This document shows, in pieces, positions 1 to 64,000 of a DNA stretch of 64,000 nt. The DNA is from Heterotrichella gracilis (taxonomy: Eukaryota; Sar; Xanthophyceae; Tribonematales; Xanthonemataceae). The stretch's first letter is position 1, and each line of letters begins with the position of its first letter. A program made the position numbers and the translations under genes. The notes under the pieces are model-generated. The model was not told the DNA's origin, searched no databases, and saw only the letters and a program-made list of their open reading frames with translations. The stretch covers positions 1 to 64,000 of the forward strand of contig JAULBX010003444.1 in NCBI GenBank assembly GCA_032358255.1, given 5' to 3'.

Positions 1-82
1 AGTGTCAGTTAAGCCTTGGCTCCAGGACTGGGGTGAGGCATACCCAGACATGCTAACCTGGCTTCAAAGCTGGAAAGTAAAT

Positions 83-102
83 ACTTACTTACTTACTTAC
101 TT
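83..102. repeat. (ACTT)5 microsatellite
   Basis: Five perfect ACTT units lie in a stretch with no recognisable gene. I see no gene in positions 1-1434: the open frames are short, lack splice logic and show no recognisable domain. Confidence 0.8.
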
Positions 103-1434
103 ATGGCGGTTATGCACAGGGCTGTGCAGGCCGGGGCTGGCATGTTGTATGGATCCCATATGTGGGGTTACCGTATTGCTTTTCTATCCGAGTCCAGGGA
201 TGCATAAATGGATGACTCATCCACTTCGGAATCCGCATGCCTGGATTCGGATCATACGAATGTACAGGAATTCATCCAGGTATCTGGATCATCAACTTAA
301 GGGCTCAGGTGTTGACAATTAAAATCTTGACTATTTACGACATAAAATGTACAGGTGACCCTGACGGTCACACGTAAGAACCTAACTGGCAGTTCATCTA
401 AAAACCTGTGTTCACTTCAAAAGTGCGCACTTCTTTAAGACTTGAAGTGTCAGAGCTTTGGCGTCCGGACCCCAGGAGCCACTTATAGGAACATCCAATC
501 AAACCAGACAGACCCTAGGTAGATACAGCTGTTAAAAAGTTGATTCGAATGGCGGTTGAAAACACAATACCGTCATTTACACATAATGATTGTCAATGAT
601 TGTCAATCATATAGGCCAGCAAATACACAACCATGGTCCTCAATTTCAAGGACCTTAGTCCTGTTGAATTATCGGATGATAATTGCGTGGCTGGATCCCC
701 ATCCCTGATGATATTATAGAACGCAAGAATCTGTAGCTACGGGCTTCTCAACTTGGTCCTCCTGATCATTTGTGCGTACTGCCGTCAAAGACGACGATTG
801 CCCAACCCGTCCAATGAACAGCCACTGAGCAGGCAGCTCCATTGAAATCCACAGCACAACCAACACCCCCAGTAATACTGAGTAAACTACCAGCAGACAC
901 GTATTGGAGGTGTGGGCAACCTGCGACATAACAATTAGGCTGTATGAGAAGCGCAGTGGATTTAATACTAATTTATCATAATAATTGCCAATTTGTTACA
1001 CAATCCCCTAGATGTCAGCCTGGCCTGTTGTGCCGTGCAGATACAAACATCATGCCACATGTTTGGATCCGTACTACATGTACAATGCCATGTGGTTCAT
1101 ATGCACCTAAACATATATGTAAACATTTGCAACATGCTTGCATGCGTGCGTTGAAAAGACAATTCAGCCGGTGCGCCGCATTGTGCAGATATCGTACTCT
1201 CATGTTAATGCCGCGCAATTCAATTTATCCAGTGGTGATGAGCATCACAATCACAATGTGAATGCGAAATGGTATTAACCAACAAATTGCTGTGACAGTA
1301 CTCTAAGAGACTTGCATATATCACCACCCAACAGTATGAATGCATGTGTTGCAAGGCATGCTGGTTGCATTTTCATTTCAATAAATGATGCATTTTGTTT
1401 TTTTTGCAGCTACTATGATAATGTATAGTGACTG

Positions 1435-4077
1435 CTACAGAGTGCTGGCCACCCAGACAGCGCGTTTCCGTTGCCATAACATGTATACCTGCAGGATACC
1501 GGCATAGATGTTAAAAACTGCAAAGACCACAAGTAGTCGCCCCAACCATGCATGCGCAAAGCTCCAAGCCAGGCGGTAAGAGCTCCCTTTTGTTGGGCGC
1601 TTCATCAATGATGTAAGCTGCAATGCACCAATGCCCATGATGGCGCAGCCCACTGCCCGGTGCACCTGAAATGCTGGTCCACTCTGTGAATTGGTGGTAA
1701 TTAGAAAGCCAAGGACAAAGCCGGGTATGGCAATCACATAGCCAAATGCTTGTAACCACTTGTGCGTGGTCAACCATGTCGGCGCATGGGTTTTGAAATT
1801 GCGTGCCACCACTACTCCCAGCGGCATTAGGACGCCCCAAGACAGGGACATCAGCCAACCATGGGCCTGCATGCAACAGAAAGTTGCAATCAGCCTTCAA
1901 CATAGCAGTGACAGCGTGCAAATTTCCGCTGGAAATGATTATGCATCAGTGTTATGCGGTGTGCTCGGGTGGCGCCGCTGGCAGCGTTGTGCAACTTGAA
2001 GCATACCCGTCCATTTGCACAGCATAAACATCCATCTGAACCTTCCAATTGATGCTGCAGAATGCTGGCCATGCCGATACAAAGAACCAGCTGCACGCAC
2101 CCTGCTTTGTGCCACACTGACTGTTGACGTGGAGGTGAAGTCGTTAGAGTACGCACCCGTGCCAGTCAGGTCTAGCCTGCCATATCCTTGCCTGCAGGCA
2201 CATTGTTTCTACTGAGTAATAAGTTACCATAAAGGAAAACCTGAGTATGCATATAGATGCAAGGAGATAAAAACAGTTTTAATCGATTGGCATGCATGGG
2301 ATGACACTTACCGTCCTCACTATAGTCAACGTCAGCATTAGACCGTACATTTTTTTTATTTTTTTTATTTGTGCTATGCATGCATGAATACTACTGACCA
2401 GTGTTTCTCATTGGGTTGTTCCCAACGGGGTATGGTCACATTGCTCTAAAACTTACAGCCTGTGCATTTGAAGGGCGCCGTTGCTGTCCACGTCCCCAGC
2501 TGCAAATGTGACAGCGAGGAAATCACCTGCATGTTCGACAGGTTACGCATGGTCCTTAAAGTCATGATGGCCACCACTGGCAGACTCTAGTGTACTCAAG
2601 AGTCTGTGCTGCCATGTAGCATCATGTATTGCACATGTGTGAGAATTCATGATGCATAAGCATATGCATTTATCCCGTGGGGCCTGTGGTTTGGGGTATG
2701 TGTGCATCCACTGCATATTGCTCATGATTGTAAGTACTTTTCATTGGGTGAAATGCCTACCTAGACCGCCCAGGCCCACCTGCAGACTGCTCATCTGTTA
2801 GCAACAACTTGAACGCCCCATGCAGCTCTGTCGTGCCTGATGGAATTGTTTTCAACACTGTCTGGCCCTGGTAGGACACCGCTTGCAGCCGCCCCGGGGG
2901 CTGCACATCAGAGGGGTGAAACCCAGACATCCAGTAGTCACCCAGGTTGCTCCCTGCAGGAGTTGTATGGAACATGTGAATAACGTGTCAGTTCACCTAT
3001 TAATTACCTGTTAGTAAGAGCTATTGCAATTAATTGGCCAATGCCAACCATGATGGGCCACTGGCGTACACGCAGCCACCCATCTTGAAAAGCAATGCAC
3101 TGCTCTGTAAAATGCACGCAACATATAAGCACGCTTGTAAAAATAATGCTAGACAATAAAGCCATCAGGTGCTCGCAGATATCAATGTATTAATCCGAAG
3201 GCGTGCCGATTTTGCCTTGTGTCAAAGGGAGGCTGTGGACACAGCTACCTATAGCCCCCGGACTCACCATTGATGCATGGCTGGCCAGGTAAGTCTTGCT
3301 TGCAGGCCTTGATGACTATCGCCGTTGCTGGCACCATGTCGGGCCCGATGCCCACCCCCACATATGGTGCTGTGCCAGCCAGACCACCGTGCAGCATCTT
3401 CCCACCCTCGGGGATACTGTACACAGAGTACAGGAAAGCCATGCTAATGGTGCCTCCATACATGTACACATGTATGCAGGTGGAGTAAAGAGCATCATTG
3501 ATTGTGGGCAGGCTGTATGCAGGTTCCCCGCTGGATGTTGCATTGAGGCTGCTGTTGCCACCCACATCACCTGAGCTGGATCCGGAGGGAGGGCCCTACA
3601 AATCATGCATACGACATTTGATTCAGGGTGGTCCACTAATTTACCGCAGTGTGGAACGGATGCCAGGTGCAGTTAAATTGCTTGGAGTAGCCCAACAACT
3701 TGAAGGCAAATGTACACTAGCTAGCGTCAGGACTGACTGTACACCCACTGACTGCAGCTGCGCAGCTGCTCAGAAAATCCCGGCACCAGGCCTATCAGGC
3801 CCGCATCAAAGCCGCCAAGCCAACCTGGTTGAACCTTGTTTGGTGGAGGCCGTTTCAACTAAATTCATTCAACTACACAACCAAAGCTACTGTGAATGGA
3901 GCCAGTACCCAGAACAAATATTGCAATATGGACATTGAACGCCTAGCTGAGGCAGTCGAAAATACCCACCTGCAGAAACTTGTCGCACAAGCTGTCCAGG
4001 GCCTGTCCCTGTGCTTGCCAAGTGGTACCACCAGTCACCAGAGTGGCTAGGACCACCCACACCCGCAGGGCAGTCAT
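1435..4077 (-). CDS. DOMON-domain cytochrome b561 protein (model incomplete)
   Basis: Probable membrane electron-transfer protein pairing an extracytoplasmic DOMON (heme- or ascorbate-binding type) domain with a cytochrome b561/ferric-reductase core. The best start is 4077: exon 4077-3970 gives a clear signal peptide (MTALRVWVVLATLVTGG). Exons 3575-3268, 2953-2780 and 2499-2457 join in phase and read as DOMON, with YMYGGTISMAFLYSVY and a GVGIGP turn. The last exon, 1866-1435, carries the b561 core: AHGWLMSLSWG at its start, then HRAVG and HAWLGR, which supply paired heme-ligand histidines on successive helices, and ends WVASTL-stop. The links between 3970 and 3575 and between 2457 and 1866 are unresolved: phases do not match directly, so one or two small exons are missing from my model. 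Plant and algal DOMON-b561 proteins have this order. The family call is firm; the exact protein is not. Confidence 0.75.
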
Positions 4078-5693
4078 GACCGTTGCCCTGGCAGTTCACT
4101 TGCAAGTTGCTGGCACTGTTGTTCTCCACCTAAACAGCTGAGGCATTTATAGTGCGGTTGTTTTCATTGTTGGACGGACGCACCGTATCCGCGGGGCGTC
4201 TAGTTTCAAGTCAGGTGGCTGTGCGGCACGACGCATTGCAATTTGTACCCAACGACGCAATGCGCTGGCTGGCTGGCGTAGCTTCGCGCCGCTTTTAAGA
4301 CTGTTGCCAACACTTGCAGCAGCAATCATACTCATATGCATCAGCCGTTCGCTTTGTAGAAAAAATGGTCCTGGTGTTGCTTGGCAGTTGTTACCTTGTG
4401 GGCATCTAGATCTGTCGACATGCTTACATGCCGCGTTGGAGGAAAAGCAGTGAAGGCAAACATGGTTACGACACAACCCAATAATTTAAGCAGAAAATAC
4501 GCTACGAAATACTGCGGGCCCGGTCATTGTCCCATTGATGTCAGCACTGGGCACATCAAGTTTGACCTTGCCCGGCCTGGCCCATACCAATGCATGCAAT
4601 CATGGCTGCGCAGCGCTGGACGGTTTTTTCCGTGACAAGATAAACAAAGTGCCTGCTCAAGATCTCCAGAGACATCGGTTATATTCCAAATGGGTCAAAT
4701 CAGGGCTATGTACTGTAGTAGGCGCTAGAGGACCCTGTATATACTATGTAGGGCTAGTAACTGCCGGGGCATGCCCTCCTTTGACTATAAGAAAAGAAAA
4801 GAAAACAGACGCCAAAGGCTGTGACTATAAGCCCTCCTTTGACTATAAGCCAATCCATGTCAATGCCCGTCTTATACCTCTTTTTTAGTGACGCACTGGA
4901 TGAATTCACCCCTTGATAAAAAGACGATGTGGAGCTTATTCTACGTCGGCGGCGTGTCACATCAAATTAAGGCACACTATGCAATGCATTGCATAATATT
5001 ATACAGACCTTCAAGATTTAGACCAGTATGATAATCATTCTCATGCCAGTAATTGCATCGCGCAAAAATGTGCGGCTGTGCCCCACTGGGTCAACCAGCA
5101 AAAATGGTTTGCTATAAAAAACATTCATAACAAATTCCCACATCGCTGGGTTTTGCTGGGTGCCTAGGCTGGTGTTGAAATTCAGTGCTGCAGCTCAGTC
5201 ATGACAGGCAATACCACCTTAGTGAAATGGCAAGACTCTCTGGATGATCCGGATCCAGGCTCCTTCGTTTGCTCAAGATTTAGGGTGTCCCGTGACTGAA
5301 CCACTACGTACACAAACATGCATTAAGTGCACGATGCCGCGTCTCTGCCCCGCCAGTACACCACCAACCCAAAACCAGCCTGCAAAAGGGCATGCCAGAA
5401 TTGAATCAGAACAATGCAATGCAGTCTCGCTCCATGAGTATGAGCTGGTAAGTGCGACATGCGCCCTTGGTCACCAAGCAAGTTGCAATGGCAGGCACAT
5501 TGGAGGTCCTGCAATGGCATTAATGTGGTTTGGCAAAGGGATGCGGTCTACCTGGCAAACATCAATCCCATCCCCATATGATAGTGTACAGCACACAGCA
5601 TGGGAAACACCCGGCAATATGTTGCAGCATCACTGCACTGGTCCCGCAGTCCTCCATGCCCCAGGCCTGCACGCAAGGTCTCCACCTCCTTAC
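4078..5693. other. Spacer between the b561 and BASS genes
   Basis: No convincing gene. An 18-bp direct repeat, CCCTCCTTTGACTATAAG, occurs near 4770 and again near 4832, with a shorter partial copy between. The last exon of the BASS gene, read on the minus strand, should lie in this stretch, but I could not identify it. Confidence 0.4.
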
Positions 5694-8549
5694 CAGTGTC
5701 ATGACAATGACAGACAGGCCGCATGGCAGGCACACCAGCGGGTCGCGGAAGAAGTTTGAGGCAAGCAGCAGGGCCAGCAGGCTGGACTGCAGGTGGGGAG
5801 GGGGGAGTCAATGGAGGCAGGCTGCCACCAGGCGGTAGTCAAACCAATATGGGGGCGACGCTGCTAAAACACAGGGACATCACTATCCCCTGTGCAACAA
5901 TGCTGCTACAGCATCAGCAATGATCAGTCATGAGACGTGCTTTGTCCTGGTGTTGCTGTGCCTGACCTGCATGCCGGTTGTGAGCGATATCGTCCTGGCC
6001 ATGGCCCTGCTGCCCGCTGCCACAGTGTGCCACGCCAGGCGGTACCCAAGCACAAAGGCGGCAGAGTGCAGACCAACCACCTGCAGCCGAAAATGGGTGC
6101 ACTTTGTTCCAACGCATTTCTATTTTGCCTGGGACTTGCTCTTTTGATGGTATTGAATGAAATTTGTTTCGGAAGACTACTCCAATAAAACATATATATT
6201 AGAATGATCATTTATAATCCTAATTATATAAGCCCATATATAAGTAACAAAGGTGATAGGTGACACCCATGCAAATTGGAAAATTAAATCCTTTAGGGTG
6301 CAAAACCAGTTTGTATTCAACGCGATGCAGCCTTGAACGCATGCTTTGCGACCGCAATGCATTTCCACTCCTGCCTCACCGGCACCAGGATCATGGCGGC
6401 GCCCGGCTGCCTCAGCGCCTCGGCATTGCTGCACAGGGAGGCCCCCACGCAGCAGCAGGTGGCTATCAGCGAGGCCAGGGTGAGCGCGGGCCGCAGCATC
6501 TGCACCAGCCGCGGCACCCACTCACTCAGGGCCAGACCTGCGCCAGGCATGGAAGCTAGACTGAGCGCAAGCCACACAGCCAAACATGCAGCCAGGATTG
6601 AGTGCGGACCACAGCAGCTATTCAGGCCATGCCTATTCCTCTAGGATTTCAAAGTAGATGATAAAGGTAACTATACACCACTAGAATTGAGCTCTGTAAA
6701 ATTCAGTAAATCGGAAGGTTTTCAACCAAGGTGCATGGCCATGTGGCGCTGGACACATTTTATGCAGCAGGCAGCAGCTGGCACACGCTCCGCATGTGGA
6801 TACACACAGGCCAGTCAAAAGCAATATTACAATGTGGTTTGCCACGTGGCTACCTGCCCCCACTGGCAGCACCACAATCTGCGCTATGGATGCTGCCATG
6901 CCCGCTGCGTCCACGGGTATGCGTGTGCCGATGAGCGCCAGCGCCAGCAGCGGAGTGGCCACCAGGGCAGCTGCGGTGGAGATGGCGGTGAGGGAAATGG
7001 CAAGCGGCGCCTGGTCAGGGTGCAGCAGGAAGGTGGCGTAGTTGCTCAGCTGCGCACCCGACACACATCCAACCTGTGCAAAGGGCCCCACCATGCCAAG
7101 GGTCAGTCCATTACACACAGCTGTGCATGGCGGGCGGGAAACTGCAAGCAAGCAGCGCTGCAATGAGGTCCCACCACCTACATATGCCATTGCTGCCCTC
7201 TCATACCCATGCTTTGAATAGCCAGCCAGGCCTCATTTTGAGGATGCTGCACAGCAAGCTTGCGTGCACACATTGTTTGAGCACTGATATGATACACAAG
7301 ACAAGTGATGACCCTGCATCGTTTATTAAATGGACTGTCCAAATTGACCCGCCCACATGCCGTCCTTCCGTAATGTGCACAGTGGCAAAGTGCGCATAGA
7401 TTGGCCTGGCACACCACTACATATGTTATGCACAGTGCACATTCACACACCAGCAGCATTCCAGTCGCCACCTGGTGTGGCAGGCCCAGCAGCGGCACCA
7501 ACGTGTGCGCCACCAGCAGTGCCAGCACAGGCTTGATGACCCACTGGCCAATGCTACCCACAACCAGCACCTGCGGGGCAAAAGCCATGGCGGCTGTAGA
7601 TAACACTGCACACCTTCCAGAATTCAGGCAGTGGAGAACCATTTCAAACGCAGCCCACCAGCACACAGCAGTATCAATACGGGTCAGCACCAGGATTTTT
7701 GTTCAACTTTCTGCCTAACCCCAACAGTCCCTCCACCAGTCCTCGCAGCGCACCCTCAGAAACCTCTGCCTGCTATTCACTCCATCACCCCTTTTCAGCG
7801 CCCCTCACCTGCGGCCTTCGCGCCAGCTGCCTGAAGGCCTCCAGCTTGAGGTTGACCCCCACCGCAAACATGAGAAAGCCCAGCGCCGGTGCATACATAG
7901 GAGGGGTGAACCAGGTGAAGGAGGAGGGGACGGCACTGCAGACACGGCACCAGTGACAAACATATGTACTGGGCATACACAGGAATAAATGCAGCTATGG
8001 GATCCTGCGCACTTGCAAGGGCATGAATGGTGATTAACCAGCCAGGGCCCCCGCACCCACTCACAGTGCCGCCGCTGTTGTGAGTACCACCGCATAGGGC
8101 AGTAGGTCTGAGCTGCGCGCCAGGTGGTGGTATAGGTTGCCCAGAGACAGGGGCGGCTGCCACTGCACCAGGCACAAGGGGTGCACCTTACAGTGTGGCA
8201 TGTGCGTTCTCAATGACATCAAGAACGGCTTTGCAGGGCCGCCAAGCAGGCGAGATTCATGAGAAATGCATTTTTATTCCTCTCTGCCCATCGTGGACCC
8301 GTGCGTGTGAGTGACTGGACCCGCAAACCACGCCTGAAGCACAGCCCCTGCAGGTGCACAATGCTTGCACAGTGCCTTGAGACCCGTTACCTCCTGGTCG
8401 CTGCCTGCCTGGCCTTTGACAGACAGCCGAGAAGCAGCCACGCGTCCATAACATTTTGCGGGCAGTATTTTCATCAACCCATGGTCAGCTTCGGCAAAAC
8501 CTCGTTGCCCCCAGGCATGCTTGCCTTCTGGCCGGTGTTGTTGTGACAT
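5694..8549 (-). CDS. BASS-family (bile acid:Na+ symporter-like) transporter, ends unresolved
   Basis: Multi-pass Na+-coupled organic anion transporter of the SBF/BASS family; plant members sit in the plastid envelope and carry pyruvate, 2-keto acids or glucosinolate precursors. Exons read in phase: 8162-8065, 7935-7809, 7570-7451, 7073-6854, 6537-6380, 6080-5967 and 5786-5694 (310 codons). Family landmarks appear in order: LGFLMFAVGVNLKLEAF, IGQWVIKPVLALL, GCVSGAQLSNYATF in the place of the usual CPGG..SN substrate loop, SLTAISTAAALVATPLL, LTTGMQSSLLALLLA and FFRDPLVCLPC. An upstream exon 8549-8391 begins MSQQHRPEGKHAWGQRG and ends on GTAACG; it could be a transit peptide but does not link in phase to 8162. 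The C-terminal exon beyond 5694 was not found. Substrate cannot be read from sequence. Confidence 0.8.
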
Positions 8550-9010
8550 TCTCGAGGGTGCAACACCGCACAGCTGGCGTCGTAGCAGATACATACTATG
8601 TGACTTGACACTTTAAACCCGTTCAGCTAGCGTTGCAACCCCGGTCACACTGTCCGACACACCTCGTTCACCCCATTCAAAAGTGCAGGTACACCAGTGC
8701 GGCACACGGATTTCGCAGGTGAGGTATTGAGAGAACAATATCGGTTGCGCTGATGTATCACAAGCAGCAAGGCAACAAGAGTCGCACAGAGAGAGCAACC
8801 AATCGAACTAATATTGGGTCGGAACATTTTGCATGCATGCGTATATGCATGCATGTATCAGACTTTCCCAGCAGGGTGTTCCTTTAAAAGCTGTCCTAGG
8901 ATATCCTCGGGCAAGGGTTGCCCGTTTCGATAAAATTTGTACTGGTCAGTGCGCAACCCCAAACTGTAAAGTTGTAAACGGCTGCATCTGGGCTAGAACC
9001 AGGCTGAGAC

Positions 9011-9055
9011 TGCCCTGTCTGGTCCGCATGCCCTGCCCTGTCTGGTCCGCATGCC
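9011..9055. repeat. 23-bp unit in two tandem copies
   Basis: TGCCCTGTCTGGTCCGCATG is repeated with a 23-bp period, in the spacer between the BASS gene and the methyltransferase. The rest of 8550-9225 holds nothing I recognise; both promoters should lie there. Confidence 0.8.
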
Positions 9056-9225
9056 GAACACACGTCGTGGCACTGCAGACAAGTTGAAATACACCGCACA
9101 CAGTCACGTATAGACCTCCTTGTAGTGCCCCAGATCACCCTCATATCGTTTGACAGCTTCAAGCGCCGGCAGTATATGCATGCATAAACAGAACCAAAAC
9201 ATGCACTAGATCAGGTACTTCAGGC

Positions 9226-11278
9226 ATGCCACTGCTAGTTTGCTCCAGCGCTAGCTGCACCCAGGTAGTTGCAGACTTTCCAAAGGACAGGAGGAGGGTA
9301 CTGACACGGGATGCAGCACTTCAAGTCTATGAAAGGTACAAGTGCTTTTGACAAGTGTGGTCCTCAGGGCGCTGTGTTCTTAGGCTAACCAACTTTCTGA
9401 TGCAGGAACGCAAACAAGATACGGGATTCGGAAAGTTCCTATGGTGGTAAGCTGCACGTGTTGTTCCCGGGGCTGTAGAGGTAGCAAAGTAGTCTTGCCA
9501 TGGTAGTGACAGGTCCAATCTCACCGGAATCTCACCTTCTACTGTGCAGGCCCCGCCACTACTGCACTGTTAGCCGCACTAAATCTGGAGCAGGCAGAGG
9601 GTGTTGTGGAATTTGGTTGCGGGTAAGTGGGTCCCCACGTAGCACACCACGCTCCGCATGCTGCATTAGCCCTGCCTAGGTTCAGACTGCCTGCGCCCTG
9701 CACACCAAGCCCACCCCTCCTGTGCAGTGCTGGTGGCCTGGCCTCGCGTGTCCTCCCCTTGTGCCCCCCTACCGCCACATACCTTGGTCTCGACCACAGC
9801 CCCGCCATGGTGCAGCTGGCAGCCAGCAGGCTCCAACCCTTTGGTGCGCAGCACCTGAACGCTGTGGAGCCATGGGGCTGTGTAAGACAAGCAGCGTTCT
9901 GTGCAGGTTTACCTGGTAGCCTGTGATTGTACACACTGTCAGTAGCCCATCATAGATCTCCACCATAATGGCCCATCCTCGTCCCAGTCACCATCCTATC
10001 CGCCCCACTCACTTGATGGGTAGCGCCATCCTTATGCCACCATCACATGCAGTCACTGTGCACAGCAGGGCCACCTCCTACACCCCACTGCCTGCAGGTG
10101 AGCGTGCATGCGTGCGTGTGGTCCCCTCTGACCCCGCCGCCTCCCTGGCTCCCCTGGCGTCCGCGTCCGCTGACCTCTTCCTGTCATCCTATGTGCTTGA
10201 CCTGATGGGGGACGGGGACATAGTGCAAGTGCTGGAGCAGGCGTGGAGGTGGGTGGGGGGGTGGGGGAGGGCTGTACATGCACAGGCAATTGCATGTACC
10301 AGGGTGGGCTGTATCCATCAAGAGTGGCCGCATGCTGTGCACTCGTGTATTTTAAAAACAGAGGTTAAGTATGTAAGAATAATTTCACGGTATACCTATA
10401 GTTGTGATTGTTCACCTCTTGAAATGTACAGTTTTAATTTTTTAAATTAACTACGTTGCATTTGCCTATAATTGATGTATACTTACATCTTCGTATATCA
10501 TCCGCTTTGATAATATTGCTCTTAATTCTGTTGCCTGCAGGGTGCTGGTCCCGGGCGGTTGCATGGGGCTGGTTGGCTTGACGTACGGCACAACACTGCG
10601 CACCAAGGTGGCAGCAGGTGTGTGGTGGGGGGATGGGGTGGGGGTGGACAACGCAGTCCCTTTGGAGTGGGTTCCAGTGCGATATGATGGAGGGTGCCAG
10701 GGCCTTGCATGAACACAAACACAGTGCCTGCATGGCATCACGGCTCTTGGCTATTTGTAGGCATGGTGCATGAGTGCCTTCAAGCTACCGAGTGGCCGCA
10801 TCCATACACACATTGGCACACCCTGTTGTGCATGCAATGTGTGTTATTCTCAATTTGGCGCCAACTGGGACAGGAGAAATTTGAACGTTCTGATTCTAAT
10901 TCTATATCAAATTCTAACTAAAGTCTTTCATGCCTGCTTCCCCTCATATATGCCTTCTTACAATCATGCGAGGACCCTCAATTGGCATTGGGCATGCTTG
11001 CCAAATGCAGCTTGCTACTCACCATTGCACATGCCGGCACAACAAGCCGAGGGAGTCTCATCATGTCATGTAGCAACACACTCTGCTCCTGTGTCACAGG
11101 CGTATGGGAAGGCATCCACCTGGTTGCCCCGCAGCAGGTGGGTGGCTGCCGCTGCCAGGAGCTGGAGGCATACCTGGGGGGTGCATGGCAGGGGGTGGTG
11201 CGCCAGGTGGTCACACCAGAGGGGGGCTGGATGTGCAGCGAGGTGCTGGTGGCAGTCAAGGGAGGAAGGCACACGTGA
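9226..11278 (+). CDS. Class I SAM-dependent methyltransferase
   Basis: Seven exons close in phase: 9226-9335, 9406-9446, 9550-9622, 9728-9879, 10098-10248, 10541-10617 and 11100-11278, giving 260 residues. Start ATG 9226 opens MPLLVCSSASC; stop is TGA. The Rossmann-fold landmarks are clear: motif I VVEFGCGAGGLA binds S-adenosylmethionine, followed by YLGLDHSPAMV (acidic residue after strand 2), ADLFLSSYVLDLM (strand 4) and the hallmark AWRVLVPGGCMGLVGLTYG before strand 5. The N-terminal part, VYERNANKIRDSESSYGG, resembles the cap of small-molecule or quinone-type methyltransferases. No transmembrane segment is evident and a plastid leader is possible but weak. The acceptor substrate is unknown. 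Donor choice at the 9879 junction could shift by two bases; phase favours 9879. Confidence 0.85.
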
Positions 11279-13416
11279 CAGCCTTGTGTGCACTTTGTGA
11301 TGCTGCATGGCGAGAACAGCCAAAATTGTAGACAACTAAGTATAGCGCACATCAACACCGCATCACAAACTGTTACTACCCCTCCGCGGTATTCTGCCCT
11401 CTGCGAGATGGGTTTCCCAAACTGAATAGGGTTAAGGGTTTGGGGGCGTGCGCAGTTGCCATGCCGCCGCATGCCACTGCGAACCTTTGGTCCAAAGTTT
11501 GGGCCTGGGTTGGGTTGTCTATTGCTTGTCTTAGGCCCTAGATCCTAGGCCTTAGGCCACATCGGATGTGGAGCGGCTTGTGTTGGATGCACGCCGAGGC
11601 GAAGCGCACGTTCTGGTGGTGTACCCACTATAACTTCAACTTTAATTGAGTTGCGCGGCTAGGACAATTGTTTAAATTTTGAGCTTTAAGCTAAGACGTC
11701 CCACTGGGCTCATAAATGGCTCGCATATATGTGGCTGCTCTTTTACGAGCCTTATGCAAGAGGCGCATACTTATTGAACTCGGCTTTGTATTTGTCTGAC
11801 TCAGAGACTGAATTCATTAATCACTGACCTGGCCCATGTGAGAAATCGCTGCTCACAACATGCAATGTTGACGAAGACTTAATCTTCAATCACTGTGAAC
11901 GCGCCTAAGAAGGCTCCCATGGGAAGGCATGTGATATGATATCCAAAAACTGCCATTCCATGTGGTGTACACAATGGACACCAGGTCCTGTTGCCTAGTT
12001 GAACTTGATGTTGGACTCTCAGAGTCAACAACTTCAATTTTAAATTAGTGTCAACAATACTGGGAAGCAGAACACTTGTTTTAAATCATATAGTATATAA
12101 AACACTAAGATGGTGTGGATTGACAATGTATATACCCTACCCAATCATTGGCCACTGGCAGTGGCTGAATATAAACAGATCTGGAAGCCTTTGCACAACT
12201 GAAGTGGCACCGTGTAAGATGTTCTACTGCACTTGTGAAGTAAATCAGTGTAAATTAGACAAAGTGCAACGTGGGGGATACAACTAATGTAGTATATAGA
12301 CGTTGACAGTCATTGTGGCAAAATGCAGACGGCATTGGCAATGAGCATTGCAATTTAATGCTCATGCGCAGTGACTTGAATTTATTGCACTTAGTGAGCC
12401 TCAACTAAGTATTGCATCTAGCCTAGGAATTACGTCCATTGCCAAATGAATGTGATTGCCCGTCTTCATGGCTGAACGTGATGAGAAAACCAATAATGCG
12501 AACTTTGATGCCAACAACGCGATACTAGTGTGCACCACAGGGTGCAGGTCCTGAAACCAATTCCCGCAGATCTGCACAAAAAAGACAACATGGCTTAAAA
12601 CGATTGAAGCATATGCTAAGCAATGCAGTCATGCATTGCATTGCACGCTGACGGCTGACCACGTTGCAACCACTGGAAAGCCAGAAAAAATACAAACAGT
12701 TGGAATTGCCTGAACATTTTATCACCGCGATCTTGCTAGCACTCGGCTTGAACACAACACAAACGAATATCATCAAAGCTTATTATTTTCCACTGCCGTT
12801 GGTTATCCATGCCCTTGTATGCTGCAGAAGGCCATCATTCTAAACCCTCGATTGCAGCAGGCAGCTTTTTATCTGATCCAATGTCTAAGAGACAAGGGGT
12901 GAGTAGCAAACAAATAATATCCTGCTCAAAACGCGTGCATAAAGCAGAAGTACTCACTCAATGCAACAATACGCCAAGGACGATGATCTTACGTGAAGTG
13001 ATGATTTGAATGTAATGATAATTATTTCCCAAAACGTATGCATTTTAGAAGGGAATTTAAGGATGCATGGAGCACCTAAAGGCAACATGGGCTGCATTAT
13101 TTACTAACGATGTGAAGTACTACGTTTTCAGCAATGATATGCAGCCTGGAAGGACTGGGCAGCGCAGACTGTGCATTAGTGAAGTCAGCTAGCTGATAGC
13201 CTGGTCAAACCCCATGCACCCTGTTCAAGTCTGACCGCACACTGCCCAACTGGCATGTGTGTTATTCTCTGTGCAGGAACCGCCATGCCCACACCGCCAG
13301 GTACCCACTCCCCTCCAGCCCGCACCACCTTCCATCCACTCCTGTGCTTTGCGCCTGAAGAGGGCTGCGCATGACCTGGACCACCCCTCCCCAAACCCTC
13401 CGGCTGTGCAGGTTTC
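11279..13416. other. Spacer with no gene recognised
   Basis: This holds the 3' flanks of the converging methyltransferase and kinase genes. The short open frames (for example minus 12525-12776) have no domain signature. There is a CCTAGGCCTTAGGCC-type run near 11530-11560, similar to the CCTAGG-rich run near 17550-17580. Confidence 0.5.
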
Positions 13417-16068
13417 TCACTCCTCCCCGTGTTGCTGCAGCACCTGGATGATGTCCCATGTGGAGGGGCGGGTGCGTGCGTCGGGGCGTGTGCACATGGC
13501 GATCAGCTCGTCAATGTCCTGGGGGCACTCCTCGGGGACCCTGCAGCGGGACACCAACATTCGCGGGGCACATCTGCACAACAAGCAGCTGGTCCATGCT
13601 GTGCTTGGACCCATGACTATATGGTATGCCATTACACTCTCCCATCCACCACCATCACCCTGCGCTCCTCCTCTTGCAAAGGAAGCCATCCCGCCGCCCC
13701 CCTCTCCCCCCCCCCCCTTCCTCTCCACACACACACAGCAGTACCGCCCTTGCGAGGCATTCCATGAACCCTCAATAGGAGATATGTACAACATATCTAT
13801 ACAATCACCACCCTGCGCACCTCCTCTTGCGCCGCATGCGCTTTGACGGCGACTCCCCCGTCGCCAGCTCCCACAGCACCACCCCAAAGCTGTAGATATC
13901 GGCCTTCTCGTTCACCCTGTGGTTGCCGCCGATCAGGATCTCGGGGGCCGCCCACGACAGGGTCATGCCCTCGGGGCGGCTCACGTAGGTGGCCTGCAGG
14001 GGCGGGGGCGGGGATGGGTGGGCAACAGGTGGGTTAACAGACACACCAGGAAGTCTGGTCCCGCAAAGTGCCGCTGTATGAGGTTTGGAGGAAGTGGACT
14101 GAGCTGCCCGAGCCCAATGCAATCCCTGGCCCGCTGAATTGCTTGCCAATTGCATGCATGCACTCCCCCAAGACAGCTAGATAAGCAGTCCACCTTCCGT
14201 CCTGTTCTGGCACTGATCACACTGATCATTGGTCTTGCCTGGCATAACGTCCTGGGTTGGCCCATGGGCATGAGTCTCCCTGCCCCCTTTACTCCTTGTA
14301 CAGCATCAAGTACCATGCATTTTCATACACCCACCTGCTTGAATTTTGCAAACCCCACGTCCGCCACCTTGCCATGGCCTCCAGCCAGCAGGATGTTTGC
14401 ACTCTTGATGTCAAAGTGCACGATGCGCTTCACGGTGTGCAGGAAGTGGAGGCCCATGGCCACGTCAAGCGCAACATAGCGGCCCCTGCATGGAGCAACA
14501 GAACAAGGATTGAACACCCGCCGCAGTTCACGTTCGCAGTTCAGCACTTGCACAACAATGGCTATTGCATTGTACTGGTATCACTTTTCATAACGTTCTG
14601 CCCAGGTTGTGCATGCAATTACGAAGTCCAGCAAAGATGCATATAACATTTCCTCAACCAGAGCCTGACCCATTTTTTTGAGAAATGCAGACATACACCT
14701 ATTCGTCGCCTCAACTCTGTAATGTCCATTGAGTAACAGGTGCCAGGGCCACCCAAATGACAGGCACTGCCCTGCATAATCCCTCGACGGGGGCTTTCAG
14801 CCACCAACCAAACTTTTTATCATTGCAGCCGCCAGATGCACCCCACACCATTGCATCTAAGTAGCACACGCTGCCCCTACCCTGGCATGGCTATGCCTCC
14901 ACCCCTGGTGTGTGCCTCACCTGTTATACCACCGGTACTTGTCGGCGGTGCGCAGCGCATGGAACAGGTCGCCCTCAGGCATGTACTCCGACACAATCAT
15001 GAGCTCGTTCTGCGGGTTGATGGTGGCGCCGATGAATGTGACGATGTTGGGGTCCCTGCACCCGCGCAGTATCTCCACCTCCCGCAGGAAGTAGTTGAGC
15101 TGCTCCTGGGAGTGCGCGGGGGCCATCACCTTGACCGCCACGCGCCGCGCACCCTGCAGGCGTGCAAGGTAAACCACCCCGCATGCCCCTTTCCCCAGCC
15201 GCATGGGCTCCCCCGCCCCATCCTGCTCCAGCTTGATGCTGTCCTCAGACAGGCCCCAGTCAAAGTCGGCGGGCAGGACCAGCTGGGGCCGCTCGTAGCT
15301 GGACACGGCTTCCAGGGGCTCGCTGCCTGTGGCGTTCCACTCATACAGGTCAAGGCCAAGCTGATCGTGGGCGCCAGCGGTGTATGCGCGGTTGGCGAGG
15401 TCGCGCGCAAGGTTGCGCTCCTTTGTGGGAACCACCTGGCCTTCGCTGTCGCCCGACCAGCTGAACATGGTGGACTGGGACTCAAACCGAAAAGTCTCCT
15501 CGTCTGTCGCAGGTTTGTGGGGTACTTGGTCGGTGTCCCACCCCTTGGCGCCAGGCGGGGCGGGGCTGGGTGCACCCTCCACCGCATGGGTAGGCAGGTG
15601 CTCGGTGGTGGCGCCCACATGGTGCACGTCACGGGCACTGGCGGTGGCGGTCAACGTGGCCGCTGGGCTGTTCTTTTGGCTGCTGTTGGCCCCTGCTGCT
15701 GTGCTGTCTTGCGCGTGCAGCAGCTCCAAGGCTTGCTGGCGCGTGCTGGTTGCTGGTGTCGGGTCAGAGCTGCCTGGCTCCTCCGGTGCATCCTCTGCCT
15801 GGTTGAGCAGGTGTGAGGAGGCGGAGGAGAAGACCTCAGAGGGGAAACACTGCTCCTGGGGCTCGGTGGCGGGACCCACATCTGCGCTGTCAGCGCCGCT
15901 GCCGTTGACAATCACAGCTGTTTCCCTGTGCGTGCTTGTGCTGCTTTCATGGTCCTTGGCGCTCAGTAGGCGGGCAGGCACTGGGGTGGAGCTGGCCTCC
16001 GCACCGCCTGGCTGCTGCTTACAATCCCCTGCTTCGCTGGCTGAGCTCTTGCTGCTGCAGCTGCCCAT
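13417..16068 (-). CDS. N-myristoylated TKL-type protein kinase
   Basis: Four exons close in phase: 16068-14921, 14485-14335, 13993-13821 and 13540-13417, giving 531 residues. The start MGSCSSKSS places Gly2 and Cys4 for myristoylation and palmitoylation, so the kinase is probably held on a membrane; an in-frame ATG at 16116 lies upstream but would bury this signal. Residues about 10-285 are low-complexity Ser/Ala/Pro/Glu. The kinase domain starts near 290: [15 protein letters not shown], catalytic Lys313 in VAVKVM, a Glu in LREVEIL, gatekeeper region [14 protein letters not shown]406-F-D408 with K410 and N413, D425-V-G, WAAPE (ending at 451) and [22 protein letters not shown] makes it a non-RD kinase and DVG replaces DFG; both variants are known in plant and algal TKL kinases and the Asp is kept, so activity is expected. 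Partner and substrate unknown. Confidence 0.9.
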
Positions 16069-17334
16069 GGCGTCACCACCTGCAGCAGTGGGGCACACAG
16101 TGAGGGGCTGCAGCACACCACCACCGCCCTGCTCCTTGGAGCCCCATGCACTAGGTGGGCAGGGCCCTGCTAGGCCCTTTTGTCCTGTGGACTACAACCT
16201 CCCAAGGCACCTTCACATGGACCCCTTGTCTAGTGTCCCCCCTTGTCTACTGCACAAACAGCTCAATGAGCGCTTGGCAGGCCACTGGAAAAGATACCTC
16301 AAGCTCGATATGCACCCTGCACCCCAGCTGGCCATCTGGCCTCCTGTGCAACCCCTATGCGCATGTGTCACACCTGTGGCACTCGCTCACTGGCGATGTC
16401 AGCGGTGGGCAGACGCCAGGCAACAAGGTGGTTAACGCTCACGACCCTGACGCGAACTAGCGAGGACGGGACGGGAGCAAGCAAAGGAGGTAGGCGAGCA
16501 TGCCACCAGACAACTGCATGCGGACAACCCAACCTCTTAAGACGCTTCTTAGTGCGCAAGTACAGCACCAAGAGGTATGTGCGTGCTAAACGCTGCATGG
16601 GAGCGTGGGTTTGCCAAAAAGCGTTGCCATGTAGGTCACCGTGAACAAGCATGTTGATGCCCCCCTCACACTACCATTACTAGACAGGGTGGGGCTCGGC
16701 GCAGTACAGCGAAGCAACCACAGTATCACGGCTACCAACGACTGCTGGCTCACCTGGCAACCACAAATAACTCTCCTACAGGTGACAAATAGGCCCAGCC
16801 CATGCTCAGGTTGAAGTCATGGTGCGCGTGTCGCAAAGTGCACGGAGGGCAGCGGGTTGCATCGGGCGGCAGGATGACCTCTTTTCTGCTAGCATAGAAC
16901 AGTGGCACATACGCTTGGAAGGCTTTCTCTGGAGGGTCTGGAAGCACCTTCGCACCTTGGCCTTTATCACTGTTTATCGGTCGATGGGTTTTTGTCACAG
17001 TGCGCCAGCTGGCGCGTGTCCAGGCCTGCCGGGCGCGCCCGGACGGGCCGCGGTCTTCCTGCAGGGCCTCGATGGGCGACAGATATTTGGGCGACCCTCA
17101 ATTGAAGCAAGCGCCAAACTGTGGTTGTTAGTTTTATTTTGCTGGATTCTGGGGCTGACAGGCGGGACTACCAACGAAGAAGGCAGGTATACGTATGCGT
17201 GTGTACACATGGTCACCACATGCATGCATGCCACTGGGCACCAAGAACCCGTCCTGCCGCACACTTTTTTGCATATTTTATCAGCTTTGCTAACTCTTCT
17301 GTGCTTTGTAGACCAACCGAGCATTGTTTGGGAG
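16069..17334. other. Spacer upstream of the kinase
   Basis: It should hold the kinase promoter and 5' leader. A plus-strand open frame runs through 16819-17493, but its first 170 codons show no domain; only its end, from ATG 17335, looks protein-like. Confidence 0.4.
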
Positions 17335-17825
17335 ATGGCGAACCCCGCAGTCGTGTTGGCTGTTGCAATCGCGGGAATGAGGGGGGCAATTTACTTTTGG
17401 GAAGAGTGTCACATAGCCTACAGCGCCTGGCTTCAGGTAAAGTATTGTGCATTCTTTTACATCTATAGCTCGTCAACCTACTCCTATATCTAGCTCAAAG
17501 TCGTCCGTAGACCCCGCGTTGGGGTTCCTCTTGTGGGTCTCGTGAGTGAAGGCCTAGGCCTAGGCCTAGGTCTAGGCCTAGTAGGGGCAGTTAGGGTTGA
17601 GGCCTAGGTGTTGTGTGCTGCCGTTTGCCAGACGGTTGTCACTGCTGTACTGTTTACCACTGTCTGCGCGAATCTGTCTCGTTGCAGGCGTACCAGGCCG
17701 ATAGCATACATGGTGCTGTGGGGACAGACCCAACGCCAAGACACCTTGATCCTGTTGACGCACTTCATTGCACTTCACAATATTGCAATGTCATCAATTT
17801 TGACGCACGCATATGCAACCTTTAA
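17335..17825 (+). CDS. Doubtful small single-pass membrane protein
   Basis: Two exons, 17335-17436 and 17688-17825, join in phase across CAG|GTAAAG ... GTTGCAG and give 79 residues. The N-terminus MANPAVVLAVAIAGMRG is a short hydrophobic segment, followed by an acidic and aromatic stretch and a polar tail with no recognised domain. The start MAN and the hydrophobic opening recall the small membrane RING-like gene at 43.2-44.6 kb (MANALAAVAAFAG), and this gene lies directly upstream of the other member at 19.1 kb, but there is no Cys-rich exon here. It could be a degenerate family member or chance. Downstream exons are possible: AAG|GTACAC follows the stop. Confidence 0.35.
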
Positions 17826-18559
17826 GCACAACAAGGTACACTGCGTTGCTTGGCTCGTCTTTATGGAACTGACAAAAGATATTGCTTCTGCAGCATTCAA
17901 CAGCATTGTTGCCACGGGTGTACTACAGCTTGTACCAAACAGCGGGAGCAGGCGGGGAACCAGGACTGCAAGGGCTGCTAGCGCTTCCAGCCCCATAACA
18001 GTGCCATGCACGTTTTACAAGACCTTCAAATGTGCTAGCATTTGCCAGAGCTAGCTGGCATATATGATGGACAGCGCCGCCAAAGCTGCTTTACATTAAT
18101 TACCAGTACCCGCCGCCGCTTGAACCATTTACTTGGAAGAGGTGATTTGTAACTTACACCCCTTTCATGTGTCTTGAACGTGTTGTATTGGCTCCTGGAT
18201 ACCCATTCACTGTTACCCTCCTAACTCAATTTCGAGAGGGTATAAGAAAAGTTCATTTAGTACAGCCGTGATGACTCCCGCCAAGGGGTGCCTCGCCCCT
18301 GCGCTGCAGCCCACTGGGGCACATGGGGGGTGGTACAGGCCTAGGACAGATCTGTGCCCAGAATACAAGAGACTACATACTTCGAATCGATCTTGCACTG
18401 CATTGGGTAATGCTCCCATACGCATCCTGTATGTGCTGATTGTATTGCCTATGGAATGATGTTTACAAGTTTCATGTCAACTTGTAGGATTTATTAACTC
18501 ATGCTGCCAAGTTGACACTTCATTCGGTGTGGCCTATTGTCCCATTGGAAGCATACCGC

Positions 18560-18629
18560 GTGGTCAATTTGTAATTCACAAGGTAATAAAGACATGTCTT
18601 TATTACCTTGTGAGTTACAAATTGACCAC
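18560..18629. repeat. 70-bp near-perfect palindrome
   Basis: Two 35-bp arms meet with no spacer at ACATGT (centre 18594/18595). I find one mismatch (T against C near 18573). The arms begin GTGGTCAATTTGTAA and end with its complement. The form fits a foldback or MITE-like element or a strong cruciform; no ORF is involved. Confidence 0.85.
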
Positions 18630-18636
18630 AAATTGA

Positions 18637-18664
18637 CCAGTCGTCTCTGTACAGAGACGACTGG
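18637..18664. repeat. 28-bp perfect palindrome
   Basis: CCAGTCGTCTCTGT and its exact complement meet with no spacer at 18650/18651. It begins only 7 bp after the 70-bp palindrome. The rest of 17826-19129 holds no gene that I recognise. Confidence 0.85.
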
Positions 18665-19129
18665 CCTTGTCCTTATATACTGTAACCTTGTACCGGTGCA
18701 CTGCTGTCAGCAGCTGCAGATGGGTGGGTAGTAGACAAATAAATAAGTGCAGTGCCCATGGTATCGGTAGCTATAGGGGACAGAGGGGTGATATATTAAT
18801 CCCTCTCGTACCCTATAAGCGCTAGGTGTCAACACAAAGGTGTCAACACAAACTCGCCTATTAACCAGTTAGTCTTGTGGGTATTCTGCCAGTTGCTCGT
18901 ACAAGGTGGTATTACAAGGTATTTGACGCGTTCACATAATCAGTGCACACAAACCCTGCAGTGACTGCAGCAGTCGTACACACGGTCCATGCGCACATGC
19001 ACGCATGCCAAAGACAAGCAGCCGAGATATTTGTCCTGTCAGCAGCAGCTCTGCCGTATTAGTTGACCTGCACATCTATTTTACACCTATGGTACCTTCT
19101 CCAAATATATAAGCAACTCTCTGAGCAAG

Positions 19130-19920
19130 ATGATTCACCCGGCTTTTATCATTGTTGCCCTGGCCGGCGCCGCTGGGTCGCTTTTGGGGTTTGTTTTCGT
19201 GGAGAAGAAGTTGCGTGAAAACCCGCAAGCCTACACCGTAGGCTATGATGCTCCTGGGTTCAGGTAAACTCGCTTCATCCCAAATGCAGCTTTCGCCAAC
19301 AAACTGCTTCTGCATTCTGAAGCAGTGAATACCTTGTAGGTGCCCACATAGTTTGCAAGGGTGTCCACACTGAATAGCTTACAGTTGTGTAGCGCCCAGG
19401 ATTGTTGCAAACTATTGACTACGCGCATACAGATGTACTGACACACGCACATATGTGCCGCAGGTGCAATCGATGCCAACAGAATGAGCAGGATGCGGGG
19501 TTTCTGCTTGGGGACAGGTGAGCTCAAGTGGAAGATCCTGACGATAGTGCTGGCCAAGGGAGGCTGGCTGGTTGTCATCTGCTGAGCTCAAGGCGGATGC
19601 CACACGGCCTGCCTGTATCTCTGTACAAGCCAGTGTTTGGTTTTGAATGCCTCCTGTGACTAGCCAGTATGTCTTGAGTGCAATCATGAGCGCTACTCTG
19701 CAGAGTTTATTTGACGAAATAATTGTGACACAATGTGGTCTACCATTTAGGTAACACTGCATCCTTGGCTTGCCTTTGTGCCACTTAACCACTTGAGTAT
19801 TGCTTCTGCAGTATGCACCAGCACTGGTGCCAGAGGTGTGCTAGCATGTGGGAGCTTGCGGGAAACAAGGACTGCCCGGTGTGCTCCCGCCCCTACGACA
19901 GGATCATAACCATCTTCTAG
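19130..19920 (+). CDS. Small membrane-anchored RING-like zinc protein
   Basis: Three exons close in phase: 19130-19263, 19464-19517 and 19812-19920, giving 98 residues. Residues 4-24 (PAFIIVALAGAAGSLLGFVFV) form one membrane helix. The rest is a compact zinc-ligand set: C46-x2-C49, H65-x-H67-x-C69-x2-C72, C84-P-V-C87. The spacing and the final CPxC resemble a cross-braced RING, but with only about 42 residues from first to last ligand and His where a Cys is usual. Exon 2 carries CQQNEQDAGFL, conserved in the minus-strand paralog near 43.8 kb, so the protein is under constraint. Function is unknown: a tail-less membrane E3 ligase or another zinc adaptor are options. The model is supported by phase and by conservation between copies. 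Confidence 0.75.
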
Positions 19921-20637
19921 CCTGACCTCAACTCTTAACGAGTCTCACAGCAGATCTGGCATCGATGGCAACGAGCTGCAGTGTCCGATATTGCACCAGT
20001 AGAGGTGCAATGTTTCACACCCGCACAAATGGCAGTAAGCCTGGACTGAGGTGTACAACTTGTTCCATCATGTGAGTCACCTTACTACACCTAGCGACTT
20101 GGCAAATACTTGCAGATGACTGCGGAGCGTCGATTTGTGGCTCTTTGTGAGCTCAACTATTACAATACAGTTGACACATCACTGGCATCAACGTCACTAA
20201 ATGTCCCTAAATTGAAAACAAGCAGCGATGACCCACATCACACAGTGTGTGTAACTTACAGCACAACACACGTGTTACTACCGCGCCGGGCGCCCTCTTG
20301 CAAATGCATATTTGACCGTCACAGGCAACACCAAACTCACTGGGCACGTTAAGAAGCACAAATACAGCCCTGGACGATTTATCAACAGGTCTGTGCATCT
20401 TGTCTACAATAGCTAAGAGTCTCTCTGGCACTCAAAGAACTACAAAACACCCTGTTTGCAAACACTCTTGAGACAACCGGTTAGCAGGGCCATGCAGCAC
20501 CTTGCAACGACAGCCTTGGCAGGCAGCGGCCTCCACCATGAGCAGCACACATGGCCCTGCACCCAACCCCATAGCATGGGCCACATAGGCATGCCCACCT
20601 CAGCCCCTTATGCATACCCCCACCCCCCAACTCGCGC
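19921..20637. other. Spacer between the RING-like gene and VTC4
   Basis: It holds the 3' flanks of two converging genes. I see no further coding region. Confidence 0.5.
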
Positions 20638-23600
20638 TCATGGGCTGGCCTTGAGCGAGTCCACCATGTCCACCACCGAGATGATGAAGATTGACGACAG
20701 CGCCAGCACAACCACGCCTGCCAGCGCCAGCGGCCCGTTGCGGTCGTCGATGTACGATGCCTGCTTCTTGGCGATCTGCGAGCTGCGCCACAGGAACACC
20801 AGCAGCGCGTACAGGCACATGAGCACGGCCACGGGCAGGAGGATCATGGCGATGATCTCCACGTAGTTCTGGACACCCTGCACAGGGGATGACGGGGCAC
20901 GGCAGGGTCAGGAAGGGTGCTAATCACAGCTGGGAGTGCTGTTCAATGCCCACACATAATGCGCAGTTATGCGCGCGCGCTGGGAGTGACCCAAAGCACA
21001 GCAACACAGGCTATTCACAAAACCAGGCTACAACCTCAACCAGGCTACCACCACTACACACATGCCAGCGATCCAGCCCACTGCAGCCACGCCCCCCTCC
21101 CATTCCCACTCACCGGGTGCGGGTCCGTAGCCCTGTGTGCCGCCCCTGCGAACCCCACCAGCGCCGCCGCGATTGAGCCGATGGTGACCGCCATGTGCAG
21201 CCACGACAAGAAGGTGCGCTCGTTGGCGAAGAAGGTCTTCGGCTCCAGCTTCATGGCGGTGGTGGCCAGGCCGCGGCGAGCAAACTCGGGGCGGTGCAGG
21301 AACCACCAATAGAAGAAGCCCTTGCGCTCGCCATGGTCGTCTGTGGGGTGAGGGTGTGTGGGGGTTAAGCTTCTAGAGGGGATCATGTATGCACCACCTT
21401 GCTGCCCCCTACATGGCTGGCAGGCAGATCAGCTGCAGTAGGTTGGAAGCCGAGGCAGCTATGCAGCAACCCTAGTGGTACACTGCAGTGATGGCCCTCT
21501 TGATCTCAGGACCAACAGGTTCCAAATTCAGCCAATTGTCTGACTCCCTCCTCCTTCCGCCCCCCACTCACCCTCCCTTTCTCGGATGAGCTGCAGCGTG
21601 GGCTGGTCCCCCAGCAGCGGGTGCGTAAGCTCCTCCAAACCAGCGGCGGCGCGGCGGCGGGGCTTGGCTTGGCGGGGCAGGGGGGTCAGGCCGCCGCCGT
21701 TGATGGCCTCACTGCGGGAAAGGGTTGGGGATGTATCTTACGCAGACAAGAAAGACTTCCAATCACAGGCTTCCACCCAAACGTGGTTACAGACTGGTGA
21801 CGAGGTTTTGCCTTAGTTGCGCTTTCTGCTTCATCATGGGGAGGCGGGCGGCAGCTGAGGACCATACGCTCAGGAAGGCGTGCAACTGCGCATGCAGGGT
21901 CAGTGAAATGCCCATGGTACATCAGACCCAGTGCTGATGTGCATGCCTGTAACCCCTCGCCGCCTGTGCCCCACCTGGGAGTGCGCTGCTCCGGCGACGA
22001 CATGAGCATGGAGTTGCGCACCGACTCGTCGTCCACCCAGTAGGGCACCGCCTGCACCATGTCTGGCAGCAGCGTGCAGGTGCCGTGGATGAACTTTGAG
22101 AACTTGTGCACCTCGGTGAGCATGCCGCTGTCTATGAGCTCCTTCACCCACACGGGCGCCTGCATGCCCTCGGGGAGGGACAGCTTCACCTCCAGCACGG
22201 CGTGGGGGAAGCGGGTGATCTCGGTGCGCGGCACGGGCAGGGAGGGGTCACGGTACCACCTGCAGGGAAGAGCGTGGGGTGCTGGACATCAGGGGGAGGT
22301 TGTGGTGTGCGCACGCACAGCAAAGGGGGGCGGTAGGGGCCGGGGGGTCTCTGATGTCAAGCATTGCACCCCTGCCAAGCTTTGTGAACACCAGGCAGCC
22401 TGCAGGCGCGCACTGCCATCACCCCCTGTTTTAGGGTTTGGGGTTCATGGTAATTAAGGGCAAGAAGTCTGTACATCAGTCTCATTTGGTGCATGCGGCG
22501 ATGCTTGTCCCGCACCTCCCCGATTGCGTGCACGTGGGTCCATCATCCGGGTTCTCCTTAATCATGACCAGGTTGGTGTCCAGCGAGATGCGCACGGTTG
22601 CGTCAAAGGGGATCTGGAAGGCGGTGCGCATGTACTGCGTGCGGATCATGGGGCGCAGCTGCTTGCTGTCAATCTGCTGCTGGATCTCGCGGAACAGCGC
22701 GCTGAACTTCTCAATCTCAGACTCGGGCTTGCCCTAGGGGAACAGAGGAGTGGGTGAGCCATGCAGGTGACCACATGGCGGCCACAGCATGTGTGGGCAT
22801 TGGAAGCTAAGGCTAGGCATCAGATGCACCCATCTCACGGACAGGCAATGCACCGTGGTGGCCAGCGCTGCGCTGCTGCTGTGCAGACAATGATGCTGCC
22901 CACATGCACCCATAACCGGAGCACAGCAAGCCATGCACCCTCTCACAGCACAGCTGTAGCATTGCCAGCCACCACCGCAAGCTATTCCCCACCTTTGCCC
23001 TGAGCTCCGCCACCGCCGTGTCCACGGTGTACTCCCCCTCCAGGAAGGACACCACGCGGTCCTCGGGCAGCACAAACCGCTCCTTCACGCTCTCCTCGCC
23101 CTTCCAGCTCTCGCGGTGCGTCTTGCGCTCCACAAACACAATCTTGGGCTCCGGCCCGTACCAGCGCAGGCGCGCCGCAATGGCGTTTGGCCGCTTGTCC
23201 AGCCTGCCGTGGTACAGCTCCATGCTGCTGTTGTCCAGGTACACGCTGTTGATCAGCTGCGCGTCGCCGGCGGTGTCGTCCTGTGCAGGGAGGCTGGCTT
23301 GAGCGGGCGTTAGGGCGTTGGAAGGGGGTGCATGAAGCGGTACACCGCGCCGGGCTGCAGCATTGGGTTTGCACCATGCACTGGGGGTGCAGTGATGCTT
23401 ATTGCAGTGCCAAGCAGTCCATGGCATCCATGAAAACTTGGTGGCGCCCCAGTCCCAACCCACCAACCCACAGCAACGCCCGCCAGCAGCAACCGTGCAA
23501 TGCTCCACACCCTTCCAATCCCACGCTACCCACTCACCTTTGCGAACAGGAACACCGGCAGGTGCTGCAGCACCACCGACTTGACACTGGACGCGTCCTG

Positions 23601-25028
23601 TGTTTGCACCCAGTACTTCGTGGTTGAGCGCACAAAGCCCTGGGCGGAGTCCTCGTTCTTCTCGCCAGAGGTGTCGCCGCGCAGCACGCTGAACAGGTTG
23701 CTGAGCTTCACAAGCAGGTTGCTGTACTTGCCCTGCAAACGTGGGTGGGATGGTGACAGTGCCCAGCCAAGGGTGGGTATATGTGCCTAGCCAAAGGTGG
23801 GGTATATAACCCATAACAATAATAGGCATTACCAGCCGGCATCGGCTTATTGCCTTATTGCTTATGCCCTGAATACTAGTCCCTCTTGACAGCAGCGGTG
23901 CACCATACTGTTCTTTACAACCTGCAGTGGTATGCGCCTGAGACTTGAGACAGCACTTTAGGCACGTGACCTGCCCGTAAAGAGGGCAGTGCCTCACAAT
24001 GAGCGAGTGGTCCCGTGCCAGAATCGTACCTGCACCCACTCCTGGTTGTGCAGGTGGGCTATGTAGAACTGGCGGATGGGTGCGTGGGGGAGCATCTTGT
24101 CGTGCTTCTTCAGGATCTTGTGGAAACCCTGCACAGGTCATTATGGAAAGGGTCAGCAGGAAGGGCCAGTAGGCCATACCCCACCAAGCCAGGCAATCAG
24201 GTCATCCAAGTGCACAGCCACCAGCCCTGCCCCACCCCCCTCCCTCACACCCCCTGCACCTCACCATGTAGTTGAGGTTCACGTACTTCTCCAGCCCCAG
24301 GTACTCGTCACTGATCTGCTTGGCCTCCTGCAGGAGGGGCCAGGTGTGTGTGTCGTGAGTAGAGCACATGTGGGCATGGGTTTTGCAACCAAGCAGCAGC
24401 AAGGAGCTACAGGTCACGGCGCCACACCGAGTCTATGCGGGTTAGGGGGTCCCCAAAGGAGTATTGGTGTGGTTTCAGAGCATGCAGCCCCTGCTGCAGC
24501 CACCGCACCCACCTCCAACAGTTGCGGCCTCTTCCTCCCCTCCTTGTCCTTGGCCACCTCCCCCTCTATGCGGTCCATGCGGTCCTGCAGGCTGCGCACC
24601 TCCTTCTTGGTGAAGGTGTCAACCTTAGTCACCTGGGGGGGGGGGGGGGGGGGGGGGGGGGCCGGGGCGGGGGGGGGGGTCAAGGGAGTGGGTGGAGGGT
24701 GTGTGTGGGCGGAGATTGGTTAGCCAAGGGGGTGACACTGCGTGTGACTTCCACTGCTTTGAGCAGGGTTAGTGCCCATTGCATATGCATGCACTACACG
24801 TGCCTCTGACTGCAGCATCTTGAAGAACTGCTCCTCTGCCGCATCCTGCTTGTCCGCCCCACGCTGCACAGACAGACTGGTGGTCCTTGGTGAGAAGCTT
24901 ATCGCCCCCCCCGCCTTGTCCGCCTCCTCCACCGCCACCTTGATGAGGTCCTTCAGCCGCTTGTAGTCCAGGTACTCAGCCTTCCATTCGGGCCGCAGGT
25001 TCTCATCGAGGTACTTGCCGAACTTCAT
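20638..25028 (-). CDS. VTC4: Polyphosphate polymerase VTC4 (SPX - polymerase - VTC1-like membrane domain)
   Basis: Catalytic subunit of the vacuolar transporter chaperone complex. It makes inorganic polyphosphate from ATP and passes it into the acidocalcisome or vacuole lumen. Eleven exons close in phase: 25028-24798, 24632-24513, 24327-24265, 24128-24030, 23732-23538, 23280-22993, 22733-22534, 22259-21975, 21711-21572, 21340-21114 and 20877-20638, giving 695 residues (yeast Vtc4 is 721). The SPX domain spans about 1-165: MKFGKYLDENLRPEWKAEYL and GFHKILKKHDK, the inositol-pyrophosphate-binding lysines. The tunnel polymerase core spans about 190-495: K210 in TTKYWV, R273 and R275 in RLRWYG, VERKTHRESWKGEE, the metal Glu422 in VLEVKL, and KFSKFIHGTC. 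The C-terminal membrane module from about 570 has FFANERTFLSWLHMAV and three helices. SPX control implies phosphate sensing. VTC1 lies divergently upstream. Confidence 0.96.
24635..24683. repeat. Poly-G tract (poly-C at a VTC4 splice acceptor)
   Basis: A run of about 27 G, then CC, GGGG, C and a further G run. On the VTC4 strand it is a pure C polypyrimidine tract ending directly at the AG before exon 2 (24632). It is length-unstable by nature and able to form a G-quadruplex on the plus strand. Confidence 0.85.
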
Positions 25029-25887
25029 GCTGGCAACAAAGGCACCAGCCAGGCAACACGGGGCAGGTGGAGGGGAGGATGGTTGTGTCCGAAAGCGCTA
25101 TATGTGCTGACTTGATCGGTGTGTATTCGACAGGATGTGCATGCGTTGCCAGGGAGTAACAAAGCCCGGGTGTCCGGGAGAGTCGTTGATACAACTCTAC
25201 GGTTAGTGAGTTGGGTTTCGCAGCCCAAGCCCAAACGTCTTGTCATCGCCCAATTGTCTAGCTGAAGTGCTCGTTGTCAAAAGCTAGCCTGAGTCTGTCA
25301 TCTCCCACCTGGAGACGAGAACAAACACTGCGCACATCTGGGGTCAAAACATGCGGGACATTATGTGGTGGTTATAGGCAATAAGCTAGCAGTTTTCAGC
25401 GTACAATGGACAGGGCACAATTATCGTTGCCTCCTATATGTGCCGCATTTCAAGGTCCAATTGTACACATTATTTGACCGCACAAAACCCTAGCGGCAAG
25501 CGGGCATTGGAGATGGCATCTTTTTGCAGGTTGTTTCCCCGAACGTGATAACTGCACATATAGGCAGCACTGCCGCGTTGATGCGCCTAACAGGAAGTAA
25601 AGTACGGCTATTCGACAGCTTGACTGCAGGTGGCCACGACGATCTAGGTTTACCCAGCTCCAACAACCCCGTTGCTGTGTGCACCGTGACCGCCACCCAG
25701 GCAGCAGCCTGCACACTTGACTAGTGTGGTGGCAACTCTGTGCCACTGCTACGAGTAATAGCTCGTGCTACCTTCCAGCTAGTGCAGCACACAACAGGGG
25801 TCTCGGCCCTGCCCACACCATCCCATCCTCGAGTTCCTTCTGTGCAGCCCCCATCCCACCCCCACCACCACTGTCAGCACCTCCAAT
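25029..25887. promoter_or_regulatory. Shared divergent promoter region of VTC4 and VTC1
   Basis: These 859 bp separate the start codons of VTC4 (minus) and VTC1 (plus) and must hold both promoters and leaders. I searched for the palindromic P1BS-type motif (G-N-ATAT-N-C) of phosphate-starvation MYB factors and did not find a clean match; ATAT-containing near matches occur near 25100, 25434 and 25556. No other gene is seen inside. Confidence 0.7.
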
Positions 25888-27157
25888 ATGACCTCACTCA
25901 GGCGCACAGAGGCTAAGGCCTTTTTTGGTGGGTACAACACCCACTCAAGTCCAGGACCATGCTTGCTGCCCGACGTGGCAGATAATCTGACGCTGTCACT
26001 ACCCTGCAATGCTTTCTGCTCTGAAACCCATGCCTGTGCAGCTTGATGCTGCTGCTGCCAGCCAGTATCCATTGTGTGCCTGTGCCTCTCCCATCCACTG
26101 CTATCTCTCCTCTCCCCCTAACCCTGCCTGGACCCTGCCTACAGCCAACGAGCGCACCTTCCTGCACTGGATGAACATGGCCGTCACTGTGGGCAGCATA
26201 TCGTCGGCGCTGTTGGGTGCGGGACAGACACTGCACTGCACTGCCTACACACATGATGCTTACCCCCGCATCCCATTATGTCACCTCCTCAGTTGTGGTG
26301 CACGATACACCAGCGGCACCCCTTGTCCAAGTACCATATGCATGCGTATGCCTGCCATAGTGGGGCAGATGGTGAACGGCATGGGGACCTTGCTGGCCAC
26401 TGGCCACTTGCATCACCTTCCCTAAGGAGGTGCCTTTTTCTATATGTTTATATTGGGTTGGCGTGTGTAAGCAGAAGTGCATGGCGTGCGGCCACTAGGT
26501 GGTGGTTGCAACTCTCCTGGGCGTTGCAAACCTACTGTACCTGCATGCCTCGTACCCGCCCCTCACCCACCCGCCGGCCCTGCAGGTGTTTCGGGCCACG
26601 CCCACAAGCACTGGGGCAGCGACTACACGCACAAGGCGCTGGTTGTGCGGCTGCTGTCTCTGATGCTGCTGGGCCTGTCAATATTCATGGCCATATATGC
26701 GGCAGTGAACTTCAGGCTAAGAGGGAACGCGCTGCTGTAAGTGGGGAGAGCCACCACAAGCATTGCAGCTCTTACTGAAATTGAGGTCTTTGCACTGGTG
26801 TTCTGCAAACGTTGTACTCACATTGCAGCTGTTATTGCAAACTCTCAAGCAGTTGGCCGGCTTGGTGCCAAAGGATTGCGACCGGTGATTGCCTTACTTG
26901 GGCGGGTATGGGGGGGTCTTGGTTGCACATGGCCACCGCCCTTGATCTTTGCACCACAACTGCTCCCCTCCCACACACACTACACCTGCTACCCCCCTCC
27001 CAACCGCTGCCCCTCACCCTGACCGCCCACCTGCAGTGCCAAGATGGACGGCCCCTACGACAACCGCATCCTGCCCATCATCCTCTCCAGCTGCCTCATC
27101 GCCTTCCTGGGGCTGGTGTTTGTGGGCACGCTGGCGGACTACGAGGGGTGGGAGTAG
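25888..27157 (+). CDS. VTC1: VTC complex membrane subunit VTC1
   Basis: Small three-helix subunit (DUF202/VTC1 family) that forms the membrane channel of the polyphosphate polymerase complex with VTC4. Four exons close in phase: 25888-25927, 26145-26216, 26586-26736 and 27037-27157, giving 127 residues (yeast Vtc1 is 129). MTSLRRTEAKAFFANERTFL is followed by the first helix (WMNMAVTVGSISSALLG), then YTHKALVVRLLSLMLLGLSIFMAIYAAV split over a second helix, and DNRILPIILSSCLIAFLGLVF as the third; it ends DYEGWE. FFANERTFL matches the same stretch in the VTC4 C-terminus, so the two subunits share this fold. No SPX domain. The start is the only ATG in frame before the conserved block. Its partner gene lies head to head 859 bp away. 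Confidence 0.95.
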
Positions 27158-29032
27158 GGGACGGGGCCAAAGGGGGGCGTGCACATGGGTGGGGTTGTAC
27201 GGCGAGTTTATGCTGCCTCCCAAAGGAGCTGGGAGTGGCCTCTGGGTGTACCGAAATATTGACATTTCAGCATTTCGGGTGGTCTGCATGTGGGCATGCC
27301 GGGGTCCTCTTGATGGGTGGGCTCGCTATCGCGGCTCATAAACATGCCTGCACAAGCTTTTATGCCGCGGGCTTTTCATCTTTTATTAATTCGCACCACA
27401 TGGGGGGGTAGTTGGGATCACTGGGGGTGGAGGGTCCACGCCTGCCCTGGGTGTCATCTCGGGCTTCAGGGGCTGCTGAGGGACATTCGCATGGTATAGC
27501 GGTGGATGTCGTTTAGTCCAGCTACTGTGCCGCAAGAGGGTGTGAGGCTGTGCACTGTCTACCGTGCTTTATCGCATGCGCATGCATCGTGGGGTGCATC
27601 AGCCATGGGCAGGATGGGGGTTTCCCCACTCCCCTTGCTGCATCAGGCGCCGCCAGCTGGCCTGTTGGGCATGCGCAGACAGCAGCAGCGCAGGCACGTC
27701 TCCAGTGTCGTTTATGGAGTGTGGAACACAGCTAGCCTGGATCCCGAACGATCCTTGGCCGCAGCCATTGCACTTTTGGGAGGGCTCAGGGTTCCACTCA
27801 ATTCTGGAAGGGCAGTCTAAACGTGGTGTTTTCAGTAAGCACAGTGGGACTAAGCTCTTGGGAGGATTTGTATTTTGTGGTTCTGGGAGCTGTGGTTACA
27901 AACTTGAGAGGGGTTTGAGTGATAGGCGAGTATGAACTAGTGTAGGGCACTTTTGCCAGAAGATGCAATTTTAGAATTGCAAGTGCCACTCCCTCAGCGG
28001 AGTATTTGTAACGATGCCTTTTTTGCACGCCTCTCTGAGAGTCGACTTCACGTCACCGACATTGCCCAATCAAGTTCAGTTGGAGCATGGGTATGTGTGG
28101 GGCCCGGGGTTGTTGCAATTATTGACACCAGCTTTGCGCAAAGCTGTCACAAGTCTTTCAAGGCGCCTTGAAAGACTTTAACTTAGTTTCACTGTTATTA
28201 AAACTGTCACTTAGTAACAAATTTAATAGTCTAACTGCAGTAGTCCAGCTGGCATGCTGCGGCAGCCGTCACTCCCTTTTATCTAAAATTGCTGCCCGTC
28301 AACGCCGGACTCGCCGAGGCTTTGACCATTTGCCACAATGTGGGAAAGTGCTGCGTGATTTGCATACTTGAATAATAAAGAAATTTTAGAAATTGACATG
28401 ACATGACATTGTACTGTGCAAGGATTTCTCAGAAAACGATGCCCAAAGTCAACCATTGTTCTTGAATGCAAAGGCTTTGGCTTTGCCGAAAACTGTGATC
28501 ATGCTGGCATCCGCGCAATGCGATGCCCAACATTGGTATCAAGCGGCCATGGACATGAACAGCTGATGGGCAGTGTTATGAAACCAAAACTGAAGCCCGC
28601 AGCAGGCTGATACTGTTGCCGTGTCGGAGACATCGCATAATGATCGAACATTAGCCATGCGCTAGGGCACAGCCCCCAGTCATTAGCATGACGCAGGCAA
28701 CGCAACCTTTTCCAGGTACCACCCTCACGCCCCCCAAGCAGTGCGCTCCCAACCCCGCCCGGGCACAGCAACGTGCCACCCTGCCAGTGCGCCATTGAGC
28801 ACGCAGCCCGCGGCAACGAGATGTGCTCCTGCTAGTAGCTGAAATCAGAGTTCCATTGCCGCCGCCAGGCCACCAGGCGATGCGCCCCTACCCGGGCACC
28901 CCTTCGCCGGGCCTGCCTCACCATGGGGCTTTCAGAACGGGCTTGCCCTGCTACCCTTGATTAGCCTGCCTGGGAACAGCCTTCGCGATGAGTCCATCCT
29001 GCTACCATGCTTGTTCCCCCCAGCCTCAGCCT
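27158..29032. other. Spacer between converging VTC1 and ATPase genes
   Basis: I see no gene. A TGTAA polyadenylation-type signal lies near 28007. A perfect 28-bp palindrome sits at 28151-28178. The short open frames have no recognisable domain. Confidence 0.5.
28151..28178. repeat. 28-bp perfect palindrome
   Basis: AAGTCTTTCAAGGC and its exact complement meet with no spacer. It lies about 1 kb past the VTC1 stop and 0.85 kb past the ATPase stop, between two converging genes, so a transcription-end or chromatin role is possible but unproven. Confidence 0.85.
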
Positions 29033-38480
<9,448 letters not shown>

Positions 38481-39978
38481 CGCGCCCCAGCAGATACCAG
38501 AGCCAACAGCTGCTTACACTAGCGCATGGGCAGTGGGTCCGTGTACTTCCACAGGCAGCTGTGCCCAGGTGGCCATTAGGGAGTGGGTGGGCAGGGAGCC
38601 ATCCAAGGAACCACGGCCAAGCGAACGCGACTTGTAAACGGATGGTCCGCAATTTGTTTGGAACTTCCTACTGCTGTCAACCACGCATTATCCAAAATTC
38701 AGCGAGGGCAAACGTCACCTTCCTTGACACCTTCCCTCCCGGTCTGGAGATCAGGTGAGTTGACTAGGGCGGCAATCAGGTTTGTTTCTGCAAATATCTT
38801 TAATGTGTGCGCGGTATTAGACTTAAACCATGACTTCTGCTTGTCAACGGATAGTGACTCTGATAAGGTTTGAATTTTGGCCTTGGCCAAGGCTTGGGCA
38901 CACGAAGTTTGCAATTTGCTTGGAATTCTCCTCCTCGCTTGCGCCCCTGTCTGGTCGCTCCCCTTGGGCTGCTGAACAACTTGAAAAGACCTCGCCTTGA
39001 AGGCTATAAACAGGGACAAACCAGCGTCAAACGGGTTAAACAGACAGCAACAGCATTCGGCAGGTGCGCACCTTGATTGGCGGGGCTCAGCCTACGCACT
39101 GCATCAGCACGGTGGGTCCCCCAATAAACCCCAGTGCATCATGTGTTGTCCAAATTGCGCAGCACTTGCTGTAATTTTGGGGCTCTCTTCTGCGCCAAGT
39201 ACTCCTCAAGTCCCTTTGCTACACGACTATTCAAGTGTATTGACGTTACTATAGCAAGTTGGCAAGCCCTAGTTCTTGTCCGTGAATGTGCCCCCACCCC
39301 CCTGCCAACTGTCACTGCACCAGCACCTCGAGGTCTTAAGGATCTGAGTGTTGAAGGTGCCTAGACGTTGCCTTGGTATGCCTTCGATAGTACGTGGTTG
39401 CCTATAAACATGGAAGCCGGGGGAGGTGTGTACCAAGGCACATCCTAGGCACTACCAGGGATACCCACCCTGGCATCGTCTGTGTGCAGGTGGTGTGCCG
39501 AGTGGAACTACACACAGGAGCAACGCCTACGTCTTTGCACTGGCTGGTTGGCGCTGACACAGGTCCACACACCTACAAACTACTCAGCGCTAGTTGCCCT
39601 TCCCGTTGACCAGGTACACACACACCTTCCTGATAACCTGCACCTGCACCTCACCTGCCAGCTACAGGCTGCCAGCTACAGATGCACCTTGTTTACTAAT
39701 CCCTCTTCAACACCCTGCTGTATTGTCTGGAGCACATATCTGTTGCGCAGTTACAGCCCTATCCTCTGTGCACCATCTGCTCCTGCAACCCTGTCCTTGT
39801 GCAAACCAGTGGTCCAGCTGCACTTACAAACCCTATGCACCCGCAAGCACTTACAAACCCTGTACACCCGCTGCACTTGCAAACCCTGTGCACCTGCACT
39901 ACACCCGAAGCCCATTGGCGCACTCGCCCCCACCACTGGTCTGGCTGCAGGCGCAAACGCCCTAGCTAGCCCTCAGCG
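38481..39978. promoter_or_regulatory. Divergent spacer between the ATPase and Lifeguard genes
   Basis: About 1.5 kb between two start codons facing away from each other. It must hold both promoters. It contains three degenerate 25-27-bp tandem units, GCACTTACAAACCCTGTACACCC-like, at 39820-39897. The plus-strand open frame at 39482-40066 crosses this and is not supported as coding before 39979. Confidence 0.5.
39820..39897. repeat. Three degenerate 25-27-bp tandem units
   Basis: Units start at 39820, 39847 and 39873, each carrying the core ACAAACCC or GCAAACCC followed by T-x-x-GCACC or T-x-x-ACACC. They lie 80 bp before the Lifeguard start codon, so they are probably in its leader or promoter. 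Confidence 0.7.
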
Positions 39979-42193
39979 ATGTCCAAGCCCGGTCAACAAC
40001 CGCCCTACGCTGGGTACTCGCCACAAGGTGAGCACAGCTAGCACATGCCAGGTTTTGCTGGTGTGATGGTGTATGTCCCACCCCCGCTCGCGACCTAGTT
40101 GGTGCTTACCACCACTGCTACTCATGTGCTGACCAACCCCACCCCACTACCACAGGCGGGCCACCACCGGGTGCCTACCCCCAGCAGCCATACCCGCAGC
40201 AGGCATATGCGCCACAGCCGTACCCCCAGCAGCCCTACCCCCAGCAGGCCTATAACCCCTACCCACCCACCCAGCAGCCCTATGGCGCCCAGCCCTATGG
40301 CGCCCAGCCCCCAGACAGCCAGCCCTACGGCGCACGCCCACCAGTGGCTCCCAAGCCACCGGGAGCACCCGCAGGTATGCAGCGCCAAGCATATGCATGG
40401 CATGCCAGGGGCCATAGTATGAATCATTCCTGCACGCCACGCTATAGCTATATCCGCAGGCGCCCAACCTCTCTCAACACCTTTAGGCTATGACCTGTGT
40501 TGCCTCTTACACCCTCTTCTTTAGTATTCCCCCTGGTTACACCCTAATTTACCCCCTCTCCCTCAGGGTTTGACGGTTATGACCCCGAGGCCGCTGCTGC
40601 CGCCGCCTTTGCCTCTGGCTTCGCCGATGCCGCTGTGCGCAAGCGCTTTGTGCAGAAGGTGTTCAGCCTGGTGTTCCTCCAGGTGGCCATCACTGTGGGC
40701 ATAGGCCTGCTGTTCTTCTTCCAGGCAGACCTCAAGGTGGGGTGTAGGATGTTGGAAGTGAGGGGAGAACAGCACACGTGTGTGCAGCAGCAGTGCTGCT
40801 GCTTTGATGACTACCGCTGCGCGTGCTGTGGTCTGTGTGGGTGGGCACTGCACGCTTACACACAAATAGAAAGACATTCCCAGCCGTCATCTTATTGCCT
40901 TGTGTGCTGCACGCTTTCACCATGCATACTCTTGCCACGTGGGTCTCACTCTTTAGACCTGCCCCTCCCCTTTGTCACCTTTTCCCCCTTCCCTCGCAGC
41001 TGTACGTGCAGCAGAATCAGTGGCCCTTCTGGGCTGCCTGGGGCCTGTCCTTGGCGCTGCTGCTGGTGCTGGTGTGCGTGCCAGCTGTGCGCCGCCGCCA
41101 CCCGCAGAACCTCGTCGCGCTGTTTGCATTCACATTTGTGGAGGCGTTCCTGGTGGGCTGCATCACAGCCTACTGGGACCAGCAGGTGGGGGCTGGCGAA
41201 AGCCTACACTCTAGGCAGGCTCAGCAGACAGCACTGTCATATGTGCATGCACATGGCCATGACATGTGCACCTTGTTCCCTCCCGGATTGCATTATGGCT
41301 TCCTAGGCCAAGCGACAGGGGCGCACATGCACAGAGCAAGGGACGCTTGCGCATCCACAAGGTCAAACATACTCACTCCATCTGGGCTGCACACTGGGAT
41401 GGGCCAGTGCAGAGGCTCTACGAGTGCACAGCCTGCGCCTACACATCATGCACCCTCGGCGTTCCTCCAAGCATGTTGTTTATATCACTCCTTTTCAGGT
41501 GTGTCAACGCACAAATTGGGCTAGGTTGCAATGCCATGCACTTGCATAGATGCAGAGAACCATTCTTCTCCTTCAAGGTCACCCCTCACCCCCCCTTCCC
41601 CCCTTGCAGTATGTTGTGATCGCCTTCATCGCCACCGCCGCAGCTGTGTTTGGCATCACCGTTTTTGCAATATTTGCCCCCGTTGACGCCACCAAGTGGG
41701 GCTACGTGCTCATGGTCCTCTCAATGGTGTTCCTGGTGGGGATCATCATTGGATTTTTCTGGCACAACAGGGTACGTGTACACCCTCAGCACATGCAGGG
41801 GGTTACGGAGGAGTGCCCAGGTTTGCACATGTGCGCACGCCCGCGCACACATCCCTGCAGTATTTTATGCATTGGCCACGCCCGCCAGGGCCCATCAAAC
41901 ATGCAACCACCGCCCAAAGCGCCATTCTGCTGCACACGACACCAACATCCCACCCCACAGCGCCCCGCCTTTAGCACTCCACCTCCCCCCCGCAGATCCA
42001 GTACCTGGTCATCTCCTGCATTGGCGCCGCGCTGTTCTCCCTGTACCTGCTGTACGACATCCAGATGATCATGGGAGGCAAGTCCATGGAGACCTCCCCG
42101 GACGAGTACGTGTTTGCGGCGCTGCAGATCTACCTCGACGTCATCAATTTGTTCCTCATGATTTTGCAGATAGTGGGGCTGGCAAGCAATTGA
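39979..42193 (+). CDS. Lifeguard / TMBIM (BAX inhibitor-1 superfamily) protein
   Basis: Seven-helix protein of the TMBIM family. Animal and bacterial relatives leak Ca2+ from internal stores and limit cell death. Six exons close in phase: 39979-40027, 40156-40374, 40567-40736, 41000-41185, 41610-41771 and 41996-42193, giving 327 residues. Residues 1-90 form a cytosolic Pro/Tyr/Gln-rich arm of repeated YPQQ and YGAQP units, as in Lifeguard (LFG/GRINA-type) members. The membrane part begins after VRKRFVQKVFSLVFLQVAITVG and includes VEAFLVGCITAYWDQQ, ALFSLYLLYDIQMIMGG and the family end DEYVFAALQIYLDVINLFLMILQIVG. The conserved acidic residues of helices 6-7 (YDIQ, YLDVINLF), which gate Ca2+ in bacterial BsYetJ, are present. 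It lies divergent from the Ca2+ ATPase. Confidence 0.95.
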
Positions 42194-43191
42194 GGGGAAG
42201 GGGCGGTGGGCCAGGGACGTGAGATGAAGCATAATTTTATGTCTACGACTCACAGCTGCATCAAAAGCCGTCATTAATATACTGCTGTGTTTGGGGGATG
42301 GGTCAAGGCTGCGGCTGTGCCGAGGTGGGTGGTGGTAGTCCCAGCGGCACAGTGCCTGCATGGGGCAGGCAGCAGGGCCACTTTGAGGTCTGCGGCTGCG
42401 ACTGGAGGATACTATGATGTGGTGTTTTGCCTGGGATAGGGGCGTGCACATAGCGCTGTTTCCAGGCGACGCCACACTCTTGTCAATCCCATTTGCCTCA
42501 GGGAGCTTTTCCCAGCCATCATCGGCTTGTTGCCTGTTGTTGCGTTGTGTTCCCCTAGAGGGAGCAGTAAATGAGCAGCAACTAGTGATCTGTCATATTG
42601 TATCAGTGATAAGCTTTTGTACACTTGCAGCTCCCCATTTTTGCTCAATGACATTCATTGCCAATGATTAGCGGTCAGTGAATACTGTCGTCCACTGGAC
42701 TGGCTGTGAGATCTTGTGGACCGTCGACGAGCCATATGTGACATAGAACTTCTTCAAGAAAGAAAGAAAGGAAACGGTTGCCAGGCACAACACAGATATG
42801 TATACAGCGTTGGCATCTTGCTGAGCAGACTGCCTGAGTGCATGCACTGCGCTGACATCCCAAAATGCCAGTATGACTCATCGGATATGCCACACATATT
42901 CATACATTATCATATGATCGCAATCGCATGCCATGTATTACATTCAAAGTTTCCGAAACTTTGTCAAGAGTCTTGACAATGTCAAGCGGTTCAATGAAAT
43001 ACTGACACAGGTGTACACCCTGTATGATAGGCTAGCCTATAGATATGACACCCTTGCACGCGCTGGTCAACATTATCCACCCGACAAGAATTTCAAGAAA
43101 AAATGTGTCACACATGTACATAGTACGCTGCAGCTGCCGCTTATATCATCCCCCGGGATATGCACCACTGTCGTTTTGATGTATGGTTGAC
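42194..43191. other. Spacer after the Lifeguard gene
   Basis: It holds the Lifeguard 3' flank and that of the minus-strand RING-like paralog. A short AAAG run is present near 42758. No gene recognised. Confidence 0.5.
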
Positions 43192-44630
43192 CTAGGAGTG
43201 AAAGATGGGTATGATCTCATCGCAACGCAGATAGCACACTGGGCAGTCCTTGCGCCCCGCCTGCTGCCAGCGCTTGCACACCCTAAGCAAAAGTGCTGGT
43301 GAATCCTGCAAAAGGAAGCACCACACGTTTATTAGGCTGATAGATCAACTTAATAAAATTTAATATTGAATATCTATGCATGTGCCATGGAACCATTATA
43401 AGCCACTGGTTGATTAGTCATTATCAACCTCAAACCGTAACGGCAAGCCCAGCAAAGCATGATTGTTTGTTGGTGTCGTCACTGAGCCTATTTGCCTGTA
43501 AGTCTCTGGAGGACACCAAGGCCATATATATAAGGTGCAGTAGCACATGCATTGCAATGCGCGTCTGCTGTGAAACATGTGCATAGGTCATCAGGGTCAT
43601 TTGGCAGAGCTGAGTCACATGATGTGCGCCTGGCGCCATGCAGGCACGCCATACCGTATACTGCCAACCCCTCTAAGACCTCTAAGAGGCTGGCCCCCCT
43701 TTCAAGCTACAACAAATTTGTCAGGTACTAAGCAACACGTCCAGAGCCAGCAGCTTTCTGAAAGAACCTTAGGGCAAGGTAAATATACTCACGTGTTTCC
43801 ATGCAGAAACCCAGCATCCTGTTCGTTTCGCTGGCAAATGTCGCAGACATTATGGCCAATAGTTCCAGCTAGGTACCTAGGGCCGGCCTGTGGCGCATAT
43901 GTCCGTGTTTCAATACTCCAAAGGTGCACTGGACAGTATACGTACGGGCAACCTTAGCTAGCTTTATGCGCTGTACAGCTAACACGGCGAAGGGTTGGCC
44001 AGGTGTTGCTGCTCACCCTCAAGACAAGTGCCACCTGCCCAAAGTCAACGTTGTTTATGTTAACATAGCAGGCTACCTTGACACATTAGCCCACACCGTG
44101 CCTCGCCAACCCATTTTGGGGGCATCTTGTCGGTCGTTATAAACGTCTCAACTTGTACCAAGTTCCCATGCTACATGTCATAACAGGTAAGTGATTGTGG
44201 CAGTTGCTCTGACAACCTTGTACAACATATCTGCCAGACTAGTTTGGATCCAGTTAACCCGGGGGGGAACGTACCTGCGCCTTGCTGCTGGCACCGACTG
44301 CACATGTGTTGAGCCTGGTCCTGTCACAACCAGCGATGTATCTGAACCCGCGATTGCGTGCCTGCAAAGGAATCAGTGTCCGAAATATCCACGCTTCTTA
44401 CGTGTGTATCAGTGTACGTACTCTTCACAGTGTCAAGCAACGACGTTCAGCAGAAAGATGGCTAGCGGAGACTAATGTGGTAGAGATTGTGCCTACCTGT
44501 ATCCATCACGGCACCCAGTAGTGTAGGCTCGCTGGTTTTCGTCCAGCAAGTACATGACCAACCCCACCCCTGCCCCCATACCCAGGAAAGCACCTGCGAA
44601 CGCGGCAACCGCAGCCAAAGCATTCGCCAT
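43192..44630 (-). CDS. Second membrane RING-like gene, zinc part damaged or re-spliced
   Basis: Paralog of the gene at 19.1 kb on the opposite strand. Exon 1, 44630-44497, has exactly the same length (134 nt) and phase and encodes MANALAAVAAFAGAFLG, one membrane helix, then LLDENQRAYTTG. Exon 2 ends at 43793 and carries C-x2-C plus QRNEQDAGFLHGN, almost the same as the first copy; its start may be 43876 (in phase) or further upstream, because the open frame TYAPQAGPRYLAGTIGHN precedes it. Exon 3 has two possible starts. From 43305 it reads IHQHFCLGCAS like the first copy, but a missing base shifts the frame before CPVC. From 43282 it is in frame to the stop and keeps KDCPVC but loses the HQHFC ligands. 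So it is either a decaying gene or one using a shifted acceptor. Confidence 0.55.
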
Positions 44631-46095
44631 GTTTGTCGAATAAACGCTTGGTCGACCTATAGAGCATTTGGATGAGTATTATACAGTATCTGCTGATATA
44701 GACTGCACTGCTGCTAGAATAACGAATGTTTCCCGGTGCATGCATGCATGTGGGTTGTGTGGGAACCATGTGGACATGCGGAGACGTGCCTGAAGCGGTG
44801 AAGGTGTATTTCCGCCTTGTTTAATAAACCGCCTTGTCCAGCAAAGCTCGTTACATTTGTGAAAGGTAACAGGCGCCTGCAGGCCTGACCCTTTATGCAC
44901 TGTCCTCGGCGTACTCGGGTTTACAACAACGAATATCGTTGGGATTAAGGAAAACTCCTGGGATTATCTTTTTCCCAATTGTCCCCTGCAGTGAAGAAAA
45001 AATCCATTCTAATTAGAGAAATGTTGTATTAGCAGATATCATGACAACTTAATGATTCATTTTCAAAAGGGAACCCTGAGCAATAAACTTCAAGCCTGGG
45101 TCATTGGTCCATATTACAAGAATAGACGGAGCTCAATAGTTCTGCCTACTAGGGTATTGGGGTTACCGTACTGTTGTCACAACGGTTGCCTAGGCGATAG
45201 TATTTAATAAATTGCAGTGCAAACAGAAACTTGCTTGAAGCGGCTTCCGTGATGCACTGATTGTGATAGGCATATCTATTCTAACTAGCTCTGTAGCAAA
45301 ATGTAATTACCTGGCTTCAAGCTGGGAGCAAGCACCTGCTAAATTACCGTCGGGCACTTGCAATCAACTGGTCTGAATAAACCGGAATATCACTATCATA
45401 ATGATTGACAAAAGTGGTTGTGCAGCAAGAGGGCAGTAAGTTGCCGCACGTGCATTACTTTGGCAACTAAGTAGCAAGTTGAGGTAAATATGCGACTCAA
45501 TAATTCACATCAACTGCAGTGCAACAAGTTTGCTCCTATGAGATATCATATTTTCAAAATGGTCCAGTGCTCACAGTCTGGTTGGAGACATTATCAATAG
45601 TAATTGCCATTAGTTGACTCATTTATACAGTGGTAGTATATTAATATACTACCAGCTGGGCGAAAGAGTGTCCTTCTGGTAGCAAAAACTGAAGGTCAGA
45701 AAACAAATTGTGCGGTCAAAAAAATGGAACGAATTTGAAGAAAAGACTGGAGAACATCGCGCACTCATTTATTCACACACCAGGACATTCGCACGGTACT
45801 CTATACTCGGTGGCATCATGCATATGGGATGGAAGAAGAACTGAAGATCTGTCACATGGGATAAAGAGCGCTATCTGCTGCTAATACAGCCGCTGGGCCC
45901 ACTTCCTTGCAGCAGGCTGATGAGCCCGTATTGGCTCCCTCATGACTGTCTCAAAATACTTGTAAATTGGAACTTTACGGGAAAGTGCTGCTATCAGCTG
46001 GCCATGCCGCTGTGGCCAAGCAGGCAGGGGCCATGTGCTGATCTTGAACCAGGCTGGGCCAGCCTGCGTACCCTGCTTGGGTGGCACTGCCCTGG
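44631..46095. other. AT-richer spacer
   Basis: No gene recognised. It is the longest GC-poor stretch of the window (about 44900-45870), with a TATTAATATA-rich patch near 45640. Confidence 0.5.
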
Positions 46096-47306
46096 TCAAA
46101 ATAGTGGAGGCGGTGATGGGGGGGCAGCGCGGGGCTTTGGTGGTGGCCGGGGTGGGCGTGGAGGTGGTCTGGGAGGGCGTGGGGGTGGTCTGGGAGGGGA
46201 GGGGGGTGGACCTGGCGGCCTAGGCGGTGGCTGTGGTGGTGGTGGCCGTGGTGGTGGCGTTGGAGGTGGTGGGAATGGTGGTGGCTTGGGTGGCGGTGGA
46301 GAGGGTCGAGGTTTTGGCGGGGGCCGTGGGGACGGTGGTGGCCGTGGCGAGGGTGGAGGTGGCCGTGGTGAAGGAGGCGGTCGTGGTGAGTGCGGAGGTG
46401 GGCGGGGCGGTAATGGCGGCGGCCGAGGTGATGATGGTGGTCGTGGTGGATTTGGAGGCGGGCGTGGAGGACGTGGGGATGCTGGGGGTGGGCGCGGGGG
46501 TGGGGGTGTTGGAGGTGGTGGTGGTGATGGGGAGGGTGGTGGTGGAGACGGGGAGGGTGGTGGTGGTGGTGGTGATGTTGGTGGTGGTGATGGAGAGGGT
46601 GGTGGTGGCGAGGGTGGTGGTGGTGATGGGGAGGGTGGTGGCAGAGGCGGTGGTGCCGGTGGTGGTAGTGGAGGTGGCGTGGGCGGTGGCGGCACAGGCG
46701 GGGGGCGTGGGTTGGGTGGAGGGCGTGGTGGTGGGCGTGGGTGAGGTGGTGGGCGTGGGTTGGGTGGTGGGCGGGGACTGGGTGGCGGTGGGCGTGGTGG
46801 TGGTGGAGGCCTGGGGCTAGGTGGTGGGGGCCGGGGACTAGGAGGGGGCCTGGGGCTAGGTGGAGGGGGGCGGGGACTGAGTGGTGGGCGGGGAGAGGGC
46901 CTTGGTGGTGGATTGGGGGGAGGAGAGGGAGGAGGGGGAGGGCCTGGCAATGGCGGTGGTGGTCGGTCCGGTGGTGGGGGATTAGGTGAAGGGGGCGGTG
47001 GTGGTGGCGGATCTGGTGGTGGAGTGGGTGGTGGTGGCGGTGGTGATGGCGATGGTGGTGGGTTGGGTGGTGGTGGGGGTGATGGCGACGGTGGTGGTGC
47101 TGGTGGGTCTGGAGGAAACGGAGGCATAGGCGGGGAGGGCGGCAGTGGTGGCCCCGCCGGGCCAGAAGGGGACGGCCGCAGGCTGATGGTAGGTGGTGGG
47201 CGGGGTGGGGGGGGGGTGGGGCGGATCTTGGGTGGCGGTCGGGGTGGCCGGATGGGGCTGGGAGGCTTGACGGGTGGAGGGGAGGGTGGAGGTGTGGGCG
47301 GAAGCG
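46096..47306 (-). repeat. Proline-rich (PPPSPPP) coding repeat
   Basis: Last exon of the protease gene: 402 residues, mostly Pro with Ser, Arg, Asn and Thr, like the rod of algal pherophorins and extensins. The plus strand is GGTGGTGG-rich, which opens long false Gly- and Val-rich frames. The repeat should vary in length between strains. Confidence 0.85.
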
Positions 47307-50300
47307 CTGCAATGGGCACCAGAAGTATGCATCAGCACGACGGCACAAGCACCCATGTGGTGTTGCCCACCCCCCACCCACCAGGCAGGCACACACCATC
47401 ACTGTCCACTGCAGCCACATCCAACGCCAGCACCACCCACAGCCAGACATGGTAGCCCTGGCACTACACCACCACTGCACCAACATGACAGTAGCAGAAG
47501 ACCAGCGATACCTGACATAGCTGACTACACATGCGACTAGACCCAAGAGGACAATGAGCGAAGGCGCAGTACCAGGTACAGACATACAGACATACACCCA
47601 CAGTGGACGAGCAATGCGCCCCTCCCACTACCCCCACCCAGCACCACTCACCGCACATGTCCCCCAGCATCTGCACCGGCTCCGGGTACCCCTTAGCCAT
47701 GGTGGCCACAACGAAGGGCAACCCATCAGGGACGGGGCCGCACATGTGATTACCGGGGAGGAGGGTCAACAGCTGCGGGGTGGGGGGTGAGGGTGGGGCG
47801 GGATGTCAAAGTGGGAATTGTAGCTAGCAACGCCACGTGGCACCACTGCATTCGTGGCATCATGCGGCGGGGGAAAGGCGGCACATGCGGCGGGAGTAGT
47901 AAATATATATAAAGGACAAACCATGCAGCTGACAATGTGCAGGGTCTGCAACGTTAGCGCCCAGCAGCCGGTGCCAAGATTAAAAGGATAAAATAGGATA
48001 TATCACTATCGTATTACCCTTGCAGGTGGGCAGGCACTAAGGCACATACACCGCATGCCTCCTCAGAAAGAGGAAAACCCTCCCTCGTCCCCCCTGTCCA
48101 CTCACCCTGAGCCACCTGTACGCATACTTGTTCACCCACATCTGTGGCAGGGTCCCCACCAGCCTGTTGCCGTGCAGGTACAGGCGGGTGAGGTTGGACA
48201 GGTGGCTGCCATCGCCGCACCAGGCGGAGGGGAGCGGGCCTGCGGGGGAACAAGGCGACAGGTGTCAGCAGGCGCCAGGGGGGGGAGGCGTCAGTGTGTC
48301 GAAGAGTGGTTGCTTCTGGTGCAACCCCTTCCCCTGTCAGGCATGGTTAAGCCATGGCTTAGATTAGAGCACCCAGTGCAATGACCGCCTGCACCTAGAT
48401 GATGATTGCTTATGCTCCAAGCTTAGACAGGGGCGCCCAAACAGGCGCACACAAGCAGGTGAGCACACAATGAGGCGTGCGCAAACAGGGGCGCGGCGCA
48501 TCCCCTGTGAACACCTTCGGCGCCACACCCTCCTCCCTCACCTGTGATCATATTGTTCTCCAGGTGCATCTCAATCACGCTGTCCAGCCCGCCACCAGTG
48601 CCCCACATGTCAGGCAGGCTGCCGCTGAAGTTGTTCCCATTCAGCAGCAGCGTGGGCCCCGTGCGCACCCACACGCTCCCATCAGGCTCCATGTCCCCAT
48701 CCTCACCGGGGTCGCCAGGGCGGGAGGACCACTTTGGGAACATGCCAGGGAGGGAGCCCCAGGAATCAGGCAGGGGGCCTGTTGTTGGGGAGGGGGAGGG
48801 GGGCATGAGTATTCTGTGAAGGGTGGACCATGGATGTGGTTTGTGGGCAGTACTGCGATGCAGGTGTCTGAGCTGGGTGGGATGGGTGCTGCAGCAAGAA
48901 TGCGCAACTCATGATAGGCAAGTAAAAGCTGGGTGGTGAGGCCATCAAACAGTCTGCATCAAAGTGACAATATTACGATGTTTAGGGTTTAGGATTTACG
49001 GTGTCCACCACATGTCCATGACTCAAGGGCTCGCACCTGACAGCATGTTCCCGCTCACGTCAAAGGAAGACATGGCGGAAAACTGCGCGGTGCCCCACTC
49101 CGATGGCAGTGGCCCCTGCAGCATGTTGTCCGCCAGGCTGAAGTACCACACCTTGCTGGCCAGAACGGGCGAGGTGGACCAGCCAGGGGGGATGGTGCCT
49201 GCGCGGTAGGGGGTGGGTGAAAAAGAGGCCACATGGGCTGTGGCACAGACATGCTATATCGGATGGGTTTCTGTCACCTTTGCTACCCAAACTTTGCAAG
49301 AAATAGGTTTAGATAGTCAGACAGCACGTGATAGCGTAAGCCACCTGATGTGATCACATGGTATGTGACAAACGTCACAAGCCCCCAGCCCTTCACGACA
49401 GCATGTCGCTGTTGCCATGTTGCCAACTAATCCATTCTTTGAGTCATACGGTATGCCACATCCATCCAACTACGTGTGGAGTGGATGGCCACGACCCACG
49501 AGGCCCCTCTCACCTTTTAGCACCCCCCCCGTCCACCTGCAAAGATTCCTACCTACCTTGCAACTGCGATCCCGTGACCTCAAAATCCCCCAGGTTGGGC
49601 ACCCCGCCCCTGGCTCCAAACTCCTGCGGCAGCGTGCCCCCCAGCATGGCGCAGTCATACAGCAGCATGTAGCTGAGCGCGGGGAAGGCACCATCGTTGA
49701 GCCAGGCGCTGGGCAGCGGGCCCTGGATGCGCGTGGAGTGCAGGTCCAGCCACCACAGGGTGCTGGCGGGGTTGGCGAGGGAGGCGGGAAGGGAGCCTGC
49801 AGGGGGAGGCGGGGGCAGAAAGAGTCAGCAAAGGGTGGGTGATGGCGAGGAGGAGCTAGATGTGGCGCAGAATGGGGTGGATACACTGGCGCAGCAGTAA
49901 ATGCGGGCAGGAATGTGCTATGGATGGCATGTAACACAGTGATAACCTTGAATTGCAATGTCTGTGCAGCATTCCGGCCCCACCACCCACCTGTGAGCGC
50001 ATTTGTCGATGCATCGAACTGGTTGATCCTGTCCCACATTTTGGTGCCCCCCCACCCGCCAGGCAGGGGCCCGCTCACCCCTGACCGCGCCACGCCCCAC
50101 TCATGCAGGTTCACCATGGCGCCCTCCCCCACCTGGCCGGGCAGGGTGCCTGTGAGCCCCGGTGTGTCTGACAGGCGCAGCACCATGAGGCGGGAAAAGG
50201 AGGAGGGGCCGCTGAACCAGGAGGGGGGGATCACCGCGCCTGGTGGGGGGGAGGGGTGTCGTTGAATTGGGATGTATGCTAGTAAAACAGAATGCATCAG

Positions 50301-53300
50301 GTGGCACATGTGTGTGCGGTGGGACAGCATCCGTGGTTGGCTGACCCTACAACCCCTAGACCAGGCGCACTTCGCACTTAATGAACACCGCTGTTATTCT
50401 GATCATAATAAACATTTAGACACATAGATCTGTGGCGAGACATGCGGATGGAGGGCCTGGCACGTCCCAAAACTCAGTTCATGCCACATTTCACTTGACC
50501 AAACCAAGAAAAAGAGCAATCTTGACAGGAGCTCAGGATGCGCATGCACCGCTCGGTGCCTGTGCCAACAGCTACATGGCTGCAAGTTGTCTTTCAGCCC
50601 CCCTGGTCTGTCCCCTTACCTGTGAGTGGGTTGCCACCGAGGTCAAGGCTCTCCAGCAGTGGGCATGTGTCTGGCAGTGAGGGAGGCAGCGCCCCCACCA
50701 ACTTGTTGTCGTGAAGGGACAGCCCCCGGAGGTTGGGCCAGGTACTGGAGGGGGGGGAGGGGATAGCACCTGGCAGGAGCAGGGGGATTGTCATATTAGG
50801 AGCTGGGAGAAAGTGCGTCAGACTGCCTTGGCAGCAGGTGGCTATGGTTTGCGGGCTGAGGCGGGCTTTCATCATTATTATGTTATTATGTTATTCTTGG
50901 CGCCAGTGAACTGTTGTCAAGAACACAAGGAAGGAACATACTGGACACAGAAGGCAGGATTACGCAGGCAGGCTGGGCAAGCCTAGGCATGTCCATTTCA
51001 GAGGTTTGGTTCTGCCGCCTACCTGTGAGCTGGTTATAAGACAGCTCCAGTACCGTGAGCTCGGGCAGTGCCCCCGAGGCATACATGGAGGCGGGGATGC
51101 TGCCACGCAAGGCGTTGCCACTCAGGTCCCTGAAAAGCCAGGGGAGGGACAATGAGCCAGCAGGAAGCTTGGGTCCATGCATTGCCATATTGGCCAAGTG
51201 CCATGCCACTTAGACTACTGTTTATGCTTTCCTGGCAAGCCATGCTAACCATGAACATACGAGGCAATGCAGCAGCGAGGCCATCATGCACACAGGAGCA
51301 GCACAGACCAACAGCAAGAGCGTCAATGATGGGGAGGGGCCAGATGTTCCACACTTCCCCAGCCACTCACATCCAGTTCAGGCAGTGCAAGTTGGCCAGC
51401 TGCGGCGGAAGGGTGCCCATGAGCCCAAGGCCGCTGAGGTCACTGCAAGGGGGGAAAAGACAGGGTGAGAGGGCTGGTGACACGAGTTGGTGATTGCCAG
51501 CGCATGCCCAGACACTTGCGAAAATTGAGTGGAGATAGAAGGATGGTGCTGTGGTACTGACTAGCATGGGAGGTGAGCGGCGCTGTCGATGCAACATCAG
51601 GCAACATTCCATATGGTGAGGTAATTGCAACAGTACAGCAACCCCCTGCCTCTTACTCCACTCACAGGCCAATCACGATCCGCTGCGCATTGGCCACCAC
51701 CCCTCCCCACGTCCAGTAGTTGTTTCCCCCTGAGTTCCAATTGCTCGGCAGGTCCTGTTCTTGATCCATTGCCGCGTACAGGGCAATCATCACATTACGG
51801 TGCCCGCTCACGATGTTGGCAAAGCGTGTGGAGCATGCAGGGACAGGCAGGGGGGCGCCGGAGGCCAGCAGGGCGGCGCGATACACGTCAAGCTGGCCCT
51901 GCAGGGGAGGGAACCAAAAAGGGGCCGGAATTAGAACCAAAGATCCATGAGGCAGGGTCGGTGCAGCTGGGATGTGACAATCATACACCCAGCAAAGTGA
52001 CAGCCAATGTGCCGCAAACTCTCTGCCACATTTATCCGTTACAAGTCTTGCAACCTCCCCCCCGCCTCTCACCGCGTTGGTGTACTTGTTGCTGCCCAGG
52101 TAGGGCGTGGCTGAGGCAGTGATCATGGCTGCCACCTGGCTGTTGCTCAGCCCAGGGTTGACGGACAGCATCAGCGCCGCAGCCCCCGACACATGCGGCG
52201 TGGCCATGGATGTGCCCGCAAGGTACGCATAGGTGTCGCGGGGGACTGTGCTGAGGATGGTGGTCCCAGGGGCAGCGATGGACACGTACTTGGGCCTGGA
52301 AGAAACATGGCGGGGTTGCAATAAAGGGCAAGGGAGCAAAGGGTGCATGCCAGAATGCATATGCACATACACCAGGCGTCTATGACCAGTCCCTCAGGCC
52401 CCGCATGTCAGCTCTGCTTAAGTAGTCCCAGTCACAACGCATGGCCAATGCCACACGGGGTGGCACCAACCCCGTCTGCACCCCACCCATGCACGCCTGC
52501 CACACCCCAAGCAGCCTCACCCGTAGTTGGTGCTTTGGTCGCGCATGTTCCCCGGCATCAGCGAGGTGACCGCCATGACCCCGGGGATTGAGGCGGAGTA
52601 TGAGGCGGGGTACATGCGGTTGGACAGGTCGTTGTTCTTGCCCTCGTTGCCAGCGGCAAACACAAACAGCATGCCTGGGAGGAGGAAATGGGAGTTGATT
52701 GTGGACAGGATGTGGCGAATAGGGAGATTAGGTACTTTGTCAGAAAGTTAGTAATTTACATGCATTCCAGCAATACAGCCAGAATAGTGGTCAGACTTGC
52801 ACATGTGGCGCCACGCAGTTCTTTCCTGGCACTGTTTGTCCCACCTATAGATATTCACCCTGTTTATAATAAACCCCCTACTACGTCCAGCGGTGCATGT
52901 GCAATCCACAGCCCACAGCACTCAACGAGGTACATGACGCCACCGGCCCACAACCCATATGCATGACGTGGCCATGTACACCAACTGCAGCCCTGCCTCC
53001 CACTTCCCTGCCCGCAAAACCCATTCCCTCACCCTTGCTCGTCCCATTGTCCGCCGAGTGCGCTGCTATCACGTCCCGCTCCATGTCCGAGGTGAAATAG
53101 CCCCCGTAGGACCCTGAAACCACACGCGCACCCTGCGCCCTGCACCACGCGTAGCACTCAAAGATGTCCGAGTCGTCTGCGTCCCCGTTGTTGTCAAAGG
53201 CCTTGCAGTGCAGGAGCTGGACCTGCGGGGGGGGGGGGCTGGGGGGAGGAAATGAAGGGACAAAACCATTGTTTTAAGCTGTGTGTCCAATGATAACAGG

Positions 53301-54861
53301 ATGAGTTTAATACATCATCATGTGATGTAATGATACTTACTTATAAATCCTTGCAGCAGAGGATGGGTCAGCAGTGCATGGTAGGGGTGGGTGGGGACTG
53401 AGGTTGCCGGAACATGGGCATGCCATGGCCACACAGTGGCGCAGGTGCATGGGAGGCGCACAGGGCATGTGCGCATGGCAATAGCCCCATTGTTGGAGTG
53501 CTGGCGGGGTTTGGTGCGGTGCATGGGGGTGCCGGGGCATGGGGCAAGAAATAATATGCATGCTCACGTTGGATGGTCACATGCTGTACAACCAACACAA
53601 TACCCCGCTGCTGACCACCCACCTGCTGCGACACCCCCGATATGCCCACTCCATTGCTCCCCACCGCGCCGATGGTCCCCGCCACATGGGTGCCGTGCAC
53701 AAACACGTCCTCAATGTCCGTGGGGTCGAAAGGGCCACCCAAATCCCCCAGGGTACTAATCCCGGGGTTGCTTGCGTCCGTATTTCCCACCAGATCTGGG
53801 TGCTTCCAGTGACACCCCGTGTCCACCACACACACTTTCACAGACTTGGACCCGCCCCCCACCAGCGCCCACGCCTCCGGCGCCCGCGCATGGTACAGGC
53901 CCCACACATTGGCAATGCGAGGGTCGTTGGTGGGGGGGGCGGCCGAGGCAGCGGTGATGCGTTTGGAGTAGTTGGGGACGGCGCGCACAATGCCTGTGGG
54001 GGGTGGCGGGTGGGATCAAGCAGGGGTGATGCTGCCATGATGCATTGAGTGGGCATCCACAGATTACTGGGTTGGTGGGACAGTGTGCGCGTTGGTGGTT
54101 TGAAAGGCCTTGCAACAGGCTGCGGATGCATGTGGTCCAATGACCCAGAAATCACTGTGCATGCCAGGAGGGCGCAGTCATACATTGTAGTTGGCATAGA
54201 GGGTTGCATTGTGCGCATGCAAATGGGGGCGGGGGGCGCACCATCCGCTTCCGTGAGCTTCCTTGCCACCTCCTCCACATCCTGTCCCGGCGCCACCTCC
54301 ACCACCGCAAGCGGGGTGGTGGTGGACAGGGGGCGCGCGCCACGCAGGCCCTGGAGGGGAGGGGACAACGAGCGGGGTTGAGCAAGGGGGACAAGCTCAT
54401 CCCAGGGCCCAAGCCAGCAATGCTTCATCCCTGGTTTTTTGCAGCACAGACCATGTTCCACAGGCACATCCAGCGGCAACTGCACATGCCTGTAAATGCT
54501 TCAACCAAGATGTGCATGGCTCCGCGCATTACCCAGGCCCAGCCAATCCCCCCACCACCCATGCCGCCAATGCTCCACCCACCTTCACTCCCCCTATCGT
54601 CACCTTCCTCCCCCCCCTGCCTGCCGCCACCGCCACTCGGTGCGCAGCCCGGCTCTCAAACTGCACAATCACCGAGGTGGGCGCAGTTCCATCGCCAGGG
54701 TCCGTCTGACTGTCCTGGGGGTTGGTGGTGGGGTCTGGGGTGGTGGTGGATGGTGATGCGGCGGCTGGTGGAGGTCCCACCCCACCCAGCCCCAGCCCCA
54801 GCAGCACCACCACCAGCACCAGCCGGGGGGGCATCCTGCCCTCCCCTGGTCGCCGCCTCAT
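46096..54861 (-). CDS. Secreted subtilisin protease fused to leucine-rich repeats and a proline-rich tail
   Basis: Seventeen exons close in phase and give 1413 residues: 54861-54583, 54350-54242, 53993-53623, 53222-53033, 52674-52521, 52295-52073, 51898-51666, 51442-51371, 51129-51023, 50769-50620, 50239-49991, 49796-49557, 49198-49037, 48778-48542, 48239-48106, 47772-47652 and 47306-46096. Parts: signal peptide (RLVLVVVLLGLGLGGVG); inhibitor-I9-like propeptide (VIVQFESRA, AVVEVAPGQDVEEVARKL); peptidase S8 with Asp187 (VCVVDTG), His229 (HGTHVAGTIGA), oxyanion Asn326 (FAAGNEG) and Ser397 (GTSMATPHVSGAAAL); a short helical cap leading into LRRs from about 495 to 1010 (NLRGLSLHDNKLVGALPPSL, LTRLYLHGNRLVGTLP); and about 400 residues of PPPSPPP type. 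The triad is complete, so it should be active outside the cell, with the tail probably hydroxyproline-glycosylated and set in the wall. I know of no family with this order. Confidence 0.92.
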
Positions 54862-56580
54862 CGCACACCCCCTGCACGCGCCACACATGAGGTCACAAGT
54901 GATGAAAGGGTGGGTACAGGCAATGCCGCAAAAGCTGACCCTGTCAAGGGTAGCTGTGGGTTGCTCCTCTTGGAACAAGCACATGGCAAGGGCTGCGCCT
55001 GCTTGCAGCTGTGAGCAGGCTGTGGGTATAGGGTGCACAGTTTTGTAGGCGTTTAGGGTTTAGGTGTTTAAAGTTTAGGGCTTTGGGTACAGTAGGATGC
55101 AGTACAGGTAGGCGAGCGTGCAAATCGCGTATGTGCAGTGAAGGTGGCTTGTGCTAGCAACCTAGTGACCGAGGGGTGTGTTGCGGTACAGGGGTCAGGG
55201 GCAAGCGGTATGCCATGGCCAGGGCAGGAGGCTGGCCGGACCCGGCCGTGCACGTGGAATTTGAGGTGGAGAGATGGCACAAGGTGCCTAGAAGCACCAA
55301 GACTAGCGACAAAAACTACTGTGGCTCACCACCACCAGGTGCAGGCCCCCGTATGCATGCCTAGCACTAGCTCCCAACCAGGTGTGCCCCAACCATAGGT
55401 ATGCAGGGTACAGGAGAAACAGTGCGCAACCGTTGCGTTGCACAGGTGCTGCCAGCTTGTACAGCAGCCCCCGCAGTGCATGCATGCAACACACCACCAA
55501 CGGGTGGCGACCCCCAAGGGCAAATGTGCTGTACGATACCCAGCAAGTCACAGTGCTAGCATGATAGACAACATAGCTGCTCAGTCGGTAGTGCCCCGTG
55601 GCATGCCCACGCAACGCGACACGTTTGTGCGCACATTGGCGTAGTACGGGGACAACAGTGGGTCGGCATGCATATGGGTTGGCATGCATCCTGCAGGTGC
55701 GAATGCGCGCAACCACGTAAGCGCGAGCACCCGCCCAATGCATGACCGAAGCTTCGATGGCGAGGCAAGACCTGCTGTTGTCGCTGGTTGTGGCGTTTTG
55801 GCAACGGGATGTTGCAACGTGGCCATGCTGACACGCGGCACACCCATGCAATAACACCCCCCCAGTAGTGGCTATCGATACCCCCGCACTCCTGTGTACT
55901 CCTTGTGCAGGCACCCACCTCCGGCAACAGCACCCATCACGACTTCATGCCACTTGAAGGGCGTCTAGACACTCCGCCCCCGCCAACGATCCGCTGGGCG
56001 TGGTGAAATTGCGTTCGCCAGCTGTTGTTTGAACGGCGCACACTCTTCGTTGGCCGGTGGGGCGTGACATTACGGAATACCGACGCAATGGTTGTTGGGT
56101 TCACAGTTTCATAAGCATCGTACGTGGAGAAAGCTGCTACGATAGACTGCTTTGCTGTTGGGCTGCGCACAAGCATGTGATAAGGAGCAGTCACTTTGCC
56201 AAGTGGCCCACACTGGGCTTGGCTCAGGCTCCTGTCCGGCCAGTGGGCTGACATCATCATGACTCACTGCGGTCACGCCAGGTGCCCACGGGGGCGAATG
56301 ACGTCACCTGTAATTTATAGATTGGGGAAGCAAAAGCGACGTTTCATGTAGCAGGTTGGCCAACTTTCGACGTCTTTCGCGAAGGTAACGCGAGCCCTGC
56401 TCCGAAACTCTATAGTTCAGATCACTGTGGCGGCCATTCATAGACTGTGCGCCCGCTTGTTGAACTGGGCAAACTTGAATATGACGGCATGTCGCTAAGC
56501 GACACCACATCCCGCTGGCATACTAGCTGGCATACCAGCTGGCCTGCACTTTCCACCGGAGTAGTACTGCCCTCGCCGTC
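54862..56580. other. Spacer upstream of the protease gene
   Basis: It should hold the protease promoter. Telomere-like GTTTAGGGTTTAGG occurs near 55050-55080. No gene recognised; the open frames at 55303-55914 have no domain. Confidence 0.45.
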
Positions 56581-57400
56581 CTGCCTGAGCCTCAGAAGCA
56601 CGTGGCAGCTGGTCACCGTGCACTTGTTAAACGACTCAAAGGATACACGTTTGACAAAAGCGTGGCCGTACCACAATGTCCAAATAACGTTCCCAGGAGA
56701 AACACAAGCACACTGTCCAGGTATACAGTGTGACAATACAAGAAACCGATGACTGCCCATTTATCCCACAGAAGCCTACAAATACATGGATGCCTGCATA
56801 CCTTCCCTGAGGCAGGCCAGCAGGTGCAGTACATACCTGTCTTGTACCTGGGGGTGCGCACCCAGCGCAGACTGTTCATGGAGAAAGGGAAAGAAATTCA
56901 AAATACGCAATTTACTTGAAACACACGTCGCTAACACTAGCATAGGAACAGTGAATGGACGAACCGGGCACCTACTTGAACTCACAACACGCCCCCCGCA
57001 AGTCGCAGTAATACCCAGGGGTGGTGTCCCATTTGACACCCCCAAGGCAGAGCCCAAAAGCACATGTGCAGCAGCAACATCCGTTTCCTTCAATATCCCA
57101 ATCCTGTCATTGCATCCTTATGAAAAGGTGTTTGGAACAATAGACCACTACCTGTGAACATCAACCCTACACCCTACATCGCCACTGGCGCAGAGCACCA
57201 GCAGACAGCTGACCTGGCAACTAGAGGCAGGTCCCACCTGCCTTACCCCAAGTCCTGCACCCTCCCCCACCTCCTCTCCCTCACAGCCCATCCATGGCCC
57301 CCATCAGCCCGTCTACGTCGCTGGGCCGCATGGGCACCCGCCGCAGGTGGGGTGATGGTAGCAGCAACACTGCTGTCGCTTCTGCTCTGTAGCGGCGCCC
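56580..57400. repeat. Segmental duplication, copy A (carries a broken ESV1/LESV 3' end)
   Basis: About 0.8 kb matching 59970-60790 in the same orientation. Shared blocks include GGATACACGTTTGACAAAAG, CCAGGTATACAGTGTGAC, CGCACCCAGCGCAGACT-like text and the end of the starch protein gene. On the minus strand its last part still reads SPHLRRVPMRPSDVDGLMG to a stop, like the intact gene (PHLRRVPMRPRDADGL), but nothing upstream continues the gene, so this is a gene fragment. Confidence 0.75.
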
Positions 57401-58785
57401 ATGTCCCCGAGGATCCACACCCCTTCCTGTGTACCTGTAGTCCCTACACCCTGCAGCTGCAGTCCTAGGCTGCCTGGCTGGTGGCAACCCTTGCTTAGTT
57501 CAGTAAATGGTTAGAAGTAATTGTGGGGGTAATCATGCTGTCTGGGCCTAATACTACAGCGGCGGCTTGCTAGGCAGGGGCGGGTGCGGGTGCGTAGTGC
57601 GGGGTGAAGGGGATAGCGGGGAGGGGGGAGGAGGGAGGGGTACTCGGTACAGGGTACGGGGTTGAGGCACACGACTAGCGGGGAACGGGGTGGAGAAATG
57701 GAGCTATGGCTGGAGCTCTGAGAGGCCAAGGGCTGGACTTGCAAGGGTACCAATACTGGTGGGGTACGCGAACGGGGGCGAGGGTCGAAATCAGCACGAG
57801 CACAGGGCGGTAACTGTGATGCAGATTAGATGCAGGACACAGGTGGTGTTATTCTCGGGCAGGCAAGTGGCACGGAACACAGCATGTTTCCTTACCTAAC
57901 TAGTCTGCCTGCCCAGTCTGCCTGGCTGGTTGGCGCTGCCTGGCCTGCCCAGGAGGCCCCTTCGATGATGCCCTACTGGGTGGCAGTGGGCCTAGGCCTG
58001 CCTTGTTCAAGGCTGCTGCTGAGTGCTGCTCATCTGAGGTTTACTAGGGACGTATGGAGGTGGGAACGCAACCACCGAGGGTATAGGGCGTCAAACTGTG
58101 GGTAGAGCTGCTGCTCCTAGTGGCCAAGATGCATGCACTTTGCTCCAGCCATTCTTGCAAACAAGTGTGTGAGCAGAGTAGATACGGACAAATTTTTGAA
58201 AGCAGTGACCAAGAGTAAAGGACGTCAACTCTGGGTAGAGCTGCTGCTCCTAGTGCCAAGATGCATGCATGCATGTGCATATTTAAAAGACATTTCTAGT
58301 CTGAAGGCACATGTAAGGAAGAGTTCCCGTGCTATGCCATATTGTTCTATACCCGCTTGAGCCCCATATTATCTGAACACAAACCACGTTCGCCAGCTGA
58401 TACTTAGTGCTGCGCACAACCCCGCTATAGCTTTCACGACGTTGTTGGGTGCAAGCTTCACTTCCACGATGCACGCTGCTCTGTCAACCCCGGTGGGCAG
58501 GCTGACCCATGCCAGTGGGTTACAGACGAAAGTGCAAGCGCCCAGGTCAGTGGCCTGCAAGGTCCAAGTTCTGGGTGCAGCTTTGTACTGACTGCCGCTC
58601 GTACGGTGCGTTGTGGCTGCAACCTTGCTTTTTTTAAAGGGTTCCCTTTCTGTAGGGCTGTTGACATACCCGTCAGGCGTGTGACAACGGCACGGACTGC
58701 AAGAAACATAGGGAAACTGCAGGCACGGGATCATCATCGGCGAGATGGGCACGAGTACACCCCGGTTGACAAGGGCGACTGCCTG
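57401..58785. other. Spacer with short local repeats
   Basis: No gene recognised. GTCAACTCTGGGTAGAGCTGC-like text occurs twice (near 58090 and 58228), followed in each case by CTCCTAGTG...AAGATGCATGCA, so a roughly 50-bp block is repeated. Confidence 0.45.
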
Positions 58786-59022
58786 ATGGTGGCGATCGGG
58801 GTTGCGGTGGCTGTGTCAGCCGCGCTCGTCTACTCCTCCTACAGGCTGTTACAGTACGGGAAGGCCTACGAGGCAGCCCTGCAGAGCATCGAAGATCGCA
58901 ACCTGGAAACATCGCAGCCCAAGACCTTGCTCACGCAGTCCTCGTGGAGCATCGAGACGACTGAGGTGCTGCTTGCAGCGAACAACCCACCTGGCAACCT
59001 GTGCATGTGCCCAACTCTTTGA
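58786..59022 (+). CDS. Doubtful small membrane protein
   Basis: The open frame from ATG 58786 encodes 78 residues: a hydrophobic N-terminus (VAIGVAVAVSAALVYSSYRLL) and a polar part with WSIETTEV. The frame is open upstream to 58606. The words SWSIETTEV resemble LWSIETRTY, which precedes the Cys exon of the RING-like gene at 43.9 kb, so this may be another or a degenerate member of that family with its Cys exons lost or unseen. A GAG|GTGCTG donor after IETTE is possible. No Cys-x2-Cys exon was found downstream. Not firmly coding. Confidence 0.35.
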   Translation: MVAIGVAVAVSAALVYSSYRLLQYGKAYEAALQSIEDRNLETSQPKTLLTQSSWSIETTEVLLAANNPPGNLCMCPTL

Positions 59023-59038
59023 CTGACTGTTACCCTGT

Positions 59039-59094
59039 GACCTCCAGGAAGAGACCTATGTCTTATGACTTCCAGGAAGAGACCTATGTCTTAT
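59039..59094. repeat. 28-bp perfect-like tandem duplication
   Basis: Two consecutive 28-bp units of GACYTCCAGGAAGAGACCTA (first 20 bases shown, one difference, C/T). Each unit contains a CCAG|GAAGAG acceptor-like site just after the doubtful small gene. Confidence 0.85.
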
Positions 59095-59969
59095 GAAACT
59101 ATGGTGAGGTGTGGCTACATATCTGACCGTCCTCAAAGACTCCTTGGCGAGGTGAGGCAACCAAGAACCAGTCTTTTGACTGACGAATTTGCCTTGTTGA
59201 TGACCAGCCAGGCACCGCCCTTTGTGTTCAACTGTGTTGAGCGTTTCAAGTGCAGGTTGAAGGCTACCCTGAACCTCAGGGCACTATGCATGCACACAGT
59301 GCGCACCGTTGCCTTTTTGCCGGGTTTGTGCCCACCTTCACCGTCATTCTCGCCTTGCAGTGGGGATAGCTGAGCTCTGTGGCTGGCGCATCCATGTACA
59401 AGGCGCTGCTGACGTAAGCAACCGGCAAGGCGCTGGTGACGTGGGCAACTGCTGGCTAGGGAACAAGAGGCATGCACAGGGGTCGTGCGGGAGGTTGTTG
59501 ACATCACGTGGACTTGATAGCTTGCAGGCTGCGCATTTGTCAACGTCAGTAACGTGCGCACAGGCATTGCAAAGCGCTCGTTGTATGTTTTTTTGGTTTG
59601 ATAGCCAACTGGCCTTTCTGGCACAGCTGCCATGTTTATGGTTTAAGTTTACGGTTTTTGTGACACAGCTGCTTTATTTAGGGTTGAGGGTTTTGTGGCA
59701 AAGCTGCCACAATGTCCAAAGTCACAATGGCATCTGCTGGGCGCACACCGTCACAAATGTATTTCGCATGCCCAGACAATGAGCCTGAGCGCCAGACGTT
59801 ATAGTTGTTCCCAGCCTTTTGCAGCTCGTATATTGATGTGATGGCAATGTAGCACTCCCATAGGTCCCACTCGACACAGAAGCACATATACCATCTAGAT
59901 ATTATCTGTTGTGCTTTACTTGCTCAAAAACAAGTTCATATGTTTGTAGCGGGTTTACTAGACCTTTGC
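59095..59969. other. Spacer before duplication copy B
   Basis: No gene recognised. A motif of the kind GTTTAGGGTTGAGGGTTT is present near 59675-59695. Confidence 0.45.
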
Positions 59970-60790
59970 GTGCCTCGGGAGCACGTGTCAGCCGGTCAAG
60001 TGCACTGTTAACAATTAAAAGGATACACGTTTGACAAAAGCGTGGCCGTACCACAGACTGTGGTACCACTGAGTGTCCCAAATAAACATTGCCAGGAGTA
60101 CCACGAGGCACCTGTCCAGGTATACAGTGTGACGATACAAGAAAATTTGTTTTAAACCCATGACTACCCATCTATTACACAGAAGCCCACAAACATATGG
60201 ATACCTGCATACCTTTCCCACAGTAGTCCAGCCGCTGCAGCACCCATGGCTTGGCTTCCCTGTCCCATACCTGGCCGGAGTGCACCCAGCGCAGACTCTG
60301 AGTGCTCATAGAAAAGAAGCGAATAAATTAAAAAACGGAATATACGCAAACACAGGTCACTGGCACTGGCGTGGGAACAGGCATGCACGTACCGGGCGCC
60401 TACTTGCACCCACGTCACCCCCCCGAATACCGCAGTAACAGCAGGGGTGGTGCCCCTGTCCCACACCTAATGACCTCCCAAAGCAGAGCCCAAAAGCGCA
60501 GCGGCAAATATCCGTGTTCTTATATCACCTTTCCCAATGCAGTCAATGCAACTGCACGAAGTAAAGGGACCACTAGCAGTCAGCATAAACCCTAAACCCT
60601 AACCGCCCCTGGCGCACAGCACCAGCAGGCAGCTGACAAGGCAACTAGAGGCGGCTCCCATCCACCCCACCCCAAACTTTGCCCCCCCACACACACCACC
60701 TCCCACCCATCACAGCTCATCCATGCCCCCACCCAGCCCGTCGGCGTCCCTGGGCCGCATGGGCACCCGGCGCAGGTGCGGGGAGTGGTT
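59970..60790. repeat. Segmental duplication, copy B
   Basis: Partner of 56580-57400, same orientation, roughly three quarters identical by eye. This copy is continuous with the working ESV1/LESV gene: it covers the last part of the final exon and about 0.7 kb of its 3' flank. It contains CATAAACCCTAAACCCTAAC near 60590. Confidence 0.75.
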
Positions 60791-63700
60791 CAGGGCAAAC
60801 GCAAACCCGCCGGTGTGCGGCACAGGGTTGTAGTAGGTGTCCATTTGCTCGCTGTCGTCCCAGTGCTCGCCGGTGTTGCTGTGCCCGTACTTCTGCACCC
60901 AGCTGTTGCCAAAGTGGTTCTCCCCCCAGTGGCGGTTGTATCGCTCACCCCCGGCAGACAGGCTCCATGTCTCGCCCTGCACAGGGGCAGGGGACGGGAT
61001 GGGCAAGCGAGAGGGAGGAAGCAAACAAGGAACAAAACCAAGGCAGCTGGCCTCGTTAAAGCACACACTGCAACCAACCAGCACATGCGCAATACCCTCC
61101 ACAGGCCAGGCTAACCTCCCCATTGCCAAGGCCAGCCACACAGTGCGCATGGGCAAGTTGCAGTGCACCCCCAGTGCCCACGCGCCCTGCTGTACGCCAG
61201 ATTATCCTCACCTTTTTATGACCTTTGCCATACTTGAACTTCTCCTCCCACTTGTCCCCCCACTCCTCTGTGCCCCCGCCATACGCCTGGCGCTCAGCCC
61301 ACTGCAGGGTGGGGAAAGTTGAATCAACAAAAAGCGCTTGGTGGTCATAGTAACAGGGGCGGCCAGGATGTGCATAAGCACTACAGCTACCAGTCCACAC
61401 GCATGCCATGACATATGCACTGCGTCATCCTCGCCAATGGCTGCACCTACCGCTGTGGCAAACAAACCCCCCAAAACCAAGTCCCGTCACAGACCCCCCC
61501 CATCCACCCCCAGAGAGCCGCATGAGACCCAGCGACCCCCTGCACCAACCGTGCTCTTCACACCCGCATACACAACCCCATCCCCAGGTGTGTGCAAAAC
61601 TGTTGGCCCCCCTCATAATCCCCCCCGCGCGTACCTTGTCCGTCCACTTGAGGCACCTGTCATCCCCATCATACTATTCACCCCTACTCATTTCACCCCC
61701 ATCCACTAGCATGTCCCAGGTGTGTGCAAAATTTGGGATTCCCCCTCGTACCTTGTCTGTCCATTTGAGGCACCCGTCATCCCCATCATACTCCTCCCCC
61801 CACCGCTCGTGCCACACCTGCCCCTCCTCCTTGGCCCACTTGTCAGCCCACATGCGCACCCCGCCGTTGTCTGCGTAGTACTCGCCCCACTTCTCCTCCC
61901 ACTCGTGGCCCTGGATGGAGGGGGGTTGAACATTTGGAATAGGGGAGGGGATGGCTGGCATGCAGCCAGTGATTATAGGACGGCTGCATGACTGACAGTG
62001 GACCATGCGCATCACCATGCAAGGTGTGTGTGGGGTGCACAGGCAACCTGCTGCCCTTTGGCCATGGTCCGCAGCCGCCCCTAGCACAGGCGTGACCGCA
62101 GCATTGGCCGCACGCCCACGCCATGCAAAACATACATTGCCTGCCCCGCTGCATTTCACATTCATCACCCGCACTCCACAACCCTCCCCCGTCCTCGCCA
62201 GTATACACACGAGACCGCAACACCATGGCAACCACGTTATACCCATAAACCACCCATCCACCTCGCCAGGACCCCCACCCACCCACCCGCCCCTCACCTC
62301 GTCCACCAGCGCCCATTTGTGCGCCTGGCGCTCCACCACCGTGCGCCCCCTCTCCTCAAAACGTATCGCCTCCACCCAGCTCTCCCGCCACGCGCTGCCA
62401 TCCGCACCCGCGCCGCTCTTCTCAGCGCCCATCTCCTTCATGCCAGCCCAGTCGCTCTTCTCCCACCACTTCTCCTCCCACGCAATGCCGGCAGCCGTGG
62501 TGCCTGGGGGGGGAGGGGGCGGGGGAGTGATTGGTGCAAGTTGGTGCCACGAGGCACAGACAGGAGGCGGTGTGTAACCAAAGCAAAATTGATCTGAAAC
62601 CATGTGCAATGGCAGCGGCAGAGCCTGTGTTGAGGGGTACTTCTGATTTGGCCAAAAACGTTAACTCAACTTGTACCTACAGGCAGCAGCCAGTGCCATG
62701 CACAGTGCTCGCCAGCAAAAGTGACCATCCCACCCACCCCGTGCCCACCCCCCTGCGCACCTCTCAGCATGATCCACTTGCACCAGTACCCATTTGGACC
62801 CGTGTCCTCCCCGCTCAGCCGCTCAAAGGTGGTCCCGTCTTCCAGCGAACCCACTCCGTCCTCAAGCAGTCGCCCTGGAGGTGTGGAGGGAGTGAGGGGG
62901 TTAGGCATGCAGAAAGGACGAGGGGCAGGTATAATGGGTTGCTTGCAATGGGTAATTTATGGTAGGCGCTACGCACAGGGCGGGCAATGCAGCCCATGTG
63001 CACGAGACCTGGCCAATGGACTTGCAGGCGCATTTGCTACTTGGCATATCCCCGTGGCATATCCTGACATTGTGGGGTGTCACCAGCCTGAGCCTTGCCC
63101 TTACGCATTTGCTACTTGACCAGCCACCCATGCATTGCCTCAGGACAGCGCCCATGGTCCATGCACAGAGCCACAGCCCTACCCCTGCCGACATGTGATT
63201 TATGACGGGGACCTGGGGCAGCGAGCGGACACTCACCCCACAGCCCACCTACAGCCGGCACCTCTACTGTGCCCTGTGGTAGTTCGCCCCTCCACATGCG
63301 CATCTCTGTGGCGAAGGCCAGCCTCCCCATGATCATCCCCTCACCCTACTTCAAAACCCTGAACCCTGCTCCAAAACCCTGAAACCTACACCAGAACCCT
63401 ACTAACTCCCCCCGCACCCCACCTGCCGCAGACACCTCCACCGTTTCCATCGTCATCGTGTTGCCCCGCGTGGGCATCTGCACCGCCGATGTCAGCTCCA
63501 CCACGCTTTGCAGGGGGGGCAGCACATCATCGTCCCCAGACTCAAATCGCAGGTTCAGGGAGGCAATGGTGGGCTCGGCAAAGGGGAGGACGCTGGGGGT
63601 GAGGGCGGGGAAGCTGAGGGAGGGGGTCTGGGTGGACAGAGGGGGAGGCCCGGAGGGGACTGCACCTGGGTTGGGGCGGAGAGGGGAGTTAGGGGTGGGG

Positions 63701-64000
63701 ACAGATGGGGGATTTGGGCATATCGCTTGGGTGCTGGCAGCCTTGGCAGCACCCGCTTGCACTACAAAGCGCAGCTCTGCACTTTCACAACAGCCAGGGG
63801 CATATGCACATCATGTCATGTAGCAAAAGCAACCCACAGTTCCCCTCCACGCCCCACCTGCACCCCCCTCTCCCACCCATGCGGGCCCGCTTGTCCACTC
63901 AGGACCTCCAGCAGGTACATCTTCTCCCTCGGCCCCTGGGGCTGAAGCAGCCCCCGGGGATGCCTTGAGTGCCTGCTCAAGTGTTGCCCGGGTGGAATCA
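60710..64000 (-). CDS. ESV1/LESV-family starch-granule protein, 5' part outside window
   Basis: Trp-rich protein of the EARLY STARVATION 1 / LIKE ESV1 family. Plant members bind amylopectin double helices and organise starch-granule growth and breakdown in the plastid. Exons in phase: 64000 (cut)-63858, 63665-63423, 62874-62761, 62503-62298, 61910-61752, 61301-61212 and 60976-60710, giving 406 residues in the window. Evidence is the family pattern of Trp/acidic/Lys blocks: AWEEKWWEKSDWAGMKEMG, HEWEEKWGEYYADNGGVRMW, WADKWAKEEGQVWHERWGE, EEWGDKWEEKFKYGKGHKKG, then ERYNRHWGENHFGNSWVQKYG and TGEHWDDSEQMDTYYNPVPH. These form the long beta-sheet that lines up aromatic residues with glucan helices. 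ESV1 and LESV cannot be told apart without the N-terminus. Two stretches in its introns look like decayed exon copies (63237-63333 and 61582-61674). Confidence 0.9.
61582..61674 (-). pseudogene. Partial exon copy inside an ESV1/LESV intron
   Basis: About 90 bp matching 61713-61790, the 3' end of exon 61910-61752. It keeps the coding text for DDRCLKWTDK and the GTACG donor but has no upstream half and no acceptor of its own, so it is a decoy donor in the intron. Confidence 0.7.
63237..63333 (-). pseudogene. Decayed duplicate exon in the ESV1/LESV gene
   Basis: Reads LAFATEMRMWRGELPQGTVE then VPAVGGLWG and ends on a GTGAGTG donor. It resembles the end of exon 63665-63423 (QMPTRGNTMTMETVEVSAAGG). 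I find no AG acceptor that would splice it in phase, while exon 63423 joins exon 62874 directly in phase (SAAG-RLLEDG). It is most likely a skipped copy, though an alternative exon with a different donor at its partner cannot be excluded. Confidence 0.55.

What the first reader, a model, noticed from the sequence alone, without database searches (positions are those of the whole stretch)
46096..54861. A 1413-residue subtilisin-LRR-proline-rod fusion
Seen: 17 exons joining in phase into signal peptide, I9-like propeptide, S8 protease with intact Asp187/His229/Asn326/Ser397, about 500 residues of plant-type leucine-rich repeats, and a 400-residue PPPSPPP tail. Known separately: algal subtilases digest mother-cell walls (sporangin/hatching-enzyme type), LRRs recognise ligands, and Hyp-rich rods anchor in the wall. 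I know no described protein with all three in this order. Inferred: a wall-tethered protease with its own recognition module, for hatching, mating or defence.
Basis: partly seen in the sequence, partly recalled or inferred. Interest (0 to 1): 0.82.

Follow-up and report, generated by a model that had tools for sequence, protein, structure and literature searches.

The report
Subtilisin with LRR and proline tail
What looks like a green alga carries one gene that joins a protein-cutting enzyme, a binding domain and a long proline-rich rod; related genes in the same genome combine the same pieces differently, so this is probably known parts reshuffled into a wall-bound protease.

Summary
On the minus strand, 17 exons with GT-AG introns (54861-46096) join in phase into 1413 residues with one stop: hydrophobic leader, subtilase prodomain, S8 domain (Pfam 179-433, E 5.6e-49) with Asp187/His229/Asn326/Ser397, LRRs, and a 402-residue Pro/Ser/Arg tail. 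The key join is safe: exon 7 (51898-51666) encodes both the S8 C-terminus and a stretch that aligns with the start of the plant receptor GSO1's LRR ectodomain. The tail's frame is supported by codon-position variability.

The same genome has at least five loci with S8 followed by a Pro-rich stretch, and a tandem pair with a basic Pro-rich insert, S8 and LRRs. Bacterial S8-then-LRR proteins exist. The S8 tree rejects grouping the window with four of them (AU p 0.004); whether the window and the tandem pair share one origin is open (p 0.2).

Most likely a secreted, wall-bound subtilisin whose LRR selects substrate; function, secretion and transcripts untested. I found no published protein with this order. 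New variant of a known kind.

The parts
54583..54861 (-). exon 1 (aa 1-93): start codon, hydrophobic leader (about aa 10-32), start of prodomain
   Evidence: only hydrophobic stretch above 1.6 (Kyte-Doolittle, 19 residues) in the protein; no signal-peptide predictor was run
53956..54678 (-). subtilase prodomain, about aa 62-142, in exons 1-3 (coordinates worked out from the exon table)
   Evidence: PF22148 fervidolysin-type prodomain, E 0.0017, 19.1 bits, below the 21-bit cut-off
52100..53847 (-). S8 catalytic domain (aa 179-433), exons 3-6, with Asp187, His229, Asn326, Ser397
   Evidence: Pfam PF00082 E 5.6e-49; catalytic residues; genome hits on C37
51666..51898 (-). exon 7 (aa 443-519): C-terminal end of the protease and the start of the LRR ectodomain (N-cap) in one exon
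   Evidence: alignment to GSO1 6s6q from residue 487 on; BLASTP alignment across the join to P0142
47652..51442 (-). exons 8-16: leucine-rich repeats and C-terminal end of the LRR part (aa 520-1010); introns 9-14 all phase 1 at the same place in the repeat (LT|G type)
46096..47306 (-). exon 17: 402-residue Pro/Ser/Arg tail, ending in TGA

Best explanation
This is a single secreted protease of a green alga that works at the cell wall or extracellular matrix. The leader sends it out, the prodomain helps folding and is then removed, the bacterial-type subtilisin domain cuts, the LRR solenoid joined directly behind it binds a partner or substrate (an exosite), and the basic, presumably hydroxylated and glycosylated proline rod holds the enzyme in the wall by binding polyanionic or glycoprotein material. 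The cut is thus made locally on a chosen wall protein or extracellular peptide precursor. Shown: gene model, catalytic residues, order of modules, tail make-up, loci in the same genome with the same modules. Inferred: that the organism is a green alga, secretion, autoprocessing, hydroxylation, wall binding, LRR ligand, substrate.
For: Gene model in phase, 1413 aa; catalytic residues; S8 and LRR hits; join inside exon 7 with an LRR start aligning to GSO1 (that this is the N-cap of GSO1 is recalled). LRR introns 9-14 are phase 1 at one place in the repeat, and acceptors at that register occur in C76 and some other LRR loci of this genome, so the LRR looks like a recruited native module. Tail 274 P, 38 S, 37 R, 5 K against 3 D and 0 E. 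Pro-rich stretches recur beside S8 domains: after S8 in C117, C771, C295, C143b, C143c, before S8 in C76a and C76b, suggesting a general attachment module. LRR-extensins show that LRR plus Hyp-rich tail can mean ligand binding plus wall anchoring (PMC4477543, start of abstract in the listing; PMC11062476, passages).
Against: No transcript, protein, localisation or activity data. The tail lacks Tyr, so wall binding by charge or glycans is a guess. The LRR ligand is unknown. C76a ends at its LRR part, and only a weak Pro-rich stretch (14 P of 40) lies behind C76b, so a C-terminal rod is not needed in every S8-LRR gene. The leader may be a signal anchor rather than a cleaved signal peptide.
Confidence: 0.5

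Rival explanations
1. Released lytic enzyme: it digests the mother or gamete wall like sporangin, and the LRR and proline rod only give wall affinity before release.
For: Algal S8 proteases with a wall-lysis role are known (PMC8643629 and PMC6313938, passages); several loci with S8 followed by Pro-rich stretches in the genome.
Against: No stage data; sporangin sequence not compared.
Confidence: 0.2
2. Peptide-processing scaffold: the LRR captures a specific secreted peptide precursor and the fused subtilisin cuts it, an LRX-like sensor with its own maturase.
For: The LRR aligns with ligand-binding plant receptors (GSO1, FLS2, PEPR1); LRX proteins bind RALF peptides.
Against: No peptide or receptor partner is known here; the similarity is to the LRR class in general.
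Confidence: 0.12
3. Secreted defence or competition protease whose LRR recognises foreign surfaces.
For: S8-LRR proteins occur in bacteria too; several S8 loci in this genome (some hits are bacterial contaminants).
Against: No inducibility or diversity data; nothing in the sequence points to foreign targets.
Confidence: 0.1
4. Not one protein: the protease, the LRR part or the tail belong to separate transcripts joined on paper.
For: Retention of intron 7 gives a stop right after IVIGL (ORF 51662-52393); third-position GC of the tail (0.42) differs from the rest; no cDNA was available.
Against: Exon 7 holds the start of the LRR ectodomain, of little use without the LRRs; 16 in-phase introns; bacterial ORFs show S8 then LRR in one frame; the tail frame follows the splice.
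Confidence: 0.08

Closest known systems
C76a and C76b, tandem S8-LRR genes in the same genome (L049-L051)
   Same: S8 followed on the same strand by LRR exons with an LCGPxP end; LRR acceptors at the same phase-1 register; a basic Pro/Arg-rich segment
   Different: the Pro-rich segment lies before S8, not at the end; C76a ends at the LRR part. No full gene models were built.
Loci with S8 followed by a Pro-rich stretch: C117, C771, C295, C143b, C143c
   Same: S8 then Pro-rich; C295, C771 and C143a/b are nearest to the window in the S8 tree (93/84, not starred)
   Different: no LRR on the gene strand in the stretches scanned; one pattern match lies on the opposite strand of L057. Only in C117 are S8 and Pro-rich parts in one ORF.
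Saprospiraceae-type S8-LRR proteins (P0142, P0156, P0160, P0164; L059, L060)
   Same: S8 then LRRs in one ORF; P0142 aligns across the join
   Different: bacterial (L059, L060 named Saprospiraceae MAGs), no proline rod; grouping of these four proteins with the window rejected (AU p 0.004)
Land-plant LRR-extensins (LRX)
   Same: LRR followed by a Hyp-type tail (PMC4477543, listing)
   Different: S8 domain here; the tail has no Tyr and is Arg-rich
Chlamydomonas sporangin/VLE1
   Same: S8 protease of a green alga, linked to walls
   Different: reported type II membrane, PC7-like core (PMC6313938); the term LRR occurs 0 times in that paper and in PMC8643629
Chlamydomonas proteins with partial PKD2-like domains
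   Same: LRR is among the domains named and all but one of seven have poly(proline) regions (Figure S7 legend of PMC11015965)
   Different: no protease is named in that legend, and it does not say which protein has the LRR

Membership tests
Peptidase family S8 (subtilase) | S8 match over the Pfam cut-off | tested here: met
   167.4 bits, cut-off 21.8
Peptidase family S8 (subtilase) | catalytic Asp, His, Ser and oxyanion Asn | tested here: met
   D187, H229, N326, S397 in their motifs
Peptidase family S8 (subtilase) | proteolytic activity | not testable with these tools
   no assay
Plant-type extracellular LRR | LRR consensus repeats | tested here: met
   LRR_1 E 4.3e-20, LRR_8 E 8.7e-11; GSO1 best solved match, E 2.9e-63, all five stretches in the cap and LRR part
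Plant-type extracellular LRR | LRRNT_2-type N-cap (PF08263) | tested here: inconclusive
   aligns to the start of the GSO1 ectodomain, but PF08263 was not listed; the usual Cys pair (recalled) is absent
LRR-extensin (LRX) | LRR then Pro/Hyp-rich tail | tested here: met
   hydroxylation itself not testable
LRR-extensin (LRX) | Tyr cross-link motifs, found in some extensins (PMC4769139, start of abstract in the listing) | tested here: not met
   0 Tyr in 402 tail residues; not filed as LRX
Sporangin / VLE1 type | type II membrane protein with PC7-like core | tested here: inconclusive
   one hydrophobic stretch near aa 10-32, signal peptide or anchor not told apart; best solved S8 match deseasin MCP-01; sporangin sequence not compared
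Sporangin / VLE1 type | digests sporangial wall | not testable with these tools
   no assay

The most novel reading that the evidence does not exclude
A self-contained extracellular receptor-protease: the LRR captures a specific peptide precursor or wall protein, the fused subtilisin cuts it, and the basic proline rod fixes the reaction in the wall. Land plants split these jobs among subtilases, LRR receptors and LRR-extensins; here a green alga would have built them into one protein by exon shuffling, possibly twice in one genome.
Probability: 0.12. Interest if true: 0.75.

Novelty: new variant of a known kind. Interest (0 to 1): 0.45.

Why it matters
If the protein is made as predicted, one gene unites substrate recognition, cutting and wall attachment, and its relatives in the same genome show the pieces being swapped. 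That gives a natural series (S8 with Pro-rich stretch, Pro-rich insert with S8 and LRR, S8-LRR-proline) for testing what an LRR adds to a wall protease and how algae modify their walls or process extracellular peptides.

Tried and rejected
Rejected: transfer of the whole fusion from the tested bacterial S8-LRR proteins (16 introns; AU p 0.004 for window with P0142, P0156, P0160, P0164; the other bacterial S8-LRR rows were not tested this way). Rejected: the antisense Gly-rich or the His/Thr-rich frames over exon 17 (codon-position entropy).

Not settled: one or two origins of S8-LRR in this genome. Five groupings were tried: window+C76a+C76b not rejected (p 0.2); with C597 added not rejected (p 0.195); window+C295+C771+C143a+C143b already in the best tree (93/84, not starred); window+four bacterial rejected (p 0.004); nine algal-genome rows plus Tetraselmis P0107 not rejected (p 0.267). 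The groups were named after a first FastTree had been seen (window with C295/C771/C143a/b 0.994, sister to P0007/P0024 0.932; C76 with C597 0.912; C117 beside P0142 0.688), so the p values are weaker than they look. Paralog rows are fragments merged by profile column; C143c (54 of 305 columns) and P0143 did not reach the alignment. Of its 54 rows I dropped 15 before (C222, C448, C119, C331, C100b, P0127, P0175, P0218, P0009, P0005, P0013, P0012, P0003, P0004, P0008).

Led nowhere: naming the organism. Setting the S8 list beside the LRR lists by contig: besides C37 and C76, shared contigs were far apart or, for C100, bacterial-looking; this comparison was by eye. The nine literature searches listed no paper that I recognised as an S8-LRR-proline protein; the library lacks most subscription papers. 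Structure prediction was not tried: the tool takes window proteins that the DNA gives letter for letter, and this one is spliced.

Full report
What is there. The window is C37:1-64000 of a 68.5 Mb, 903-contig assembly held without a name. That it is a green alga is inferred: the named algal hits to its LRR part are mostly Trebouxiophyceae (Micractinium, Chlorella, Trebouxia, Botryococcus, Coccomyxa, Symbiochloris), with Gonium and a diatom also listed, and an eukaryotic S8 hit listed is from Tetraselmis (P0107, row 107 of 120 listed); the class labels are recalled. Pfam finds Peptidase_S8 at 179-433 (E 5.6e-49) and LRR models. Asp187, His229, Asn326 and Ser397 stand in VVDTG, HGTH, AGNEG and GTSMA.

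Leader and prodomain. The only strongly hydrophobic stretch lies near residues 10-32; by itself it does not tell a signal peptide from a signal anchor. The region before S8 matches the fervidolysin-type prodomain PF22148 just under its cut-off (19.1 against 21 bits); no I9 model was listed.

The S8-LRR join. Exon 7 (51898-51666) begins in the C-terminal part of the protease and ends in DQEQDLPSNWNSGGNNYWTWGGVVANAQRIVIG, which aligns with the start of the GSO1 ectodomain (6s6q residues 28 on). PF08263 itself was not listed for this stretch. An LRR start without LRRs would make little sense, so a protease-only product is unlikely as the main form, though retention of intron 7 would stop translation right after IVIGL. 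The bacterial-type protein P0142 aligns with residues 110-988 in one BLASTP stretch across the join (27% identity).

The LRR module. A strict pattern finds 15 repeats between 524 and 977. Introns 9 to 14 are all phase 1 and cut each repeat at the same place (LT|G, LT|G, LT|G, LQ|G, LS|G, IT|G). Acceptor-like sites at this register occur in C76a, C76b and some other LRR loci (for example L041, L044); part of the list is coding look-alikes, so only those with a pyrimidine tract count. Symmetric phase-1 exons suit exon shuffling; that the module came from the alga's own LRR stock is inference. An exon-by-exon LRR_8 scan of the genome (44 matches) listed neither this gene nor C76, so that list is not a census.

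The tail. Exon 17 gives 402 residues after the LRR part: 274 P, 38 S, 37 R, 5 K, 2 H, 3 D, no E and no Tyr. All three frames are long and open there, so openness proves nothing; but entropy is 1.08, 1.02 and 1.86 bits at positions 1, 2 and 3 of the spliced frame, and all four Pro codons are used (CCA 144, CCC 57, CCT 40, CCG 33). Third-position GC is 0.42, against 0.82-0.84 in S8 and LRR, so codon choice differs in this exon. Proline helices of Chlamydomonas mastigonemes are hydroxylated and O-glycosylated (PMC11015965, passages); the same is inferred here.

Same genome. A Pfam S8 search gave 39 matches, exon by exon and including contaminant contigs; the window's S8-to-first-LRR query gave 25, several of them the window's own exons. 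Where I read downstream, S8 is followed by a Pro-rich stretch in C117 (same ORF), C771, C295, C143b and C143c, and by a shorter one in C597. C76 holds two tandem genes with S8 followed on the same strand by LRR exons; C76a's LRR part ends ...LQQCA and a stop, and only a weak Pro-rich stretch (14 P of 40) lies behind C76b. Both have a Pro/Arg/Lys-rich insert just before S8 in one ORF, after what looks like the prodomain end. So the three kinds of module occur together in three genes here, in two orders. C143a runs off its contig. Except for C117, joins in the paralogs rest on order, strand and distance, not on full gene models.

Elsewhere. Of 2645 proteins with E <= 1e-10 in a search with residues 150-1010, 120 are listed, and 12 of these 120 carry both PF00082 and LRR models by my reading. 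In 10 of the 12 the GTSxx motif precedes the first LRR by pattern; P0127 and P0143 have LRRs before the likely catalytic one. A genome scan with P0156 gave 7 loci; 2 of 7 (L059, L060, both Saprospiraceae MAGs) hold an ORF with GTSxA followed by 12-13 LRR motifs. By my reading none of the 120 listed hits of a search with residues 715-1010 has PF00082. Of the 355 proteins fetched, 4 have at least 16 P in 40 residues, all with a GTSxA motif and no LRR by pattern: no listed LRR relative had such a tail, so LRR-proline outside this genome rests on papers only.

Tree. On 39 S8 rows and 299 columns the window groups with C295, C771, C143a and C143b (93/84, not starred). Grouping it with P0142, P0156, P0160 and P0164 is rejected (p 0.004); grouping it with C76a and C76b is not (p 0.2). 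One or two origins inside the alga remain open.

How it works, and what it is. The best reading is a secreted subtilisin with an LRR exosite and a basic proline rod that holds it in the wall. The parts work like a subtilase, an LRR receptor ectodomain and the tail of an LRR-extensin. Membership: S8 met; LRR met with the cap inconclusive; LRX not assigned, as the Tyr feature is missing and a protease is present; sporangin type inconclusive, since its sequence was not compared (reported topology and PC7-like core: PMC6313938; PMC8643629 calls sporangins bacterial-type).

Novelty. Nine searches of an open-licence library listed no S8-LRR-proline protein that I recognised. Each pair of modules is present or known: S8-LRR in bacteria and C76, S8 with Pro-rich stretches in paralogs, LRR-proline in LRX. 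Hence a new variant of a known kind.

Noticed in passing
L001 and L002 (G000:C100:85061-88846 and 62976-66749): Contig C100 looks bacterial (GC 0.42 and 0.35, long uninterrupted S8 ORFs), so the assembly seems to hold contaminant contigs; C100a groups with P0144/P0219 in the S8 tree (96/97, starred).
   Followed up: partly
L050:1388-2218 and L051 around 1772 (G000:C76): Basic Pro/Arg/Lys-rich insert just before S8 in both tandem S8-LRR genes, near where activation cleavage would be expected.
   Followed up: partly
window 14920-16191 (-), 21689-24201 (-), 31758-36464 (-), 40548-42219 (+): Neighbouring long ORFs resemble, by eye and from recall only, a protein kinase, a VTC-domain protein, a P-type ATPase and a BI-1/Lifeguard-like membrane protein; no family search was run.
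   Followed up: no
window 45845-46744 (+): A 299-aa Gly-rich ORF lies antisense to the proline exon; it mirrors the proline codons and needs no gene.
   Followed up: partly
G000:C76, S8 domains of C76a and C76b (L049-L051): The two S8 domains are 85% identical over 209 columns, which suggests a fairly recent tandem duplication.
   Followed up: no
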